Positions 1-64,000 of a DNA stretch of 64,000 nt are shown in pieces. Source of the DNA: Starkeya sp. ORNL1 (GTDB lineage: Bacteria > Pseudomonadota > Alphaproteobacteria > Rhizobiales > Xanthobacteraceae). The translations under genes and the position numbers were made by a program. Where the stretch lies: NCBI RefSeq assembly GCF_012971745.1, contig NZ_CP048834.1:4092001-4156000 (forward strand), given 5' to 3'. Under the pieces are notes generated by a model. It was given only the letters and a program-made list of their open reading frames with translations, had not been told where the DNA came from and ran no database searches. Within the stretch, counting starts at the first letter, position 1. Each line of letters opens with the position of its first letter.

Positions 1-1213
1 CATCCTTATGGATCGCCCAAGGCTCGGCGATGATCTGGCCGACCGTCATGAACGGGTTGAGCGAGGCGGTCGGGTCCTGGAATACCACCTGGATCTGCCG
101 GCGGAAGGCGAACATCTCCTCGCGGGTGAAGCCGGCGACATTCTTGCCGCGATAGAGCACCTCGCCTTCGCTCGCCTCCTCGAGGCCAAGTATGGTGCGC
201 GCCAGCGTCGATTTGCCGGAACCGCTCTCGCCGACGATGCCGAGGCTCTCGCCGCGCTTCAGGGCGATGCTGACATCGTCGAGCGCGCGCACGCTTTGCG
301 CCGGCTTGCGGGAGAACAGGCTCGTCACCTCATAGGTCTTGCAGAGGTGGTTCACCGCCAGCAGCGTCTCGCCCTCGCAGGCCTGCGCGTCGGCAAAGCC
401 GTGGCGGCCGGGAACCGCATCGACCAGGCGGCGCGTATAGGGATGCTGCGGGTTGCCGAGCACGTCAGCGACCCTCCCGGTCTCGACGATGCGGCCCTCC
501 TGCATCACCGCGACCCGGTCGGCGACCTCCAGGGCGACGCCGAGATCATGGGTGATGAGCAACAGCCCCATGCCGGTCTCGGCTTGCAGATCCTTCAACA
601 GTTTCAGGATCTGCGCCTGCACGGTGACGTCGAGCGCCGTGGTCGGCTCGTCGGCGATCAGGAGATCGGGCCTGAGCGCGATCGCCATCGCGATCATGAT
701 GCGCTGGCGTTGGCCGCCGGAGAATTGGTGCGGATAGTCGTCGATGCGGCGCGTGGGGTCGGGGATGCCGACGCGCTCCATGAGCCGGATCGAGGCTTCG
801 CGCTCGTTGCCGGCTTCGGCGCCATGGATCTTGAAGATCTCGGCGATCTGCCAGCCGACCGTATAGACCGGATTGAGCGCCGCCAGCGGATCCTGGAAGA
901 TCATCGCGATGTTGCGGCCATTGATGGCGCGTCGGCGCTCGCGCGGGGCGGTGAGCAGATCCTCGCCGCGATAGCGGATGACGCCCGAGCGGATGCGGCC
1001 CGGCGGCATGTCGATCAGGTCCATGATGGCGGAGGCGCTGACGCTCTTGCCGGATCCGCTCTCGCCGAGGATGGCGAGGGTTTCGCCGCGGTCGACATGG
1101 AACGAGACCTTGCGCACCGCCTTCACCACGCCGTAGCGGGTGTCGAAATCGACGCTGAGATTCTCGACCTGGATGAGATGCTCGGCGTGGAGATGTTCGC
1201 TCGCTTCACTCAT
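1..1213 (-). CDS. Peptide-type ABC transporter, fused tandem ATPase (3' end outside window)
   Basis: The 404 visible residues hold one complete ABC ATPase domain and the beginning of a second. Domain 1 has Walker A GESGSGKS at residues 50-57, signature FSGGQRQR and Walker B LLIADEPT. Domain 2 starts near residue 280 with its own GESGSGKST. This is the DppD-DppF fusion common in alphaproteobacteria, usually 540-620 aa, so the C-terminal part lies beyond the left edge. It would energise import through the two permeases encoded just upstream. The ATG overlaps the end of the DppC-like gene by 8 bases, which indicates translational coupling. The nickel/peptide family is clear; the substrate is not. 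Confidence 0.93.
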
Positions 1214-2168
1214 CGTCGTCCCCCGCGGTCGCGGTCGCCGCGCGGCTCTGCTCCAGCCGCCAGCGCTGCTTGGGATCGGTGGCGATGCGCACCCAGTTGG
1301 AGAGCAGGTTCAGCGCAGTGGTGGTGAGCATGATGGCGAGGCCCGGCCAGAAGGCGAGCCACCAGGCGGAGGACAGGTAATTGCGCCCGTCCGCCACCAT
1401 CAGGCCCCAGCTGATCTCCGGCGGCTGGATGCCGAGGCCGAGGAAGGAGAGGCTGGATTCCGCCAGCATGATGAAGGCGAAGTCGAGCGTCGCCACGGTG
1501 ATCAGCGTCGGCACCACCACCGGCAACATATGGCGCCAGACAATGCGCCATGGGCTCGCGCCCATCACCCGCGCCGCCAAGACGAACATGCGCTCGCGCA
1601 CTTCCAGCACCTCGGCGCGCACGGTGCGCAGATAGACCGGCACGCGGGTGACGGCGAGCACCAGCACCACGTTGGAGACCCGCGGCTCCAGCACATAGAG
1701 CACCACGACGGCGAGCAGCAGCGAGGGGAAGCTCATCAATATGTCGGCGAGCCGCATGATGACGCTGGCAACCCAGCCGCCGCGGAAGCCGGCGATGAGG
1801 CCGAGCGTGGTGCCGATCAGCGCCGAGAGCAGCACCGCGCCGGCCGCCACTGCCATGGTGTTGCGGCTGGCAACCATGATGCGGGCGAGGATGCTGCGCC
1901 CCAGCGTGTCGGCGCCGAGGAAGAACAGCCAGCCCTTGTCCAGCTGGAATGGCGCGGCATTGCGCATGCGCAGATTCATGGTGGTGGCTTCGGGCCCCAC
2001 CAGCATCGGCCCGAAGATCGCACTGAGCACGATGATGGTGAGGAAGATCGCGGCGATGAGCGCCAGCTTGTCGCGCCACAGCATGCGGAACGCGGTGGCG
2101 AGGCCGCTGCGCTCTTTCGGCGTCGTGGTAGTCGTGGGGTTGAGAACGGATGTCATCGTGCGGTTCAT
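1206..2168 (-). CDS. Peptide-type ABC transporter permease (DppC family)
   Basis: This 320-aa integral inner-membrane protein has a hydrophobic N-terminal segment (around residues 30-55) after a basic stretch. An extracytoplasmic insert is followed by the BPD_transp_1 core, with the EAA-like loop around RMFVLAARVMGASPWRIVWRH. Length and layout fit DppC/OppC. It would pair with the DppB-like permease encoded upstream. The two genes are separated by about 200 bases filled mainly by a dispersed palindromic repeat. An alternative ATG lies 12 bases downstream (MTSVLNP), so the exact start is uncertain. Confidence 0.93.
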   Translation of the reverse strand: MNRTMTSVLNPTTTTTPKERSGLATAFRMLWRDKLALIAAIFLTIIVLSAIFGPMLVGPEATTMNLRMRNAAPFQLDKGWLFFLGADTLGRSILARIMVASRNTMAVAAGAVLLSALIGTTLGLIAGFRGGWVASVIMRLADILMSFPSLLLAVVVLYVLEPRVSNVVLVLAVTRVPVYLRTVRAEVLEVRERMFVLAARVMGASPWRIVWRHMLPVVVPTLITVATLDFAFIMLAESSLSFLGLGIQPPEISWGLMVADGRNYLSSAWWLAFWPGLAIMLTTTALNLLSNWVRIATDPKQRWRLEQSRAATATAGDDDE

Positions 2169-2201
2169 CTCTAGCCCTCGGGGTCGAACTCAAAACCAGC
2201 A

Positions 2202-2318
2202 ACCTCATCCTGAGGTGCGAGCGCAGCGAGCCTCGAAGGATGCTGAAGCAGGACGACGGCCATCGGCGGCGAGCATCCTTCGAGGCTCGGGCGTTGCCCG
2301 AGCACCTCAGGATGAGGT
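2202..2318. repeat. Dispersed palindromic repeat, family A copy 1
   Basis: The outer arms CCTCATCCTGAGGTGC and GCACCTCAGGATGAGG are inverted. The inner arms GCCTCGAAGGATGC and GCATCCTTCGAGGC are also inverted. The copy lies between the dppB-like and dppC-like genes of one operon, so it would be transcribed as a long double hairpin. Five further copies, complete or rearranged, occur in the window. Confidence 0.95.
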
Positions 2319-2377
2319 GGTGAAATGGGGAAAGCGAAGGTCGCCGGCTCGAAAGGACTTCTCATCATCGCGCTCCC

Positions 2378-3295
2378 TCAGATGTGCCGGATGCGCGGAT
2401 CGAGCAGCGCGTAGCCGATGTCGATCGCGATGTTCAGCGCGAAGATGGCGACCGCGGTGACCAGCACGGCGGCCTGGAGCACGGCGAAATCGCGATAGGT
2501 GATGGCGTCGATCAGCAGCTTGCCGATGCCGGGGAAGCCGAACACCGTCTCCACCACCACCGCGCCATTGATGATGCCGGCGGCCTGGTCGCCGGCGACC
2601 GTGATCACCGGCAGCATGGCGTTGCGCAGCGCGTGGATGAAGATGATGGCCCGGCTCTTCGCTCCCTTGGCGCGTGCCGTCTTCACATAGGCGGAGGACA
2701 GCGCGCTGATCATCGAGCCGCGCACCACTTGCGCGATCAGCCCGCAAGGGCGCAGCACCAGCACGGCGATGGGCAGCACCCAGTAGCTCGGCCCGCCGGT
2801 GCCGGAGGTCGGCAGCCAGTGCAGGCCGACCGCGAACACCAATATGCCGACGATCGCGACCCAGAAGTTCGGCGCGCTGGCGCTGAGCAGCGACAGGATG
2901 CTCGTGACGCGATCGAAGAAGCCGCCGGGGCGCCAGGCGGCCAGCGCCCCGGTGAGGATGGCGATGGTGAGTGCGATCGCCATGGTGAAGGCGGCGAGCG
3001 TCAGCGTGGTGGGGAAGGCTTCCAGCACCACGGGAAGCGCCGGGCGGGCCTGGCGCAGCGACTCGCCGAAATCGCCACGCGAGATATCCGACAGGAAGCT
3101 GCCGAACTGCACGAAGGCCGGCTGGTCGAAGCCGTGCTGGGCGGAGAACTCGGCACGGATTTCGGCGGTGGCGTCGATCGGGAGATAGAGCGCCGACGGA
3201 TCGCCCGTCAGCCGAGCCAGGAAGAAGACGAGGACGATGAGGCCGATCATCGACAGCGCGCTCTGCCCGACCCGTTTTCCGAGATAGCTGAACAT
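2378..3295 (-). CDS. Peptide-type ABC transporter permease (DppB family)
   Basis: This 305-aa inner-membrane permease opens with the typical DppB N-terminus (MFSYLGKRVGQSALSMIG, then a hydrophobic segment ending FFLARLTGDP). It has the BPD_transp_1 core with the EAA loop around YVKTARAKGAKSRAIIFIHA near residues 205-225. It sits 23 bases downstream of a binding-protein gene and upstream of the DppC-like permease, so it forms half of the heterodimeric channel. Substrate assignment depends on the operon context (PLP enzyme, aldolase and dehydrogenase upstream). Confidence 0.94.
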   Translation of the reverse strand: MFSYLGKRVGQSALSMIGLIVLVFFLARLTGDPSALYLPIDATAEIRAEFSAQHGFDQPAFVQFGSFLSDISRGDFGESLRQARPALPVVLEAFPTTLTLAAFTMAIALTIAILTGALAAWRPGGFFDRVTSILSLLSASAPNFWVAIVGILVFAVGLHWLPTSGTGGPSYWVLPIAVLVLRPCGLIAQVVRGSMISALSSAYVKTARAKGAKSRAIIFIHALRNAMLPVITVAGDQAAGIINGAVVVETVFGFPGIGKLLIDAITYRDFAVLQAAVLVTAVAIFALNIAIDIGYALLDPRIRHI

Positions 3296-3318
3296 GGCTT
3301 TCTCCCGATCGCGCCGGC

Positions 3319-4842
3319 TTACGACTTCGGCTTGAAGCGGATGGTGGCGATCTGCAGCTCGTTATTGGTCAGCGCGTTCGGCTTGAACTCGATGCGCGGG
3401 CCGACACGGGCATTGCCGACGAGGTGGAACAGCATCACGTCCGGCACGATGTCCTTGGTGATGCGGCGGAACGCCTGCTGGTAGAGGTCGCGGCGCCTGT
3501 CGCCGGTGGCCTGGCCGCCTTCCACGATGAGCGCGTCGAGCTGGGGATCGGCCAGCTCGCTCTGGCCGCCCTTCGAGGAGTATTTGAAGAACAGCGTGAA
3601 GACCGCGTCGCCGCTGGCATTGTCGTGCAGGTTCAGGAACATGCTGGCGGGACGGTCGGCTGGATGCGGGGCGCTGACCAGCTTTATGAACTGCGCCTTC
3701 TCGATCATCTGGGTCTTCACATTGAGGCCGACCGCCTGCCACATCTGGGCCAGCGCGCTCATCACGTCCGGCAGGTTCGGCAGGAAGCCGGGACGGCCGA
3801 ACAGCGTCAGCTCGCGGTCGACCGGCACGCCGTCGGCCTTGGCGGCCGCGATCAGCTTCTTGGCCGCATCGGGATCATAGGGCCAGGGCTTGAGGTCCGG
3901 CGCGTAGCCGTTGATGAAGGGCAGCACCAGCTGGCTCGCCGGCTGCACGTCCTTGGAGAGGATGGTGCCGATGAAGGCCTGGCGGTCGACGGCGAGGTTC
4001 AGCGCCTTGCGCACCCGCATGTCGTTCAGCGGCGGCACGTTGTTCGCTAGCACCACCTGCGCGGTGTCGGTGTTGAGATAGCTGACATCGGTCTTCGTGT
4101 TGGTGGCGTCCTGCACCGCGATATAGGGCGCGAGGTCGGCCTCCCCGGTCGTCACCATCGCCGCCGCCACGGCGGATTCGCCACGATAGACGAAGATGGC
4201 GCGCTCGACCTCGGGCTTGGCGCCCCAATAGCCGTCAAAGCGTTCCAGCGTCACCTTCTGGCCCGGCTGCCAATCCTTGAACACATAGGGGCCGGTGCCG
4301 ACCGGGTTCTTCACCGACTGGTCCACCGGGGTCGAGGCCGGCACCACGGTCATGGTCGACAGTAGCGTCGGCAGGATCGGCTGCGGCGGCGTGGTGGCGA
4401 TCTCGATGGTCTCGGCATCGATCACCTTCGGGGTGAGGGTGACGCCGCCGAAGAATTTCTGGCGGTTGATGCAGTCGAGCTTGGGGTTCAGCGTGCGGTC
4501 GATGGAGCGCGCCACCGCATTGGCGTCGAACGGGCTGCCATCGTGGAACGTCACCCCGGTGCGTAGCTTGAGGCGCCAGGTATTGGCGTCGAGCTGCTGC
4601 CAGGAGGTGGCGAGGCGCGGCTGGATCGAGCCGTCCTCCGCCTTCAATTCGGTCAGCGTCTCGGTGACGTTCTGCTTGATGATGCGGCCGACATCGTTGC
4701 GCGCCGAGCGGCAGGGATCGAGATTGTCGATCGAGTCCGGCACCACGATGGTGATGTCCTTCGACGCGTCGGCGAAAGCGGGGCCGGCGGCCAGCCACAG
4801 CGTGGCGGCGATCGCGGCACCAGGCAAAATCCAGTGTCTCAT
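3319..4842 (-). CDS. Peptide-type ABC transporter substrate-binding protein 1
   Basis: This is a periplasmic family 5 solute-binding protein (SBP_bac_5) of 507 aa. The ATG was chosen because GGGAGGAG precedes it and it gives a clean Sec signal peptide (MRHWILPGAAIAATLWLAAG, cleaved near AFA). The mature part shows family landmarks such as TWRLKLRTGVTFHDGSPFDA and GTGPYVFKDWQPG. It is a close paralogue of the protein encoded immediately upstream; the C-termini align almost continuously (LYQQAF, VPDVMLFH, R-x-P). Tandem binding proteins feeding one permease pair suggest two related ligands. A longer in-frame extension into the upstream repeat is very unlikely to be translated. Confidence 0.93.
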   Translation of the reverse strand: MRHWILPGAAIAATLWLAAGPAFADASKDITIVVPDSIDNLDPCRSARNDVGRIIKQNVTETLTELKAEDGSIQPRLATSWQQLDANTWRLKLRTGVTFHDGSPFDANAVARSIDRTLNPKLDCINRQKFFGGVTLTPKVIDAETIEIATTPPQPILPTLLSTMTVVPASTPVDQSVKNPVGTGPYVFKDWQPGQKVTLERFDGYWGAKPEVERAIFVYRGESAVAAAMVTTGEADLAPYIAVQDATNTKTDVSYLNTDTAQVVLANNVPPLNDMRVRKALNLAVDRQAFIGTILSKDVQPASQLVLPFINGYAPDLKPWPYDPDAAKKLIAAAKADGVPVDRELTLFGRPGFLPNLPDVMSALAQMWQAVGLNVKTQMIEKAQFIKLVSAPHPADRPASMFLNLHDNASGDAVFTLFFKYSSKGGQSELADPQLDALIVEGGQATGDRRRDLYQQAFRRITKDIVPDVMLFHLVGNARVGPRIEFKPNALTNNELQIATIRFKPKS

Positions 4843-4939
4843 GGTCTCCTCCCGGAAAGCTGTTCTGTTGGTTTTTGATTTGGTCTGGTCTGTCCGGCCG
4901 GCCTTGGCGTGCCGGTCGGACAGGGAAGATTTCAGAGCC

Positions 4940-5052
4940 ACCTCATCCTGAGGTGCTCGGGCAAAGCCCGAGCCTCGAAGGATGCCCAAGCCGATGGCCG
5001 TTCTCCTGCTTCAGCATCCTTCGAGGCCGCCGATGGCGGCACCTCAGGATGA
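4940..5052. repeat. Dispersed palindromic repeat, family A copy 2
   Basis: It has the same architecture as the copy at 2202-2318: a CCTCATCCTGAGGTGC arm, an inner GCCTCGAAGGATG arm, the inverted inner arm, then GGCACCTCAGGATGA. It separates the two tandem binding-protein genes and could set differential expression by stabilising or terminating the mRNA. Confidence 0.94.
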
Positions 5053-5066
5053 CGTCCCCGAAAGAC

Positions 5067-6584
5067 TCAGGACGACTTGAACTTGATCTGGGCGAGTTGC
5101 AGCTCGCTATTGGTCGAGATGCTCGGCCGGTAGATCAGGCGCGGATTGACCCTTGTGTAGCCGACCATGTGGAACAGCATGACATCCGGCACCACCACCT
5201 GCTGGATCCGGGCGAAAGCCTGCTGGTAGAGCTCGCGCCGCTTCGGATTGGTGGAGGCGGTGCCTTCCTTGATCAGCCGGTCGAGGTCGGGATCTGCCGA
5301 GTCCGACTGGGCGCCAGAGGACGAGTATTTGTAGAGGATGGTGAAGGAGGCATCGCCGGTGTTGTTGTCGTGCTGGTCGATCACCAAGGTCGGCGGACGA
5401 TCCGGCGCATAGGGCTTGGTGCCGAGCTTCAGCACCTGCGCCACTTCCAGCATCTGCAGCTTCACGTTCAGACCGGCCTCGCCCCACATCTGGGTCAGGG
5501 CTTCCATGGTCTCGGTGACATTGGGGAAGATGTTGGTGCGGCTGATGAGCCGGATTTCCTTGTCCACCGGCACGCCGTCGGCCTTGGCGGCGGCGAGCAG
5601 CTTCTTGGCCTCGGCAAGGTCATAGGGCCACGGCTTGAGGTCGGTGTTGTAGCCATTGGTGCCCGGCACCACGAGCTGCGAGGCCGGGATGACGTCCTTG
5701 CTCAATATGCTGCCGCGGAAGGCCTCGCGGTTGATGGCGAGGTTCAGCGCCTTGCGCACCCGCACGTCGTTCAGCGGCGGCTGGTCGGCGCCGATGCGGA
5801 TGCGGCTGGTCTCCGAGTTCGGATAAGCGAAGTCGGTCGCCGGGTTGGTGGCATCCTGGATGGCGATGGTCGGCGCGATGTCGGCCTCGCCGGTCGCCAC
5901 CATCGCCGCCTGCACGGCGGATTCGGTGCGCCAGACATAGGTTGCGCGCTCGACCGCCGGCTTGTCGCCCCAATAGCCCTCGAAGCGGTCCAGCACGATC
6001 TTCTGGCCGGGATCCCAGGTGCTCATCACATAGGGGCCGGTGCCGGCCGGCTTGCGGCTGGCCTCGCCCAGCTTGGTGTTGGGCGAGGTGATGGTCATGG
6101 TGGTGAGCACGGTCGGCAGGATCGGCTGTGCCGGATCGGTGGTGATGTCGAGCGTATAGGGATCGACCACCTTGAAGCTGAACTTCGTGCTGCCGAAGAA
6201 CTTGTTGCGCACCATGCAGGTGAGCGCGGTGTCCATGGTGCGGTTGATCGAATAGACCACCGCATCGGCATTGAACGGCGCGCCGTCATGGAATTTGACG
6301 CCCTCGCGCAGCTTGAAGCGCCAGGTGGTGTCGTCGAGCCGCTCCCACGAGGTGGCGAGGCGCGGCTTGATGGTGCCGGTGTCGAAATCGAGCTCGGTCA
6401 GCGTCTCGGTGACGTTCTGCTTGACGACGCGGCCCACGGTCGAGACTGCGGACTGGCACGGCTCGACGGTCTGCAGCGCTTCAGGCAGGACGATGGTGAC
6501 CGAGCGCGCCGGATTCTGCGCGTAGAGATGCGTGGGTACAAACGCCATGGACAGTGCCATGGCCAGCACGGGCGATAACTTCAC
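5067..6584 (-). CDS. Peptide-type ABC transporter substrate-binding protein 2
   Basis: This is a 505-aa family 5 solute-binding protein. I chose a GTG start because GGGAGGAGG stands just before it and the resulting N-terminus is a normal Sec signal (hydrophobic core SPVLAMALSMAFV, cleavage near LYAQ). An upstream in-frame ATG would put 24 polar residues in front of the signal. Landmarks are TWRFKLREGVKFHDGAPFNA and GTGPYVMSTWDPGQK. It is a paralogue of the next gene and shares the same C-terminal signature (ELYQQAF, VVPDVMLFHM). It follows the PLP-enzyme gene by about 100 bases. Confidence 0.92.
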   Translation of the reverse strand: MKLSPVLAMALSMAFVPTHLYAQNPARSVTIVLPEALQTVEPCQSAVSTVGRVVKQNVTETLTELDFDTGTIKPRLATSWERLDDTTWRFKLREGVKFHDGAPFNADAVVYSINRTMDTALTCMVRNKFFGSTKFSFKVVDPYTLDITTDPAQPILPTVLTTMTITSPNTKLGEASRKPAGTGPYVMSTWDPGQKIVLDRFEGYWGDKPAVERATYVWRTESAVQAAMVATGEADIAPTIAIQDATNPATDFAYPNSETSRIRIGADQPPLNDVRVRKALNLAINREAFRGSILSKDVIPASQLVVPGTNGYNTDLKPWPYDLAEAKKLLAAAKADGVPVDKEIRLISRTNIFPNVTETMEALTQMWGEAGLNVKLQMLEVAQVLKLGTKPYAPDRPPTLVIDQHDNNTGDASFTILYKYSSSGAQSDSADPDLDRLIKEGTASTNPKRRELYQQAFARIQQVVVPDVMLFHMVGYTRVNPRLIYRPSISTNSELQLAQIKFKSS

Positions 6585-6686
6585 GGCCTCCTCCCAGGGT
6601 GGCGTTTCTCTTTGATAAGTCGGCTTCGTTTTTTCGAAGCTCGGTATTCGCGGCACGAAATTCCTGTGGTCTCGCGCGAGAGGCGA

Positions 6687-7892
6687 TCACCAGCCGTTGA
6701 AGCGTGGCCACACCGCCTCGACCGCGCGCGAGCCGGTCGCGACGACGTGGTAGCGGTCATGTTGCGCCGAGGTGGCGCAGGCATGGTTGGGCAGGATGCG
6801 GACGCGCTCGCCGATCTGCAGCGGCACAATGCCGTCTGCACTGAGCGAGCCGACGATGCCGTGCTCCTGGTTGACGCCGGTGACGGCGAGGCCGGGCAGC
6901 ACATGGCCGTCGAGGTCGCAGACTGCGCCATAGTTCGGCTGGCCCTCGCGCAGGCTGCGGCCGAGATCGCGCGACAGCGCCATCCAGCCGGCATCGATGA
7001 TCGCCTTGCCATCGCCGCGCCGGCCGATCACCGTTGCCAGCACCGAGACGGCGATGTCCTCCGCGCGGCAGACGCCGAGGCCGGCCATCACCAGATCGAA
7101 GAACACATAGACGCCGGCGCGGACTTCGCTGACGCCCTCGAAATTGCGCCCGAACAGCGCCGTCGGCGTCGAGCCGACGCTGACACCGGGGCAAAGCAGG
7201 CCGGCGGCGCGGATCTGGGCGGCGGCACCGACTGCGGCGCGGCGCTCCTGCTCGGCGGCGGCGGCGAGGTCGTCCGCGCCGCCCATGCCATTATAGGATT
7301 CGCCGGCATGGGTGAGCACGCCGCGCAGCGGCACGCCGCCCTGCTGCAGCGCCCGCGCCACTGTGAGGATCGCGGGATCGTCGCTCTTCAGCCCGCCGCG
7401 ATGGTCGTCGCAATCGATCTCGATCCAGCACGGCAGCGGCACGCCGGTCTCGCGGGACGTCGCCGCGACCAGCCGGGCCTGCTCCACGCTGTCGAGCAGC
7501 AGTGCGAGATCGACGCCGCGGCGGCGCAGCGCAACCGCGCGGTCGAGCTTGTCGGCGGAAATGCCGACCGCATAGATCATGTCGGTGAGGCCGGCGCCCG
7601 CGAACTGCTCGGCTTCCTTCAAGGTCGACACCGTGGCCGGGCCACCGCTCGATGCGAGCAGCGCGTGCGCCACCTCGATCGACTTGGCGGTCTTCAGATG
7701 CGGGCGCAGCAGCACGTCGTGGGGTGCGAGCTGCCGGCGCATGCGGGCGATGTTGGCGTCCATGCGGTCGCGATCAAGCACCAGCGCCGGGGTCGCCAGA
7801 TCGTCGAGCCGCACCAGGATGGCCGCGTCTGCGGCGCCGGGGCGGTCGAGAACGAGCGAAGTGTCGCGGGCGTCCCTCATGACGTTCAGCAT
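6687..7892 (-). CDS. DSD1-family PLP enzyme (D-serine dehydratase / D-threonine aldolase-like)
   Basis: This 401-aa fold-type III PLP enzyme has an alanine-racemase-like N-terminal barrel. RPHLKTAKS at residues 63-71 places the Schiff-base lysine at K67. The C-terminal metal motif is H370-A-C372 in NHACATSAQHDRY. To my knowledge eukaryotic-type D-serine dehydratases bind zinc through His-x-Cys, whereas characterised D-threonine aldolases use His-x-Asp, so the motif leans to a dehydratase or a D-hydroxyaspartate enzyme. It would convert a D-3-hydroxyamino acid delivered by the importer encoded downstream. A LysR-type operator lies 48 bases upstream of its start. Confidence 0.88.
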   Translation of the reverse strand: MLNVMRDARDTSLVLDRPGAADAAILVRLDDLATPALVLDRDRMDANIARMRRQLAPHDVLLRPHLKTAKSIEVAHALLASSGGPATVSTLKEAEQFAGAGLTDMIYAVGISADKLDRAVALRRRGVDLALLLDSVEQARLVAATSRETGVPLPCWIEIDCDDHRGGLKSDDPAILTVARALQQGGVPLRGVLTHAGESYNGMGGADDLAAAAEQERRAAVGAAAQIRAAGLLCPGVSVGSTPTALFGRNFEGVSEVRAGVYVFFDLVMAGLGVCRAEDIAVSVLATVIGRRGDGKAIIDAGWMALSRDLGRSLREGQPNYGAVCDLDGHVLPGLAVTGVNQEHGIVGSLSADGIVPLQIGERVRILPNHACATSAQHDRYHVVATGSRAVEAVWPRFNGW

Positions 7893-7939
7893 GTCCCAGG
7901 TCGGGGGCAGGCAACAATTCCGCCCGCGGTGACTATTCG

Positions 7940-7957
7940 ATTAAGTCCAGCCTTAAT
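7940..7957. promoter_or_regulatory. Candidate LysR operator ATTAAG-N6-CTTAAT
   Basis: ATTAAG TCCAGC CTTAAT is a perfect 6-bp inverted repeat with a 6-base spacer, upstream of the DSD1-family gene. The same arms and spacing recur at 10047-10064, beside the LysR gene. The shared arms suggest one regulator acting at both promoters. Confidence 0.72.
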
Positions 7958-8003
7958 GCCAGAGGCCGCATCGCCCGGCGTATACCGCATATCAGTAGGT
8001 GGC

Positions 8004-9068
8004 TTAAGGACATGCCGCGGGCGCGAGATTAAACTCGAGGCCGACCAGCTCGCCGACCTTTCGCAGTTCCGCCACCGCCCCGAGCGACAGCGGTATGCCG
8101 TCGCGCCGCCGCTCGACCTCGCAGAGGCTGGCGCGCTCGCCCGGATAGCGCGCCTCCTCGCCCGATGCCGTGGCGTAGGTGGTCAGCCATTGCGCGACAT
8201 GGGCGTCGAACGCCGCGCGGCCCACCACCCGATCCGGATTGATGACCAGCAGGAAGGCGCTGACATTGCCCGCCGCGCTCGTGGCCCCGAAGGTCGCCGC
8301 GCTTTCGGCGGTGCGCGAGGCGGAGAGGCTGCCGGCCAGTATCTGCACCATCATGGCGAGCCCGATGCCCTTGTGGCCGGCCATGGGCAGCATCGCGCCC
8401 TTGAGCGCCACCATCGGATCGGTGGTCGGGAGGCCGTCCGGGCCGATCGACCAGCCTTCCGGGATCGGCGTCTTGTCGCGTGCGGCCTGGAGCACGTTGC
8501 CGCGCGCCACGATGCTGGTCGCCATGTCGAACACCAGCGGCTGCCCTTCCGCCACCGGCGCGGCGAAGGCGATCGGGTTGTTGCCGATGGCGGCGCCGGA
8601 GGCGCCCTCCAGCGCCATCAAGGGCGGCGTCTCCTGGCACAGCACGGCGATCATGCCCTGCTCGGCGGCCGGCAGCACGAACAGGCCGAGCGCGGCGAGA
8701 TGGCCGCTATTGCGGATGATGCCCATCACCACCGGCTGCGAACGGGCGAGTTCCACCGCCCGCTCGACCGCGAAGCTGGCCACCACCTGGCCGAGCCCGC
8801 GATCGCCATCGACATGCAGCACGCCCTCGCGGACCTCGGCGCGGGGATGCGCCGCGGCATTCACCTCGCCGGAACGCAGCTTCTCCAGATAGGGCATCAC
8901 CCGCATCACGCCGTGGGTGTCGATGCCCCGAAGATTGGTGCGCACCAGCACCGCCGCGGTCTGGCGGGCGTCCACCTCCGGCACGCGAGCCCGGGCAAAC
9001 ACCGCCGCGACCCAATCCTCCAGCGCCGGTGCCGCCACATGCACCGTGCCCGCCGCATTCACATTCAT
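8004..9068 (-). CDS. Ldh2-family (malate/L-lactate/ureidoglycolate type) NAD(P)H-dependent dehydrogenase
   Basis: This 354-aa cytoplasmic oxidoreductase belongs to the Ldh_2 (YlbC/YiaK/DpkA) family. Signatures are TNLRGIDTHGV near residue 45, whose His is the catalytic acid/base in the family, then GQVVASFAVERAVELAR, IRNSGHLAALG and AIGNNPIAFAAP. Family members reduce 2-oxo acids or cyclic imines. Here it is 14 bases downstream of an HpcH/HpaI aldolase gene, so a 2-oxo or 2-hydroxy acid made or used by that aldolase is a reasonable substrate. The ATG was chosen by position after the aldolase stop and by the family N-terminus; the longer in-frame extension overlaps the aldolase gene. Confidence 0.9.
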   Translation of the reverse strand: MNVNAAGTVHVAAPALEDWVAAVFARARVPEVDARQTAAVLVRTNLRGIDTHGVMRVMPYLEKLRSGEVNAAAHPRAEVREGVLHVDGDRGLGQVVASFAVERAVELARSQPVVMGIIRNSGHLAALGLFVLPAAEQGMIAVLCQETPPLMALEGASGAAIGNNPIAFAAPVAEGQPLVFDMATSIVARGNVLQAARDKTPIPEGWSIGPDGLPTTDPMVALKGAMLPMAGHKGIGLAMMVQILAGSLSASRTAESAATFGATSAAGNVSAFLLVINPDRVVGRAAFDAHVAQWLTTYATASGEEARYPGERASLCEVERRRDGIPLSLGAVAELRKVGELVGLEFNLAPAACP

Positions 9069-9082
9069 CGTAATCCCTCGCC

Positions 9083-9895
9083 TCAGATTGCCGCGCGCTG
9101 CGCCTCGGAGCCGTCCATGCTCTTGCGGACGAAGGCGCTGCGCTTGGATGCGGCGGAGATCATGAGGGAGATGTCGGTGCCGCACAGCACGAACTTTGGG
9201 CCAAGCTCCAGATAGCGCGGCATCAGGGCTTCGTCATAGACGCCGGCGAAGCCCGGCCATTTGCCGTGCTTCTCGCAGGCGGCGACCACCTGCTTCACCG
9301 CCTCGCCGAGCCGCGGATTGCCGTAGTCGCCGGGGATGCCCATCTCGGCGCAGAGATCGTTGGAGCCGACGAGGAGCACGTCGATGCCGGGTACCGCGGC
9401 GATCTCCTCGGCATTGGCGATGGCCTCAGGGCTCTCCAGCATCACCACCAGCAGCATGGCGGCGTTCAGCGTCTCGGCGATGGCGCGCATGCCGAGCGGC
9501 TTGTAGTCGAGATGCGGCAGGCCGCTCGACACCGAGCGATGCCCGACCGGCGGGAATTTCAGCTTGGAGACGATCTCGCGGGCCTCGTCGGCGGTGTCGA
9601 CATGGGGCATGACGATACCCATGGCGCCATTGTCGAGAATGCGCGTCGCCATGCCGAACTCGCCGTTCGGCACCCGCACCAGCGGCGTCACCCCGACATC
9701 GAGCGCGGCCATGGCGATCTGCGAGGCGGTGTCGAGCGACATCGAGCCATGCTCGAGGTCGATGAAGAGCCAGTCATAGCCGGCGGCCCGCATCGCCTTG
9801 GCGATATCGACGGTGCGCGCGAACTTGACCCCGATGCCGATCGCGACCTCGCCGCGCTCCATGCGCTGGCGCGCAATGCTGCCACTGACTTCCAT
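9083..9895 (-). CDS. HpcH/HpaI family class II aldolase
   Basis: This 270-aa TIM-barrel metal-dependent aldolase has GYDWLFIDLEHGSMSLDTA near residues 42-60, with the family Asp-Leu-Glu-His. It also has VRVPNGEFGMATRILDNGAMGIVMPHV and LLVGSNDLCAEMGIPG. Such enzymes cleave 2-keto-3-deoxy or 4-hydroxy-2-oxo acids to pyruvate and an aldehyde. It is the first gene of the minus-strand operon and is divergent from a LysR gene, with the candidate operator in the shared promoter. The exact substrate cannot be read from sequence. The start is the ATG giving the usual family N-terminus. Confidence 0.91.
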   Translation of the reverse strand: MEVSGSIARQRMERGEVAIGIGVKFARTVDIAKAMRAAGYDWLFIDLEHGSMSLDTASQIAMAALDVGVTPLVRVPNGEFGMATRILDNGAMGIVMPHVDTADEAREIVSKLKFPPVGHRSVSSGLPHLDYKPLGMRAIAETLNAAMLLVVMLESPEAIANAEEIAAVPGIDVLLVGSNDLCAEMGIPGDYGNPRLGEAVKQVVAACEKHGKWPGFAGVYDEALMPRYLELGPKFVLCGTDISLMISAASKRSAFVRKSMDGSEAQRAAI

Positions 9896-10046
9896 TTGGC
9901 GTCTCCTCGAACCCTGGCGTTTCCGAACCTGGCCGTGCTGCTGAGCCGGCTGGCGAGCCGGCAAAGGTCCGTTGTTCTGATTATCGGACCGGTGAACGCT
10001 ATCGACGGCGAGGCGAGGATTCCACTAAGCTCAAAGCGGTTTATGA

Positions 10047-10064
10047 ATTAAGCTACACCTTAAT
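10047..10064. promoter_or_regulatory. Candidate LysR operator ATTAAG-N6-CTTAAT in the divergent promoter
   Basis: ATTAAG CTACAC CTTAAT repeats the arms and spacing of the 7940-7957 site. It ends 15 bases before the LysR start codon, a position suited to autorepression together with control of the divergent aldolase gene. Confidence 0.75.
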
Positions 10065-10079
10065 GATCCGGGCTGCCCG

Positions 10080-11027
10080 ATGATCTCGACCGAAGATCTG
10101 CGCTTCTTCTCGATCGTGTCCGAATCCGTCTCGCTGGCGGCGGCGGCGCGTTCGCTCGACGTCTCCTCGCCGGCGGTGACGCAGCGGCTGCGCCTGCTGG
10201 AGGAGAAGATCGGGGTGCGCCTCGTCGATCGCTCGACCCGGCATCTCACGCTCACCACCGAGGGCGAATTGCTGGCGGCGCGCGGGCGGCGGCTGATCGA
10301 GGAGGTCGACGACCTCGCCGAGATCCTCGCCAGTCGGCGCGGCGCGGTGACCGGACATTTGCGCATCGCCGCGCCGTTCGGCTTCGGCCGGCGCTTCGTC
10401 GCCCCGGCCGCGGCGCTGTTCCGGGCGCGCTATCCGGAGACCTCGGTCGGGCTCGATCTGTTCGACAACCCGATCTCCGACAAGGCGGAGGCGTGGGACA
10501 TCATCGTCCATGTCGGCGAACTGATCGATTCGGCGATGCAAGTGCGGGTGCTGGCACGCAATGATCGCATCCTGTGCGCCTCGCCGGCCTATCTGGAGCG
10601 CCGCGGCGTGCCGGAGAGCCCTAGAGAACTGCGCCACCATGAGTGCGCGGCGCTGCGCGAGAACAGCCAGGATGCCACCTATTGGCGTTTCCACCATGCC
10701 GAGCTCGGCACCGAGTCGGTGCGCATCCATCCGGTCATGTCGAGCAATGACGGCGCGGTGGTGCGCAGTTGGGCGCTCGACGGGCGCGCTGTCGTCATCC
10801 GCTCGGAGTGGGACGTGGCGGAGGACCTGAAGGCCGGACGGCTGATGCAATTGCTGCCGGGCTGGTCGCCACCGTCCGCCGATGTGGTGGTGCTGCTCGG
10901 CTCAAAGCATGGGCGCACCGCGCGGACCACGCATTTCCTGCAGATATTGCAAGAGATCCTGTCGCCGACGCCGTGGCGGGAGCCTTCCATCGGCCCTGCG
11001 GAACCTCATCCTGAGGTGCGAGCGTAG
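10080..11027 (+). CDS. LysR-family transcriptional regulator
   Basis: This 315-aa protein has an N-terminal winged HTH (SLAAAARSLDVSSPAVTQRLRLLEE, about residues 20-45). A LysR effector domain follows, with GHLRIAAPFGFGRRFVAP near 95-115. It is divergent from the aldolase/dehydrogenase/PLP-enzyme/peptide-transporter genes and is their likely regulator through the two ATTAAG-N6-CTTAAT sites. Oddity: the last seven residues and the stop codon are encoded by the left arm of a family A palindromic repeat, so the native C-terminus was probably altered when the repeat inserted. Confidence 0.92.
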   Translation: MISTEDLRFFSIVSESVSLAAAARSLDVSSPAVTQRLRLLEEKIGVRLVDRSTRHLTLTTEGELLAARGRRLIEEVDDLAEILASRRGAVTGHLRIAAPFGFGRRFVAPAAALFRARYPETSVGLDLFDNPISDKAEAWDIIVHVGELIDSAMQVRVLARNDRILCASPAYLERRGVPESPRELRHHECAALRENSQDATYWRFHHAELGTESVRIHPVMSSNDGAVVRSWALDGRAVVIRSEWDVAEDLKAGRLMQLLPGWSPPSADVVVLLGSKHGRTARTTHFLQILQEILSPTPWREPSIGPAEPHPEVRA

Positions 11028-11115
11028 CGAGCCTCGAAGGATGCTGAAGCAGAAGACGGCGATCGGGGACGGGCATCCTTCGAGGCCCGGCTTTGCCGGG
11101 CACCTCAGGATGAGG
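11004..11115. repeat. Dispersed palindromic repeat, family A copy 3
   Basis: Full copy with CCTCATCCTGAGGTGCG and the inverted CACCTCAGGATGAGG outer arms. The upstream arm carries the stop codon of the LysR gene. Confidence 0.94.
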
Positions 11116-11133
11116 TTGGGTATAAAATGATAG

Positions 11134-11168
11134 CGGCCCCGTCTTTTTCGAGACGGGGCCGTTATTTT
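11134..11168 (+). terminator. Rho-independent terminator (possibly bidirectional)
   Basis: An 11-bp perfect stem, CGGCCCCGTCT / AGACGGGGCCG, has the 6-base loop TTTTCG and is followed on the plus strand by TTATTTT. It stands between the converging LysR gene and the binding-protein gene, whose stop is 16 bases to the right. The minus-strand tail is less T-rich, so termination is probably stronger for plus-strand transcription. Confidence 0.85.
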
Positions 11169-11183
11169 CAGGACACGCTTCGC

Positions 11184-12203
11184 TCAGCGGAAGATGTCGT
11201 TGAACTGTTCCTTGATCTTCCCGCCATTCTTCTCCAGCGCGTCATAGTCGACGTGCAGCAGCGTCAGGTCGCCGACCTTCGGGCTGCCCTTGGGCGGGTC
11301 GATGTCGCTGCGGGCGGAATAGCCGCCGTCTTCCGGGAAGATCTGCTGCGCCTTCGGGCTGATCATGAAGGCGGCGAAGGCCTTGGCGGCGTTCGGGTTC
11401 GGACTGCCCTTCACCACCGCGGTGGGCGAGGGAATGACGAAGGTGCCGTCCTTGGGATAGACGGTGATGATCTCATGCCCGCTCTTGCGGTCCTCGGCGG
11501 CGTAGGAATCCAGCGCGCCGACCGCGATCAGGCGCTCGCCGCGCTTGAGGTTGTCGGAGACCTGCTGGTTGCCCTGCACGACCATGACGTCGTTCTTCGA
11601 GAGGTTCTCGTAATAGTCCCAGCCGAGCTTCTGCGACAGCGTGCCGACCACCGAGAGCTGCAGCGAGGTGAAGGACGGGTCGGTCATCACCAGCTTGCCA
11701 TTGTATTTCTTGTCGGTGAGGTCGGTCCATTTCTGCGGGCGGTCGGCCTCGGCAACCTTGTCGCCACGCATATAGATGGTGATGAGGTTGAGGCGCTGGC
11801 CGATCCAGTTGCCGGCGGGGTCCTTGGCCTCGGCCGGCACCTTGTCGAAATCCACCGGCTTGAAGGCAACGAACATGCCCTGCTCGGCCATGACGTTCGA
11901 GGCGGCGGGGTCTGAGGTGGTGAGCACGTCGGCGGCCTTCAGGCCCGCGGACTGCTCCTGGTTGAAGCGGCGCAGGATGGCCGAGCCGCCCGAGCGGAAC
12001 ATCTCGACCTTGATGCCGGTGTCGGCCTCGAACAGGCGGGCGATCTTGTTGGCCTGTTCGATCGGGGTCGAGGTGTACCACACTACCTTGCCCTCGGCCT
12101 TGGCCTTGGCCATGTCGACATCGTCGGCGAAGGCCAGGCCGGCGCCAGCCATCAGGCCGAGCGCCGCACCGAGCATGCGGGTTGCGATGATCGTCTTCGT
12201 CAT
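11184..12203 (-). CDS. Fe3+/AfuA-type ABC transporter substrate-binding protein
   Basis: This 339-aa periplasmic binding protein of the SBP_bac_6/8 (FbpA/AfuA/PotD-like) class has a Sec signal (MTKTIIATRMLGAALGLMAG, cleaved near AFA). VVWYTSTPIEQANKIARLFE and VEMFRSGGSAILRRFNQE follow. It lacks the paired-tyrosine region expected of classical ferric-binding FbpA as far as I can tell by eye, and it lies in an operon with two C-C/ester-type hydrolases. An organic anion is therefore more likely than iron. It is the last gene of the operon, followed by a terminator, and 42 bases separate it from the hydrolase gene. Confidence 0.9.
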   Translation of the reverse strand: MTKTIIATRMLGAALGLMAGAGLAFADDVDMAKAKAEGKVVWYTSTPIEQANKIARLFEADTGIKVEMFRSGGSAILRRFNQEQSAGLKAADVLTTSDPAASNVMAEQGMFVAFKPVDFDKVPAEAKDPAGNWIGQRLNLITIYMRGDKVAEADRPQKWTDLTDKKYNGKLVMTDPSFTSLQLSVVGTLSQKLGWDYYENLSKNDVMVVQGNQQVSDNLKRGERLIAVGALDSYAAEDRKSGHEIITVYPKDGTFVIPSPTAVVKGSPNPNAAKAFAAFMISPKAQQIFPEDGGYSARSDIDPPKGSPKVGDLTLLHVDYDALEKNGGKIKEQFNDIFR

Positions 12204-12245
12204 TGTTTCCTCCCGGAGCGTTCTTGTTGTGGCGTCGTAATGGCG

Positions 12246-13172
12246 TCAGCCGCGATAGATGGGTTCCGGCTGGGTGAAGAAAGCATGCAGGATGTGATAG
12301 ACCAGCATGTAGTTCTTCTGCTGGAACGAGGCGTGCGAGATGCCCGGCATCACCGCGAACTGCTTGTCGGAATTGGGCAGCTTCTTGTAGAACTCGATGA
12401 GATCATCGAAGCCGGCAATGCCGTCATATTCGCCGCGCATGACAATGGTCGGCACGGTGATCTTGGCGGGGTCGATCAGCGGCAGCCGCGTGCACATGTC
12501 GATATAGGTGCCGTTCGGCATGGAATCGTCGAGCGAGGTGATGGCGTCGGCGAAGGCGTCGATCACCTTGTCTTCCGCGGTGCCCGGATGGTCGCGGTTG
12601 AAGATGGAATAGACGAAGGCCTTGTCGATCGGCCGGCGCTCGCCCTCGCGGAAATCCGGGAGCTTCTTGCGGCGATTGTCCAGCGTGTGGCTGCCCTCGC
12701 CGGTCCATACGAAGGCATCGAGCGCGAGGCGCTTCACACGATCGGGATGCATCTCGGTGAAGGCCGCGGCGCGCAGCGCGCCGGAGGAGATGCCATAGAC
12801 GTGGAACGGCCCGCAGTCGCGGGTCTTGAGGATGTAGTCGGTGGCGGCGGAGAGATCCTCGGCGCCTTCCGCGATGGTGGCGCGGGTGCCGGGGCGCTTG
12901 TCGGAGCGGCCATAGCCGCGGAAGTCGAGCGTCCAGGTCTCGAAGCCCTGGTCGACGAAATAGTCCATCGCCGAGGAATAGGGCCGGCCGGGAACCTGGA
13001 GATCGAAGGTCGGCTGCGAGGCCATGGAGGAGCCGTGGACGAACAGCACGGTGCCGGCCGGTGCCTTGCCGTCGGCCGGCGCCTTCTGGAAGAGGAACAG
13101 GTCGGAATCGCCGTTCTTGGTCCAGTGTTCCTGGCCGACAGCGGCGGGCTTCAGCGCGCTTGCGCTCTGCAT
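12246..13172 (-). CDS. Alpha/beta hydrolase
   Basis: This 308-aa alpha/beta-hydrolase-fold enzyme has the oxyanion region FVHGSSMASQP near residues 44-54. The nucleophile elbow GISSG puts the catalytic serine at S129, with acid candidate D250 in RGEYDG and H280 in PGISHASF, so the triad looks complete. There is no signal peptide, so it is cytoplasmic. It lies between the ATPase and binding-protein genes of an ABC importer, which suggests that it hydrolyses the imported compound or an intermediate. The ATG gives the family-length N-terminus; the longer in-frame extension overlaps the ATPase gene. Confidence 0.88.
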   Translation of the reverse strand: MQSASALKPAAVGQEHWTKNGDSDLFLFQKAPADGKAPAGTVLFVHGSSMASQPTFDLQVPGRPYSSAMDYFVDQGFETWTLDFRGYGRSDKRPGTRATIAEGAEDLSAATDYILKTRDCGPFHVYGISSGALRAAAFTEMHPDRVKRLALDAFVWTGEGSHTLDNRRKKLPDFREGERRPIDKAFVYSIFNRDHPGTAEDKVIDAFADAITSLDDSMPNGTYIDMCTRLPLIDPAKITVPTIVMRGEYDGIAGFDDLIEFYKKLPNSDKQFAVMPGISHASFQQKNYMLVYHILHAFFTQPEPIYRG

Positions 13173-13186
13173 GGTCTTCTCCGTTC

Positions 13187-14281
13187 CTAATGCTTGGTGG
13201 CGGGCGCGGCTTCGGTGCGCGGGAAGACGCTGCACTCGGCCGCATCGATGATGAGATGGACCTCGTCGCCGGGCGCGAACTGCTCGACCGGGTGGGTCTG
13301 GGCGCGCAGCACCGCGCCCGACTTCAGCTGCACCCAATATTCGATGATGTTGCCGAGATAGGTCTTCTCGGTGATGGTTCCGGCCAGCCGGGCTTCGGCG
13401 CTCGCCGTGCGGAACAGCCGGACATTCTCCGGCCGCACCGCGACATCGACCGGCGCGCCGGCGGCAAGGCCGAGGGCGCGCGGCGAGCGCATCTCGACGC
13501 CGTCGATGTCGACGATATCGCCACCGCGGGCGGTGCCTGGCACGAAATTCACGATGCCCATGAAGTCGGCGACGATCTTGTTGGCCGGCCGGCGATAGAC
13601 ATCATCGGGCGTGCCGTATTGCTGCAGCTTGCCGCCATGCATGACGGCGATCTGGTCGGACAGCGCCAGCGCCTCGGCCTGGTCGTGGGTGACATAGACG
13701 AAGGTGATGCCGGTGCGGCGCTGCAGCTGCTTCAGCTCGACCCGCATGCGCTCGCGCAGCTTGGCGTCGAGATTGGAGAGCGGCTCGTCGAGCAGCAGGA
13801 TCTCCGGCTCGACCACGAGCGAGCGGGCGAGCGCGACGCGCTGCTGCTGGCCGCCGGAAAGCTCGCCCGGGAAGCGGCCCTCGAGGCCAGCGAGATTGAC
13901 CTGCGCAAGGGCCTCCTCGACGCGGCGCTTGGCTTCGGCCGATGCGATCTTGCGCAGCTTGAGGCCGAACACGACGTTCTCGAACACCGTCTTGTGCGGC
14001 CACACTGCATAGTTCTGGAACACCATGCCCATGCCGCGGCGGTCCGGCGGGGCGACGCCCTCGGCGGAGGACACCACGCGATCGCCGACCCGGATGGTGC
14101 CGGTGTCGGGCGTCATGTAGCCGGCGATCAGGCGCAGCGTCGTGGTCTTGCCGCAGCCCGACGGGCCGAGCAGCGTGACGAACTGGTTGTCCTTGATGTC
14201 GAGATCGAGGCCGCTCACCGCGGCGCCGCTATCCTTGCCGGCATAGGATTTCGATAGGCCGGAAATGCGGATGCTTGCCAT
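13187..14281 (-). CDS. Fbp/Pot-type ABC transporter ATP-binding protein
   Basis: This 364-aa cytoplasmic ATPase has Walker A GPSGCGKTTT near residues 39-48, Q-loop VFQNYAVWPHKT, signature LSGGQQQRVALARSL and Walker B ILLLDEPLSNLDAKLR. A C-terminal TOBE-like regulatory domain starts near residue 240. Its start codon overlaps the permease stop (TGATG), which indicates coupling. Together with the double-length permease and the AfuA-type binding protein it forms a complete importer. Confidence 0.95.
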   Translation of the reverse strand: MASIRISGLSKSYAGKDSGAAVSGLDLDIKDNQFVTLLGPSGCGKTTTLRLIAGYMTPDTGTIRVGDRVVSSAEGVAPPDRRGMGMVFQNYAVWPHKTVFENVVFGLKLRKIASAEAKRRVEEALAQVNLAGLEGRFPGELSGGQQQRVALARSLVVEPEILLLDEPLSNLDAKLRERMRVELKQLQRRTGITFVYVTHDQAEALALSDQIAVMHGGKLQQYGTPDDVYRRPANKIVADFMGIVNFVPGTARGGDIVDIDGVEMRSPRALGLAAGAPVDVAVRPENVRLFRTASAEARLAGTITEKTYLGNIIEYWVQLKSGAVLRAQTHPVEQFAPGDEVHLIIDAAECSVFPRTEAAPATKH

Positions 14282-16020
14282 CAGCCCATAACTCCAGTGC
14301 GCGAATTCTCGCCGGTCTTGAGACCGATGCGGCTACCCCCGAACTTGCGGGCGATGCTGATGGCCACGGCGATGATGATCATGTTGACGATGGCGAGCGC
14401 GGCGACGGGCTCGGTGTAGCCCGTCTCGTAGAGGTTGTAGACCGCGACCGCGAGGGTGATGGATTTGGAGCTGAACAGCAGGATGGAGGCGCTCAGTTCC
14501 TGGATGACCGGCACGAATACCAGCAGCCAGCCGGCGAACAGGCCGGGGCGGATCAGCGGCAGCGTGATCTCGCGCATGGTGTGGCCCCAGGAGGCGCCGA
14601 GGATCTGCGCCGCCTCCTCCAGCGAGGGGTCGATCTGGCGCAGCGAGGAGTTCGCGGCGCGCACGCCGAGCGGCACATAGCGGCCGACATAAGCGAGCAG
14701 CAGGATGGCGAAGGTACCGTAGAGCGCGATCGGCATGGTCAGCCAGAACTGCAGCAGCGCTACCGCCATCACGATGCCCGGCAGGCCGAGCGGGATCAGC
14801 GCGGCATAGTCCAGCAGCTTGCGGCCGGGTAGGCGCGTGCGCAGGTCGATCCAGCTGATGATGGCCCCCAACAGCGCGCAGAAGGTGGCGGCGATGGTTG
14901 CCAGCACCAGGCTGTTGAAGATGGCGCGGCGGGTGACGTCGTAGTCGATCAGCACGAAGCGGTAGTTGGCGAGCGTGAGGTTCTGCCAGAAATTCAGGCC
15001 CCACGACTTCGAGAACGACACCGCGATCAGCGTGCCATAGGGCAGCAGGATGGCGACGATGAAGGTGACGACGCAGAGCGCGAACAGCAGCCAGCGCCAT
15101 GGCCCGAGATCGATCAGTTGCGGGCGGGCGCCCTTGCCGGCGAGCGTCACATAAGAGCGACGGGCGAGGAAGGCGCGCTGCAGATAGAGCGCGACCACGG
15201 TGATGGCGACGAACAGCAGCGACAACGCCGAGGCCAGCCCGTACTGCGGAGGATAATCGAACAGCGAATAGATGCGGGTCGGCAGCGTCACGATGCGGCC
15301 GGGCAGGCCGATAATGGCCTGCGAGCCGAACAGCGCGATGGCGTTGACGAAGGCGAGCAGCGCGCCCGACAGGATGGCCGGGGCCACCAGCGGCGCGGTG
15401 ATGGTGAGCGCGGTGCGCAGCTTGCTGGCGCCGAGGATTTGCGCGGCTTCCTCGTAGGAGGCGTCGACCGATTGCAGCGCGCTCGATGCCAGCAGGTACA
15501 CGAAGGGAAACGTATGCAGCACGGTGACGAAGACCAGGCCGCTCATGGTGAAGATGTTGAAGCCGACCTCCGGCAGACCCATCACGTCGCGAAAGAAGAC
15601 GTTCACGATGCCGGCGTTCGGGCTGAACAGGTTCACGAAGGCGATCGCCGTGAGGAAGGGCGGCGAGAGATAGGACAGCGTCGAGGTGAACTGAATCAAC
15701 GCCTTGCCGGGCACGTTGGTGCGGCTGACCGCCCAGGCCAGCGGGACGCCGATGGCGATGCTGAGCAGGCCGGTCCAGGCGCCGAGGACAAGCGAATTGC
15801 CGAGCGCGCGCAGATAGGAGCGCCCGCTCACCGCCTCGGCGAAATACTCGAGGGTGAGGCCACCATCCTTCCACACGCTCGCCACCAGCAGCGAGGCGAC
15901 GGGGAGGACGACCAGCACCACCAGCGCCAATATGGCGCCGCCGATGACGAGATTCTCGAGTTTCAGCCAGGCAGGCAATGCGGGGGTGCGAGACGGGACC
16001 GCGACGGTGGAGACAGCCAT
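14281..16020 (-). CDS. Fbp-type ABC transporter permease (fused two-domain)
   Basis: This 579-aa inner-membrane protein has two BPD_transp_1 permease domains in tandem, as in FbpB/AfuB, so one chain builds the whole channel. EAA-like loops are visible around SYEEAAQILGASKLRTALTI (about residue 190) and SLEEAAQILGASWGHTMREI (about residue 480). Roughly twelve membrane segments are expected. It is upstream of the ATPase with a one-base overlap and downstream of the FAH-type hydrolase gene by 68 bases. Confidence 0.94.
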   Translation of the reverse strand: MAVSTVAVPSRTPALPAWLKLENLVIGGAILALVVLVVLPVASLLVASVWKDGGLTLEYFAEAVSGRSYLRALGNSLVLGAWTGLLSIAIGVPLAWAVSRTNVPGKALIQFTSTLSYLSPPFLTAIAFVNLFSPNAGIVNVFFRDVMGLPEVGFNIFTMSGLVFVTVLHTFPFVYLLASSALQSVDASYEEAAQILGASKLRTALTITAPLVAPAILSGALLAFVNAIALFGSQAIIGLPGRIVTLPTRIYSLFDYPPQYGLASALSLLFVAITVVALYLQRAFLARRSYVTLAGKGARPQLIDLGPWRWLLFALCVVTFIVAILLPYGTLIAVSFSKSWGLNFWQNLTLANYRFVLIDYDVTRRAIFNSLVLATIAATFCALLGAIISWIDLRTRLPGRKLLDYAALIPLGLPGIVMAVALLQFWLTMPIALYGTFAILLLAYVGRYVPLGVRAANSSLRQIDPSLEEAAQILGASWGHTMREITLPLIRPGLFAGWLLVFVPVIQELSASILLFSSKSITLAVAVYNLYETGYTEPVAALAIVNMIIIAVAISIARKFGGSRIGLKTGENSRTGVMG

Positions 16021-16088
16021 TTTTCCTCCAAGGGCCGGCGCATGTTCCCTGCGCTTCGGCCGATCGATGCTCGACGAGGGTCGTTAGC

Positions 16089-16943
16089 TCAGGCGAACGG
16101 GTTCGTGAGCGTGCCGAGCCCGGTGATCGACATGGTCACGGTATCACCCGCCTTGAGGAATTTGGGGGGATTGAAACCGAGTCCGACGCCGGCCGGAGTG
16201 CCGGTGGCGATCAGGTCACCCGGCTCCAGCGTGGTGCCGGCGGAAATGGTCTCGATCAGGCCGGGAATGTCGAAGATCAGGTCGCTTGTGTTGGCGTCCT
16301 GGCGCAGTTCGCCATTCACCCAGGTCTGCACCTGGACGTTCGAGCCGTCGACCTCGTCGGCGGTGGTAATCCACGGGCCCATCGGGCAGAAGGTGTCGAG
16401 CGCCTTGCCGAGGAACCACTGGCGGTGGTTCTTCTGACGGTCGCGCGCGGTCACGTCATTGATGATGGTGTAGCCCCAGATGTGGCTCAGCGCATCGGCG
16501 CGCTTGATATCGCGGCCGCCGCGGCCGATCACGATGGTCAGCTCGACCTCGTAGTCGACCGCATTGGTCACGGTCGGATGGGTTTCGACCGTGGCGCCCG
16601 GGCCGACCACGCAGGTGGCGGGCTTGGTGAATACGGCCGGATAATCGTCGACATCCTTCACCGCGCCGGCCTCATAGCCGCTCTTGGCGAATTCCCTGGC
16701 ATGGTCGCGATAATTCTTGCCGACGCAGAAGATGTTGCGGCGCGGGCGGGGGATCGGCGCCAGCAGCGTGACTTCGTCCAGCGCCACGCCGCTGCCATTC
16801 ATGTGGATCGCCGGCTTGATCTCGTCATAGCGGGCGATGAGGTCGACCATGTCCGCGGCATCCACGGGGTGGATGCGCCCGGCCTCGGCATCAACCAGCC
16901 CGACCCGCTCATGCCCGCCGTGCGTGTAGGTGGCGAATTTCAT
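16089..16943 (-). CDS. Fumarylacetoacetate hydrolase (FAH) family protein
   Basis: This 284-aa cytoplasmic metal-dependent hydrolase or decarboxylase has the single FAA_hydrolase domain. CVGKNYRDHAREF near residues 78-90 and NAVDYEVELTIVIGRGGRDI near 126-145 carry the acidic metal ligands. GPWITTADEVDG and GDLIATGTPAGVG are also family landmarks. Such enzymes hydrolyse acylpyruvates or decarboxylate 2-oxo-hept-3-ene-dioates. It is the first gene of the importer operon and is divergent from a GntR regulator with a palindromic operator, so it marks this transporter as catabolic. Confidence 0.93.
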   Translation of the reverse strand: MKFATYTHGGHERVGLVDAEAGRIHPVDAADMVDLIARYDEIKPAIHMNGSGVALDEVTLLAPIPRPRRNIFCVGKNYRDHAREFAKSGYEAGAVKDVDDYPAVFTKPATCVVGPGATVETHPTVTNAVDYEVELTIVIGRGGRDIKRADALSHIWGYTIINDVTARDRQKNHRQWFLGKALDTFCPMGPWITTADEVDGSNVQVQTWVNGELRQDANTSDLIFDIPGLIETISAGTTLEPGDLIATGTPAGVGLGFNPPKFLKAGDTVTMSITGLGTLTNPFA

Positions 16944-16970
16944 GTGTTGCCCTTGTCGCTCTTGGCCTTG

Positions 16971-16984
16971 ATTGGTACACCAAT
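16971..16984. promoter_or_regulatory. Candidate GntR/FadR-family operator ATTGGTACACCAAT
   Basis: A 6-bp perfect inverted repeat with a 2-base centre lies 27 bases upstream of the FAH-type gene and 130 bases before the divergent GntR gene. TTGGT-N2-ACCAA fits operators described for FCD-type GntR regulators. Confidence 0.75.
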
Positions 16985-17113
16985 TCAGCCCACTTAAAAC
17001 CGATTGGTTGATCGCTTGTCAATCGCGGTTTTGCTATAAATGCTGAGGCTTGAGTGAATTGACGGGGAGATTCGCTTGGCATACAGAATGCCAATCGGGG
17101 GCCGAGGAATGGT

Positions 17114-17797
17114 ATGGACAGGGAATTGGTTGACCGCCGGCCGACGCTGCTGGTCCAGGACTTCCTGGACCAGGCGATACGGTCAGGCACATATGGTCCG
17201 GGCTCCAAGCTGCCGACCGAGCGCGCGCTTTCCGAGCGGCTGAGGGTGCCGCGCTCGGCGGTGCGCGACGTGCTGTCCGTGTTCGAGGCGCAGCAGAAGG
17301 TGGTGCGCATCATGGGCAGCGGCACCTATGTCGCCGAGACGCTGCCCGCCTCTGCTGCCGTCGGTCCCGCGCTTTCCGACGCCAGCCCGACCGAGATCAT
17401 GGCGGCGCGCCTCATCGTCGAGCCGCGCCTCGCCCAGCTCGTCGCCATGAATGCCAACGCCGCCGATTTCGAACGCATGGAGGAGTGCAACCGGCGCGCC
17501 GAAGCCGCGGAGGATTTCGAGGGCTTCGAGAAGTGGGACGCGGCGCTGCACCAGGCGATCGCCGAGGCGACCCACAACCGGCTGATCATCGACATCTACG
17601 CCACCATCACCGCGGCGCGCGACCATGCCGAGTGGGGCGATCTCAAGCGCATGAGCATCACCAAGGAGCGCCGCGACCACTATCGCCAGGAGCACCGCGA
17701 AATCGTCGCCGCACTGCGCGCCCGCGATGCGAAGCAGGCCGAGGCGGCGCTGACGCGGCACCTCAACCGGGTGAAGGCGAATTTGCTGGGGGAGTGA
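17114..17797 (+). CDS. GntR-family (FadR/FCD) transcriptional regulator
   Basis: This 227-aa protein has an N-terminal winged HTH (LLVQDFLDQAIRSGTYGPGS, then KLPTERALSERLRVPRSAVRDVLSVFEA, residues about 12-60). An all-helical FCD effector domain follows, with the metal-binding type pattern H-x-x-I-AEATHNRLI and H in EHREIV. GAGGA precedes the ATG. It is divergent from the FAH/ABC-importer operon and most likely represses it until a small carboxylic ligand is bound. Confidence 0.93.
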   Translation: MDRELVDRRPTLLVQDFLDQAIRSGTYGPGSKLPTERALSERLRVPRSAVRDVLSVFEAQQKVVRIMGSGTYVAETLPASAAVGPALSDASPTEIMAARLIVEPRLAQLVAMNANAADFERMEECNRRAEAAEDFEGFEKWDAALHQAIAEATHNRLIIDIYATITAARDHAEWGDLKRMSITKERRDHYRQEHREIVAALRARDAKQAEAALTRHLNRVKANLLGE

Positions 17798-17888
17798 GGC
17801 TGGCCTTTGAGCCGCGAGGCCTCTTGCACGCGGGGCGTGTTATGGCTGATGTGTCGCGACATCATCGCAGCGAGGCGGGGGCATCGCC

Positions 17889-18968
17889 ATGGCAAGCACA
17901 GCTGTTCCGGCCGCTCCGGCCCCGATGGAAGGGCACGGCGCCTATAATCGCAGCTCCGGCGTCCAGGCGGCGGGCTCTTCGCCAGCACTGCCGCTGATCG
18001 AGGAAGCGGCACGGCGCGTCGCGCTGGCGGAGGCGCCCGAGCCGATCGTCATTGCCGATTACGGCTCGTCGGAAGGGCGCAATTCGCTGGCGCCGATCGG
18101 CGCCACGATCAAGGCGTTGCGCGCGCGGGTCGGCCTGGAGCGGACCGTCTCGGTTGTCCATACCGATCTGCCGAGCAATGATTTCAGCGTGCTGTTCCAG
18201 ACGCTGGAGACCGATCCGGCCAGCTATCTGCGGGGCGATCCCTCAAGCTTCGCCTCGGCCGTCGGCCGCTCCTTCTATGGGCAGATCCTGCCGGCCTCAT
18301 CCGTCACGCTCGGCTGGAGCTCATGGGCGGTGCAGTGGCTGAGCCGCACGCCCTGTCCGATTCCCGACCAGGTGCAGGTCGCCTATAGCCGGGACGAGCG
18401 GGCATATGCCGCCTTCACGCGCCAGGCTGCGGCGGATTGGGAGACGTTCCTGCGCCACCGCGCGAGCGAGCTGCGCGCCGGCGGGCGATTGGTGGTGCTG
18501 ACCATGGCGCTGACCGACGCCGGCGACTTCGGCTACCGGCCGGTGCTGAAGGCGATGTATGCGAGCCTGCTGGCGCTGGTCAGCGAAGGCCTCGTGCGGC
18601 CGGAGGAAGCCCGGCGCATGGCGATACCGACCGTCGGCCGCACGCGAGCGCAATTCCTGGCGCCCTTCGCCGCCACCGGCGGATTTGCCGGCCTTGAAGT
18701 CGAGCATGCCGAGGTGTTCCTCGGCGAGGATTCGATCTGGCACGATTTCCAGCGCGACGGCGATGCGGCCTCCTACGGCGCGCGCTGGGCGGCCTTCTCG
18801 CGCGCGTCCGTGCTGCCGACGCTGGCGCTTGGCCTGGAGGGCGGCAGCGCCGATCCGCGCCACGCTGATTTCGTTGCGCGGCTGGAAGCCGGCATGGCGC
18901 AGCGGCTGGCGGCGAAGCCGGAGGCGATGGTGATCCCGCTGGCGGCGCTGGTCCTCGCCAAGGCGTAA
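17889..18968 (+). CDS. SABATH-family (Methyltransf_7) SAM-dependent carboxyl methyltransferase
   Basis: This 359-aa protein carries SABATH landmarks. These are GHGAYNRSSGVQ at the N-terminus, the SAM-binding IADYGSSEGRNS near residues 55-65, DLPSNDFSVLFQ near 96-107 (plant enzymes have DLPxNDFN), SFYGQILPASSV and SSWAVQWLS. The Asp after VH (VHTD) matches the adenosine-ribose acidic residue. Plant members methylate salicylate, jasmonate, IAA or xanthosine; bacterial homologues exist but few have a known substrate. It lies 91 bases after the GntR gene on the same strand and converges on an MFS pump. GGCGGGGG precedes the ATG. Confidence 0.88.
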   Translation: MASTAVPAAPAPMEGHGAYNRSSGVQAAGSSPALPLIEEAARRVALAEAPEPIVIADYGSSEGRNSLAPIGATIKALRARVGLERTVSVVHTDLPSNDFSVLFQTLETDPASYLRGDPSSFASAVGRSFYGQILPASSVTLGWSSWAVQWLSRTPCPIPDQVQVAYSRDERAYAAFTRQAAADWETFLRHRASELRAGGRLVVLTMALTDAGDFGYRPVLKAMYASLLALVSEGLVRPEEARRMAIPTVGRTRAQFLAPFAATGGFAGLEVEHAEVFLGEDSIWHDFQRDGDAASYGARWAAFSRASVLPTLALGLEGGSADPRHADFVARLEAGMAQRLAAKPEAMVIPLAALVLAKA

Positions 18969-18977
18969 GGCGGCCCG

Positions 18978-20414
18978 TTATTTCTTCCGATAGCCGCTGA
19001 TATGCACGCCGTCTTCCGGCCGCAGCAGCAGGAAGCCGGGGATGGCGAGCAGCGGCAGGATCGCCATGATCAGGAACACCTCGTGGAAATGGCCGGGCGT
19101 CAATGCCTCGCCGTGCCAGCTGACGATGCTCAGCAGCATGGCGCTCAGCGACACGCCGAAGCTGACGGTGAGCTGCTGCAGGATGCCTCCCAAGCTGGTC
19201 GCCCGGCTGAGCTTCTCGTCCGGCGTATCGGCATAGGCCAGCGTGTTCGAGGTCATGAACTGCACGGTCCGGGTCACGCCGAACACCAGCACATAGAGCA
19301 CGATCAGCCAGTAGGGTGTGGCCGGACCGATGAGGGAGCCTGCCGCCATCATGGCCGAGGCCGCCAGTGCGCTGCCGATCAGCACATTGCCGAAGCCGAA
19401 GGCGCGCAGCAGCCGTGACAGCAGCGGACGGATGAAGATGGCGCCGACGCTGCCCACGAAGGTCAGCAAGCCCGAGGCGACCGGGCTGAGACCAAGGCCG
19501 ATCTGCAGCATCAAAGGCAGCAGATAGGGCATGCCGTTGATGGCGATGCGGCAGAAGCCGCCGGCCAGCGTGCCCACGGCGAAGGATCGCTGCCGGAACA
19601 GCGTCAGGTCGACCACGGGTTCGGCGACGCCGCGGGCATAATAGCGGAAGCCGAGGAGCAGCAGCACCGCCGCCACCATCAAGGCGGCATTGGCCGGAGC
19701 CGAGACCAGCGGGTGGCTGACATTCTCCATGCCGAACTGCAGCAGCACGACGCCGGTGGCGACCAGGAAGAAGCCGCCAAAGTCGAATTTGTGGCTGGTG
19801 TCGTCGCGCACGTCGTCGAGATAGCGCAGCGCCAACACGATGCCGATGATCCCGAACGGCACATTGGCGTAGAAGATCCAGCGCCAGGAAATATAGGTGG
19901 TAAGGAAGCCGCCGAGCAGCGGCCCGGCCACCGGCCCGATGACGGCCGGCAGCGACATGTACATCATCGCCGTCATCAGCTCGCTGCGCGGGAAGCTGCG
20001 CAGCAGGATAAGCCGCCCGACCGGCGTCATCATCGCCCCGCCGAGGCCCTGCACGATGCGCATCGCCACCAGCATGCCGAAGCTGTCGGCCATGCCGCAA
20101 AGCACCGAGCCGGTGGTGAAGATGAGCAGCGCGGCGATGAAGACGCGGCGAGCGCCGAAGCGGTCGGCGAACCAGCCGCTCACCGGAATGAAGGCGGCGA
20201 CGGTGAGCACATAGGCGGTCACCGCCACGTTCAGCCGCACCGGAGTGGTGCCGAGGCTGCGGGCCATGTCGGGGATGGCGGTGGTGATGATCGTCGAATC
20301 CAGCTGTTCCATCAGGAACGCCATGGCGACGATGACCGGGATGAGGATGCGCAGACGTGGATCGCGCTGGGTCGCGAAGCTCGGCTCTTCTGGGGCACTC
20401 TCCGGCGGATGCAT
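18978..20414 (-). CDS. DHA2-family (EmrB/QacA) MFS multidrug transporter
   Basis: This 478-aa inner-membrane drug:proton antiporter, of the 14-TM type, has motif D1-like MEQLDSTIITTAIPDMARSLG at the first helix. Motif A GWFADRFGARRVF lies near residue 80 and motif C-like GPVAGPLLGGFLT near 150-165. The ATG was preferred over an upstream TTG that would add 12 arginine-rich residues. It converges on the SABATH methyltransferase gene with only 9 bases between the two stops. No regulator is attached to it. Confidence 0.93.
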   Translation of the reverse strand: MHPPESAPEEPSFATQRDPRLRILIPVIVAMAFLMEQLDSTIITTAIPDMARSLGTTPVRLNVAVTAYVLTVAAFIPVSGWFADRFGARRVFIAALLIFTTGSVLCGMADSFGMLVAMRIVQGLGGAMMTPVGRLILLRSFPRSELMTAMMYMSLPAVIGPVAGPLLGGFLTTYISWRWIFYANVPFGIIGIVLALRYLDDVRDDTSHKFDFGGFFLVATGVVLLQFGMENVSHPLVSAPANAALMVAAVLLLLGFRYYARGVAEPVVDLTLFRQRSFAVGTLAGGFCRIAINGMPYLLPLMLQIGLGLSPVASGLLTFVGSVGAIFIRPLLSRLLRAFGFGNVLIGSALAASAMMAAGSLIGPATPYWLIVLYVLVFGVTRTVQFMTSNTLAYADTPDEKLSRATSLGGILQQLTVSFGVSLSAMLLSIVSWHGEALTPGHFHEVFLIMAILPLLAIPGFLLLRPEDGVHISGYRKK

Positions 20415-20504
20415 GAGGCGCGGTCTATGACCGCCGAGCCGCCGCCGCAAGTGTTTTCGATGCCGATTTTAGAGTCTTATCAATGAAGTGAGCCAGCGGC
20501 GGGC

Positions 20505-20620
20505 GCGTGCGTGCTTCGAGGCCGGCGCGATGCGCCGGCACCTCAGCATGACGTGGTTTGCTTATCGAGAGCCACGTCATCCTGAGGTGCGAACGCAGTG
20601 AGCCTCGAAGGATGCTCAAG
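20505..20620. repeat. Rearranged family A repeat (half-copies in swapped order)
   Basis: A right-hand half (CTTCGAGGCCGG ... CCGGCACCTCAGCATGACGTGG) is followed by a left-hand half (CCACGTCATCCTGAGGTGCG ... GCCTCGAAGGATGCTCAAG). This order is reversed relative to other copies. The end of the second half overlaps the stop codon of the creatininase gene. Confidence 0.85.
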
Positions 20621-21404
20621 CTTCTGTCGGCTTCCCGAATACCTTCGCCAGGCTGGCCGCGATGTCCGGCACCACCTGCTCGATCACGATCGCGCCCTTC
20701 TCCGCACTCGCCGGCTTGGCGGACGACAGCACGCCGTCTGGCGGGATCGGCGTGGTGTCGAAGGGGTAGACGTCGTAGGGCGGGAAGCTCGCCGCCGGGT
20801 GGTCGGGGATCTTGTCCACCCGCACCAAATCGGGCCGCAGATGGAGCATCACCGAGGTCTCCATCACCGCGGCATGCTCCAGCTCCCAGCTCGGCATGCC
20901 CTCCGGGAACAGTGCCGCCTCGGTCGCCTTGGTGATGAACTCCCAATAGCCGAGCTTGACGATCTTGAGGTCGTGCACACCCTCCGCGCGCTGGTCGCGC
21001 AGCGCGAGGTCGGCGGCTTCGACCAGGAACCACTGGTTCTCCATATGGCCGTCGAACAGCACCACCTTGCGCACGCCATGGCGCGCCAGCTCATTGATGA
21101 TGTTGCGCACGAGCGAGATGAACACGCTGGCGTCGAGGCTGAGCGTGCCGGGGAAGTGGTTGCCGCCGCCGGATTTCGGCTGCGACTTGTAGCCATAGGT
21201 CACCGGCGGCGCGACGAGGCCGCCGAGCTTTGCGGCCACCGCCTCGGCCACCGCGACCGGCAGGATCACGTCGGTGAACAGCGGCAGATGCGGGCCGTGC
21301 TGCTCGACCGAGCCGGTCGGCAGGAAGACGATCGGATCGTCCTTCACTCGTGCGGCGAAGTCGTACCAGGTGAGGTCGGCGATGCGGACGGAAGACTGGG
21401 GCAT
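20616..21404 (-). CDS. Creatininase-family amidohydrolase (creatinine amidohydrolase-like)
   Basis: At 262 aa this matches the usual creatininase length. Metal-ligand positions seen here are E34, H36 and D45 in GSVEQHGPHLPLFTD, and H120 and E122 in DGHMEN. From memory these equal the numbering of the Pseudomonas creatininase binuclear site. An aromatic W154 and the segment PSWELEHAAV near 171-180 also resemble the true creatininase active-site lid. The reaction would be opening of a cyclic amidine or amide such as creatinine to creatine. It is the last gene of a nine-gene operon, 11 bases after an amidohydrolase gene. The stop codon lies at the edge of a palindromic repeat. Confidence 0.88.
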   Translation of the reverse strand: MPQSSVRIADLTWYDFAARVKDDPIVFLPTGSVEQHGPHLPLFTDVILPVAVAEAVAAKLGGLVAPPVTYGYKSQPKSGGGNHFPGTLSLDASVFISLVRNIINELARHGVRKVVLFDGHMENQWFLVEAADLALRDQRAEGVHDLKIVKLGYWEFITKATEAALFPEGMPSWELEHAAVMETSVMLHLRPDLVRVDKIPDHPAASFPPYDVYPFDTTPIPPDGVLSSAKPASAEKGAIVIEQVVPDIAASLAKVFGKPTEA

Positions 21405-21415
21405 GTCAATCACTC

Positions 21416-22933
21416 TCACGCCGGCCACATGTCGGAGTTGCCGATCAGGCGATGCACGCCGAGATCCTGGCTGTTGCAGCGGCGATGGATGGCGTCGAAA
21501 TAGGGTTCGAAGGCACGGTTCCTGGCCTCGACGCCGGAGTGATAGGCGTTGAACTCCGGCATCAACGCGCGCAATTCGGCGAGCAGCGCGGCCTCGTCGA
21601 TCTTTGTCAGCTTGCCGTCCGCCACGACGATCTCGCCATTCACCATCACCTTTTCGATCGACGAGCCGTTCTCGCAATAGACGAGGTGGTTGAGGATGTC
21701 GTTGCGTGGCGTGAAGCTCACCGTGTCGAGATTGAGGATCAGCAAGTCCGCCTTCTTGCCGGCCTCCAGCGAGCCGGTCTCATGGCCGATCATCGCGCTC
21801 TTCGCGCCGGCCAGCGTGCAGGCGTGCAGCACCTCGGCGGCGCTGAGCCATTGCTTGTAGTCCGGCGTCGTCACCTTGTGGATCAGGCCGCAGGCATGCA
21901 TCACGTCGAACATGCGCGGCGTGTCGTTGGAGCAGATGCCGTCCGAGCCGAGCGCGACGTTTACACCCGCCTCCAGAAGCTTGCGCACCGGCGCAACGCC
22001 GGCTCCCAGCTTCTGGTTGGAGATGGTGTTGTGGACGATGGAGACACCGGCCTCGCCCATCAGCGCGATGTCGTCCTCAGTCACCCAGATCGAGTGGGCG
22101 ATGGTGACGCCGGGATGCATCAGGCCGAGATCGGCCATGTAGCGCATCAGCGTCTTGCCATAGAGCGCCGGCCCGGTGACGCCCTGCACCTTGGTCTCGA
22201 CGATGTGGGTGTGGAACGGCACTTGCCATTCGAGTGCCAACTCGTTGGCCGCCTGCATCAGCTCCGGCGTGCAGCGCTGCGGCGCCGAGGGTGCCAGCAT
22301 GAAGCGGATGCGGCCCGAGCGGCCATGGAAGGCGGCATAAGCCTCCTTGGCGAAGGCGATGTATTCGGCCGTGGTCGGCGGGACGAGCTTGGCCACCTCG
22401 GCCTGGAGCTCAGCCGGCACGTGCTCGCGCGAATAGGGGATGGAATCGAGGAAATCGCGATCCATCACATGGCCGGAGACGGTGGCGCGGATGCCGGCAT
22501 CGTCATAGGCGGCGACCGCCGCGCCAAGCTGACCAAGGGTCTGCCGCGGCGCCTCGAATATATCGTCGGTGAGGCAGGTGACGCCGGTCTTCAGCGACTC
22601 GATGGCGACCACCATGGAGCGCAGATAGATCATGCGCTCGCTGAGCGCCTTGGCGCCGAGGATCGGATAGGAATAAAGCATCCAGATCTCGAGCGGCATG
22701 TTGTCGTAGCGCCCCTTGTAGAGCGCTTCGCCGGAATGCAGATGGGCGTTGATCAGGCCCGGCATCACCAGCTTGCCTGTGCCGTCGATGATCTCCGCGC
22801 CCTCCGGAACCGGCAGGCCGGTGCCGATGGCCTTGATGCGCTCGCCCTCGACATGCACGTCGCCGACGAAGGGTACCGACCCCTGCGCGCCGCCCATGGC
22901 GAGCACGGTGGCGCCGCGAATGAAGATCGACAT
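21416..22933 (-). CDS. COG0402-type amidohydrolase (TRZ/ATZ, deaminase-like)
   Basis: This 505-aa metal-dependent hydrolase has the full subtype III set. These are HLH in NAHLHSGEALYKG near residues 66-68, FHTHIVETK (His plus the H-x-x-E deaminase element), TIAHSIWV and GSDG. Such enzymes deaminate or dechlorinate N-heterocycles (cytosine, S-adenosylhomocysteine, 8-oxoguanine, triazines). The C-terminal beta-domain residues KVMVNGEIVVADGKL are typical. It sits between the transporter ATPase and creatininase genes in one operon. With creatininase it suggests attack on a cyclic guanidine or pyrimidine-like compound. A 54-base in-frame extension upstream is not needed for the family N-terminus. 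Confidence 0.9.
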   Translation of the reverse strand: MSIFIRGATVLAMGGAQGSVPFVGDVHVEGERIKAIGTGLPVPEGAEIIDGTGKLVMPGLINAHLHSGEALYKGRYDNMPLEIWMLYSYPILGAKALSERMIYLRSMVVAIESLKTGVTCLTDDIFEAPRQTLGQLGAAVAAYDDAGIRATVSGHVMDRDFLDSIPYSREHVPAELQAEVAKLVPPTTAEYIAFAKEAYAAFHGRSGRIRFMLAPSAPQRCTPELMQAANELALEWQVPFHTHIVETKVQGVTGPALYGKTLMRYMADLGLMHPGVTIAHSIWVTEDDIALMGEAGVSIVHNTISNQKLGAGVAPVRKLLEAGVNVALGSDGICSNDTPRMFDVMHACGLIHKVTTPDYKQWLSAAEVLHACTLAGAKSAMIGHETGSLEAGKKADLLILNLDTVSFTPRNDILNHLVYCENGSSIEKVMVNGEIVVADGKLTKIDEAALLAELRALMPEFNAYHSGVEARNRAFEPYFDAIHRRCNSQDLGVHRLIGNSDMWPA

Positions 22934-22983
22934 CGGATTCACTCCATGATTTCCGGCAAGTTCAGGCGGGAAGGAAAAAGCAA

Positions 22984-24075
22984 TCACCCCGGCAGGAAGA
23001 AGCCTAGGCTGGGCGACCAGCGGGCGACGACCGGCTGGCCGACGCTGAGCGGGGTGTTCTCGATGTCGTGCAGCGGGCGCTGCACGCGCAATTCACCGCC
23101 GCCGTCGGTCTCCAGGAACACGGTGACGGTGGAGCCGACGAATTCGAGCGTGGCGATGCGCCCGGCGACCTCGTTACCGGTGCCGTTGCGGACTTCCGCC
23201 AGCTCGATGCGGTCGGCGGCGACGACCAGCGTGGCCGCCTCGCCGCTGGCGATGGTGCGGCCCTCGGGCAGTGGCGCGCGCACCGTGCCGAACGCGCCGG
23301 CCAGTTCGATCGCTTCGCCGTCCACCCTGGCGGTGCCGGAGAGGATATTGTTGCCGCCGACGAATTCGGCGACGAAGCGGTTGGCGGCGCGGCGATAGAT
23401 CTCCTGCGGCCTGCCGATCTGCTGCACCCGGCCCTCATTCATGATGACGACGCGGTCGGCCATGGCGAAGGCCTCGGAATGGCTGTGCGTCACGCAGATG
23501 AAGGTGATGCCGAGCTCGCGATGGAGGCGCACCAGCTCCGCCTGCATGCGCACCCGCAAATGCGGGTCGAGCGCGCTGAGCGGCTCGTCGAGCAGCAGCA
23601 TTTCGGGTTCGAGCGCCAGCGCCCGAGCCAAGGCGACGCGCTGGCGCTGGCCGCCGGACAGTTGGTCGACGCCGCGCTCGGCGAAGGCGGAAATGCCGAG
23701 CCGCTCCAGCCATTCGTCGGACTTCTTGCGGCGCTCGGGCGCGGGCAGGCCGCGCTGCTTCAGGCCGAACTCGACATTCTTGCGCACCGACAGGAACGGG
23801 AAGAGCGCGTAGCTCTGCCACACCAGCGGCGCGTCGCGCTCCCACGGCGCGTCCTCGTTCAGCCGCCGGCCCCACAGCCGGATCTCGCCGGAGGTCGGCT
23901 GGTCGAGCCCGGCGATCATGCGCAGCGTCGTGGTCTTGCCGCAGCCGGAAGGACCCATCAGCGCGATGAACTCGCCCTTCTCGATGACGAAGGACACCTC
24001 GGCCACCGCGACGTGGTTGTCATAGTGCTTGGCGACACGGTCGATCTCGATCATGGGAGCGGCCATGGGTCTCAT
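22984..24075 (-). CDS. Pot-type ABC transporter ATP-binding protein
   Basis: This 363-aa ATPase has Walker A GPSGCGKTTT, Q-loop VWQSYALFPFLS, signature LSGGQRQRVALARAL and Walker B MLLLDEPLSALDP. A C-terminal TOBE domain contains FVAEFVGGNNILSG. The most 5' of three nearby ATGs overlaps the stop of the PotC-like permease as ATGA, the same coupling seen between the two permeases, so I used it. Starts 9 or 21 bases downstream are possible. Family members import polyamines, opines or other cationic N-compounds. Confidence 0.93.
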   Translation of the reverse strand: MRPMAAPMIEIDRVAKHYDNHVAVAEVSFVIEKGEFIALMGPSGCGKTTTLRMIAGLDQPTSGEIRLWGRRLNEDAPWERDAPLVWQSYALFPFLSVRKNVEFGLKQRGLPAPERRKKSDEWLERLGISAFAERGVDQLSGGQRQRVALARALALEPEMLLLDEPLSALDPHLRVRMQAELVRLHRELGITFICVTHSHSEAFAMADRVVIMNEGRVQQIGRPQEIYRRAANRFVAEFVGGNNILSGTARVDGEAIELAGAFGTVRAPLPEGRTIASGEAATLVVAADRIELAEVRNGTGNEVAGRIATLEFVGSTVTVFLETDGGGELRVQRPLHDIENTPLSVGQPVVARWSPSLGFFLPG

Positions 24076-24875
24076 CCTTCCTTGGCTGTGCGCCCGAGGC
24101 GGCGGCCGATCAGCATTTGCGCCAGCACGACGAGGGTGATGCTGACGCCGAACACCACGGCGCCGATGGCGTTGATGCGCGGGCTCACCTGGCCCTGCAG
24201 CATGGCGAGCACGCGCACCGGGAGCGTTTCGTTGAGGCCGGAGACGAACCAGGCGATCATGAATTCGTCGAACGACACCGCCGCGGTGAGGAACAGGCTC
24301 GCGAGGATCGCCGGCAGGCAAAACGGCACGATCACGCCGAACATCGTCGCCCAGGGCGTGGCGCCGAGATTCCAGGCGGCGCGCTCGATGTCAGGGTCGA
24401 GATCGGCGAGGCGCATCCGCACCAGCGCCATGGCGAACGGCGCGCTCAGGACGACATGGCCGACAATGATTCCGGTTATCGTCCCCGACAGGCCGACGCG
24501 GCCCTCGAAGGTGAGCATGGCGACGCCGAGGATCACCACCGGCACGGTCGGCGGCAGCGCGACCAGCGCGAGATAGGCCGACTTGCCGATGAAGCGGTAG
24601 CGGTAGTCGACATAGGCGGCGGCGAAGCCGAGGAAGGTGGCGATCAGTGCGGTGGCGCCGGCCACGGTCAGGCTGTTCATCAGGCCGCGCTTGATGGTGT
24701 CGTCGGCGAAGATCGCCTCGTACCATTGCAGGCTGAAGCCGCCCCAGGGCAGGCTGGGGAAGCGGTCGGCGTTGAACGAGAACACGATGGTCGAGACGAT
24801 CGGGGCGAAGATGAAGCCGAACACCAGGATGGTATAGGCGACCAGCATGCCTCGGCGGAGCACGGCGCCGCTCAT
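24072..24875 (-). CDS. Pot-type ABC transporter permease (PotC-like)
   Basis: This 267-aa inner-membrane permease begins with the first hydrophobic segment (LVAYTILVFGFIFAPIVSTI). The PotC-type F-x-W-Y motif (FSLQWYEAIFAD) follows, and the EAA loop is DIERAAWNLGATPWATMFGV near residues 160-178. About six membrane helices are expected. Start and stop codons overlap those of both neighbours by 4 bases (ATGA), so the three transporter genes are translationally coupled. Confidence 0.94.
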   Translation of the reverse strand: MSGAVLRRGMLVAYTILVFGFIFAPIVSTIVFSFNADRFPSLPWGGFSLQWYEAIFADDTIKRGLMNSLTVAGATALIATFLGFAAAYVDYRYRFIGKSAYLALVALPPTVPVVILGVAMLTFEGRVGLSGTITGIIVGHVVLSAPFAMALVRMRLADLDPDIERAAWNLGATPWATMFGVIVPFCLPAILASLFLTAAVSFDEFMIAWFVSGLNETLPVRVLAMLQGQVSPRINAIGAVVFGVSITLVVLAQMLIGRRLGRTAKEG

Positions 24876-25774
24876 CGCTTCGCCCCCCGCTTGCCGTAAG
24901 CGAGGCCGAGCATGACCAGCATCACCGTCATCAGCGTCACGATCATCGTCACCGCGACCACCGAGGCACGCGGCCAGTTATTGCCGGACTTCACCTGGTC
25001 GGCGATGAGGATGCTCAGCGTCGGCGGCTTCGAGCCGCCGAGATAGACCGGGGCGACATAGTCGCCGAATGCCAGCACGAAGGCGAAGGTGCCGGCGACG
25101 ATCAGCCCGATCCGGGCCGAGGGGATGATGACGGTGAGGATGGTGCGCAGCCGGCCGCAGCCGAGATTGTGCGCCGCCTCGATGAGGATGCGCGGCACGT
25201 TGGAGAGCGCGAAGGTCTGCAGCAGTACTACCAGCGGCAGCACCAGCACCATGTAGCCGACTATCGTTCCGGTCGCGGTGTTCAGCACCTGGAGCGGGCC
25301 GAGGCCGAGCGGGGTCAGCACGGTATTGATGATGCCCTGCGGGCTGAAGAAGATCTGCGTCGAGTAGATGCGGACCGGGTAGGAGGTGAAGAACGGCACC
25401 ACCAGCATGAAGATCATGAAGCGCCGCGTCGCGGGGCTCACCTTGTAGGCGAGTGTATAGGCCGCGGGGAAGGCGATCAGGCTGGCGAGCACCGCGGTCA
25501 AAGCGGAGAGCCAGAAAGTGTAGACATAGGCGCTGCGGAAGAAGCCGGCATTGAGGATGAAGATCCAGTTGGCCAGCGTGGAATCCGGCGCCAGCCGGAA
25601 GTTCTTCACCGACCAGAAGGTCATCGCCACCAGGAAGCCGAGCGGCACCAGGAAGAAGGCCAGCTGCCAGATGAGCGGCGGCGCGCCCCAGAACACGGCG
25701 AAGCGCGCGCCGGTGGCGCGGCGTGTGCCCGGCGGCGTCGATGGAGCGGACACGGCGTCCGTAGGCGACGTCAC
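24872..25774 (-). CDS. Pot-type ABC transporter permease (PotB-like)
   Basis: This 300-aa permease partners the PotC-like protein. It has a first helix around LIWQLAFFLVPLGFLVAMTF, and an EAA loop in RILIEAAHNLGCGRLRTILT near residues 200-220. It appears to start with GTG preceded by AGGG; no in-frame ATG gives a complete N-terminus. The gene follows the binding-protein gene after a family B palindromic repeat, an arrangement that often lets the binding protein be expressed at a higher level than the membrane parts. Confidence 0.92.
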   Translation of the reverse strand: MTSPTDAVSAPSTPPGTRRATGARFAVFWGAPPLIWQLAFFLVPLGFLVAMTFWSVKNFRLAPDSTLANWIFILNAGFFRSAYVYTFWLSALTAVLASLIAFPAAYTLAYKVSPATRRFMIFMLVVPFFTSYPVRIYSTQIFFSPQGIINTVLTPLGLGPLQVLNTATGTIVGYMVLVLPLVVLLQTFALSNVPRILIEAAHNLGCGRLRTILTVIIPSARIGLIVAGTFAFVLAFGDYVAPVYLGGSKPPTLSILIADQVKSGNNWPRASVVAVTMIVTLMTVMLVMLGLAYGKRGAKR

Positions 25775-25857
25775 TGATATGAACCCTGCTTGAAGCGTCC
25801 GGTGGAAGCGGCGGGCGGCACACGGCCGCCTGCGTTCTTAGTGTGCGGCCCCGTACT

Positions 25858-25970
25858 TCCCTCTCCCCATTGGGGAGAGGTGGCCCGCGAAGCGGGTCGG
25901 TGAGGGGGAGCCCGGCCGGGAAGCCGCGAAGACCCCCTCACCCCAACCCTCTCCCCGTCGGGGAGAGGGA
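25858..25970. repeat. Palindromic repeat, family B copy 1
   Basis: Two hairpins, CCCTCTCCCC-ATT-GGGGAGAGG and CCCTCTCCCC-GTC-GGGGAGAGG, flank a centre with GGTGAGGGGGA and CCCCCTCACCCC as inverted arms. It is located between the binding-protein gene and the PotB-like gene. Copies 2 and 3 are at 39340 and 46077. Confidence 0.93.
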
Positions 25971-25992
25971 GTTATCGGCACCCAGGACGCTG

Positions 25993-27150
25993 TCACATCG
26001 CCTTGAATTCGGACCAGACGTCGTTCCAGGCTTCGATGCTCTGCTTCACCGGGGTCTTGCGGATGAAGATCTTGCCGTCCTTGTACTCGTCCATGACGTT
26101 GCGGGCGTCGAAGGTGTGGCGGAGCGCCTTGGCGTCGGCCGGGAAGTCCTTGTTGAGCAGCTCCCAGCCCTTCTTGTTGGGGATGGAGGCCCAATAGGCC
26201 GGCATGTGCGCCGAGCGCACCTGGCCTTCGGCCGAGGACATGTACTGGATGAAAGCCTTGGCGAGGTCCTTCTTCGGCGAGGAGGAGACGATCGACATGG
26301 ACTCGGTCCACTGGATGCCGCCTTCGTCCGGCACGGTGGCGGAAACCGGCACGCCGTTCTTCTGCAAGAGCAGCACCACCCAGTCGCCGACGCCGGGAAT
26401 GGCGGCAGCGGTGCCGTTGGTCAGCATGGAGAACTGGTCGGCCATCGAATAGAAGCCGCTGGCCTGCGGCTTCAGCGAGAACAGTGTCTCCTTCAGCTTG
26501 CCGAAGGCGGCGTCGGAGATGTCGAAGGGCGGCTTGTTGCCGTTATAGAGGCTGAGGCAGCCCATGGTCGGCAAGTACCAGTCGAAGAAGCCGAGCTTAC
26601 CCTTGATCTTCGGATCCCACAGCACCTTGTAGGACTTCACGTCGGCTTCCGTGAGCACGTCGGTGCGATAGGCGATGCCGAGATAGCCGAAGCGGATCAG
26701 CACCGAATAGAGCTCGCCGCCGGGCCAGTGCGGCTCGAATTTCTGGAACTCCGGCCAATAGTCGGCGAAGGAATAATCCGCCGGGTTCAGCTTGTCGATG
26801 AAGCCGCCTTCCTTCAGCATGCCGATATATTCGGCATCGGCGAGCACCACGTCGAACGAGCCGGGGGGCGACTGGTTCATCAGCGCCAGCATCGGCTCGC
26901 CGCCGACATATTCCTTGGCGACGACCTTGACGCCGTACTTGTCCTCGAACGGCTTCACCACCGCCGGGTCGGCGTGACCGGGCCAGGAGAGCAGGTTCAG
27001 CACCTTGTCCTGCGCATAAGCGGGCTCGGGCAGCGAGCTGCCGAGTGCGGCGGCGCCGGCGAGGCCGGCCGCGCCCTGCAGCAGGCGGCGGCGGTTCATC
27101 GGATGCAGAAGGGCGCGAAAATCGGTGATCGGCTCATCCGGCGGGGTCAT
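25993..27150 (-). CDS. Pot-type ABC transporter substrate-binding protein (Tat signal)
   Basis: This 385-aa periplasmic protein is of the PotD/SBP_bac_8 class. The N-terminus has a twin-arginine motif (MNRRRLLQGAAGLAG, Arg residues 20-22) and a cleavage region near PAYAQ, so it is exported folded. VLNLLSWPGHADPAVVKPFEDKYG is the typical first strand and helix. GGAG precedes the ATG. It is the first transporter gene of the operon, 66 bases after the deaminase gene. The ligand is unknown; the enzyme neighbours argue for a cyclic N-compound. Confidence 0.92.
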   Translation of the reverse strand: MTPPDEPITDFRALLHPMNRRRLLQGAAGLAGAAALGSSLPEPAYAQDKVLNLLSWPGHADPAVVKPFEDKYGVKVVAKEYVGGEPMLALMNQSPPGSFDVVLADAEYIGMLKEGGFIDKLNPADYSFADYWPEFQKFEPHWPGGELYSVLIRFGYLGIAYRTDVLTEADVKSYKVLWDPKIKGKLGFFDWYLPTMGCLSLYNGNKPPFDISDAAFGKLKETLFSLKPQASGFYSMADQFSMLTNGTAAAIPGVGDWVVLLLQKNGVPVSATVPDEGGIQWTESMSIVSSSPKKDLAKAFIQYMSSAEGQVRSAHMPAYWASIPNKKGWELLNKDFPADAKALRHTFDARNVMDEYKDGKIFIRKTPVKQSIEAWNDVWSEFKAM

Positions 27151-27216
27151 GTCGTCATCTCCATCTGGAAGCGGTCTTGTTGGTTGGTGGGGCCGGGTGC
27201 ATGCGCCGGCCGGTGG

Positions 27217-27693
27217 TCACTGGAAGGGTTCGAAACCAGGCGTGGACGCCCACTCGTCGAGAACCGCGCGGGCCTCGCCCTCAAGCAAGCGCTGTGCCGG
27301 AAGCGTGCGATCGTGTAGATCGCTGCGTACCATCGTCGTCAGCGGCTCCAGCTTGAAGCCGATCTCGGCGCAATCCTTCAGCGTGTTGGCGTAGTACATG
27401 CGGCCGATCTTCGCCCAGAACATCGAGGCGACGCACATCTCGCACGGCTCACATGTCGTATAGAGGTCGCAACCACTGAGATCCCACGTCTTCAGATTGC
27501 GGCCGGCGTCGCGGATTGCTTCGACCTCGCCGTGGGACGTTGCGTCATGATTATTGACGACGTTGTTGACGCCCTCGCCGACGATGACGCCATCCTTGAC
27601 GATGACGCAGCCGAACGGCGCCGAGCCGTCCGCCCTCATCTTGTCGCGGCTGATCTCGATGGCACGGCGCATGAAGGTCTCGGGAGTACTCAT
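27217..27693 (-). CDS. CDA-fold nucleoside/guanine deaminase-like protein
   Basis: This 158-aa zinc deaminase of the cytidine deaminase-like superfamily has SHGEVEAIRDAG, giving the zinc His and the proton-shuttle Glu near residues 54-56. TCEPCEMCVAS supplies the two zinc cysteines near residues 83-86. Spacing and the C-terminal layout resemble GuaD guanine deaminases. Its start overlaps the amidase stop by 4 bases (ATGA). Hydrolytic deamination of an amino-substituted ring, or of a riboflavin- or pterin-type intermediate, is the expected chemistry. Confidence 0.9.
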   Translation of the reverse strand: MSTPETFMRRAIEISRDKMRADGSAPFGCVIVKDGVIVGEGVNNVVNNHDATSHGEVEAIRDAGRNLKTWDLSGCDLYTTCEPCEMCVASMFWAKIGRMYYANTLKDCAEIGFKLEPLTTMVRSDLHDRTLPAQRLLEGEARAVLDEWASTPGFEPFQ

Positions 27694-29135
27694 GAGAGGG
27701 CCTCGTTGAGAGAGCGGACGGGATCGGAAGAGCGGAAGGCCGGCGGCACCAGGCTGACCGGGGGGCGCGCCCGCTCGATAGCGGCGGCGAGGCGCACCAC
27801 ATCCGCCTCTGCAAGCGAGCGGCCAACAATCTGCAGGCCGACCGGCATGCCGTCGGCGGCAAGGCCGGCGCAGACCGACGCGGCCGGCTGGCCGGTGAGG
27901 TTGAACGGGTAGGTGTAGAACACCCAGCTCACCAGATTGCGGTCTGAGAGGTGAGCGGGCATGTCGACGCCGGCATCGAGCGAGGTGACGGGCAGCACCG
28001 GCGAGACCAGCGCGTCGTAGCGCTCGAAGAAGCGCCGCATCTCCTCGCGTAGCGCGTAGCGGCGGAACACCGTCTCGTAATAGGCGCGCATCTCCTGTGC
28101 CAAGGCGGCGTCGAGCACGGTGGCGACTGAGGGATCGAGCAATTCGCGCCGCTGTTCCACGACCTCGCGCAGCCGGGTGCCGACGCCGGCATAGAATTCG
28201 GCGATCCACATGTCCGCGGGGTCGGCGGCGAACACGGCATCGACCTCTTCGATGGCGGCGCCGCGATCTTCCAGAGCGCGCACCACGCCTTCGGCGACGC
28301 GCAGCACGTCGGGGTCCGGGCGGGCATAGCCGAGCGTCGGGCTCCAGGCGATGCGCATGCCGTCGATGGGTTCCGCAGTGGCGGCGAGCACGTCCGGCAC
28401 CTTGCCGGCGACGCTGAACGGGTCGCGCGGGTCGTAGCCGGCGATGGCGCTGAACAGCAGCGCCGCATCCGCGATGTTGCGGGCGATCGGCCCGACATGG
28501 GCGAGCGTCGGCGTCGCCGAGGTCGGCCAGACCGGCACGCGGCCGAACTGGCCCTTGATGCCGGCGAGGCCGGTGAAGGCGCAGGGAATACGGATCGAGC
28601 CGCCGCCATCGGTGCCCAGCGCAAAAGGCGTGACACCGGCAGCGACCGAGGCGGCCGCGCCGGCGCTGGAGCCGCCGGGGGTCTTGGCGGGATTCCAGGG
28701 GTTGCGGGTTATGCCGGTGAGCGGGCTGTCGCCGACCGGCTTGCAGCCGAATTCGCTGGTGGTGGTCTTGCCGATCAGGATGGCGCCAGCTGCCTTTGCC
28801 CGCTCCACCGCGGGCGCGTCCACCGTCGCGATGTTGTCCGCCATGGCGCGGGAGCCGGAGGCATAAGGCTTGCCGGCGACCGCCATCAGGTCCTTGGCGG
28901 AGAACGGCAGACCGTGCAGGGGCCCGAGCGGGAGTCCATGCATGAGGGCGTCTTCCGCTTGCCGGGCGGCGGCCATGGCTTCGTCAGGCATGAGGAAACA
29001 GAAGGCGTTGAGCGTCGATTGCGTCGCCTCGGCGGCGTCCAGCGCGCGCCGGGTGAGTTCGACCGGCGAAACCTGCCGGGACGCAACCAGCGCCCTGAGC
29101 TCGCTCGCCGTCCTGTGGTCGAACCCGGCCGACAT
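27690..29135 (-). CDS. Amidase signature family hydrolase
   Basis: This 481-aa cytoplasmic amidase has the Ser-cisSer-Lys triad in place: K81 in GLPFSAKD, S156/S157 in TPGGSSAGAAASVAAG, and nucleophile S180 in GTDGGGSIRIP. Length and motifs are standard for AS-family enzymes that hydrolyse linear amides, ureido acids (allophanate, ureidopropionate-like) or acylhydrazides. It is between the cyclase-family gene (10 bases) and the deaminase gene (4-base overlap), consistent with hydrolysis of an amide exposed after ring opening. Confidence 0.93.
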   Translation of the reverse strand: MSAGFDHRTASELRALVASRQVSPVELTRRALDAAEATQSTLNAFCFLMPDEAMAAARQAEDALMHGLPLGPLHGLPFSAKDLMAVAGKPYASGSRAMADNIATVDAPAVERAKAAGAILIGKTTTSEFGCKPVGDSPLTGITRNPWNPAKTPGGSSAGAAASVAAGVTPFALGTDGGGSIRIPCAFTGLAGIKGQFGRVPVWPTSATPTLAHVGPIARNIADAALLFSAIAGYDPRDPFSVAGKVPDVLAATAEPIDGMRIAWSPTLGYARPDPDVLRVAEGVVRALEDRGAAIEEVDAVFAADPADMWIAEFYAGVGTRLREVVEQRRELLDPSVATVLDAALAQEMRAYYETVFRRYALREEMRRFFERYDALVSPVLPVTSLDAGVDMPAHLSDRNLVSWVFYTYPFNLTGQPAASVCAGLAADGMPVGLQIVGRSLAEADVVRLAAAIERARPPVSLVPPAFRSSDPVRSLNEALS

Positions 29136-29145
29136 CTGGGTTCCG

Positions 29146-29847
29146 TCAGTTCGGCAGCAGCGCGAAGGCGCGCACCGGCGAGCCCGAGCCGCCTTTGAAC
29201 TTCAGCGGCACGCCGAAGAACTGGAACTCGCCCTTGCCGATCAGCTCCTCCAGATTCATCAGCCATTCCCAATGGCTGATACCGAGATCGCGGCACAGCC
29301 GATGCTGGGCGAAGATGTTGTCGGTCGGCTTGTCGGTGGAGGGACCCTCGACGCCATGCATGCGCGAGCCGCGCTCATGCAGCCACCGGGTGGCGCCGAC
29401 GGTGAGCAGCGGGTTCTTCCACACCGAATCGAGGCTCGGATAGTTGCGGGCGTGGAAACCGGTGCACAGCAGCACGATGTGGCCATCGACCTTGACGCCG
29501 GACTTCGCCTCGGCCGCCTCCATGTCGGCGGCCTCGATATCGCCGAGATCGGGGATGTGGCGCAGGTCGAAGCACACCGCCTTGCCCATGAACAGGTCGA
29601 GCGGCATCTCGTCGATCGGTGCGCCGTCCGGCTTCACATGGCGGAAAGCGTCCACATGGGTGCCGACATGGTCGAGCATGGCGATGAAATTGGTCTGGAA
29701 GGTCATGGCGTCGCCGGGTACGCCGAGATCGAACGCCTTCGACTTCTCGTGGCTCAGATGCGTTGTGATGACCGGGCGCTGGAAGAGCTTGTGCGCCGGC
29801 ATGTTGTCTTCAATGGCGACGCTGAGATCGACGATGCGCTGGCTCAT
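29146..29847 (-). CDS. Cyclase-family (kynurenine formamidase / isatin hydrolase-like) metal hydrolase
   Basis: This 233-aa protein of the Cyclase family (PF04199) has the metal motif DHVGTHVDAFRH near residues 59-70 (H-x-G-T-H-x-D-x3-H). It also has SHWEWLMNLEEL near the C-terminus. Members include kynurenine formamidase and isatin hydrolase, which open cyclic or aryl amides. It is the first gene of the operon and divergent from a LysR regulator, so it may catalyse the first or second ring-opening step. The ATG was chosen by family N-terminus; the longer reading frame reaches into the promoter region. Confidence 0.9.
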   Translation of the reverse strand: MSQRIVDLSVAIEDNMPAHKLFQRPVITTHLSHEKSKAFDLGVPGDAMTFQTNFIAMLDHVGTHVDAFRHVKPDGAPIDEMPLDLFMGKAVCFDLRHIPDLGDIEAADMEAAEAKSGVKVDGHIVLLCTGFHARNYPSLDSVWKNPLLTVGATRWLHERGSRMHGVEGPSTDKPTDNIFAQHRLCRDLGISHWEWLMNLEELIGKGEFQFFGVPLKFKGGSGSPVRAFALLPN

Positions 29848-30274
29848 GCGATGTACCTGTCCTGTGAACGGCGCCGCGCCCGAATGACTGGCACGACGCA
29901 AAGCAATGGCGGTCGCGGCCACGAGCGCGGCCGCGCGAAAACTGCCTTTCGGTTTTCCTATTCCCTCAGTATGCCGCGCCTGGATGCGCCGCACTTGCGG
30001 CGGGTGCGCTTGGCTTCATCCATCCGGCGGACCCGACGATAGGCATTTCCGGGCCAGGCAAACAAAGACGGAATTCCAATCCATCCCATAGGAATTTACT
30101 ATTGATCAGAACTATAGGCAGCTTTGATCGACCCTATAGGCTGAATTATCGTGTTATATCAATGCATTGATAAAACAAATGCTTATAGAATAAGCAGATT
30201 GCACAATTTGATAGCAGTTGACAAAAGCAGGCATGCCGCCACCATGACCGAAGATCAGGACATGACGGCCGCTG
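29848..30274. promoter_or_regulatory. Divergent promoter region with tandem CTATAGGC repeats and a 16-bp palindrome
   Basis: This 427-base gap holds no convincing gene. The part at 30080-30230 is unusually AT-rich for the window. TTGATCAGAACTATAGGC (30102-30119) and TTGATCGACCCTATAGGC (30124-30141) are direct repeats with 22-base periodicity. A weaker third match (CCATCCCATAGG) lies at 30081-30092. TATCAATGCATTGATA (30157-30172) is a perfect palindrome. These are likely binding sites for the LysR protein encoded next to them, controlling both divergent transcripts. Confidence 0.7.
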
Positions 30275-31228
30275 ATGGATCTCCGACAACTTCGCTATTT
30301 CGTGCAGATCGCCGATTGCGGGAACTTCTCGCGCGCCGCGGAGATGCTGCGCGTCGCGCAGCCTTCGCTCAGCCAGCAGATCAGGACGCTGGAAGACGAA
30401 CTGGGCGTCGATCTGTTCGTGCGCCACGCCCGCGGCGTGACGCTCACCGATCTCGGCATGCAGTTCTGCGATCATTCGCGCCGCATCATCCAGGAGGCCG
30501 ACCGCGCCAAGGAAGCGGTGCGCTCGCGATCGGCGAGCCCGGCGGGGCGGGTCTCGGTGGGCTTGCCGACCTCGGCCTGCCGCGGGCTGTCGCTGCACCT
30601 GTTCAAGGCGATCGCCGAACGGCTGCCGAACATCCAGCTGCATATCGTCGAGGCGATGACCGGCTACCTCGACGAGCTGGTGCAGGTCGGCCGGCTCGAC
30701 GTCGCGCTGCTCTATGACCACAAGGCGTTCGAGCACGTGGCCTGGACCGAGATGATGGTCGAGGACCTGATGCTGTTCGTCCCCACTGGGAGCCCGCTGG
30801 CGGAGCTCACCTCCATCCCGTTCGCCGAGCTGTTCGATCTGCCCATGGTGCTGCCGGCGCGGCCGAACGTGGCGCGCATCGTGCTGGAGCAGCTCGCCGC
30901 CCGGCACAATGTCGAGGCCAGGGCGATGGATTGCGACAGCCTGCCGGCCATCGCCCAATTGGTGCGCTCGTCGCAATACAACACAGTGATGCCGCACTTC
31001 GCCTTTGCGACCGAGATCGAGCGCGGCGAGATGATCGCCATTCCCATAATCGACCCGACGCCGTCCTGGCGGCTTTCCGTCGTGGTCTCCCAGCGCACCA
31101 TGAACATGCGCGGCAGCGACGGCGTCGCCCGGGTGATGGCCGAAGTGATCGCCGACCTCGTCGACCAGGGCATCTGGCGCGCGCGGCTGAAGTCGGAGAA
31201 GTCCTACGCGGCAAGGAACCCGCGGTGA
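30275..31228 (+). CDS. LysR-family transcriptional regulator
   Basis: This 317-aa protein begins with the consensus LysR N-terminus (MDLRQLRYFVQIADCGNFSR). The HTH is AAEMLRVAQPSLSQQIRTLEDELGV. An effector domain follows, with GRVSVGLPTSACRGLSLHLF near 90-110, resembling Nac/Cbl/CatR-like members. It is divergent from the creatininase/amidase/cyclase operon and is the likely activator. The ribosome site is weak. An ATG 31 bases upstream is in another frame. Confidence 0.92.
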   Translation: MDLRQLRYFVQIADCGNFSRAAEMLRVAQPSLSQQIRTLEDELGVDLFVRHARGVTLTDLGMQFCDHSRRIIQEADRAKEAVRSRSASPAGRVSVGLPTSACRGLSLHLFKAIAERLPNIQLHIVEAMTGYLDELVQVGRLDVALLYDHKAFEHVAWTEMMVEDLMLFVPTGSPLAELTSIPFAELFDLPMVLPARPNVARIVLEQLAARHNVEARAMDCDSLPAIAQLVRSSQYNTVMPHFAFATEIERGEMIAIPIIDPTPSWRLSVVVSQRTMNMRGSDGVARVMAEVIADLVDQGIWRARLKSEKSYAARNPR

Positions 31229-31232
31229 TTCC

Positions 31233-31345
31233 ACATCATCCTGAGGTGCGAGCGCAGCGAGCCTCGAAGGATGTTCAAGCAGAAGACGGCGATCGGGGAT
31301 GGATATCCTTCGAGGCCGCTTCGCGGCACCTCAGGATGACATGGT
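31233..31345. repeat. Dispersed palindromic repeat, family A copy 5
   Basis: CATCATCCTGAGGTGCG ... GCCTCGAAGGATG and the inverted TATCCTTCGAGGCCGC ... GCACCTCAGGATGACATGG. It lies between two convergent genes, directly after the LysR stop. Confidence 0.93.
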
Positions 31346-31364
31346 TCTATTTCGTCTTCGTCTC

Positions 31365-32627
31365 TCAGAACAGCAGCGTGCCCGTCAGCGCCGCCGCCGC
31401 CGCACCCACGGCGAGAGCACCGAGCGTGACGGCGGCATAGCGCAGCGCGAACGGCCCGCGTTCGATGAGCGCGGCATAGACCAGCCGCGCCACCGCATTC
31501 GACGCCAGAGCGAGCAGGATCGCCACGGTGGCGACGCCGAGATCGAGGCTGCCGCCGGCAAGGCGGGCGGTGGAGAGCGCGACGGCGTCGACATCGACCA
31601 GCCCGGAGAGCGCCGCCAGCGGATAGAGACCGGCGCTGCCGAGCTGCTGCGTCGCCCATGCCGTCAGCAGCATGACAGCGGCCAGCAGCGCTGCGAAACC
31701 GAGCACCGGCATGAGGTCGAACGGGTTGCCGAGCTCCGTCTTGCCGGCCTGGTCCGGTGCCGGACGGCGCAGAGCGAGGAAGGCCGGAACGCAGAAGGCC
31801 GCCGCGGCGATAATCGCGACCGGTGCCAGCTGCAAACCGAGGGACGGCACGATGGTGCCGACCAGCGCCATCACCCGGAGCAGGGAAACCGCGCCGGCGG
31901 CTGCCGCGCCGGCGACCAGCCGGCCCGCGTCTTCGCCGTCCACGGCGCGACGGGCGAAGGCGACGGCAATCGCGGTCGAGGACACGAGGCCGCCCGTCAC
32001 TCCGGTAACGAGTATGCCCTTCTCCGGACCGAGCACCCGCATCGCGATGTAGCCGGCATAGGACAAGCCGGCGACGAAGATGGTGAACAGCCAGATCTCG
32101 CGCGGGTTGATGGCGCCGAGCGGGTCGAGCGGGCGATCCGGCAGCAGCGGCAGCACGATCGCGGTCATGCCGAGCAGCAGCAGCGCGGAGCGCAATTCGA
32201 GCCAGGTCAGGTGCCTGAGGACGCCGTGCAGATATTCCCGGCTCGCCAGCACCGCGGCGGTGCCGATGCCCGCGGCTGCGGCGAGTTGCATGTCGCCGAC
32301 CACCGCAAAGGCGCCAAGCCCGAAGACCAGCATCGCCGCCACGGTCCCGGTGATGCTGAAATCACGGTCCTGCTCTGCCTCGGCACGCTTGAACCAGGCG
32401 AAGACGAGGACGAAGCCGACGAAGCCAGGCCCGATCAACAGGGGCGTCGACGTCGCGGTGCCGAGCGCGCCGAATACGCCGCCGAGCAGGCCGATCAGTG
32501 CATAGGTGCGCACACCGGCGGTGCGGCTGCCGGGCTCGGCCTTGCGTTCGCGCCAGCCGCGCTCGACGCCGACCACCAGGCCGATGGCGAGCGCAAGAGC
32601 AAGCCGGAACGCCAGATCGTCATTCAT
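31365..32627 (-). CDS. MgtC/SapB-DUF4010 membrane protein
   Basis: This 420-aa polytopic inner-membrane protein has an N-terminal MgtC-like segment (RLALALAIGLVVGVERGWRE, then RTYALIGLLGGVFGALG). A DUF4010 domain with about eight further hydrophobic helices follows (for example VTGVTGGLVSSTAIAVAFARRA near residue 210). The fusion is widespread in proteobacteria and its biochemical role is not established. Magnesium homeostasis is a guess from the MgtC part only. It is monocistronic as far as I can see, facing the LysR gene across a repeat. Confidence 0.9.
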   Translation of the reverse strand: MNDDLAFRLALALAIGLVVGVERGWRERKAEPGSRTAGVRTYALIGLLGGVFGALGTATSTPLLIGPGFVGFVLVFAWFKRAEAEQDRDFSITGTVAAMLVFGLGAFAVVGDMQLAAAAGIGTAAVLASREYLHGVLRHLTWLELRSALLLLGMTAIVLPLLPDRPLDPLGAINPREIWLFTIFVAGLSYAGYIAMRVLGPEKGILVTGVTGGLVSSTAIAVAFARRAVDGEDAGRLVAGAAAAGAVSLLRVMALVGTIVPSLGLQLAPVAIIAAAAFCVPAFLALRRPAPDQAGKTELGNPFDLMPVLGFAALLAAVMLLTAWATQQLGSAGLYPLAALSGLVDVDAVALSTARLAGGSLDLGVATVAILLALASNAVARLVYAALIERGPFALRYAAVTLGALAVGAAAAALTGTLLF

Positions 32628-32725
32628 CCCGCAGGCCGGGTTTGGTACGGACCCCGGTCTCTATAGCCGGATCGGGCTTAAGGAATCATCTGGTCGCTCG
32701 AGCGCCTGATGGAAAGGGCGCAGCC

Positions 32726-33424
32726 TTACGCATTCAGGCGCCGCAGCGCTGCCTTGTTGCGCAGCACGATGTTGCGGCGGGCGGCGGGGAGCGCGATGAC
32801 GGCGTCGCGTTCGAGTTGGGTCAGCGTGCGCGACACGGTCTCGATGGTGAGGCCGAGATAGTCGGCGATGTCACTGCGCGCCATCGGCAACTCGATGGCG
32901 TCAAACGCGTCGTCGTGATGATGGACCCGCTCCGCCATGTCGAGCAGGAAGGTCGCCACCTTCTCCATCGCCGATTTGCGGCCGAGCAGGACCGCGTGCT
33001 CCTGCGCCCGCTCCAGATTGAGCAACGCCGTGGCGACGATCTGGCGGGCCAGCGGGCCGTCGCTCGAAGCGAGCACTTCGAGCGGACAGCGGCGATAGGC
33101 GATGACGGTCACCGGACTCACCGCCTCGGCCGAGAACCGATGCTCCGCGCTGCGCTCGATGCCGAAGATCTCGCCGGCGACGTGGAATGCCTCGATCTGG
33201 CGGCGACCATCGGTGAGCAGCTTGCAGGTGCGCACCACGCCGGAGATCAGCTTGTAATAGCGCGTGGCCGGATCGCCCTCGGCATAAATCTCCTCGTCCT
33301 TGGCGAAGGAGCGGGTCGCGCCGATGCCGGCGGCTTCCGCGGCGAAGCGCGGTTGCGGTGCGGCGTTCTCCGTCGCGATGGGCATGGAGAAGGTGCGATC
33401 GATTGCCGTGAGCGCGGTCTGCAT
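32726..33424 (-). CDS. fixK: Crp/Fnr-family regulator (FixK type)
   Basis: This 232-aa protein has a cyclic-nucleotide-binding-like domain (EEIYAEGDPATRYYKLISG near residues 44-62). The C-terminal HTH is MARSDIADYLGLTIETVSRTL, containing the E-T-V-S-R recognition helix that reads TTGAT-N4-ATCAA. There is no N-terminal cysteine cluster, so it should not sense oxygen through an iron-sulphur centre as FNR does. This fits FixK, which is switched on by FixLJ encoded 600 bases upstream. A FixJ-like box lies about 100 bases before its start. It would activate the boxed genes nearby and micro-oxic genes elsewhere. Confidence 0.88.
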   Translation of the reverse strand: MQTALTAIDRTFSMPIATENAAPQPRFAAEAAGIGATRSFAKDEEIYAEGDPATRYYKLISGVVRTCKLLTDGRRQIEAFHVAGEIFGIERSAEHRFSAEAVSPVTVIAYRRCPLEVLASSDGPLARQIVATALLNLERAQEHAVLLGRKSAMEKVATFLLDMAERVHHHDDAFDAIELPMARSDIADYLGLTIETVSRTLTQLERDAVIALPAARRNIVLRNKAALRRLNA

Positions 33425-33513
33425 CGGAGCCTCGTCGATTGCCTCGGGAGCGATGCGTAATGGGTAACGCGCTGCCGGGGCTCTCGAAATTCCGGTTCGA
33501 CGCTGAGGGAAAG

Positions 33514-33535
33514 CCCTTAAGGGGAATCCCGTAGG
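33514..33535 (-). promoter_or_regulatory. Candidate FixJ-type site upstream of fixK
   Basis: Read in the fixK direction the element is CCTACGGGATTCCCCTTAAG, which resembles alphaproteobacterial FixJ boxes as I remember them (TACG-like arm, then a CCTTA-like arm). It is about 100 bases upstream of the fixK start. The motif match is approximate. Confidence 0.45.
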
Positions 33536-33579
33536 TCGATCAGGGCTATCTCAGCATGAGGTCCTGTTTGAGCCGGTTC

Positions 33580-33957
33580 CTACCCTTGCGCCGTCAGGGC
33601 GCTGCGGATGCTGTCGATCAGGGCGCCGTCGGAGAGCGGCTTTTCCAGCACGCGGTCTATGCCGGCGCGGGCGGCGCGGGCGCGTAGCTCGGTGTCGACA
33701 CGGGCGGCGATGAGTATGACGGGGAGGACGACGTGCCGATGATGGAGGGCCGCCACCATCTCGATGCCGTTCATCGCCGGCATGCTGTAGTCGACGACGA
33801 GGCATCCCGCAGCCGGCAGCGCCACTTCGTCAAGCAGCTCGGCCGGGCCGCTATAGAGGCGCACGTCGAGGCCTTCGGTCTCGAGCGCGAATTTCAGCGC
33901 GCGGCGCACTGCCACGTCGTCGTCGATCACCAGGACTGGTCCAGGAAGGGGCGGCAT
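33580..33957 (-). CDS. Single-domain response regulator (FixT-like candidate)
   Basis: This 125-aa protein consists of a receiver domain only: acidic cluster IDDD at residues 11-14, phospho-acceptor D56 in LVVDYSMP and K106 in LEKPL. The switch position normally occupied by Thr/Ser is A84 (ILIAAR). With no output domain it must act by protein contact. A single-domain receiver next to fixLJ, preceded by an FNR/FixK-like box, resembles FixT, which inhibits FixL in Sinorhizobium and Caulobacter. A general phosphate sink is the alternative. Confidence 0.8.
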   Translation of the reverse strand: MPPLPGPVLVIDDDVAVRRALKFALETEGLDVRLYSGPAELLDEVALPAAGCLVVDYSMPAMNGIEMVAALHHRHVVLPVILIAARVDTELRARAARAGIDRVLEKPLSDGALIDSIRSALTAQG

Positions 33958-34021
33958 CGGGATTTGACCGGGCCCGGGAATGAGCCATGCTCATCCATAG
34001 GCTCTTCAATGTCCGGGCGAC

Positions 34022-34035
34022 TTGATGTCGCTCAA
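34022..34035 (-). promoter_or_regulatory. Near-consensus FNR/FixK box TTGAT-N4-CTCAA
   Basis: TTGATGTCGCTCAA has one mismatch to TTGAT-N4-ATCAA. It overlaps the end of fixJ, centred about 71 bases upstream of the single-domain receiver gene. This would place the receiver under FixK feedback control. Confidence 0.55.
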
Positions 34036-34655
34036 ACCGGATCGGAGCCGATCCCTGCCGTCAGCGCCATGCGCACCAGCTTGGAGAGGCTGGAGGCCTG
34101 CATCTTGGTCATCAGATTGGCGCGGTAGATCTCGACGGTGCGTGGGCTGATCGACAGATTCTGCGCGATCACCTTGTTGGAATGGCCCTCGATCAGGCCG
34201 AGCAATACCTGATGCTCGCGCTCGGACAGCGAACCGACGCGTTGCGCCACAGCCTCGACGGCTTCCTTGCGGTCGCGGTCCTGGCTCTGGCGTTCGAGGG
34301 CGGCGCGCACCGCATCGATGATGGCGTCATCGTCGAACGGCTTCTCGATGAAGTCGGCGGCGCCTTCCTTCATCGCCGTCACCGCCAGCGGCACGTCGCC
34401 ATGGCCGGTCATGACGATCACCGGCATGGTGTTGCCGCGCTGCCGGAGCCGGCGCTGCAGCTCCAGCCCGTCCATGCCGGGCATGCGGATGTCGGTCAGG
34501 ATGCAGCCGAAGGCATCGTCCGGCGCGGCGTCGAGAAAGGCCAGCGCCGATTCGTGCAGCCGCGCCGGAATCCCCGCGGTTGCGAACAGGAAGGCGAGCG
34601 AGCGGCGCACGGCGATGTCGTCATCGACAACGTGCACGATCAGGTCATTCGACAT
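34032..34655 (-). CDS. fixJ: FixJ-type response regulator
   Basis: This 207-aa protein has an N-terminal receiver with VVDDD at residues 9-13, phospho-acceptor D55 in [10 protein letters not shown], the switch threonine in IVMTGHGD and the lysine in IEKPF. The C-terminal LuxR-type HTH is [20 protein letters not shown], then [16 protein letters not shown]. It is the DNA-binding partner of the FixL kinase encoded just upstream; the two genes overlap by 11 bases. Phospho-FixJ would activate fixK under low oxygen. Confidence 0.93.
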
Positions 34656-36135
34656 GATGCGCATCCTCGTCGGCAGGCCCGTGCGCTGCCGTACGCAGCG
34701 TGAAGCGGAAGACGGTGCCGCCACCCGGGTTCGGCTCGGTCCAGAGCCTGCCGCCATGGGCCTCGACGATGGTCCGGCAGATCGACAGGCCGACGCCCAT
34801 GCCGTGAGGCTTGGTGGTGATGAAGGGCCGGAACAATTGCGAGGCGATGCCCGGATCGATGCCGGGACCGGTGTCGGCGACGCTCACCTCCACCATAGCG
34901 CCGCCTGCCGGCGCGGTGGCGATCGTGAGCTCGCGGATGCTGGTGGCCTCCATCGCCTCGATGGCGTTGCGGATCAGGTTCAGCAGCACTTGCTGGATCT
35001 GGATGCGGTCGGCGAAGACGACATCCGGTTCGGATGCCAGGCGGAAGGCGACGCGGATGCCGCGTTCCTTGGCGCCGACGAGGGCGAGCGCGGCGGCTTC
35101 CTGCACCAGCCGCGAGAGGCTCTCCACCCGATGCTCGCTCTCGCCGCGCGCCACGAAGTCGCGCAGATGGCGGATGATCTGGCCCGCGCGCAGCGCCTGG
35201 TCGGCGGCCTCGTTGACGGCGTCGCGCAGCAGCTCGGGATTCGGCCGCTCGCTCTGTTCGAGAAGGCGCCGGCAGCCCTTCAGGTAATTGGCGATGGCGG
35301 TGAGCGGCTGGTTGATCTCATGGGCGAGGGCGGAGGCCATCTCGCCGAGCGCGGTGAAGCGCGACATGTGCACCAGTTCCGACTGCAGCTCCTGCAGCCG
35401 GGCCTCGGTTTCCTGGCGCTCGGTGAGATCGCGGATGAAGCCGGTGAAGAAACGCGCCCCGGACGAGCGCATCTCGCCGACCGAAAGTTCCATCGGGAAG
35501 GTCGAACCGTCCTTGCGCTGGCCCACCACCACGCGGCCGATGCCGATGATGCGGCGCTCGCCGGTGGAGAGGTAGCGGCCAATATAGCCATCATGCTGCT
35601 CGCGATAGGGCGCCGGCATCAGCATGCTGACATTGCGGCCGATGACGTCGTCCGGCGCATAGCCGAACAGCCGGCGCGCCGCGGCGCTGAAGGACTGCAT
35701 CAGGCCGGCTTCGTCGATCACGATCATGGCGTCCGGGACGGTCTCCAGGATCGAGCGCAGATGCGCTTCCCGCGCCTTCAGCCGCGCCGAGGCACCGAGC
35801 TGCTGCGACACGTCGCGGATGACGACGACGAAGCCATTGATGCGGCCATCATCGCCGAGCATCGGCGCGACGGTCCGACGGGCGATGAAGCTGGTGCCGT
35901 CGCCTCGGGTGAGGACAATGGAGCTGTGGCGGCTCTGCTGGCCGGCCCTGGCATCGTTGCCGAAACCGTCGCTGCCGATCATCGCGGCGCGGTCGCCGTC
36001 CGTCAGGCTCGCGGTATCACCATTCCATGCGACGACGCGGCAGGCCTCGTCGAGCAGGATGACGGCGAGATCGGTTGCCGCCTCCAGTTCATCGTCGGCC
36101 TGCAATTCCCAAGCCTTATCCGGCAAGGCGCCCAC
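34645..36135 (-). CDS. fixL: FixL oxygen-sensing heme PAS histidine kinase
   Basis: This 496-aa protein has a first PAS domain (about 20-115) and a second, heme-type PAS (about 120-240). [12 protein letters not shown] places the proximal heme ligand candidate at H181, and [14 protein letters not shown] carries the FixL distal arginine region near R201. A HisKA motif [10 protein letters not shown] has H272 as phospho-acceptor, and HATPase_c has GPGIDPG and GMGVGLSI. There are no membrane helices, so it is a soluble FixL. The start appears to be GTG with GGAG upstream; no in-frame ATG fits better. It is cotranscribed with fixJ. Confidence 0.93.
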
Positions 36136-36251
36136 TTCATCACTCCGCGACCGGTGCCCGCTATCTCTAGGACTACTGGCCGCGCCTGAGAAGCGTCCGG
36201 CGTCGCGGCAGATGTGCGCGGATGCTTTCAGGGCTTTACGGTACGCCGCGC

Positions 36252-36265
36252 TTGATCGACATCAA
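36252..36265. promoter_or_regulatory. Perfect FNR/FixK box TTGATCGACATCAA
   Basis: This is an exact TTGAT-N4-ATCAA palindrome in the gap between fixL and the divergent alcohol dehydrogenase gene. It is centred about 82 bases before the dehydrogenase ATG, compatible with a class II (-41.5) activation site and a 5' leader of about 40 bases. Confidence 0.88.
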
Positions 36266-36340
36266 GGGAGCGCATGGCGTTACCCTGTCCAATCGAGTGT
36301 TCCCTGCCGGGCGAGGCCGGCAGCTGGGGAGGCCGCGGCG

Positions 36341-37330
36341 ATGCACGCAATGGTGTTGAGGCGACCACGCGCGGCGCTGGAGCGCGAGGAGCGCGCCGAC
36401 CCCGTGCCGGAGGCGGGGCAGCTGCGCATAAGGGTCGAAGCCTGCGGTGTCTGCCGCACCGATCTGCATGTGGTCGATGGCGAGCTGCCGCACCCGCGCC
36501 TGCCGATCGTGCCGGGCCATGAGATCGTCGGGCGGATCGACGCCATCGGGCCGTTCGTCCGCGGCTTTGCCATCGGCCAGCGGGTCGGCATACCCTGGCT
36601 CGGGCGCACCTGCGGCCACTGCCCGTATTGCACCGGTGGCCAGGAGAACCTCTGCGACGATCCGCTGTTCACCGGCTATACGCGCGATGGCGGCTATGCC
36701 TCGCACGCCATCGCCGGGGCCAGCTACGCCTTCCGGCTCGATGACGCCGCCGATCCGGTGGCGCTGGCGCCCCTGCTGTGTGCCGGCCTGATCGGCTGGC
36801 GCAGCCTGAAGCTCGCCGGCGAGGGCAGGGCCATCGGGCTCTATGGCTTCGGCGCCGCCGCCCACATCATCGCGCAGGTCTGCATCCGCCAGGGACGTCG
36901 GGTCCACGCTTTCACCCGTCCGGGGGACGAGGCGGCGCAGGCCTTTGCGCGCACGCTCGGCGCCGCCTGGGCCGGCGGCTCGGACCAGCCCGCGCCGGAG
37001 CCGCTCGACGCCGCCATCATCTTCGCCCCGGTGGGCGCCCTGGTGCCGGCGGCGCTCAAGGTGGTGCGCAAGGGCGGGCGCGTGGTGTGCGGCGGCATCC
37101 ATATGAGCGACATCCCGGCCTTCCCCTACGCCCTGCTATGGGAAGAGCGGCAGGTGCGCTCGGTGGCGAACCTGACGCGCCAGGACGCCACCGAATTCCT
37201 CGGCCTCGCGCCGACGGTCGGGTTGCGCATCGAGACGGTGCGCTATCCGCTCGGCCGCGCCAATGAGGCGCTCGCCGATCTGCGCGACGGCCGGCTCCAG
37301 GGCGCGGCGGTATTGGTGCCGGAGGCGTGA
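36341..37330 (+). CDS. Zinc-dependent alcohol dehydrogenase (MDR family)
   Basis: This 329-aa enzyme has catalytic-zinc ligand candidates C38 (ACGVCRTDLH) and H60/E61 (PGHEIVG). The structural-zinc cysteines are C91, C94, C97 and C105 in CGHCPYCTGGQENLC. The Rossmann motif is GLYGFGAAAHIIAQ. GGGGAGG stands upstream of the ATG; a much longer in-frame extension antisense to fixL is spurious. The perfect FixK box upstream marks it as micro-oxic, probably regenerating NAD+ from aldehydes. Its last base is 3 bases from the end of the converging Usp gene. Confidence 0.93.
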   Translation: MHAMVLRRPRAALEREERADPVPEAGQLRIRVEACGVCRTDLHVVDGELPHPRLPIVPGHEIVGRIDAIGPFVRGFAIGQRVGIPWLGRTCGHCPYCTGGQENLCDDPLFTGYTRDGGYASHAIAGASYAFRLDDAADPVALAPLLCAGLIGWRSLKLAGEGRAIGLYGFGAAAHIIAQVCIRQGRRVHAFTRPGDEAAQAFARTLGAAWAGGSDQPAPEPLDAAIIFAPVGALVPAALKVVRKGGRVVCGGIHMSDIPAFPYALLWEERQVRSVANLTRQDATEFLGLAPTVGLRIETVRYPLGRANEALADLRDGRLQGAAVLVPEA

Positions 37331-37333
37331 GTC

Positions 37334-38179
37334 TCAATAGGACAGGAACAGCGGCACCGGACTGGCATCGAGCAGCGAGCGGGTGACGCCGCCGAGCACC
37401 ATCTGGCGCATCCAGGAATGCACGAAGGCGCCCATGACGATCATGTCGAATGCGCCGTCCGTTGCATGGCGCCGCAACGTCTCGGCGACGTCGCCGCCCT
37501 CGGCTGCGAGGCTCGTCATCGTGGCGCGCACCTCATGGGTCTCCAGATACGGGACCACCTCCGCGCCGGAGATCGCGCCGCTCAGATCCTTCTCGCCGGT
37601 GACGCGGACGATCTCGACATGGTCGGCCGCTTTCAGGAAGGGCAGGGCGTCGTGAACGGCCCGCGAAGCCCGGGCGCTGCCATCCCAGGCGACGAGGACG
37701 CGCCGGGCGGCGAATTCCGTTACGCCATGCGGCACGACGATGACCGGGCGGCCGGATTCGAACAGCGCGGCCTCGATCAGGCCGCGATCGGCGGAGAGCG
37801 GGCTGCGCTCGGAATCGAGCACGGCAAGATCGTTCAGCCGCGCCCGCGCCACGAAGCTCTCGACCAGATCGGCATAGGAGAGCTGCAGGTGCTCGGTGGT
37901 GCAGATGAGGCCCGCCTCGGTGGCGGCGCCGCGCGCGGTCTCGCTCGCCGCCTTGGCGAGGGCATCGAGCCGGCGGTTCTCCGCGCTCGCCAGACCTGCC
38001 GAGAGATTGCTGACGAGGCTGTGCGGCACCGTGACCCGCACGGAAGCCGATTGCGCGGTGATATGCGCGTTGGCCTGGCGCGCCAGCGACAGGCCGTAGG
38101 GCAGAGCCGACGAGGTCTTGTCCACCTCCCCGGTGTCATAGGTGATCCCGATGAGGATGCTCTTCACGTTCGCCAGCAT
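37334..38179 (-). CDS. Universal stress protein, tandem UspA domains
   Basis: This 281-aa protein has two UspA domains. The second carries the ATP-binding signature G-x2-G-x9-G-S/T-like MGAFVHSWMRQMVLGGVTRSLL near residues 250-272. The first is more degenerate (around SLARQANAHITAQ). Tandem Usp proteins next to fixLJ are common in the order and often belong to the FixK regulon. A degenerate half-box (TTGATCTGCCGCAA at 38236-38249) lies about 60 bases upstream. It converges on the alcohol dehydrogenase gene. Confidence 0.9.
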   Translation of the reverse strand: MLANVKSILIGITYDTGEVDKTSSALPYGLSLARQANAHITAQSASVRVTVPHSLVSNLSAGLASAENRRLDALAKAASETARGAATEAGLICTTEHLQLSYADLVESFVARARLNDLAVLDSERSPLSADRGLIEAALFESGRPVIVVPHGVTEFAARRVLVAWDGSARASRAVHDALPFLKAADHVEIVRVTGEKDLSGAISGAEVVPYLETHEVRATMTSLAAEGGDVAETLRRHATDGAFDMIVMGAFVHSWMRQMVLGGVTRSLLDASPVPLFLSY

Positions 38180-38274
38180 GGCTGCCTCCGTCCGACATGA
38201 TCAAGGCCAACCTCGTCTATCGAAATAGACCTGGCATTGATCTGCCGCAACGTCAGCAATGCTCTGGTGACGCT

Positions 38275-39309
38275 CTAGCCTTGCCAGAGCGGCCAGGTGT
38301 CGGTCAGCCGATAGCCGGTCGGCCACGGGTCGGTGGGATCGACCATCAGCTGCGCGGTATGGGTCACCCAGGCGCGGCCCATGATGGAAGGTACGATGGC
38401 CGGGCGGCCGCCGAGCGTGGTCTCCGCCTCGACACGGCAGTCGAAGCGCGAGCCGATGATGGAGCGGCCGACGAAGCGGTCGCCGACTTTCAGTACGCCT
38501 TTGGCGTGCAGCACCGCCATGCGGGCCGAGCAGCCGGTGCCGCAGGGCGAGCGGTCGATCTTGCCGGGGCGGATCGCCACCGCATTGGCGCCCGAAGGCA
38601 CGCCGTCATCGTCGATGAGCGGGGCGGCGAACTGGCAGAAGGAGATATGCGACCAGTCGGCATTGGTGGGATGCTGGAAGCCGAGCTGCTGGTTCGCCGC
38701 CTTCACGATCTTCATGCCGAGATCGGCGAAGTCCTTGGCCTCGTCCGGCTTGATGGCAAAGCCCAGCGCATGGGCGTCGACGATGCAGAAGCTGTCGCCG
38801 CCATAGGCGGTGTCGACGGTCAGCGTGCCGTGGCCTTCCAGCTCCAGCCTGGCGTCGAGCTTGTCGGCGAAGGAGGGGTGGTTCCTGATGCGGATGCGCT
38901 CGGCCTTGCCGTCCTTGCAATAGGCGGTGGCCTCGATCAGCCCGCCTGGTGCCTCCAGCACCATGTGGGTCTCCGGCTCGACCATCGGCACGATGCCGGT
39001 GTCGAGCAGCACGGTGGAGACGCAGATCGAATTGGAGCCGGACATCGGAGGGGTGTCCTCCGGCTCCATGATGATCCAGCCCATCACGGCCTTGGGGTCC
39101 TTCGGCGGCACCAGCAGGTTCACATGGCGGAACACACCGCCGCGGGGTTCCTGCAGCACGAAGTTGCGCAAGCTGTTGTCGGCAGCGATGAAGCGCGACT
39201 GCGCCCAGATGGTGTCGCCCGGCGGCGGCGCGACGCCACCGACGATGACGTCGCCGACCTCACCCTCGGCGTGGCAGCCGACGACATGGATGACCTTTGA
39301 GGAGCGCAT
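38275..39309 (-). CDS. Proline racemase-family enzyme, Ser/Cys type (trans-3-hydroxyproline dehydratase candidate)
   Basis: This 344-aa protein has the two-domain proline racemase fold. The first catalytic thiol is replaced by S90 ([10 protein letters not shown]), while the second, C256, is kept in [12 protein letters not shown]. Canonical racemases and 4-hydroxyproline epimerases have Cys at both places; members with altered pairs include trans-3-hydroxy-L-proline dehydratases. With a Cys/Cys paralogue two genes away, division of labour between trans-3- and 4-hydroxyproline is a good hypothesis. It is the last gene of the hydroxyproline operon. The ATG was chosen because a 28-residue extension would run into a palindromic repeat. 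Confidence 0.86.
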
Positions 39310-39339
39310 GGCGGATACCTCGTCGAGAGGAGAAACCAC

Positions 39340-39444
39340 TCCCTCTCCCCGACGGGGAGAGGGTTGGGGTGAGGGGGACTTGCAGTCACCCACCCCTCAT
39401 CCGGCTGGCTGCGCCAGCCACCTTCTCCCCGTCGGGGAGAAGGA
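39340..39444. repeat. Palindromic repeat, family B copy 2
   Basis: CCCTCTCCCC-GAC-GGGGAGAGGG, a GGTTGGGGTGAGGGGG centre, then CCTTCTCCCC-GTC-GGGGAGAAGG. It lies between the enolase-family and Ser/Cys racemase-family genes within the operon. Confidence 0.93.
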
Positions 39445-39446
39445 AG

Positions 39447-40547
39447 TCAGATCACCACGACCGGATCGCCCAGCACGTCGAAGATCGGCGTGATGCCGAG
39501 GCCGGGGGCGTCAGGCGCGGTCATGAAGCCGTCGACACGCTTGGGCGCCCCGGTGGCGATATCGACCGTGCCGTAGCTGTTGAAGTCGGTGGCGGAGAAG
39601 GAGAACTCCTCCGGCGTCGAGCGGGCGAGATGGGCGATGGTGGCGGTGACGATGTCGCCGCCCCAGGTGTCCTCGATGGTCATCGGTGTGCCGGAGGCGA
39701 CGCAGATGTCGCGCATCAGCCGCGCCTTGGTCAGGCCGCCGACCTTGGAGATCTTCAGGTTGATGACGTCCATGGCGTCGTCGGCCAGCGCCTTCATCAG
39801 CGTGCCGACGCCGTCGATCACCTCATCGAGCACGAAGGGGCGCACGGTACGGCGGCGCACCGAGACGCACTCGTCATAGGTCGGGCAAGGCTGCTCGATA
39901 TAGACGTCGAGGTCGGCCACGGAGGCCGCGATGCGCGCCGCCTCGGCGCGGGTCCAGCCGGTATTGGCATCGGCGACCAGTATGTCGCCGGCATCGAGGA
40001 TGCCGCGGGTCTCGCGGATGCGCAGGATATCCATGTCGGCGTCGCCGCCGACCTTGAGCTGGAACTTGGTGTAGCCCTCGGATTTGTAGCCGGCGATCTT
40101 CTTCGCCATCACCTCGGGGGCTTCCTGCGAGATGGCGCGATAGAGTGCGACCTTCTCCTGCGCCGCGCCGCCGAGCAGCTTGTACACCGGCAGCCCCGTC
40201 GCCTTGCCGAGGATATCCCAGCAGGCGATGTCGATCGGCGCCTTCACGTAAGGATGGCCGCGCAGCACCGAATCCATGTGCCGGTTCAGCACATTGAGGT
40301 CGGTGGGATCGAGGCCGATCACCTTCGGTCCGATCTCCTCCAGCCCGGCGCGCACGCCGTGTGCATAGGCCGGAAGATACGCCGAGCCGAGCGGGCAGCA
40401 CTCGGCATAGCCGGTGATGCCGGCATCGGTCTCCACGGCGACGACGGTGGAATCGAACACCTCGACGAAATTGCCGTTCGACCAGTTGTAGCGGCCTTCC
40501 TTGAGCGGCAGGCCGACCTTCCACGCCTTGATGCCGGTGATCTTCAT
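39447..40547 (-). CDS. Enolase-superfamily enzyme, cis-3-hydroxy-L-proline dehydratase candidate
   Basis: This 366-aa MLE-subgroup enzyme has acid/base lysines K165 (KFQLKVGG) and K265 ([10 protein letters not shown]). Metal ligand candidates are D193 (VADANTG), E218 (YIEQPC) and D241 (PFVLDE), the complete set. The closest functional groups I know with this layout and gene neighbourhood are cis-3-hydroxy-L-proline dehydratase and hydroxyproline-betaine 2-epimerase. Its neighbours (two proline-racemase-family enzymes, D-amino-acid dehydrogenase, DHDPS-family deaminase) favour a hydroxyproline role. It is 11 bases downstream of the Cys/Cys epimerase gene. Confidence 0.85.
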
Positions 40548-40558
40548 TGCATTGCTCC

Positions 40559-41560
40559 TCAGACCACCACGAAGCCGCGCGCGAAGGGGTCGCGGTCGTC
40601 GATGAAGATGGTGTTGTAGCCGGTCATGCGGGCCCAGCCGCCGATCGAGGGGATGACGGCGTCGTGCTCGCCGACCTTCGCCGCACCCTCGACGCGGCCC
40701 TTGAACAGCGAGCCGATGATGCTCTCATGGATGAAGTCGTCGCCGACGCTCAACCTGCCTTTCGCCGCCCAGTGCGCGATGCGCGCCGAGGTGCCGGTGC
40801 CGCAGGGCGAGCGGTCGATCGCCTTGTCGCCATAGAACACCGCATTGCGGGCGTCGGCTTCCGGGTGCTTCGGCGCGCCGGTCCAGAGGATATGCGAGAG
40901 GCCGCGTATTTCCGGCTTTTCCGGATGCACGAACTCGTACTTCTCGTTGAGCGCGCGGCGCAGCGCGCCGCTCATGCCGATCAGCTCGCCGGCGGTGAAG
41001 TCCGCCATGTCGCGATAATGCTCCTGCGCCTCGACGATGGCGTAGAAATTGCCGCCATAGGAGACGTCGACCGTGACCTCGCCGAGGCCGGGGCACTCTG
41101 CCGTCAGGCCGCGGGAATGCACGAAGGCCGGCACATTGGTGATGCGGACCTCCTCCACATATTGGCCCTCCTGCCGGTACTGCGCGATGACGAGGCCGGC
41201 GGGGGTGTCGAGGCGCAGCGTGCCCGGTGTCTTCGGGGTGACGAGGCCGTGCTCGATCGCCATGGTCACGGTGCCGATGGTGCCGTGCCCGCACATCGGC
41301 AGGCAGCCCGAGGTCTCGATGAACAATATGGCGACGTCGCAATCCGGCCGGGTCGGCGGGTAGAGGATGGAGCCGGACATCATGTCGTGGCCGCGCGGCT
41401 CGAACATGAGGCCGGTGCGGATCCAGTCATATTCGGCGAGGAAGTGCGCCCGCTTCTCGATCATGTTGGCGCCATTGAGGTTCGGCCCCCCACCGGCGAC
41501 GAGGCGCACCGGGTTGCCGCAGGTGTGGCCGTCTATGCAGAAGAAGCTGTGTCGCGCCAT
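40559..41560 (-). CDS. 4-hydroxyproline 2-epimerase (proline racemase family, Cys/Cys)
   Basis: This 333-aa protein has both catalytic cysteines: C90 in [10 protein letters not shown] and C253 in [12 protein letters not shown]. An N-terminal [16 protein letters not shown] is typical of 4HypE. It would interconvert trans-4-hydroxy-L-proline and cis-4-hydroxy-D-proline, the first step of bacterial 4-hydroxyproline catabolism. It is 16 bases downstream of the FAD dehydrogenase gene, which should take the next step. Proline racemase activity is possible but less likely here. Confidence 0.91.
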
Positions 41561-41576
41561 GGGGGACTCTCACATG

Positions 41577-42824
41577 TCAGAAGCGGTCGGGCCGGAACGG
41601 GTCGAGCGAGATTTCGGACGGCCGGCCCGCCACCAGGTCGGTGACCAGCTGCGCCGTCGCCGCGCTCTGGGTCAGGCCGGAATGGCCGTGGCCGAAAGCA
41701 TAGACGATACGGTTCGATGCGCTGGAGGTGCCGATCACCGGAAGCGTGTCGGGCAATGAGGGGCGGAAGCCCATCCATTGCTTGCCGCCGTCGGTCTTCA
41801 GCCCCGGCAGGAAGCTCGCCGCCTTCTTCAGCATGATCTCGGAGCGGGCAAAGTTCGGCGGGCGCTTGAGGCCGCCGAGCTCGACCGCGCCGCCGACTCG
41901 GATGCCAGTGGAAAGCGGGGTGACGACGAAGCCGTGGCCGCCGAAGGTCAGCTGGCGGTGCAGTTCGAAGGCGCCGGGCGGCAGCGTGGTGTTGTAGCCG
42001 CGCTCGGTTTCCAGCGGGATGTCATCGCCCAGCCGCGTGCTGAGCGCACGCGACCAGGCGCCGGCAGCGATCACCGCCGCGCTGGCCTTGCTCGAGGTGC
42101 CGTCGCTCAGGCGCAGCGAGACGCCGCCCTCCGCCGGGGCCACCTCGGTAACATCGCCGCGCACGATCCGCGCGCCCTGCGCCATGACGCGATCGAACAG
42201 AGCGAGGGCGAAGCGATAGGGATCGCTCACCGTCTGCCAATGCGGGGTAAAGCTGCCGATGATGAAGCGCGGCGACAGCCCCGGCTGAAGCTCGGCGAGG
42301 CGCTGGCCGCGCACGTGCTCGAACGGGATGCCCTCCTGCTCGCGGGCCTCCCAGCCCGGCAGCGAGGCGCGAAACTCGGTGTCGCTTTCATAGAGCTGGA
42401 GATTGCCGTCACGGCGCACATGGTCCGACAGATCAGCGCCCGCGATCATGCCGTCCATGGCACGTGACGACAGCCGCATCAGCTCGCTCTGCGCGGCGAT
42501 GCTGGCGCGGTAGCGGTCCGGCAGGCTGGCGCGCCAGAAGCGCAGCAGCCACGGCGCGATCGAGGGCAGATAGCCGGGTGGAATCGACAGCGGGCCGAGC
42601 GGGTCGAACAGCCATTTCGGCGCCTTGCGCAGCATGCCGGGGGAAGCGAGCGGCAGCACATCGGAAAAGGCGAAGGCGCCGGCATTGCCGTAGCTCGCGC
42701 CTTCGGCCACGCCACCGCGCTCGACGAGCCGCACCTTGCGGCCCTCGCGCTGCAGATGGAACGCGATCGCGAGGCCGACAATGCCGGCCCCGACGATGGC
42801 GATTTCGTCCTGCGTAGGGTTCAT
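41577..42824 (-). CDS. FAD-dependent D-hydroxyproline dehydrogenase candidate (DadA family)
   Basis: This 415-aa DAO-fold flavoenzyme has the dinucleotide-binding motif IAIVGAGIVGLAIAFHL at residues 8-24. GNAGAFAFSD follows, and the C-terminal FAD-contacting region is GHGHSGLTQSAATA. DadA-like enzymes oxidise D-amino acids and pass electrons to the quinone pool. In this operon the substrate should be cis-4-hydroxy-D-proline, giving pyrroline-4-hydroxy-2-carboxylate. The ATG is the one just before the FAD motif; an earlier in-frame ATG would add 10 residues. Confidence 0.9.
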   Translation of the reverse strand: MNPTQDEIAIVGAGIVGLAIAFHLQREGRKVRLVERGGVAEGASYGNAGAFAFSDVLPLASPGMLRKAPKWLFDPLGPLSIPPGYLPSIAPWLLRFWRASLPDRYRASIAAQSELMRLSSRAMDGMIAGADLSDHVRRDGNLQLYESDTEFRASLPGWEAREQEGIPFEHVRGQRLAELQPGLSPRFIIGSFTPHWQTVSDPYRFALALFDRVMAQGARIVRGDVTEVAPAEGGVSLRLSDGTSSKASAAVIAAGAWSRALSTRLGDDIPLETERGYNTTLPPGAFELHRQLTFGGHGFVVTPLSTGIRVGGAVELGGLKRPPNFARSEIMLKKAASFLPGLKTDGGKQWMGFRPSLPDTLPVIGTSSASNRIVYAFGHGHSGLTQSAATAQLVTDLVAGRPSEISLDPFRPDRF

Positions 42825-42846
42825 TGCACTCAAAGCTACCTCACCA

Positions 42847-42991
42847 TCCCTCATGGCCGGGCAAAGGCGACCGCCGGTCGCCGTTCCCGGAGAGACGCCG
42901 AGGCAACAGCCTCGGCTTTCCCCGGCCACCCAGACTTGGGCCGGACGCGCCCGGTCCCCTGGGTCCCCGGGTCAAGCCCGGGGATGAGGGA
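42847..42991. repeat. Palindromic repeat, family C-like (imperfect copy)
   Basis: The outer inverted arms are TCCCTCATGGCCGGGC and GCCCGGGGATGAGGGA. An inner hairpin CCCCGGG-TCAAG-CCCGGGG and a GGCGACCGCCGGTCGCC stretch lie between them. It fills the gap between the deaminase and dehydrogenase genes. Confidence 0.85.
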
Positions 42992-43020
42992 AGAAGGTTC
43001 TGCGTATGACGGAGCCGGCC

Positions 43021-43917
43021 TCACGCCGCCTTGGCGAGGGTCGGGCGGGTGGCGAGGGACTCGCGCACGATGCGCTCGACCATGGCGCGCTGCTCGCCTT
43101 CCAGCGGCAAACGCGGGGCGCGCACGCGCTCGGTGGTGCCGATCACCAGCGCCTCGACCAGCTTCAGGTTCTGCACCAGATAGGTCGACACATCGAGATC
43201 GAGCAGCGGGCGGAACCAGCGATAGATGGCGAGCGCCTCGTCATAGCGCTTGGCCTTGATCAGCTGGTAGATGGCGACCGTCTCGTGCGGGAAGGCGATG
43301 ACGAGGCCAGCCACCCAGCCGACCGCGCCGACGGTGAGCGCCTCGAAGGCGAGGTTGTCGACGCCGGTGAAGACGTCGTAGCGGTCGCCGAGCCGGTGGA
43401 AGATCTCCAGCGTGCGGCGGATGTCGTCGGAGGATTCCTTGATCGCCACGAAGCGCTTGTCGGAGGCCAGCTCCTCCATCACGTCGACGGTGACGTCGAC
43501 GCGGTAGGCGAGCCGGTTGGAATAGATCATCACCGGCAGGTCGGCGGCCTCGGCGACCGCGCGCAGCGTCGCCACCGTCTCCTTGGGATTGGTGTGGTAG
43601 ACGAGGCTCGGCACCACCATCAGGCCGTCGGCACCGGCCTGCGCGGAGCGGCGGCCGAGCTCGGCCATGTCGCGGGTGGCGGAATCGGCGATGGTCATCA
43701 GCACCGGCTTCTTGCCGGCGACGGTGCGGGCGAGCTTCAGCACGTCGAGCCGCTCGTCATGGGAGAGCATCGGGCCCTCGCCGAGCGAGCCGTTGACGAT
43801 CAGACCGTCGACGCCGGCCTCGAGCTGGAAGGCGAAGCAGCGCTCCATCTCCTTGTGGTCGAGCGTATCGTCTTCCTTGAACTTGGCGGTGACGGCAGGA
43901 AGGACACCTGTCCACAT
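43021..43917 (-). CDS. DHDPS-family pyrroline-4-hydroxy-2-carboxylate deaminase candidate
   Basis: This 298-aa TIM-barrel class I aldolase-fold enzyme has Schiff-base lysine K160 in FVAIKESSDD, catalytic tyrosine Y132 in MIYSNRL, and NGSLGEGPML in place of the usual G-T-T-G-E. Bacterial 4-hydroxyproline pathways use a DHDPS-family deaminase to convert pyrroline-4-hydroxy-2-carboxylate to 2-oxoglutarate semialdehyde, and the neighbours fit that step exactly. The semialdehyde dehydrogenase that would finish the pathway is not in this window. Confidence 0.88.
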   Translation of the reverse strand: MWTGVLPAVTAKFKEDDTLDHKEMERCFAFQLEAGVDGLIVNGSLGEGPMLSHDERLDVLKLARTVAGKKPVLMTIADSATRDMAELGRRSAQAGADGLMVVPSLVYHTNPKETVATLRAVAEAADLPVMIYSNRLAYRVDVTVDVMEELASDKRFVAIKESSDDIRRTLEIFHRLGDRYDVFTGVDNLAFEALTVGAVGWVAGLVIAFPHETVAIYQLIKAKRYDEALAIYRWFRPLLDLDVSTYLVQNLKLVEALVIGTTERVRAPRLPLEGEQRAMVERIVRESLATRPTLAKAA

Positions 43918-43966
43918 GGTTCTTCTCCTTCTTAGACGTTTGGTGCTTTGAGCGTTTAGGTCGTCT

Positions 43967-44692
43967 TCACAGGACGGATTTGAGGAAGCCGATGGTTTCC
44001 GGCTGCTGCGGATTGCCGATCACCTGTCCCGGTGGGCCGATCTCGTGGATTCGGCCCTTGTGGAAGAAGGCGACGCGGTTCGAGACTTCGCGGGCGAAGG
44101 CGATCTCATGGGTGACGACGATCATGGTCATGCCCTCGGAGGAGAGCAGGCGCATGGTGTCGAGCACCTCGCCGACCAGTTGCGGGTCGAGCGCCGAGGT
44201 CACCTCGTCGAACAGCATGTAGTCCGGCGACATGGCGAGCGCACGGGCGATTGCCATGCGCTGCTGCTGGCCGCCGGACAGCTTGGAAGGATAGACCTTC
44301 AGCTTCTCGGCGAGGCCGACATGGGTCAGCTTCTCCACGCCGATGGCCTCGGCCTCGGCCCGGCTCTTGCCCAGCACCTTGCGCGGGGCAAGCATGACGT
44401 TCTCCAGCACGGTCAGATGCGGGAAGGCGTTCCACTGCTGGAAGACGATGCCGATCTTGCGGCGCAGCCGGTTGAGATCAGTGCCGCGGCCATGGACATC
44501 GGTGCCGTCGACGACGATGCGGCCGGCATTGATCGGCTCGAGGCCGTTGATGCACATCAGCAGCGTCGACTTGCCGGAGCCGGAGCCGCCGATCACGGAG
44601 ACCACCTCGCCCTTGTCGACCTTCATGGTCACGCCCTTGATCACTTCGAGCGAGCCGAAGGATTTATGGACGTCGTGGATATCGATTGACAT
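43967..44692 (-). CDS. Polar amino-acid ABC transporter ATP-binding protein (GlnQ/HisP type)
   Basis: This 241-aa ATPase has Walker [12 protein letters not shown] near residues 35-45, Q-loop VFQQWNAFPHLTV, signature LSGGQQQRMAIARAL and Walker B YMLFDEVTSALDP. It is the standard length for the PAAT family with no extra regulatory domain. It is downstream of two permease genes with a 9-base gap and upstream of the deaminase gene, linking uptake directly to catabolism. Confidence 0.95.
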   Translation of the reverse strand: MSIDIHDVHKSFGSLEVIKGVTMKVDKGEVVSVIGGSGSGKSTLLMCINGLEPINAGRIVVDGTDVHGRGTDLNRLRRKIGIVFQQWNAFPHLTVLENVMLAPRKVLGKSRAEAEAIGVEKLTHVGLAEKLKVYPSKLSGGQQQRMAIARALAMSPDYMLFDEVTSALDPQLVGEVLDTMRLLSSEGMTMIVVTHEIAFAREVSNRVAFFHKGRIHEIGPPGQVIGNPQQPETIGFLKSVL

Positions 44693-44701
44693 TGCGGGTT
44701 C

Positions 44702-45367
44702 TCAGTCGTTTTCGCGCCAGCGCTTCTCCAGCCGCGCCCCGAGGCGGGCAATGGGGAAGCTCATCAGGAAATAGATCAGCCCGGCGATGGACAGCACCAG
44801 CAGCGGCTCCTGGATGCGGGTGACGATCACCTGCGAGGAGCGCAGCAATTCGACGATGCCGATCCACCACACCATGGCGGTGTCCTTCATCACGCCGAGC
44901 GTCAGGCCGATCCAGCTCGGCAAGGCGACCCGCAGCGCGATGGGGAAGACGATCTCGGTCAGGTCCTGCCGATAGCTGAGGCCGAGCGAGCGCGCCGCGC
45001 GCCGGGTCGTGAGCGGAACGGCGAGGAAGCCGGAGCGCACGATCTCGGTGCAGTAGGCCGACATATAGAGCGCCAGCACCACGCAGCCCACGGTGAAGGG
45101 CGACCAGTTCAGGCCGATGATCGACTTGAAGGCGTTGGCCAGCACCAGCTGGATCAGCAGCGGTATCGAGCGGAAGATGTCGAGCACGAAGCCGATCGGG
45201 GCATTGAGCCACCAGGGCGAGGTGGCGCGGGCGACGCCAAACGCGACGCCGAGCAGCGTGCCGGCCAGCACCGCCCAGAAGGTGACGGCGAGCGTCATGC
45301 CGGCGCCCTTCAGCATGAACCACAGGTCGTTCAGCGAGAAGGACGTGTCGATGAGCGAAGAGAACAT
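44702..45367 (-). CDS. Polar amino-acid ABC transporter permease (HisM-like)
   Basis: This 221-aa inner-membrane protein is of the His/Glu/Gln/Arg permease family. A first helix lies around TLAVTFWAVLAGTLLGVAFG, and the EAA-type loop is TTRRAARSLGLSYRQDLTEI near residues 135-155. It has about five helices. It would form a heterodimeric channel with the next permease. GC content and codon use match its neighbours. Confidence 0.94.
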   Translation of the reverse strand: MFSSLIDTSFSLNDLWFMLKGAGMTLAVTFWAVLAGTLLGVAFGVARATSPWWLNAPIGFVLDIFRSIPLLIQLVLANAFKSIIGLNWSPFTVGCVVLALYMSAYCTEIVRSGFLAVPLTTRRAARSLGLSYRQDLTEIVFPIALRVALPSWIGLTLGVMKDTAMVWWIGIVELLRSSQVIVTRIQEPLLVLSIAGLIYFLMSFPIARLGARLEKRWREND

Positions 45368-45380
45368 CGGCCAGCCCTCC

Positions 45381-46043
45381 TCAGTAACGGAACAGCCGCC
45401 ACGCCATCAGGCGGGCCGACAGCGTGACGAATTTGGCGATCAGGTAATAGATGACCGCGGCGAGGGCGAAATACTCGAAGGTGCGGAAGGAGCGGACGTT
45501 CAGCTCCTGGGTCACGCCGGTGAGATCGTTGTTCAGCCCGACGACGACGCCGAGCGAGGTCATCAGGATCGCCCAGACCATCTGGTTGGTCATCGGATAG
45601 AAGACGACGCGGAACAGCTGCGGCATGACGATCAGCCGGAACGCCTGGATCGGCCCCATGCCAAGCGAGCGCGCCGCGCGGATCTGGGTATCCGGCACCG
45701 CACGCAGGCCGCCGCGGAAGGTCTCGGCGAGATAGCCGGCATTGTTGAAGGTGATGCCGGCGAGCAGCGCGGGGAAACTGTCGAGATGGATGCCGAACGA
45801 GCCTAGGCCGAAATAGGCCATGTAGATCTGGAACAGCGCCGGCGTGTTGCGGGCGAGCTCGACCCAGCTGGTGGCAATGGCGCGCAGCACCCGGTATTCC
45901 GAGCGGCTGGCCAGCGCCAGCAGCACGGCGAAGAACACGCCGAGCACCATGGAGAGCACGGCGACCTCAAGTGTCACCAGCGCGCCCCACAGCATGTCCG
46001 GCAAAGCCCGGAACGCCGGCAGCCAATGGAAGGTGTAGTTCAT
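45381..46043 (-). CDS. Polar amino-acid ABC transporter permease (HisQ-like)
   Basis: This 220-aa permease of the same family begins NYTFHWLPAFRALPDMLWGA. It has a first helix TLEVAVLSMVLGVFFAVLL and the coupling loop DTQIRAARSLGMGPIQAFRL near residues 125-145. The gap of 13 bases to its partner and of 151 bases (occupied by a repeat) to the binding-protein gene fits one operon. Expected substrate is hydroxyproline or its betaine, inferred only from context. Confidence 0.94.
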   Translation of the reverse strand: MNYTFHWLPAFRALPDMLWGALVTLEVAVLSMVLGVFFAVLLALASRSEYRVLRAIATSWVELARNTPALFQIYMAYFGLGSFGIHLDSFPALLAGITFNNAGYLAETFRGGLRAVPDTQIRAARSLGMGPIQAFRLIVMPQLFRVVFYPMTNQMVWAILMTSLGVVVGLNNDLTGVTQELNVRSFRTFEYFALAAVIYYLIAKFVTLSARLMAWRLFRY

Positions 46044-46076
46044 CGCTCGTGCTTGCTCGTCAGGCCGTGAGACGAA

Positions 46077-46177
46077 GCCCTCTCCCCCGCGGGGGAGAGG
46101 GTAGGGTGAGGGGGAGGGAGCGTGCAGTGTTCGGGCGCAACCCTCACCCCATCCCTCTCCCCGCCGGGGAGAGGGGG
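46077..46177. repeat. Palindromic repeat, family B copy 3
   Basis: CCCTCTCCCCC-GC-GGGGGAGAGGG, a GGTGAGGGGGAGG / CCCTCACCCC pair, then CCCTCTCCCCGCCGGGGAGAGGG. As with copy 1, it stands between a binding-protein gene and its permease genes. Confidence 0.93.
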
Positions 46178-46194
46178 CAGCTGCGTCGAGCAGC

Positions 46195-47010
46195 TCAGCG
46201 ATAGACGCCGGGAACGGTCAGGTTCGGCGGGCTGCCGAGGCCGATCCACTTGTCGTAGAGCGCCTTGTAGCGGCCGGTGCGGACCTGCTGGTTGATGAAC
46301 AGGTTCAGGTAATTGATCAGGCCCTGGTCCTGCCGCAGCGCGATCAGCGCGACGTAGTCGATGTCGTAGGGCGCGTCGCCGGTCATGGCGAGGCCCTTGT
46401 ACTTGCCTTCCTTCACGATCGCCGCGGCGACGGTGGAGGTGACGACGGTGGCCTCGATCTGGCCCTGGGCGAGCGCGAGGAACACGTCGGCCTGGTTCTG
46501 GTAGCCGCGGAAGGTGGTGCCGCCGCCCCATGCCTTGACGTCCTTCTCCAGCGCCAGCGCCTCGAAGGTGCCGGAGACGGAGCCGGTCTTGCGGCCCTTC
46601 AGCTTGTCATAGGTGTCGAGGCCGAGGCCTTCCTTGGTGAGGATGACCATCTTGAAGGCGAAGTAGGGGATGGTGAAGCCGGCGGTCTTGGCGCGCTCCA
46701 GCGTGTCGGAGGTCGAGGCGACGCCGATATCGACGCGGCCGGAGACCAGCGCCGGAATGCGATCCGGGAACGGCGTCTCGACGATCTCCGCCTTCACGCC
46801 GAGCACTTTCGCCAGGTCGTTGCAGTAGTCGACGTCGAAGCCGATCGGATTGTTGCTGGCATCGCGCGAACCCATGGGCGGGAAGTCCAGCACCACGGCG
46901 CAGCGCAGCGTACCGGAAGCGATGATGTCGTCGAGCTTGTCTGCCTGGGCGGGCATGGCGGCCGCGAGGGTCAATACCGCGGCGGCGAGAACGCCGAATC
47001 CCTTAGCCAT
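46195..47010 (-). CDS. Polar amino-acid ABC transporter substrate-binding protein
   Basis: This 271-aa periplasmic protein (SBP_bac_3) has a Sec signal (MAKGFGVLAAAVLTLAAAMP, cleaved near AQA). Core landmarks are LRCAVVLDFPPMGSRD, NPIGFDVDYCNDLAKVLG and GRVDIGVASTSDTLERAKT. It is the promoter-proximal gene of the hydroxyproline operon, divergent from a GntR regulator. The repeat after it probably favours higher expression of this protein than of the permeases. Confidence 0.94.
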   Translation of the reverse strand: MAKGFGVLAAAVLTLAAAMPAQADKLDDIIASGTLRCAVVLDFPPMGSRDASNNPIGFDVDYCNDLAKVLGVKAEIVETPFPDRIPALVSGRVDIGVASTSDTLERAKTAGFTIPYFAFKMVILTKEGLGLDTYDKLKGRKTGSVSGTFEALALEKDVKAWGGGTTFRGYQNQADVFLALAQGQIEATVVTSTVAAAIVKEGKYKGLAMTGDAPYDIDYVALIALRQDQGLINYLNLFINQQVRTGRYKALYDKWIGLGSPPNLTVPGVYR

Positions 47011-47105
47011 AACGGCTCTCCTCTGGAGGAAGGTGTTGATTTCTTGAGCAGTCGTCGGCGCTGTTCAATTGGACGCCATCCGGCGACGCAAGGAGCATCT
47101 ATTTT

Positions 47106-47115
47106 TTGGATCCAA
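47106..47115. promoter_or_regulatory. Candidate GntR operator TTGGATCCAA
   Basis: A perfect 10-bp palindrome in an AT-rich stretch (ATTTTTTGGATCCAATTTGC), 96 bases upstream of the binding-protein gene in the divergent promoter with the GntR gene. The sequence is typical of FCD-type regulator sites. Confidence 0.65.
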
Positions 47116-47262
47116 TTTGCAATATCCTTTTTCCAACAGGTTGCGTTTTTACGGCCCGCCGCATCCGCTGGCGCGGCGGGCGTTGGAATTGCAGGCTGTG
47201 TGATAGATCCGGCGGCGAATCAGCCAGGTGCTGAACGGGTCGGACGGTTCCGGGAGACGGGC

Positions 47263-47949
47263 GTGAAGGTGAAGGCAACGGACATCGCGCAGATGGCGTC
47301 GGCCTCCGACGTGATCTTCGACGCCCTGCGCGAGGCGATCGCCAAGGGCGACGTCACCGAGGGCCAGGTGCTGCGGCAGGACCACATCGCCCGCATGTTC
47401 AATGTCAGCCGCATCCCGGTGCGCGAGGCGCTCACGCGCCTGGAGGAGCAGGGCCTGGTCTCGACCCAGCGCTATCGTGGTGCCGTCGTCACTACCCTGT
47501 CGACCGAGGAGATCCGCGAGATTTTCGAGTTCCGCGCACTGCTGGAGCCGGAAGTGCTGCGCTATTCGGTGGCGCGGATGTCGGACGAGGCGCTGGAGAA
47601 TGCCAAGCGCTACGCCGGCGCCTTCTCCACCGAACCCGATTCATCGCATTGGGGCGAACTCAATCGCCGCTTCCATTACAGCCTCTATGAGGCGGCGGGG
47701 CGGCCCTATTATCTGCAGACCATCAGCGGCGCGCTCGACCGCGTCGACCGCTATCTGCGCGCCCAACTGGTGCTGACCGACGGCATGGCCCGAGCCCGGC
47801 GCGAGCATGAGGGCATATTGCAGGCCTGTATCGAGCGGGACGCCGAGAAGGCGGCGCTGCTGACCCGAGACCATATCCTCGGCGCCAGCGTCTCGCTGAT
47901 CACCTTCCTCGAGCGCACCCGCGCCGAGCGCGAGGCGGCGGGCGGGTAG
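47263..47949 (+). CDS. GntR-family (FCD) transcriptional regulator of the hydroxyproline locus
   Basis: This 228-aa protein starts at GTG, preceded by GGGAGA; the frame is open further upstream but that part is not family-like. Winged HTH: SDVIFDALREAIAKGDVTEG, then QDHIARMFNVSRIPVREALTRLEEQGLV (about residues 15-65). An FCD domain follows, with R-R-F-H (NRRFHYSLYEAAG) and H in the C-terminal helices as metal-ligand positions. It is divergent from the transporter/catabolic operon and very likely represses it in the absence of the substrate or an intermediate. Confidence 0.93.
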   Translation: MKVKATDIAQMASASDVIFDALREAIAKGDVTEGQVLRQDHIARMFNVSRIPVREALTRLEEQGLVSTQRYRGAVVTTLSTEEIREIFEFRALLEPEVLRYSVARMSDEALENAKRYAGAFSTEPDSSHWGELNRRFHYSLYEAAGRPYYLQTISGALDRVDRYLRAQLVLTDGMARARREHEGILQACIERDAEKAALLTRDHILGASVSLITFLERTRAEREAAGG

Positions 47950-47959
47950 GCCCACCGCA

Positions 47960-48080
47960 CCACGTCATCCTGAGGTGCTCGGCCGCAGGCCGAGCCTCGA
48001 AGGATGCTCGTCGGCGACGGCCGTTGCACGGCTTCAGCATCCTTCGAGGCTCGCTGCGCTCGCACCTCAGGATGACGTGG
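47960..48080. repeat. Dispersed palindromic repeat, family A copy 6
   Basis: CCACGTCATCCTGAGGTGC ... GCCTCGAAGGATGC, then GCATCCTTCGAGGCTCG ... GCACCTCAGGATGACGTGG. It lies between the converging GntR and tautomerase genes. Confidence 0.94.
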
Positions 48081-48091
48081 CTCATTACCCC

Positions 48092-48472
48092 TCACGCATA
48101 TTGCGCGATGCCGTTGCCGAACGACCAGTTCTCCTTCTTCACCTCGACGAGGTTGATGAAGACGTCCTCGCGGCGCAGGCCGACCCGCTCGTGCAGGCCG
48201 TCGGCGAGAGCCTTGTAGAAGGCCTGCTTCATCTCGACGGTGCGTCCCTCGTTCAGCGTGAGCTGGACGATCAGCGCCTCCGCGCTGCGCTCAATGCCGA
48301 GATAGGACGGGTCGATGATGAGTTCGTCGGGCGTGCGCCGGGAGACGATCTGGAAGCGGTCGTCCTTCGGCGCGTTCAGCGTCGCGATCATCGCCTCATA
48401 GACGACATCGGCGACGGCCCGGCCATACTCAGTGGAGGCGGTGGCGGGCAGGTCGATACGGGCGAGCGGCAT
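48092..48472 (-). CDS. Tautomerase-superfamily protein
   Basis: This 126-aa protein is of the longer tautomerase class (Tautomerase_3/MSAD-like). The N-terminus is MPLARIDLP, so Pro1 after methionine removal is the catalytic base. Further landmarks are RTVEMKQAFYKALADGLHER and EDVFINLVEVKKENWSFGNG near the C-terminus. Enzymes of this group tautomerise or hydratively dehalogenate unsaturated acids; activity cannot be specified. It is 22 bases downstream of an MFS carrier gene and likely in one transcript with it. Confidence 0.9.
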   Translation of the reverse strand: MPLARIDLPATASTEYGRAVADVVYEAMIATLNAPKDDRFQIVSRRTPDELIIDPSYLGIERSAEALIVQLTLNEGRTVEMKQAFYKALADGLHERVGLRREDVFINLVEVKKENWSFGNGIAQYA

Positions 48473-48494
48473 CGGATGCTCCTCCTTTTCAACG

Positions 48495-49808
48495 TCACGC
48501 GGCTGCGGGTGTCGGGTTGGCGCGGCGGCCCAGCGTCATCACCAGCAGCGCCGCGAACAGGCAAAAGGTACCGGCAACATAGAGCGCCGGCAGATAGGTG
48601 GCGAACTCGGTGCGGGTGGCGCCGGCGCCGAACGCCGCCGTCGCCGCGCCGAGCTGATGGCCGGCGAAGATCCAGCCGAAGGTGAGGCTGGCGCGCTCGC
48701 GGCCGAAGCGCTCGGCGGCGAGCTTGACGGTCGGTGGCACCGTCGCCACCCAGTCGAGCCCGTAGAACACCGCGAAGATCGACAGCGCGTAGAAATTGAA
48801 GTCCGAGAACGGCAGATAGATCAGCGACAGGCCGCGCAGGCTGTAGAACATGAAGAGCAGCCAGCGATTGTCGTAGCGGTCGGACAGCCAGCCGGAGGCG
48901 ATGGTGCCGGCGAAGTCGAACACGCCGATCACCGCGAGCATGCTGGCGGCGCCGACCGGCGGCACGCCGAAATCGCCGCACAACGAGATCCAGTGGGTCT
49001 GGATCAGGCCGTTGGTGCTGAGCCCGCAGACGTAGAAGGTGAGGAACAGCACCCAGAACGTATGGGTGCCGGCCGCTTCGCGCAGCGCGACCAGAGGCGA
49101 CATCAGCAGCGTGCCGAGGCCGTGCTGCTGCGCCGGGGGCGGCAACAGCGAAGTGTCGCCATAGGCGGGCAGGCCGACATCGCTCGGATAGTTGCGCATC
49201 AGCAGCGTGACCAGCGCCAGCGCCAGCATCAGCACCGCCAGCACGAAGATGAGCGCGGCGCGCCAGCCCAGCGTGGTGGAAAGGCTCGCCAGCAAGGGCA
49301 GGAAGATCAATTGGCCGGTGGCGTTGCTGGCGGTGAGCATGCCGACGACGAGGCCGCGGCGGGCCGAGAACCAGCGCGTCGCGACCGTGGCGCCGAGCAC
49401 CAGCGCCGTGGTCCCGGTGCCGAGCCCGACAATGACGCCCCAGAGCAGCACCAGCTGCCAGACCTCGCGCATGAGAAGCGAGCCGAGCAGGCCGGCGGAG
49501 ATCATGATGAGCGCCGCAGTGACCACCTTGCGGACGCCGAAGCGGTTCATGAAGGCGGCGGCGAATGGGCCCATCAGTCCGTACAGCACGAGGCGCACCG
49601 CCAGGGCCGAGGAGATGTCGGCATTGCTCCAGCCGAACTCCTGCTGGAGCGGGCCGATCATGACGCCGGCGGAGCCCATCGCGCCTGCGGTGGCCAGCAT
49701 GGTGAGGAAGGTGGTGGCAATGACGGCCCAGCCATAATGGATGTTGCGCGCCCGCAGGTTCGCGGCGAGGCGATTGGAGAAGGAGATCGGGCGTGCGGCA
49801 GCGTCCAT
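48495..49808 (-). CDS. MFS transporter (monocarboxylate/oxalate-formate antiporter-like)
   Basis: This 437-aa inner-membrane carrier has 12 predicted helices, beginning YGWAVIATTFLTMLATAGAMG. Motif A-like GPFAAAFMNRFGVRKV near residue 90, and GWLSDRYDNRWLL in the second half. Helix content and the N-terminal pattern suggest the MCT/OFA group that moves small carboxylates. It is downstream of a MarR gene and preceded by a GGGTATATACCC palindrome. With the tautomerase it forms a small uptake-and-conversion unit. Confidence 0.9.
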   Translation of the reverse strand: MDAAARPISFSNRLAANLRARNIHYGWAVIATTFLTMLATAGAMGSAGVMIGPLQQEFGWSNADISSALAVRLVLYGLMGPFAAAFMNRFGVRKVVTAALIMISAGLLGSLLMREVWQLVLLWGVIVGLGTGTTALVLGATVATRWFSARRGLVVGMLTASNATGQLIFLPLLASLSTTLGWRAALIFVLAVLMLALALVTLLMRNYPSDVGLPAYGDTSLLPPPAQQHGLGTLLMSPLVALREAAGTHTFWVLFLTFYVCGLSTNGLIQTHWISLCGDFGVPPVGAASMLAVIGVFDFAGTIASGWLSDRYDNRWLLFMFYSLRGLSLIYLPFSDFNFYALSIFAVFYGLDWVATVPPTVKLAAERFGRERASLTFGWIFAGHQLGAATAAFGAGATRTEFATYLPALYVAGTFCLFAALLVMTLGRRANPTPAAA

Positions 49809-49856
49809 GCGGCTTGGTCCTTCTGGCGGCGACCCGTGTCGTCCGACCTGATCTAC

Positions 49857-49868
49857 GGGTATATACCC
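49857..49868. promoter_or_regulatory. Candidate MarR operator GGGTATATACCC (upstream of MFS gene)
   Basis: A perfect 12-bp palindrome about 50 bases before the MFS start codon, followed by TTGGGTAA. GTATATACCC recurs upstream of the marR-family gene at 50285-50294. Confidence 0.75.
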
Positions 49869-49884
49869 TTGGGTAAGCGAAAAA

Positions 49885-50277
49885 TTACAGCGCGTGGAGC
49901 AGGGATTTCAGTTGCTGGGAATTGCCGCCGAGCGCGGCCTCGATCGAGGCCTGGGTCTGTTCCCACGGGCCGGCGCCATCGCGGAGCAGCGCTTCGCCGC
50001 GCTCGGTGAGCACCAGCGCAGCTTCGCGCTGGTCACGGCTCGGCACGGTGGTCACCAAGCCCATGCGTTCCAGCAGCTTGGTGTTGCGCCCGACCGTGGA
50101 GCGGTCGAGTTCGCACAGCTTGCCGAGTTCGGTCAGCGAGATCGGCGCGTTGCGCGCGATGCGACGCAACAGGCTGAACTGCGCGATATTGATGCCGAGC
50201 GGCGCCAGCGCCTCGTCATAGAGGCCGGTGACTTTCCGCGCCGCGGTCCGCAGCAAGGTGCAATAGCAATCGCTCAT
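49885..50277 (-). CDS. MarR-family transcriptional regulator
   Basis: This 130-aa protein from the chosen ATG (a start 21 bases upstream is possible) has a winged HTH, NIAQFSLLRRIARNAPISLTE, then LGKLCELDRSTVGRNTKLLERMGLV. The beta-wing is SRDQREAALVLTERGEALL. It contains two cysteines close to the N-terminus (DCYCTLLR). It lies upstream of the MFS/tautomerase pair in the same direction. Matching GTATATACCC elements before both genes suggest repression of itself and of the transporter. Confidence 0.92.
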   Translation of the reverse strand: MSDCYCTLLRTAARKVTGLYDEALAPLGINIAQFSLLRRIARNAPISLTELGKLCELDRSTVGRNTKLLERMGLVTTVPSRDQREAALVLTERGEALLRDGAGPWEQTQASIEAALGGNSQQLKSLLHAL

Positions 50278-50284
50278 GGTGCGT

Positions 50285-50294
50285 GTATATACCC
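50285..50294. promoter_or_regulatory. Second GTATATACCC element, at the marR-family promoter
   Basis: It shares ten identical bases with the palindrome at 49857-49868 and overlaps the region just upstream of the regulator's start codon, as expected for autoregulation. Confidence 0.65.
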
Positions 50295-50331
50295 GCATAT
50301 CTTCGCGGTGCAAGTGGCGCGAACCGGAAAG

Positions 50332-51096
50332 CTACGGAAACATCGCCGCCCAGATGAAGGAGGCGCCGCTGAACAGCACCAGCAATTCGACCAGCACGGT
50401 GTGCGCGGTCAGGTTGATGCGCTGGAGCAGCCAGCGCGCCGCATAGGCGCCGGGGATCATGCACAGGCCGATGAGCAGGCCGCCGACCACCAGTTCGCTA
50501 TCGAGCAGCGAGAAGGCGCCGAACAGTATGACCTTGGCGATGTTGACGCAGACGCCGATCGCCGCGTCGGTGCCGACCAGCCCGCCGCCCTTCAGGCCGA
50601 TGCCGAGCAAAAGCGGCAGCACCACCACGCCGCCGCCCGGCATGGCGCCGGAGATGAGGCCGAAGGCCAGCGAGCCGCCGATGATCGCCCGCGGCGTCGG
50701 GGTGATGCGGTGGCGCGCGAGGTAGCGGCGCAACGGGATCGAGGCGATGAGGAACAGGCCGAGCGCGAGGCCGAGCGCGGCGCGCGGCAGCAGGTCGTTG
50801 AGAAAGGCGCCGAGCACCACGCCCGGCATGGCGGGAACCAGGATCTGGAATATCGGGCGCGCCTGGATCTCGTGGCGATAGACCCAGATGCGCGACAGGT
50901 TGCCGAAGGTCATGGCCACCGCCATCACCGGCACCACGCCCTTGATGCCGACGATCGGCACCAGGAACGGCGTGACCAGGAGGCCGGCGCCGAAGCTGCT
51001 GAGGCCGCCGACGACCGCCCCGAGAAACGCGATCACGCCGAGAAAGACGAACTGCCACATTCCGATCAGCGGCAGTCCGGCGGATACCAGATCCAT
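50332..51096 (-). CDS. TauE/SafE-family sulfite/anion exporter
   Basis: About 254 aa from the chosen ATG; in-frame starts 15 and 63 bases upstream are possible and none has a good ribosome site. A polytopic inner-membrane protein with two homologous halves of the family: FLGAVVGGLSSFGAGLLVTPFLV near the N-terminus and GLISGAMPGGGVVVLPLLLG in the second half. Family members export sulfite, sulfoacetate or other organic sulfonate products, but the substrate here is unknown. It precedes the MarR gene on the same strand by about 54 bases, so it may share that operon. Confidence 0.85.
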   Translation of the reverse strand: MDLVSAGLPLIGMWQFVFLGVIAFLGAVVGGLSSFGAGLLVTPFLVPIVGIKGVVPVMAVAMTFGNLSRIWVYRHEIQARPIFQILVPAMPGVVLGAFLNDLLPRAALGLALGLFLIASIPLRRYLARHRITPTPRAIIGGSLAFGLISGAMPGGGVVVLPLLLGIGLKGGGLVGTDAAIGVCVNIAKVILFGAFSLLDSELVVGGLLIGLCMIPGAYAARWLLQRINLTAHTVLVELLVLFSGASFIWAAMFP

Positions 51097-51353
51097 GCGA
51101 GCCAATTCCATTGATGGCACGGCGAGCCCCGCGCCAAGGCGGGTCGTCGCGCACGGCATTCATCCCGCCAAATGCCGATCGAGGAGCCTTATGCCGGTCG
51201 CGCGTGCCGGCGTCCACAACGCACTGAGCCGGCTTTTGTCCATCACGACAACAGCACGACATGAACGGCACCGCATAAGTCGTCGGACTTGTGCGATTGC
51301 GGCCACATTGCTGTTGCAAACGCCGCGGCCCCGTTCTTGCTGAGAGCCTTGCC

Positions 51354-52604
51354 ATGATTGCCTGCGGCCTCGATTTCGGAACCTCCAACACCACGCTCGG
51401 CGTCGCGACGCCGGCCGGGCCGCGGCTGGCCGCGCTCGAAGGCGACAAGGTGACGGTGCCGAGCGCGGTGTTCTATGGCCGCGACGGCGCCGCCTCGATC
51501 GGCCGGGCGGCGATGGGGCGCTATGTCGACGGCTATGACGGGCGGCTGATGCGCTCGTTGAAATCGGTGCTCGGCAGTCCGCTGATGGAGGAGAAGACAC
51601 AGATCGGGCGCGCCGCCATCGGCTTTCGCGACGTGATCGGCGATTTCCTCGCCAAGGTGAAGAAGCGCTCGGAAGCCGAGACCGGGCGCCCGCTGGAAGC
51701 GGTGGTGCTCGGCCGGCCGGTGTTCTTCGTCGATGATGACGAGCGCGCCAATGCCCGCGCCGAGGAAGTGCTGCGCGAAGTGGCGCACAAGATCGGCTTT
51801 GCCGAAGTGTCGTGCCAGTTCGAGCCGATCGCCGCGGCGTTCGATTATGAGCAACAGGTGAGGCGCGAGGAGATCGCGCTGATCGCCGATATCGGTGGCG
51901 GCACCTCGGACTTCTCGATCGTGCGCCTCAGCCCGGAGCGTCACAACAAGGAGGACCGCGCCGGCGACATCCTCGCCAATGACGGCGTGCGCATCGGCGG
52001 CACCGATTTCGACCGGCTGCTCAGCCTCGGCGAACTGATGCCGCTGCTCGGCTATCGCTCACCGATGAAGCGCGCCGGCCGCGACGTGCCGAGCGGCTAT
52101 TTCCATGAGCTTGCCAACTGGTCGAGCATCAACCGGCTCTATAATGCGCGCACGCTGCGCGAATTGCAGGAAGTGCGGCGCGAGGCGGCCAGGCCCGCTC
52201 TGGTCGAGCGGCTGATCCGGGTGGTGAGCGAGCAGCGCGGCCACACGCTGGCGATGCAAGCCGAAGAGGCAAAGATCGCGCTCTCCAGCACCGGAGAAAC
52301 CGTGGTCGACCTCACCTGGCTGGAGCCGCAGCTGGAGGTCCACATCGATGGTCCCGCTTTGGTGCGCCACACCAGCGAGCTCGCCCGGCGCATCGCAGCC
52401 CGGGTCGAGATCTGCCTGAAGCAGGCTGGGCTCGGCATCAAGGACATCGACGCCGTGTTCATGACCGGCGGCTCGACGCGGCTGCCGCATGTGCACAGCG
52501 CCATCGTCGCCGCCGCGCCGGGCGCGCGCGTGGTGGACGGCGACACCTTCGGCTCGGTCGGCACCGGCCTCGCCATCGAGGCCGGGCGTCGCTACGGCCA
52601 CTGA
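51354..52604 (+). CDS. YegD-like Hsp70-family protein
   Basis: This 416-aa actin-fold ATPase has phosphate-1 ACGLDFGTSNTT at residues 3-14, phosphate-2 ADIGGGTSDFSI and an adenosine-motif-like MTGGSTRLPHV near residue 365. It ends after the nucleotide-binding domain and has no peptide-binding domain, as in E. coli YegD. The role of YegD proteins is not settled. The ATG at a normal distance was preferred to an upstream in-frame start. It has no obvious operon partner; a divergent TauE-type gene lies on one side and a 430-base gap on the other. Confidence 0.9.
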   Translation: MIACGLDFGTSNTTLGVATPAGPRLAALEGDKVTVPSAVFYGRDGAASIGRAAMGRYVDGYDGRLMRSLKSVLGSPLMEEKTQIGRAAIGFRDVIGDFLAKVKKRSEAETGRPLEAVVLGRPVFFVDDDERANARAEEVLREVAHKIGFAEVSCQFEPIAAAFDYEQQVRREEIALIADIGGGTSDFSIVRLSPERHNKEDRAGDILANDGVRIGGTDFDRLLSLGELMPLLGYRSPMKRAGRDVPSGYFHELANWSSINRLYNARTLRELQEVRREAARPALVERLIRVVSEQRGHTLAMQAEEAKIALSSTGETVVDLTWLEPQLEVHIDGPALVRHTSELARRIAARVEICLKQAGLGIKDIDAVFMTGGSTRLPHVHSAIVAAAPGARVVDGDTFGSVGTGLAIEAGRRYGH

Positions 52605-53036
52605 ATTAACCCCCCGACCTCCGCAGCGTTTCCCCTTGCGAGCATCGTCGTTAATCCATTAGACAGCGTTGTCTTGACGAGATAACGTTGTCTGGAGACT
52701 TCTCTGTTGGGGAAGGCTCGGCGTCCGTGGGCAGGCATTCGTTGGATCGTGAAGTTGTCCGTGCGCGTCGTCCGCGTCCGTTGACGCCGTACGCACAGGA
52801 TCCAACGGAAATCCGGAATCGGCGAAAGCCGAACGTGCGACTGTATAGTAGTGTTGAGCCCGGGGGCGGACGCCGTTGCTGGGTAACGTTCGCTTTTACC
52901 ATGCAATGACGTAATTCTACTTCTGTTTGTTCTGAAGAAGACTGTTGCATTCATCCCAGAACCTGCGAAACTGAATTCATAATGCAGATAAGGCGCACAA
53001 GCGCCGCTTGCAGTTTCCTTTGGGAGGAAAACGAAA
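52605..53036 (+). other. Long non-coding gap with operator-like repeats and hairpins before tctC
   Basis: This 432-base stretch has no convincing gene and lower GC than its flanks. It holds two copies of AGAYARCGTTGTCT (52661-52693). Further in are a pair of inverted arms CGTTGGATC (52740-52748) and GATCCAACG (about 52798-52807), and a small hairpin TCGGC-GAAA-GCCGA with a GNRA-type loop near 52824. It could be a promoter with a structured 5' leader, or a decayed sequence; I cannot assign a known riboswitch class. Confidence 0.5.
52661..52693. promoter_or_regulatory. Tandem operator-like motif AGAYARCGTTGTCT x2
   Basis: AGACAGCGTTGTCT (52661-52674) and AGATAACGTTGTCT (52680-52693) are two 14-bp copies with a 19-base period. 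The first has AGACA/TGTCT arms. They lie about 350 bases before tctC and are the best candidate binding site for its regulator. Confidence 0.6.
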
Positions 53037-54008
53037 ATGGCTTCGTTCCGAAACGCCGTGCGCGTTGCGGCTTGCGCCGGTGCGCTCACCCTTGTCACCC
53101 TCGCGGCCGCCTCGGCCGAGGACGCCTTCAAGCCGAAGGGCGCCGTCTCGATGGTGGTGCCGTTCGCCGCCGGCGGCGGCAGCGATCTGATGGGCCGCGC
53201 CATGGCCGCTGGCATCTCGGCGGTGCGCGAAGGCGTGCATGTCTCGGTGGAGAACCGGCCGGGCGGCAATGGCGTGCTCGGCTATAATTATCTCAAGCAG
53301 CGCGCCAGCGACCCGCAGACCCTGCTGGCCTCCGAGACCGCCGCGGTGGCCCTGCCGTTGCTGATCGACCCGCCGCCGTTCCAGTGGACCGATTTCACTC
53401 CGATCGCGCAGATCGCCGGCGATTCCCAATTGCTCGTGGTCGCGGAAGCCGCGCCCTACAAGACCCTTGCCGACCTCGTGGCGGACGCCAAGAAGCGCAA
53501 GCTCAAGGTCGGCCTCACCTCGACCACCTCGAGCGATGCCATCGTCTCCGGCCTGTTCGCGCGCAGCCAGGGCGTGACCTTCCAGCCGGTAGTGCTGGAA
53601 TCCGGCTCGAACTCGGTGGCGCGGCTGCTCAATGGCGACATCGACTTCACCATCCTCAATCCCAGCGAGACCATCGGCCAGATGAAGGCGAAGATGCTGC
53701 GCCCGCTCGCCGCCTTCTCCGACCAGCGCTATGACGCGGCCTCTCCGCTCGCGGAAATCCCGACCGCCAAGGAACAGGGTGTCGACGTCTCGTTCGCGCA
53801 GTATCGCGCGCTGTTCGCCGCCGGCGGCCTCACCAAGGCACAGGCCGACTATTGGGCGGATGCCATCGAGGATTGGACCAAGACGCAGTCCTACAAGGAC
53901 TATGTCTCGAAGAACAATCTGTTCGCGCAATTCCGGCGCGGCGACGACTTCAACGCCTATCTGAAGAAGACGCAGGCGACGCTCGAACAGGTCCTCAAGA
54001 CGAAGTGA
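53037..54008 (+). CDS. tctC: Tripartite tricarboxylate transporter binding protein (TctC family)
   Basis: This 323-aa periplasmic protein has a Sec signal (MASFRNAVRVAACAGALTLV, cleaved near ASA). The TctC/Bug fold includes VSMVVPFAAGGGSDLMGRAM near residues 36-55, ENRPGGNGVLGYNYL and GLTSTTSSDAIVSG. GGGAGG precedes the ATG. It captures a carboxylate ligand for the TctAB membrane part encoded directly downstream (7-base gap). The ligand may be a sugar acid or carboxylic acid used by the enolase-superfamily enzyme at the end of the operon. Confidence 0.93.
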   Translation: MASFRNAVRVAACAGALTLVTLAAASAEDAFKPKGAVSMVVPFAAGGGSDLMGRAMAAGISAVREGVHVSVENRPGGNGVLGYNYLKQRASDPQTLLASETAAVALPLLIDPPPFQWTDFTPIAQIAGDSQLLVVAEAAPYKTLADLVADAKKRKLKVGLTSTTSSDAIVSGLFARSQGVTFQPVVLESGSNSVARLLNGDIDFTILNPSETIGQMKAKMLRPLAAFSDQRYDAASPLAEIPTAKEQGVDVSFAQYRALFAAGGLTKAQADYWADAIEDWTKTQSYKDYVSKNNLFAQFRRGDDFNAYLKKTQATLEQVLKTK

Positions 54009-54015
54009 GGGCACC

Positions 54016-54612
54016 ATGTCGAGTTCATCGTCGACTTCATCGTCCACAACTTCGCTCGGCCGCCTGCTCACCGGCGAGTTCGTCTGCGCTGCCGGCCTGC
54101 TTGCCGTCGGTGTCTTCGTCCTAGCCTATGGCTACCGCTACCCCATTATCGCCGATGGGGTGGTGGGGCCGGGGCTGATGCCGACCATCACCGGCATCAT
54201 ACTCACGGTGATCGCGGCCTATCTGACGTGGCGCGAAGTTCGGGCTTGGCAAGAGGTGCAGGCGATCCGGACCGCGACGGCGGCCGCAGGCGAACCGGCG
54301 GGCGCGGAGACCGACGGCGTCCTCTCGCTCAGCGACTTCAGCGAGGATGAGGGCGAGGCCGCCGGCAAGCCGGTCACGGTCGCAGGCATCCTCGGCATGC
54401 TGGTGTTGGCCGTGCTGCTGGCGCCGGTGTTCGGGCTGATCCCGATGCTTGGCGTGCTGGTCTTCGTCTGCGTCGCCGTATTCGAGCGCGAGGGGCTGCT
54501 CACCGCGGCGCTGATGGCCGCCGGCAGCATGTTGCTGAGCTGGCTACTCTTCGTCCAGCTGTTCGAAGTGCCGATGCCCACGGGCAGCGCCTGGCAAGCA
54601 CTGGGATGGTGA
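54016..54612 (+). CDS. tctB: Tripartite tricarboxylate transporter small membrane subunit (TctB family)
   Basis: This 198-aa protein has four hydrophobic segments (FVCAAGLLAVGVFVLAYGY; LMPTITGIILTVIAAYLTW; the pair after residue 120). A charged central loop near residues 70-118 is unusually long and acidic. The N-terminus is a serine/threonine-rich stretch. TctB is the poorly conserved small subunit, so identity rests on size, topology and position between tctC and tctA. A 4-base gap separates it from tctA. Confidence 0.88.
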   Translation: MSSSSSTSSSTTSLGRLLTGEFVCAAGLLAVGVFVLAYGYRYPIIADGVVGPGLMPTITGIILTVIAAYLTWREVRAWQEVQAIRTATAAAGEPAGAETDGVLSLSDFSEDEGEAAGKPVTVAGILGMLVLAVLLAPVFGLIPMLGVLVFVCVAVFEREGLLTAALMAAGSMLLSWLLFVQLFEVPMPTGSAWQALGW

Positions 54613-54616
54613 GCCA

Positions 54617-56134
54617 ATGAACACGATGATGGACATCCTTGGCGGGTTTTCATCGGCGCTGACGCCGCTGAACCTGCTCTATTGCACCATCGGCGTCACG
54701 CTCGGCACCATCATCGGGCTGCTGCCGGGCCTTGGCTCGTCTACCGGCGTGGCCTTGCTCCTGCCGCTGACGCTCGGCCTCAGCCCGCTCACCGCGATGA
54801 TCCTGCTCGCCGGCATCTATTACGGCGCGCAATATGGCGGGACCATCTCCTCCGTGCTGGTCGCCACCCCAGGCGAAGCGAGCTCGGTGGCGACCGTATT
54901 CGACGGCTACAAGATGGCGCGGGCCGGGCGCGGCGGCGCGGCGCTCGCCATCGCGGCGATCGCCTCGTTCCTCGCCGGCACCATCAGCATCATCTTCCTC
55001 ATGGTGCTGCTGGTGCCACTGGCCGAAGTGGCGCTGAAGTTCGGCCCGCCCGAAACCTTCGCGCTGATGCTGTTCGGCATCATAAGCGTGGTCGGCCTGT
55101 CCGGTGCCAATGTCGCCAAGGGCTTCGCCATGGCGGCGGCCGGGCTCGTCATCTCCACCGTCGGCATCGACGCCATGACCGGGACGGCGCGCTTCACCTT
55201 CGGCATCGCGCCGCTGCTCGACGGCATCGATTTCCTCTATGTCGTCATCGGCCTGTTCGCCATCAATGAGGTGCTGAAAGCCGTCGGCACCGGCCAGCCC
55301 GAGCCGATCCGCGCCCGCTTCCGCGACATGGTGCTGACGCGGGAGGATCTGCGCCGCTCCTGGATGCCGATCCTGCGCGGCGGGCTGATCGGCTTCTTCA
55401 TGGGCCTGATGCCAGGCTCCGGCGCCACGCTCTCCTCCTTCTTCGCCTATGATGTCGAGCGCCGCATGGCGGCCAAGCGCGGCCTCAAGCTCGGCACCGG
55501 CCAGATCGAGGGCGTCGCCGGACCGGAAGCCGCCAACAACTCCTCGGTCAATGGCTCCTTCATCCCGACGTTGGCGCTCGGCATTCCGGGCTCGGCGACC
55601 ACGGCGATCCTGCTCGGCGGCTTCCTCTTGTTCGGCATCCAGCCCGGTCCGCTGCTGATCAAGGAACAGCCGAACCTGGTGTGGGGCCTGATCGCCTCCT
55701 TCTATGTCGGCAACGTCCTGCTGCTGATCCTGAACCTGCCGCTGGCACCGCTGTTCGCCTCGCTGCTGCGGTTCCGCTACTGCTTCCTCTATCCCGGCAT
55801 CCTCGTCGTCAGCGTGCTCGGCGCCTATTCGCTGCAGGCCGAACTGTTCGGCGTCTGGGTGGTGATCCTCTCCGCCGCCCTCGGGCTCGGCCTCACCTCG
55901 TTCGGCTATCCCGCTGCGCCCTTCATCCTGGCGTTGGTGCTCGGCAATCCGCTGGAGAAGTCGCTGGTGCAGTCCTCGGCCATGGGCGAGGGCAGCCTCA
56001 GCGTCCTCGTCACCAGGCCGATCGCGCTGACCCTGCTGCTCTTCACCCTGGTGAGCCTCATCGCTCCGCCGCTGCTGGCGCGTCGCGGCCGCGCGCGGCG
56101 TCTCGCGCAAGCGGCACAGGCGGACGCCCATTAG
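54617..56134 (+). CDS. tctA: Tripartite tricarboxylate transporter large membrane subunit (TctA family)
   Basis: This 505-aa membrane protein has the family signature GVTLGTIIGLLPGLGSSTGVAL near residues 26-47. YYGAQYGGTISSVLVATPGE near 75-95 and PGIPGSATTAILLGG-like GIPGSATTAILLGGFLLFGI near 330-350 follow. About 12 helices are expected. It forms the channel for TctC-bound ligand. Codon use matches the neighbours. The next gene, a sugar-acid-dehydratase-like enzyme, follows after 63 bases. Confidence 0.95.
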   Translation: MNTMMDILGGFSSALTPLNLLYCTIGVTLGTIIGLLPGLGSSTGVALLLPLTLGLSPLTAMILLAGIYYGAQYGGTISSVLVATPGEASSVATVFDGYKMARAGRGGAALAIAAIASFLAGTISIIFLMVLLVPLAEVALKFGPPETFALMLFGIISVVGLSGANVAKGFAMAAAGLVISTVGIDAMTGTARFTFGIAPLLDGIDFLYVVIGLFAINEVLKAVGTGQPEPIRARFRDMVLTREDLRRSWMPILRGGLIGFFMGLMPGSGATLSSFFAYDVERRMAAKRGLKLGTGQIEGVAGPEAANNSSVNGSFIPTLALGIPGSATTAILLGGFLLFGIQPGPLLIKEQPNLVWGLIASFYVGNVLLLILNLPLAPLFASLLRFRYCFLYPGILVVSVLGAYSLQAELFGVWVVILSAALGLGLTSFGYPAAPFILALVLGNPLEKSLVQSSAMGEGSLSVLVTRPIALTLLLFTLVSLIAPPLLARRGRARRLAQAAQADAH

Positions 56135-56197
56135 CAACGATCACCACCCCATCGTCACCAACCGGAATGCGGCCATGGACGGGCCAAAGGAGACACC

Positions 56198-57370
56198 ATG
56201 AAGATCACCGCCATCGAGACCTATCTCGTATCCTCGCCGCTCGATGTGGTGTGGCAGACCGGCATCGGCACCGGAACGCGGCGCGACGAACTCCTCGTCG
56301 TGGTGCGCACCGATGAAGGCGTGCACGGCGTCGGCTCGTCCTATCACGCGCATGCGCCGCTGGCGGTGAAGGCGATCATCGACGAGAAGCTGGCGCCGAT
56401 GGCGCTCGGCGAAGACGCCCTCGACATCCAGGGCGTCTGGGAGAAGCTTTATTACGGCTCGGTCTATCTCGGCTCCTCGGCGGTGTGCGCCGTCTCCGGC
56501 ATCGACATCGCGCTGTGGGACATCCTCGGCAAGGTCTCCGGCCAGCCGATCGCCCGGCTACTCGGCGGCGGCGGCGTCGACAAGGTGGTGGCCTATATTG
56601 GCTGCATGGTGCTCGGCCACAAGCCGCTCGAGGATCTGCTCGCCGAGGTGAAGAGCTATCTCGACCAGGGCTACAGGGCGATCAAGGTGCGCGGCGGCGC
56701 AGGTGTCGAGCGCGACGTCGAGGTGGTGAAGGCCGCCCGCAAGCTCGCCGGGCCGAACGTCGACATCATGATCGACATGAATGCCGCCTATAGCTGGGCC
56801 GAGGCGGTGCGCGTCGCGCGCGGGCTTGGCGAGGCCGGGTGCTTCTGGATGGAAGACCCGTTCGACTTCACCGTCGCCAACCATCACGACGATGTCGGCC
56901 GCCTCACCCGGCTGGCTCTGGTGCCGATCGCCTCGGGCGGCAATGTCTATTCCCGTTACGACGTCCGCAATCTGTTCGAGCGTGGCGGCGTCGACTACAT
57001 CACGCCGGACGCCGTGAAGTGCGGCGGCATCTCGGAAGCGGTGAAGGTGGCGCACTTCGCCAGCGCCCATAACACCATCGTGGCGCCGCACACCCTCAAC
57101 GGTCTCGGCCAGGTGGCGAACGTGCATTTCGCCGCCGCCATCCCGGCCCATGTGCGCGGCCATGTCGAATGGGATCCCTCGCCGCACAATCCGCTGCGCG
57201 ACGCGCTGCTCACCAATCCGATCAAGGTGGTGGACGGCTTCCTCAAGGTGCCGACCGGCCCCGGCCTCGGCACCGACATCAATTGGGACGTGCTGAAGAG
57301 CCTGCCGTTCTCGACCGGCGAGGAGATCGCCGGCCACGGCAAGCGCCGCTCGCGACGCTGGAATGCCTAG
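56198..57370 (+). CDS. Enolase-superfamily (mandelate racemase subgroup) enzyme with an altered metal site
   Basis: This 390-aa protein has the MR-subgroup capping and barrel domains. Visible are K163-x-R165 (AIKVRGG), D193/N195 (IDMNAA), E219 (WMEDPFD), D271 and H298 (IVAPHTLNG). The third metal ligand, normally Glu in I-A-x-G-E-N, is G248 (IASGGNVY). The gene is the last of the tct operon and a terminator follows. A sugar-acid or hydroxy-acid dehydratase/racemase is the default guess; the missing ligand means either a substituted ligand, altered chemistry or loss of activity. Confidence 0.87.
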   Translation: MKITAIETYLVSSPLDVVWQTGIGTGTRRDELLVVVRTDEGVHGVGSSYHAHAPLAVKAIIDEKLAPMALGEDALDIQGVWEKLYYGSVYLGSSAVCAVSGIDIALWDILGKVSGQPIARLLGGGGVDKVVAYIGCMVLGHKPLEDLLAEVKSYLDQGYRAIKVRGGAGVERDVEVVKAARKLAGPNVDIMIDMNAAYSWAEAVRVARGLGEAGCFWMEDPFDFTVANHHDDVGRLTRLALVPIASGGNVYSRYDVRNLFERGGVDYITPDAVKCGGISEAVKVAHFASAHNTIVAPHTLNGLGQVANVHFAAAIPAHVRGHVEWDPSPHNPLRDALLTNPIKVVDGFLKVPTGPGLGTDINWDVLKSLPFSTGEEIAGHGKRRSRRWNA

Positions 57371-57416
57371 AGCACTCCGGAACTCCTGAGCGTACCGATC
57401 CTACGGGCGCTTACTT

Positions 57417-57466
57417 CCGGCCCGGACGCTTCCCCTCCTGTTGCGCGTCCGGGCCGGGCATTTTTT
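57417..57466 (+). terminator. Rho-independent terminator after the tct operon
   Basis: A 13-bp perfect stem, CCGGCCCGGACGC / GCGTCCGGGCCGG, with a 15-base loop, is followed by GCATTTTTT. It stands 47 bases after the enolase-family stop. Confidence 0.92.
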
Positions 57467-57478
57467 CTATATGGCGGC

Positions 57479-57570
57479 GCCCTCATCCCCGGGCTTGACC
57501 CGGGGATCCAGCCCACCCGCATGCGCCCGGTCGAAGTCTGGATCCCCGGGTCAAGCCCGGGGATGAGGGC
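57479..57570. repeat. Palindromic repeat, family C (perfect 32-bp inverted arms)
   Basis: The left arm 57479-57510 (GCCCTCATCCCCGGG...) and right arm 57539-57570 are perfect reverse complements over 32 bases with a 28-base centre. Each arm also contains the internal palindrome CCCCGGG-CTTGA-CCCGGGG. It sits between two converging transcripts. Confidence 0.95.
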
Positions 57571-57589
57571 CTGAGAGGACGGTTCGCGC

Positions 57590-59263
57590 CTATTTCCCGC
57601 TCTCGAGATAGTTCTTCGTCAGATCGAGCGGGTGCCAGCGGGTGTCGTTGCCGAACAGGCCGAAAATGTCGCCGGTGGTGAAGGCCGGTTGCTCGCGGTC
57701 GGGCGAGAACATGCTCTCTTTGTAACGCGTGGCAATGTCGACCGGCCGGTAGCCCATCAGCTCGTAGAGCGTCGGCGCGATGGCGAAGTGGGTGGCATGG
57801 CCGACGCTGGCCTCGGCGCCCTCGGTGAAGCGCTGCTTCAGGGCGGCGTCGGGGGTGATGGCGAACAGCGGCACCAGGCCCTCGCGTGGATCGGGATCCT
57901 CGACCGTGCAATGCGAGAGATGGCCGGGATTGAATTGCTGGCCGTGATCCGAGGTGTAGATGATCACGGTGTCCTTCAGGTCGTTCTCGGCGAACAGCCG
58001 CTTGAAGATGCGGTCGACGGTCCAGGAAACCGCATTGCGGAACGAATTGATGCGCCCTTCCGAGGTATCCCCCTCGGTCTCGCTCATGGTCGGGTGGAAC
58101 TTCGCCTTGTCGGTGGGATAGGCATTGTCATAGGGGAAGTGCGCGCCGTTCTTGTTGGCGTAGATGAAGACCGGGCCGTCGCCCTTCAGCTCGGTGTCGA
58201 TGATGTCCAGCAGCCGGTCGTCGAGATCGGGAGCGGTGACGTCTTCGGGCAGCGGGCGGAAGCTGTCGATCGACTTCGCCTCCTCCGTCGTCATGAAGTT
58301 CTGCATCTTGCCGGGGTTGCGGTTGAAGGCCGCCTGGCCGTCAATATAGACGGTGCGGTAGCCGGCCTTCTTGGCGTATTGCCAGATGGTCGGCAGGCTC
58401 AGCATGTCCCGCCCGATCTCGGAGCGCGCCGGGCCGAAGCGCAGGATCGAATTGGAATAGTGGCTGCAATTGCCGCCCGAGGCGGCATGGCCGAAATCGA
58501 CGATCTGCGGCTTGAGGCGGGCGAGCTCGGGCGTGTAGGGATTGTCCGGGGTCCAGTCGATATAGTCGCCGCGCACGCTCTCATCGACCAGGTAGACGAT
58601 CTTCTTCACCTTGGGTCCGATCGGCTCCCAGGCCACGTCCTTGCGGTCGGGCAGCGGATTGGCGGCGAGCGCGCCGCCGGCGACACCGGCGACCGCAAGC
58701 GGCTGGAACTGCACCGGCAGGCCCTCCGAGCCGCCGCCTTCCTTCACCACGATGATCGCGGCCATGGCGAGGATCGGCACCAGCGGCATCAGCGCCAGAG
58801 CGCCTCGCCAGCGGCGCCGGGCAAGTGCCGGGATCCGCGGCGTCAGCATCAGCACGAGAAAGCCGCCGAGGAGGGCGAGGGCGAACCAGTAGATGTCCCG
58901 CTGGTAGAAATCCGCGGCGCGCCCAGCCTCATGGCGGGCGTTCCACAGCGAGATCACGTCGAAGACGGTAAACTCATTGCCGCTCGCCATGTGGAAGGCG
59001 AAGCCGACCGCCGCGGTCAGCGCGATCAGCGCCGCCCAGATGCTGCGGATCAGCAGCGACGGCTGGAACGCGACCGCCAGCAGAGCGAGGGCGGACAATC
59101 CCCAGACGCCGACATAGCCGACAATGGTGCCGAGCCGGCCCTGTTCGACCAGCAGCGCGATGCGCTGGGTGAAGCCGCTATTGGTGAGCAGCACGAAGGC
59201 GGCGATGGCGCAGACCGACAGCAGGATCGGCAGCGGCCGGAATCGCGGGGCCGGGGTGCTCAC
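57590..59263 (-). CDS. Sulfatase-fold phosphoethanolamine transferase-like membrane protein
   Basis: About 557 aa from a GTG that overlaps the dgkA stop as GTGA. Five N-terminal helices (about 13-30, 46-66, 74-92, 124-141, 153-174) are followed by a periplasmic sulfatase domain: E228 (LVDESVRGDY), SDHGQQF with Asp-His metal ligands, and GHLSHC. EptA-type enzymes transfer phosphoethanolamine to lipid A and have a nucleophilic Thr in S-C-G-T; here the equivalent stretch is ASGGNCSHYSN (residues 261-271), where Cys266 or Ser267 would have to serve. Coupling to diacylglycerol kinase supports a PEtn-transferase role. Confidence 0.85.
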   Translation of the reverse strand: MSTPAPRFRPLPILLSVCAIAAFVLLTNSGFTQRIALLVEQGRLGTIVGYVGVWGLSALALLAVAFQPSLLIRSIWAALIALTAAVGFAFHMASGNEFTVFDVISLWNARHEAGRAADFYQRDIYWFALALLGGFLVLMLTPRIPALARRRWRGALALMPLVPILAMAAIIVVKEGGGSEGLPVQFQPLAVAGVAGGALAANPLPDRKDVAWEPIGPKVKKIVYLVDESVRGDYIDWTPDNPYTPELARLKPQIVDFGHAASGGNCSHYSNSILRFGPARSEIGRDMLSLPTIWQYAKKAGYRTVYIDGQAAFNRNPGKMQNFMTTEEAKSIDSFRPLPEDVTAPDLDDRLLDIIDTELKGDGPVFIYANKNGAHFPYDNAYPTDKAKFHPTMSETEGDTSEGRINSFRNAVSWTVDRIFKRLFAENDLKDTVIIYTSDHGQQFNPGHLSHCTVEDPDPREGLVPLFAITPDAALKQRFTEGAEASVGHATHFAIAPTLYELMGYRPVDIATRYKESMFSPDREQPAFTTGDIFGLFGNDTRWHPLDLTKNYLESGK

Positions 59264-59613
59264 AGCAGGCCCGCCCGTACCAGCAGGGCGACGAGCCATA
59301 TCAGGCCGGCGGCGCAGAGCGTGGCGAACACCGCGGCGGAGCCCATGTCCTTGACGATGCCGATCTGCGCGTTCCACTCGGGCGTGATGTGGTCGGCGAG
59401 CTTTTCGACCGCGGTATTGAGCAATTCGACCGCCATCACCACGAACAGCGCGGTGACCATGGCGACATACCACCCGGCGCTGGGAGCGATGAACACGCCG
59501 ACCGGCAGGGCGATCGCCAGCAGGATGATCTCTTCGCGGAACGCGGCTTCGCTCTTCGCGGCAAAGCTGAGACCGCGGAGCGTATTTGCCGTCGCGTGGT
59601 AGAGACGACGCAT
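59260..59613 (-). CDS. dgkA: Diacylglycerol kinase (DgkA)
   Basis: This 117-aa three-helix membrane kinase has SEAAFREEIILLAIALPVG with the catalytic Glu near residue 28, VMAVELLNTAVEKLADHI near 58-75 (the E-L-x-N-T-A-x-E signature) and KDMGSAAV. It phosphorylates diacylglycerol to phosphatidate. Diacylglycerol is the by-product when a PEtn transferase uses phosphatidylethanolamine, so its coupling to the following gene (4-base overlap) makes biochemical sense. A direct-repeat element lies about 50 bases upstream. Confidence 0.95.
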   Translation of the reverse strand: MRRLYHATANTLRGLSFAAKSEAAFREEIILLAIALPVGVFIAPSAGWYVAMVTALFVVMAVELLNTAVEKLADHITPEWNAQIGIVKDMGSAAVFATLCAAGLIWLVALLVRAGLL

Positions 59614-59661
59614 GGGTGCCTCCGAGTATTTCGAGAGGCAGCCATACGACTCAGAATTTAA

Positions 59662-59676
59662 TCACATCTTACATCA
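59662..59676 (-). promoter_or_regulatory. Direct-repeat element TGATGTAAGATGTGA upstream of dgkA
   Basis: Read on the gene strand, GATGTAA is followed immediately by GATGTGA in an AT-rich stretch about 50 bases before dgkA. Such 7-bp tandem half-sites resemble response-regulator boxes of the OmpR family. The assignment is tentative. Confidence 0.35.
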
Positions 59677-59736
59677 TTCACAGACAAACGGCCCTATCGG
59701 CGGCATTTGTGACAATCAGGTGAAGGTCACCATGCG

Positions 59737-60039
59737 TCACGCCTCGGTCTGATCGCCATATTCCAGCTGCTCGAGGGTGAAGCCCGGCTCGATGTCCGTC
59801 AGCTGCCGGGTGAGCTCGTCGACCCGGCGCCGGAGGCTGTCGATCAGGGCGCCGCGCAACTGCTCATACTCCACCTCGACATCGGAATGCGCGGTGCGCA
59901 GGCCATAGCCGGGCCGCAGGATCAAGGGCTGCGACGTCGGGGATTTCTGCACCAGGAATTCCAGCGGATGGGTCGCATCCTGTTCGAGCAGGTCGAGGTG
60001 CCGGCGCGCCCGCTGCAGTTCGATTCGCATGTCCGTCAT
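59737..60039 (-). CDS. Conserved-looking small hypothetical protein
   Basis: This 100-aa soluble, acidic protein was not recognised. It starts MTDMRIELQRARRHLDLLEQ and is rich in charged helical residues. The C-terminal half (VEVEYEQLRGALIDSLRRRV) is likely a short coiled coil. AGGGGGAAG upstream of the ATG and codon use like its neighbours support it as a real gene. It is transcribed towards dgkA with a 123-base gap. No function can be proposed. Confidence 0.6.
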   Translation of the reverse strand: MTDMRIELQRARRHLDLLEQDATHPLEFLVQKSPTSQPLILRPGYGLRTAHSDVEVEYEQLRGALIDSLRRRVDELTRQLTDIEPGFTLEQLEYGDQTEA

Positions 60040-60174
60040 TGCTTCCCCCTCGGCTGGTCGACCGTGCGCCACCGCATTGAGTGTGAATGTAGGGCACTCG
60101 TACGGGAATCCGAGACGCGGCATGTCGACCCGGATCGATGTGCGGTCCTGGCGCGGCCATGGAATCAATGAGCT

Positions 60175-60226
60175 GGAGCAATTCCTCTTCGATCAGATGA
60201 TTCCATCTGATCGGGAAATGCTCTAG
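60175..60226. repeat. Short palindromic repeat, family D
   Basis: A hairpin GATCAGATG-ATTC-CATCTGATC is flanked by GGAGCAATTCC and GGAAATGCTCTAG as inverted outer arms. The final CTAG includes the stop codon of the ABC ATPase gene. Similar GAGCATTTCC elements are common between genes in this bacterial order. Confidence 0.85.
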
Positions 60227-60978
60227 CCGACCGCCTCGGGGCGGGCGGAGCGGGCGCGCAATATGAGCATGACCCGGGCCTCGAACTGTCCGGGCGCGCT
60301 CGACGAATCGGCGAGGTCGTCCGCATCCCAGCTCTCGACGATCCGGCCGTCGGCCAGCAGGACCGCACGGGTGCAGAGCGTCGGGACGGATTCCACGATG
60401 TGGGTCGAGACGATGATCGCGTGGCGGCCGGTCGCGGCGAGATCGGCGATCATGCGCTTGACCTCCCAGGCGGCGACCGGATCGAGGCCGTTCAGCGATT
60501 CATCGAAGATCAGCAGCGGCGGCGAACCGATGAGCGCCGCCGCGATGGAGATCTTGGCGCGGGTGCCGAGCGAGTATTCCGCGATCGGCCGATGAAGCCA
60601 GGCTGCAAGATCCAGCCGCGCCGGGATATCGGAAAACGGCCAGTCCGTCGGCTGGCAGCCGCGGATCGAGGCGACGAGGTCGAGATACTGCCGGCCGGAC
60701 AGAGCGGCCGGCAGGTCGTCGCCATCGATCGCGAGGCCGAACGCCGCCTTGGCGCGCTCCGGCGCCTTGGCGAGATCGATGTGGTTGATCTCGACACTGC
60801 CGGTGCGCGGAATCTGCCCGGTGATGGCACGCAGCAAGGTGGACTTTCCCGAGCCGTTGGCGCCGAGCAGGCCAAGGATCTCGCCGCGGCGCAGCTCCAG
60901 GTCGATGTCGGCGACAATGCGCCGCCCGCCATAGCCGGCGCTCATTGCGCGGATCGCGAGCACCCTGCCGCTATCCAT
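60223..60978 (-). CDS. ABC exporter-type ATP-binding protein
   Basis: This 251-aa ATPase has Walker A GANGSGKSTLL near residues 38-48. The signature is degenerate, EYSLGTRAKISIAAAL instead of LSGGQ. Walker B is LLIFDESLNGLDP, and the H-loop is VSTHIVE. The CcmA/NatA-like pattern is typical of ABC-2 type exporters that have no binding protein. It overlaps its membrane partner by 8 bases. Its stop codon is inside a family D repeat. Substrate unknown. Confidence 0.9.
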   Translation of the reverse strand: MDSGRVLAIRAMSAGYGGRRIVADIDLELRRGEILGLLGANGSGKSTLLRAITGQIPRTGSVEINHIDLAKAPERAKAAFGLAIDGDDLPAALSGRQYLDLVASIRGCQPTDWPFSDIPARLDLAAWLHRPIAEYSLGTRAKISIAAALIGSPPLLIFDESLNGLDPVAAWEVKRMIADLAATGRHAIIVSTHIVESVPTLCTRAVLLADGRIVESWDADDLADSSSAPGQFEARVMLILRARSARPEAVG

Positions 60979-62122
60979 GGCGGAACCTCAGGCGCGCACG
61001 GTGCCACAGCCACAGTATGAGCAGGACAAAGCCGATCAGGATGGTCCGGCCATACTCGACGGATTCATAGAAGCTGTAGCCGAGCGCGGCGATGAAGCTG
61101 AAGGCGGCGAGGAAGGGCGTCTTCATGAAATGGGCGGCGAAGGCGGCATAAGCGAGATTGAGCACGAGGAGCCAGAAGCCGCCGGCGACCGGCAGCGCCC
61201 ATGCGGCAGGCTCCGCAGCCAATGCCGCGCTCGCGGGCAGCACGAAGACCGCGGCCGACAGCAGCAGCGGCAAGCGCATCAGGCGCAGCCAGGCCCGGGT
61301 GAAGCCGATGGGCGCGGTACGCAGCACCGGCGAGCCGAGCGGGTGATAGCGCAGCGTCAGCATGAAGACGATGAAGCCGATCACCAGGGCAGCCAGAGCG
61401 GCGGGCGCGGCCTGGCGCTGGGCGAGGCTCGCCCCGGCTGCGAGCAGGACACTGAGCGTGAAGATGATGATGGCGGCGATCAGCTGGCCGCTGCGCCGGA
61501 TATCGCCGGCGGGTATCTTCCAGGCCCAGATGCCGATCCAGGCGGGCCTGGCGCGATCGATCGAGCCGAGCCGTAGCGATCGGCGGGTACCGCCGTCCCG
61601 CCTTTGCGGGTGGTCTTGGCCGGCGCTGCGCAGGACGCGCCAGGTCGCGGCGGCAAAGAGGCCGGCGGCGAAGAGAGCCGCGCTGCCGATCGCCCATTTG
61701 AGCGGATCGGGCTTTTCGATCAGCATGCAGGCGAGGAACACGGTGCCGCCGAGCATCGCTGCCAACGGGATGCCGAATGTCGCGGCGGCGACCGCCGCCA
61801 TGACGCGGCGCTTGGCGATCGAGAGCGGCAATGCCTTCAGGAAGGGTGCAAAGGCGCGGTCGCGCGCCAGCCGGCCGATCGCAAGGCCGGCCAGTACACC
61901 GACCGCCAGCATCACGGTCGGCAGGCCACTGCCCCAAAGCCAGGGCAATTGACGCAGCGTGTCGGCCGAGCCGCGCAGCGCGACGACGGCATCGGCGATG
62001 CCGTAGGCCAGCAGCACGGCGCCGCCGAGACCGATCGAGATGAGCTGATACCGCGTCATCGAGCGCACGCCCACGCTCAGCTCATGGGCGAGCAGCTTCA
62101 GGACCAGAGTGCTATGCCGCAT
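60971..62122 (-). CDS. ABC-2-like exporter membrane subunit
   Basis: This 383-aa polytopic membrane protein has about ten hydrophobic segments (for example ISIGLGGAVLLAYGIADAVV near residue 30 and LIAAIIIFTLSVLLAAGASL in the middle). A cytoplasmic loop rich in Arg and Pro is present around residues 165-195. It is not strongly similar by eye to a named family; membership of the ABC-2 group rests on topology and on translational coupling to the ATPase gene. Confidence 0.78.
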   Translation of the reverse strand: MRHSTLVLKLLAHELSVGVRSMTRYQLISIGLGGAVLLAYGIADAVVALRGSADTLRQLPWLWGSGLPTVMLAVGVLAGLAIGRLARDRAFAPFLKALPLSIAKRRVMAAVAAATFGIPLAAMLGGTVFLACMLIEKPDPLKWAIGSAALFAAGLFAAATWRVLRSAGQDHPQRRDGGTRRSLRLGSIDRARPAWIGIWAWKIPAGDIRRSGQLIAAIIIFTLSVLLAAGASLAQRQAAPAALAALVIGFIVFMLTLRYHPLGSPVLRTAPIGFTRAWLRLMRLPLLLSAAVFVLPASAALAAEPAAWALPVAGGFWLLVLNLAYAAFAAHFMKTPFLAAFSFIAALGYSFYESVEYGRTILIGFVLLILWLWHRARLRFRHG

Positions 62123-62242
62123 CGCGCCTCAACTGCACCGGCCCATGTGATTCGCCATCCGCCGATGCTTCGCCGCCAAAGGGGCGAAAATGTGCGAGAT
62201 CTCGCCGGAACGGCGCGGTCAGTCCGCTCCGGCGGGACACTT

Positions 62243-63442
62243 TCAGGCGAGCGCCGGGCGGCGGCTGCGCGCGGCAAGGGCGACGAGGCACGCCAGCCCA
62301 GCCGCAACCGCGCAATAGCCGATCGGGCCACGCGGGCCGAAGCCGTCGACCAGGAAGCCGCCGAGCACCGCGCCCGAGGCGATGGCGATCTGGAATGCCG
62401 TCAGCAGCAATCCGCCCGCGCTCTCGGCATGGTCCGGCGCGGCGCGGGTGATCCAGGTCTGCACGCCCACCGGCAGTGCGCCGAAGGCGAAACCCCACAG
62501 TGCGGTGGCGGTGCCGGAAAGCCCCATCGAGACGCCGAGCAGCACCAGCACCAGCGCCGAGGCGGCGATCAACCCCGAGGCGAAGACGACCGCGGTGCGC
62601 TCGCTGCGCTCGGCCAGGAAGCCGCCGACCAGATTGCCGAAGAAGCCGCCAATGCCATAGGCGAGCAGCGCCAGCGAAATCATGTCCACACCCATGCGCG
62701 GCACCTGCTCCAGGAACGGGCGGACATAGGTGAAGGCGGCGAAGTGCGCGGAGACCACGAGCGCGATGATGATGAGCACGCTCTGCACCCGCGGCCGCCT
62801 GAGCACCAGCAGGAAGGTGCTGAACGTCGCCTTGTCCGCCGGCGGCAGGCGCGGCACCGTGATGAGCTGCGCGGCGAACGCGACCACGGCTACCACATCG
62901 GCGACGATGAAGGCGACGCGCCAGCCCCAGCGATCGCCGATCCAGGCGCCGACCGGAGCGGCGCAGACGGTGGCCAGCGAAACGCCGGTGAAGATGATGG
63001 CCATGGCCCGCGGCATCAAAGCATAGGGCACCAGCCTCATGGCGAGCGCGGCCGACATCGCCCAGAAGCCGCCGAGGCTGATGCCGAGCAGGATGCGGGA
63101 GAACAGCAGGATCGGCAGGTTTGACGCCAGCGCGGCCAGCGCGTTGGAGACGATGAGCAGCGCCGTCAGGCCCCACAATATGAGGCGCCGGTCGTATTGC
63201 GAGGTGCCGACGACGATCGCCGGCCCGGCGATGGCGCCGACGACGGCGGTGGCGGTGACCGCCTGGCCGGCAAGGCCGTTGCTGATGCCGAGGTCGGTCG
63301 CCATCGGCGTCAGGATGGAGGCGGGCAGGAACTCGGCGGTGACAAGGGCGAAGACGCCCAATGAGAGCGAGACGACGGCCGGCCAGGCGGCAGGCGCCGT
63401 CTCTGCGGCGGCGTCCGCAGACGCCGCGGTGGAGTCGGACAT
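62243..63442 (-). CDS. MFS transporter (AraJ/YdhP-type sugar or drug efflux)
   Basis: This 399-aa 12-helix carrier starts after a short Ser/Ala-rich tail. SLGVFALVTAEFLPASILTPMATDLGIS is the DHA1/AraJ first-helix signature with Glu. Motif A occurs as VGTSQYDRRLILWG and a motif C-like GAWIGDRWGWR appears in mid-protein. The ATG (MSDSTAAS) was chosen over a much longer reading frame that overlaps the divergent gene. It is paired head-to-head with an AraC regulator, the usual arrangement for inducible efflux. Confidence 0.92.
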   Translation of the reverse strand: MSDSTAASADAAAETAPAAWPAVVSLSLGVFALVTAEFLPASILTPMATDLGISNGLAGQAVTATAVVGAIAGPAIVVGTSQYDRRLILWGLTALLIVSNALAALASNLPILLFSRILLGISLGGFWAMSAALAMRLVPYALMPRAMAIIFTGVSLATVCAAPVGAWIGDRWGWRVAFIVADVVAVVAFAAQLITVPRLPPADKATFSTFLLVLRRPRVQSVLIIIALVVSAHFAAFTYVRPFLEQVPRMGVDMISLALLAYGIGGFFGNLVGGFLAERSERTAVVFASGLIAASALVLVLLGVSMGLSGTATALWGFAFGALPVGVQTWITRAAPDHAESAGGLLLTAFQIAIASGAVLGGFLVDGFGPRGPIGYCAVAAGLACLVALAARSRRPALA

Positions 63443-63518
63443 GGAGAACCTCAGGGGGTTGTTTCGGAGCGGAAGATTAGGGCTGATCGCCTGGCGCTTA
63501 CATGCTAGAAAGTGGCCA

Positions 63519-64000
63519 ATGCTTGATCGATCGTCCAAATCTCGCGCTGCAAAATCGGATGCGCCCAAGGCGGGTGTCGTGCCCGCTGCCCCCGCGTGCC
63601 CGACCGACCCGCTCACCGAAATGCTGCGCGGGCTGCGGCTCGACGGCGTCGATTATAGCCGCTTCCGCATGGCCGAGCCCTGGGCGCTGTCCTTCCCGGA
63701 GCAGCAGGCGGCGCGCCTGCATTTCGTCTCCAATCGGGGGTGCTGGTTGCGCTGCGGCGAGGGCGACTGGCTCGAGCTCAAGGCGGGCGACGCTGTCCTC
63801 CTGCCGCGCGGCGCCGCGCATGTGCTGGCCAGCACGCCCGGCGTGCCGCCGGTGGTCGCCGGCACCTGCAAGCGTTCGCCGATCTGCGAGAATGTCTTCT
63901 CGGTGGATGGCGGCGGCGGCGGTGCGAGCGAGGTCACGGGACACCCAACGGGTCAGGTCTGCCTGCTGTTCTGCGGCTCGCTGCATTTCAACATCGATGC
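63519..64000 (+). CDS. AraC-family regulator with N-terminal cupin (3' end outside window)
   Basis: The 160 visible residues form the cupin_6-type ligand-binding half of an AraC regulator. After a basic, disordered start (MLDRSSKSRAAKSDAPKAG) come LTEMLRGLRLDGVDYSRFRM, FVSNRGCWLRCGEGDWLELKAGDAVLLPRGAAHVL and a VCLLFCGSLHFNI end. The HTH domains would follow beyond the right edge. It is divergent from the MFS gene with a 76-base gap and probably controls it. Confidence 0.88.
   Translation, partial: MLDRSSKSRAAKSDAPKAGVVPAAPACPTDPLTEMLRGLRLDGVDYSRFRMAEPWALSFPEQQAARLHFVSNRGCWLRCGEGDWLELKAGDAVLLPRGAAHVLASTPGVPPVVAGTCKRSPICENVFSVDGGGGGASEVTGHPTGQVCLLFCGSLHFNID

Follow-up and report, generated by a model that had tools for sequence, protein, structure and literature searches.

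The window analysed here is a stretch of 64 000 nucleotides from Starkeya sp. ORNL1, and its minus strand carries nine open frames running from 29847 to 20616, each belonging to its stated family in Pfam and NCBIfam (Table 1). The nine-gene operon proposed in an earlier note on this DNA is real and lies where that note placed it: the frames are present, the families match, and identical genes in identical order occur in eight of the 30 Ancylobacter genomes compared, the genome of the window being counted in both figures. This recurrence is more than chance would give. A Liv-type importer is inserted before cyc in five of these eight operons. Tight spacing with repeated ATGA overlaps had also been claimed, which holds for three exact overlaps (amd/dea at 27690–27693, pm1/pm2 at 24872–24875 and pm2/atp at 24072–24075) but not throughout; the gap between sbp and pm1 is 218 bp, hence some junctions are loose. 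The atp stop could overlap an alternative GTG start of ahs (22984–22987). A scan found one promoter-like site against 1.6 expected and three terminators against 5.0 expected. Next to the operon, and absent from the earlier note, are a LysR gene in divergent orientation and an operator-like element.

Table 1. Features of the operon and its flank, in window coordinates
Feature	Position	Strand	Family or evidence
crn, creatininase, 262 aa, module B	20616..21404	-	TIGR04448 366.3 bits, cut-off 235; 1q3k E 1e-85
ahs, COG0402-type amidohydrolase, 505 aa, module B	21416..22933	-	PF01979 166.2 bits; start could be GTG 22987; proposed second deaminase
atp, PotA-like ATPase with TOBE_2 domain	22984..24075	-	PF00005 and PF08402
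pm2, PotC-like permease	24072..24875	-	PF00528; NF007047 167.2 bits, under cut-off 326
pm1, PotB-like permease	24872..25774	-	PF00528; NF007044 110 bits, under cut-off 348
sbp/pm1 intergenic stretch with strong predicted hairpin	25775..25992	-	fold -123.8 kcal/mol, z -5.15; as good in 0/200 shuffles
sbp, solute-binding protein, Pot-type importer	25993..27150	-	PF13416 95.6 bits
dea, cytidine-deaminase-fold deaminase, HGE subfamily, 158 aa, module B	27217..27693	-	PF00383 91.7 bits; proposed creatinine deaminase
amd, amidase-signature hydrolase, 481 aa, module A	27690..29135	-	PF01425 344.6 bits; proposed N-carbamoylsarcosine (or sarcosinamide) hydrolase
cyc, cyclase-family metal-dependent hydrolase, 233 aa, module A	29146..29847	-	PF04199 109.7 bits; proposed ring opener
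Operator/promoter-like element CCTAT-N6-GATYGGAA-N4-RTCTTTG, LysR-cyc gap	30063..30092	-	
Divergent LysR regulator	30275..31228	+	PF00126/PF03466

The five enzymes were said to have intact active sites, and the catalytic motifs are indeed found in crn, cyc, amd, dea and ahs, the meanings of the last four sets being assumed here. The importer proteins are Pot-type; sbp carries what we take to be a twin-arginine-like signal from residue 20, and its assignment as a PotD or PotF polyamine-binding protein was rejected (60 and 39.4 bits against cut-offs of 582 and 636).

The creatininase passes the curated TIGR04448 cut-off. Its presumed metal-binding residues E34, H36, D45, H120 and E122 carry exactly these numbers when counted from the crn ATG at 21404, as the earlier note had it. 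Tryptophan occupies both the W154 and W174 places, which we take to be the substrate-pocket tryptophans of creatininase. The W174 tryptophan is shared by 1q3k and by a crn that adjoins a creatinase-like gene (match to 1chm, E 6e-178), and it is replaced in all six aligned paralogues that adjoin ureohydrolase (arginase family) or SDR genes, by Thr in L045 and L046 of the window's genome and in G240, and by Phe in G922, G608 and G637. The SDR-linked G922 is as close to crn (55% identity) as 1q3k is (52%), so creatininase-family identity alone leaves the substrate unfixed. We propose that crn hydrolyses creatinine or interconverts creatine and creatinine. A search of open-licence PMC full text for creatininase with Trp174 found no paper.

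Both deaminase-type enzymes keep their motifs, SHGE (53–56) and CEPCEMC (81–87) in dea, and NAHLHS (62–67), HTHIVET (241–247), IAHS (278–281) and GSDG (329–332) in ahs. Among solved structures, dea comes closest to guanine deaminase (1wkq/1tiy; E 2.6e-31 and 2.8e-31). However, it has HGE instead of HAE and GFKL instead of GFDD when set against aligned guanine deaminases, where we assume HAE to be the zinc motif and GFDD the substrate segment; a GuaD-type assignment was thus rejected, as was the tRNA adenosine deaminase TadA (NF008113, 79 bits against a cut-off of 150). For ahs, the best score with a named COG0402 enzyme, among the 25 of 44 NCBIfam families listed, is 278.9 bits against a cut-off of 609, so that none of these names was assigned. 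The families compared include N-ethylammeline chlorohydrolase, 5'-deoxyadenosine deaminase and 8-oxoguanine deaminase. Its best solved match is atrazine chlorohydrolase (4v1x, E 9e-47), yet triazine or cyanuric-acid catabolism was set aside because cyanuric-acid hydrolase is absent from the operon.

Relatives of ahs (53–57% identity) adjoin BMP-type importers, and in Sinorhizobium/Ensifer a nucleoside hydrolase as well; for example, the S. meliloti protein (53%) stands with both, which fits a nucleobase substrate. A nucleobase- or pteridine-like ring would then lose two exocyclic amino groups to ahs and dea, with crn and cyc opening the rings and amd finishing. The two deaminase types side by side and the guanine deaminase match of dea are consistent with this scheme; nevertheless, we consider it improbable, since the operon has no oxidase or reductase, dea departs from the guanine deaminase motifs, crn keeps the creatininase tryptophan, and the module swap described below points elsewhere.

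The cyc protein has the metal motif HVGTHVDAFRH (60–70) and the subfamily signature EGPSTDKP, and its family occurs in Alpha- and Betaproteobacteria, with 854 homologues at E <= 1e-40. It is not the kynurenine formamidase KynB (TIGR03035, 64 bits against a cut-off of 223.05). According to PMC6117287, isatin hydrolases are marked by HxG[T/A]HxDxPxH and GLQC/GLAS. The fold family and metal ligands of isatin hydrolase and bacterial kynurenine formamidase (PF04199) are shared by cyc, but Pro is replaced by Phe and the corresponding region reads GISHWEWL instead of GLQC/GLAS, so isatin hydrolase was rejected. The amidase amd has the Lys-Ser-Ser motifs SAKDL (79–83), GGSSAG (154–159) and GGSIRIP (178–184) and scores 490.1 bits with NF004815, under the cut-off of 506. 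Elsewhere, cyc is found near an allantoinase-PuuE relative (393.2 bits, just under the cut-off of 424.6), a D-hydantoinase/dihydropyrimidinase (L117; 520.2 bits, above the cut-off of 393.25) and a CSH-like gene matching 1nba (E 7.2e-41). G484 has a run in which cyc and amd are accompanied by genes for a CobW GTPase and a CSH-like protein; hence the CSH step may not belong to amd.

The operon is a fusion of two modules, A (LysR, cyc and amd) and B (dea, the Pot-type importer, ahs and crn). Module B is present in 15 of the 30 Ancylobacter genomes, with ahs in 13 of them. These 15 crn-bearing operons have cyc and amd in eight cases, CSH and HyuAB in two, both in none and neither in five, which keep dea-Pot-ahs-crn only. 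In the two swapped operons, on pLGM of A. pratisalsi and in a second Ancylobacter, dea-sbp-pm1-pm2-atp-crn follows CSH-HyuA-HyuB rather than cyc-amd; this block is 78–91% identical to that of the window, and cyc, amd and ahs are missing from both operons. The best match of the pLGM CSH is N-carbamoylsarcosine amidohydrolase (1nba, E 8.7e-73) and that of HyuA is N-methylhydantoinase (7hk5, E 6.3e-193). The CSH and HyuA copies of the second genome are 98–99% identical to those of pLGM (CSH, 99%), so the swap looks like one event. In Mesorhizobium G593, cyc-amd-Pot-ahs occurs together with CSH-HyuA-HyuB-oxidase at a separate place.

For the wider comparison, 21 loci were found, six of which (L032, L033, L035, L036, L039 and L040) were excluded as too short or distant, and 13 of the 14 cyc places in other genomes were used (all but G989). 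Module A also stands alone, usually with a Liv or TRAP importer of its own (11 of 13 order-level regions). While ahs is missing from two Ancylobacter operons, dea or crn is missing in other genera. The neighbourhood search proposed in the earlier note therefore finds the full set in Ancylobacter, but the modules also occur apart, and the set does not form a single inseparable pathway.

One explanation is that module A is a cyclic-imide system, in which cyc is an imidase and amd a half-amidase for succinimide-, glutarimide- or maleimide-like compounds, and that its only tie to the creatinine module is shared regulation in order to scavenge nitrogen. The lone cyc-amd loci with their own importers agree with this, PuuE-like genes with the fold of known imidases adjoin cyc in L109 and L116, and the fungal imidase HxnM and amidase HxnN follow the same two-step logic (PMC9304392). 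Nevertheless, HyuAB and CSH take the same position upstream of the dea-Pot-crn block, amd overlaps dea by 4 bp, a CSH-like gene follows amd in L110, and a D-hydantoinase lies beside cyc in L117; thus, we regard the explanation as rather unlikely. Since hydantoins are cyclic ureides, it shades into the creatinine reading.

LysR relatives (65–75% identity) accompany both cyc-amd alone and module B alone, and they and the operator-like element are common to lone cyc-amd (G050, G170 and G142) and to lone module B (five Ancylobacter genomes), which suggests that the two modules respond to one inducer. This sharing, and the fusion of the modules in eight of the 15 genomes, argue against creatine or creatinine scavenging that ends at N-methylhydantoin for ammonia while cyc-amd acts on an unrelated compound. 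Such a stop would suit the five genomes with dea-Pot-ahs-crn only, and PMC8864220 describes N-methylhydantoin as a dead end in C. glutamicum, which takes ammonia from creatinine; overall, we find it distinctly improbable.

From the gene neighbourhoods, we give about even weight to LysR-controlled uptake and complete hydrolysis of creatine or creatinine to sarcosine. This proposal is favoured by the module swap, by the creatininase score and tryptophan of crn, by the lack of creatinase-like and CSH genes in the window's genome, by the LysR relatives and operator-like element common to both modules, and by the CSH-like, D-hydantoinase and PuuE-like neighbours of cyc. Against it stand the run in G484, the presence of both systems in G593, the overlap in the roles of dea and ahs, the operons without ahs, dea or crn, the five Ancylobacter genomes with module B only, the neighbours of the S. 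meliloti ahs, the origin of the swap in what looks like one event, the frequent separation of module A with its own importer, and the closeness of G922 to crn. The Pot-type importer would bring in creatine or creatinine, which crn would interconvert, and dea and/or ahs would release ammonia from creatinine to give N-methylhydantoin. If both enzymes deaminate creatinine, they are redundant. The N-methylhydantoin ring would be opened by cyc without ATP, most simply to N-carbamoylsarcosine, which amd would convert to sarcosine, CO2 and ammonia; alternatively, cyc would attack C2, the carbamate would lose CO2, and amd would hydrolyse sarcosinamide. With these roles, module A would replace the ATP-dependent HyuA/HyuB hydantoinase and CSH. 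Every substrate and the order of reactions are predictions from sequence. Most likely, the steps after ring deamination use enzymes that differ from those of the textbook route. More tentatively, cyc may be an ATP-free PF04199 N-methylhydantoin amidohydrolase, amd the finisher and dea a CDA-fold creatinine deaminase, so that creatinine would reach sarcosine by a second route that relies on hydrolysis alone, in place of HyuAB and CSH; we consider this possible rather than probable. The uptake and stepwise ring hydrolysis foreseen in the earlier note are supported, and the HyuAB–CSH swap and the crn tryptophan now make creatinine the best candidate, whereas the pyrimidine option is left with the ahs relatives near nucleoside-type importers. 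Searches of open-licence PMC full text on the gene set, creatinine deaminase (best 30 of 73 records) and imidases gave no paper with a title or abstract describing the operon, and none was found in open-licence PMC full text for creatinine with Ancylobacter.

The absence of creatinase and hydantoinase, noted earlier for the operon, fits the whole genome when it is searched for creatinase, HyuA and CSH. There is no homologue of the isochorismatase-fold N-carbamoylsarcosine amidase at E <= 1e-20 and no close HyuA gene (best match 36% identity, E 4.6e-107). None of the three Creatinase_N places in the genome is creatinase-like: one is nearest to the ectoine hydrolase DoeA, one is 21% identical to a creatinase-like protein and one has no match to that protein.

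Vertebrates produce creatinine as a nitrogen waste, and creatinine sensors make use of enzymes that act on this compound. If the proposal is correct, three families would gain a function (a cyclase-family hydantoin hydrolase, an amidase and a CDA-fold creatinine deaminase), a gene for an ATP-independent N-methylhydantoinase would become available, and many proteins that automatic annotation now labels as TadA, guanine deaminase or kynurenine formamidase would need new names. Clostridium FS41 reportedly has an ATP-independent activity, with the gene for the HyuB subunit alone found; on the tentative reading of cyc given above, its family might explain this activity too.

Compared with known systems, the operon shares creatininase with the creatininase–creatinase pathway (creatinine to creatine to sarcosine and urea), but a creatinase-like gene was not found in the genome of the window. 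Fungal HxnM and HxnN perform ring opening and then amide hydrolysis, as proposed for cyc and amd; however, the relatives of HxnM are PuuE and peptidoglycan-deacetylase-like proteins (PMC9304392), and cyc belongs to PF04199. The closest parallel is C. glutamicum ATCC 14067, in which, as PMC8864220 reports, CodA, CrnA, HyuB and CshA lead from creatinine through N-methylhydantoin and N-carbamoylsarcosine to sarcosine. The operon likewise has a creatininase, a deaminase, an importer and the same predicted intermediates, and in A. pratisalsi the sister operon has HyuAB and CSH, as the known N-methylhydantoin route does. In contrast, the operon of the window has no CodA-type deaminase, HyuAB or isochorismatase-fold CSH; it has a Pot-type ABC importer in place of CrnT/CreT and uses cyclase-family and amidase-signature enzymes.

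The nine-gene operon of the 6.29 Mb, single-contig host genome is real and conserved, and the closest named relatives that share it are Ancylobacter species. Three of its junctions are ATGA overlaps. The gap between sbp and pm1 holds a strong predicted hairpin (z -5.15), which may tune expression of the binding protein or be a repeat element. The inverted repeat that follows crn, CACCTCAGGATGACGTGG ... CCACGTCATGCTGAGGTG, is perhaps a dispersed repeat.

Features of the operon region, with positions in the window
Feature	Position	Strand	Description
Nine-gene operon	29847 to 20616	minus	cyc, amd, dea, sbp-pm1-pm2-atp, ahs, crn
cyc			PF04199
amd			amidase signature
dea			CDA-fold deaminase
sbp-pm1-pm2-atp			Pot-type ABC importer
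ahs			COG0402-type amidohydrolase
crn			creatininase
LysR gene	30275-31228		divergent from operon
Element in LysR-operon gap	30063-30092		CCTAT-N6-GATYGGAA-N4-RTCTTTG
sbp-pm1 gap	25775-25992		218 bp
Inverted repeat	20420-20620		directly downstream of crn

The operon is a fusion of two modules, A (LysR-cyc-amd) and B (dea, the Pot-type importer, ahs and crn). We searched crn at E <= 1e-110 in 30 genomes of the genus and found it in 15, all of which were mapped (the window, genome G077 at locus L161 and 13 others). All 15 carry dea, the four importer genes and crn, and 13 carry ahs. The pair cyc and amd is present in eight; two have instead an N-carbamoylsarcosine amidase (CSH) with the ATP-dependent hydantoinase subunits HyuA and HyuB, and five have neither set. 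An amidase remnant persists in G934. Five of the eight full operons have a Liv-type importer between LysR and cyc; the window, G948 and G941 have none at that position. Independent searches of the same 30 genomes agree with the mapping: ahs at 87% identity or more occurs in 13 and CSH at 99% or more in two, and no genome of the 30 has both. Weaker ahs relatives (38-41%) occur in 11 of them, including the CSH-bearing G946, and weaker CSH-family relatives (33-36%) in G933, G959 and the ahs-bearing G960.

The earlier note read the nine genes as one unit; the full operon does recur in eight genomes of the genus, but the modules are separable and the pieces are split outside it. Arboricoccus has cyc-amd-Pot-ahs-crn without dea, Mesorhizobium cyc-amd-Pot-ahs and Aureimonas Pot-ahs-crn; a CodA-like gene accompanies crn (49%), dea, Pot and ahs in Chthonobacter, and Pot, dea and ahs in Tabrizicola. 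In Bradyrhizobium sp. 186 p186_1 (L056, 12001-13484) the reading frame of ahs is interrupted near its middle, and the Pot and Liv importers, cyc and amd are still there. At L020 (12472-21514), and on the same side at L027, an opposite-strand unit adjoins the operon, with a Pot-type importer, an ahs relative (33-36%), a GAF-like protein, a CodA-like gene, an amidase and a TetR-like gene. The neighbour labels VOC, GAF, TetR, BMP, desaturase-like and lactonase-like were read by eye from unannotated sequence, as were TRAP in L235-L237 and the purine genes beside L122.

Module A also stands by itself. At E <= 1e-90, cyc is present in 14 of 397 genomes of the order, and in all 13 order regions fetched it is followed by an amidase gene with 37-78% identity to amd. 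A TRAP-type importer precedes the pair in seven of these, four are arranged LysR-Liv importer-cyc-amd, one is the Mesorhizobium operon, and one (G050) has LysR-cyc-amd with no module B within the 20 kb seen. The class-level search (385 genomes) gave 11 places outside the window's genome. At seven, amd is next to cyc, five of them with a CobW-type GTPase in between; the other four comprise one contig edge, one weak amidase (27%) and two places without an amidase. The GTPase, a possible metallochaperone, lies beside cyc in L109, L110, L111, L113, L114, L115, L059 and L060, and between cyc and amd in seven of these eight.

The pattern of the element in the LysR-operon gap was derived from these gaps, which makes its fit to them one of construction. 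In the window it was searched with the looser start CYWAT, and 100 shuffles gave no match. More informative is that all its matches in the 2.48 Mb fetched, counting duplicates, fall inside such gaps (10 distinct sequences), and that it is common to full operons, module-B-only Ancylobacter and the genomes G050, G170 and G142, where cyc-amd is present and module B is not in view. Among 24 gaps checked (two genomes twice), 13 match exactly, nine nearly by eye, and two (L113, L114) lack a match. That the two modules share a regulator and a site points to one inducer for both, as would be expected if both serve one pathway.

The case for creatinine begins with crn. The metal residues that the earlier note named for it are found at precisely the numbers given, and it exceeds the creatininase cut-off by 131 bits, which alone is weak evidence because paralogues beside ureohydrolase or SDR genes are about equally similar (two beside arginase-family ureohydrolases in the window's genome; SDR-adjoining ones in other genomes). 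The alignment at W174 of the creatininase structure 1q3k, a substrate-pocket tryptophan, sets the operon crn apart from paralogues of other contexts. Trp is kept in the operon crn of the window, A. pratisalsi, L022, L028, L030 and L029, and also in a crn that has a creatinase-like gene (1chm, E 6e-178) in its neighbourhood; six paralogues carry Thr or Phe there, and two remote members of the family (own44, L050) carry Glu. None of the three Creatinase_N places in the window's genome encodes a creatinase-like protein. The host's own paralogues L046 (G000:C1 about 182500-185700) and L045 (6053000-6059000), 49-51% identical to crn and with Thr at this place, adjoin genes of the arginase family; a COG0402 gene accompanies one of the two and SDR-like genes the other. 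In L176-L179 a creatininase-family gene belongs to a conserved unit that also holds isochorismatase-like, SDR and desaturase-like genes (and lactonase-like ones in L176 and L177); the three proteins aligned have Phe at the W174 place.

The swapped operons suggest the chemistry. On A. pratisalsi plasmid pLGM, and in a second genome, a different LysR gene is followed by an isochorismatase-family gene, hyuA, hyuB, dea, sbp, pm1, pm2, atp and crn. The nearest match of the pLGM isochorismatase-family protein is N-carbamoylsarcosine amidohydrolase (1nba, E 8.7e-73), and that of HyuA is N-methylhydantoinase (7hk5, E 6.3e-193); the nearest NCBIfam models for HyuA and HyuB are caprolactamase, below cut-off. 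A similar set (66-81%) in Mesorhizobium, the only one of 17 genomes searched with both a close CSH and a close HyuA, precedes a gene for an FAD-dependent oxidase (247 bits to PF01266, but under the cut-offs of the glycine/sarcosine oxidase models) that would suit sarcosine as product. No CSH was found in the window's genome, where the best HyuA relative reaches only 36%. Since cyc and amd occupy the same place in sister operons, they would take over the HyuAB and CSH steps, from N-methylhydantoin through N-carbamoylsarcosine to sarcosine. We hold the full scheme from creatinine to sarcosine to be evenly balanced, and a creatine or creatinine role of module B alone to be somewhat more probable.

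The weakest link of the scheme is that dea and ahs would be alternative or complementary deaminases. Because dea is the sole deaminase in the two CSH-bearing Ancylobacter operons, it would be the creatinine deaminase, barring an unlinked one, if the route begins with creatinine deamination to N-methylhydantoin. Its subfamily has HGE, not HAE, and lacks the GFDD (or DFDD) segment that the aligned GuaD-like proteins carry. A second dea (50-54%) with its own Pot importer (genes 50-59%) lies in the window's genome at G000:C1 1387111-1391638 (L118, 5111-9638), followed by GntR-like and flavin-reductase-like genes. Among the matches listed, ahs passes no NCBIfam cut-off. Its relatives of 53-57% adjoin a BMP importer, with a nucleoside hydrolase too in Sinorhizobium/Ensifer; the S. 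meliloti pSymA run (L057, 3919-11518) joins the relative (53%) to a BMP-type importer, a VOC protein and a nucleoside hydrolase, and genes for uracil-DNA-glycosylase and choline dehydrogenase lie upstream of it. No mapped operon with a Pot importer of this family is without dea, ahs or a CodA-like gene, if the broken ahs of Bradyrhizobium sp. 186 is included. The Chthonobacter CodA-like protein scores 793.7 bits against a cytosine deaminase cut-off of 438, and CodA is tied to creatinine degradation in C. glutamicum (PMC8864220).

Finally, we compared cyc with known enzymes. Public pipelines name some of its relatives kynurenine formamidase, for which cyc scores far below the cut-off. The segment EGPSTDKP is common to the aligned relatives (EGPSTDRA in L117b, none in the remote L117a). 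The alignment shows the metal ligands of isatin hydrolase conserved in cyc, but the proline and the GLQC/GLAS signature, which is among the motifs of that enzyme (PMC6117287), are missing. An ATP-independent N-methylhydantoinase is on record for Clostridium FS41; the paper describing that genome identified the gene for the HyuB subunit alone (PMC4417704). Creatinine is known to be broken down by way of N-methylhydantoin, and the operon is likely a new version of that route.
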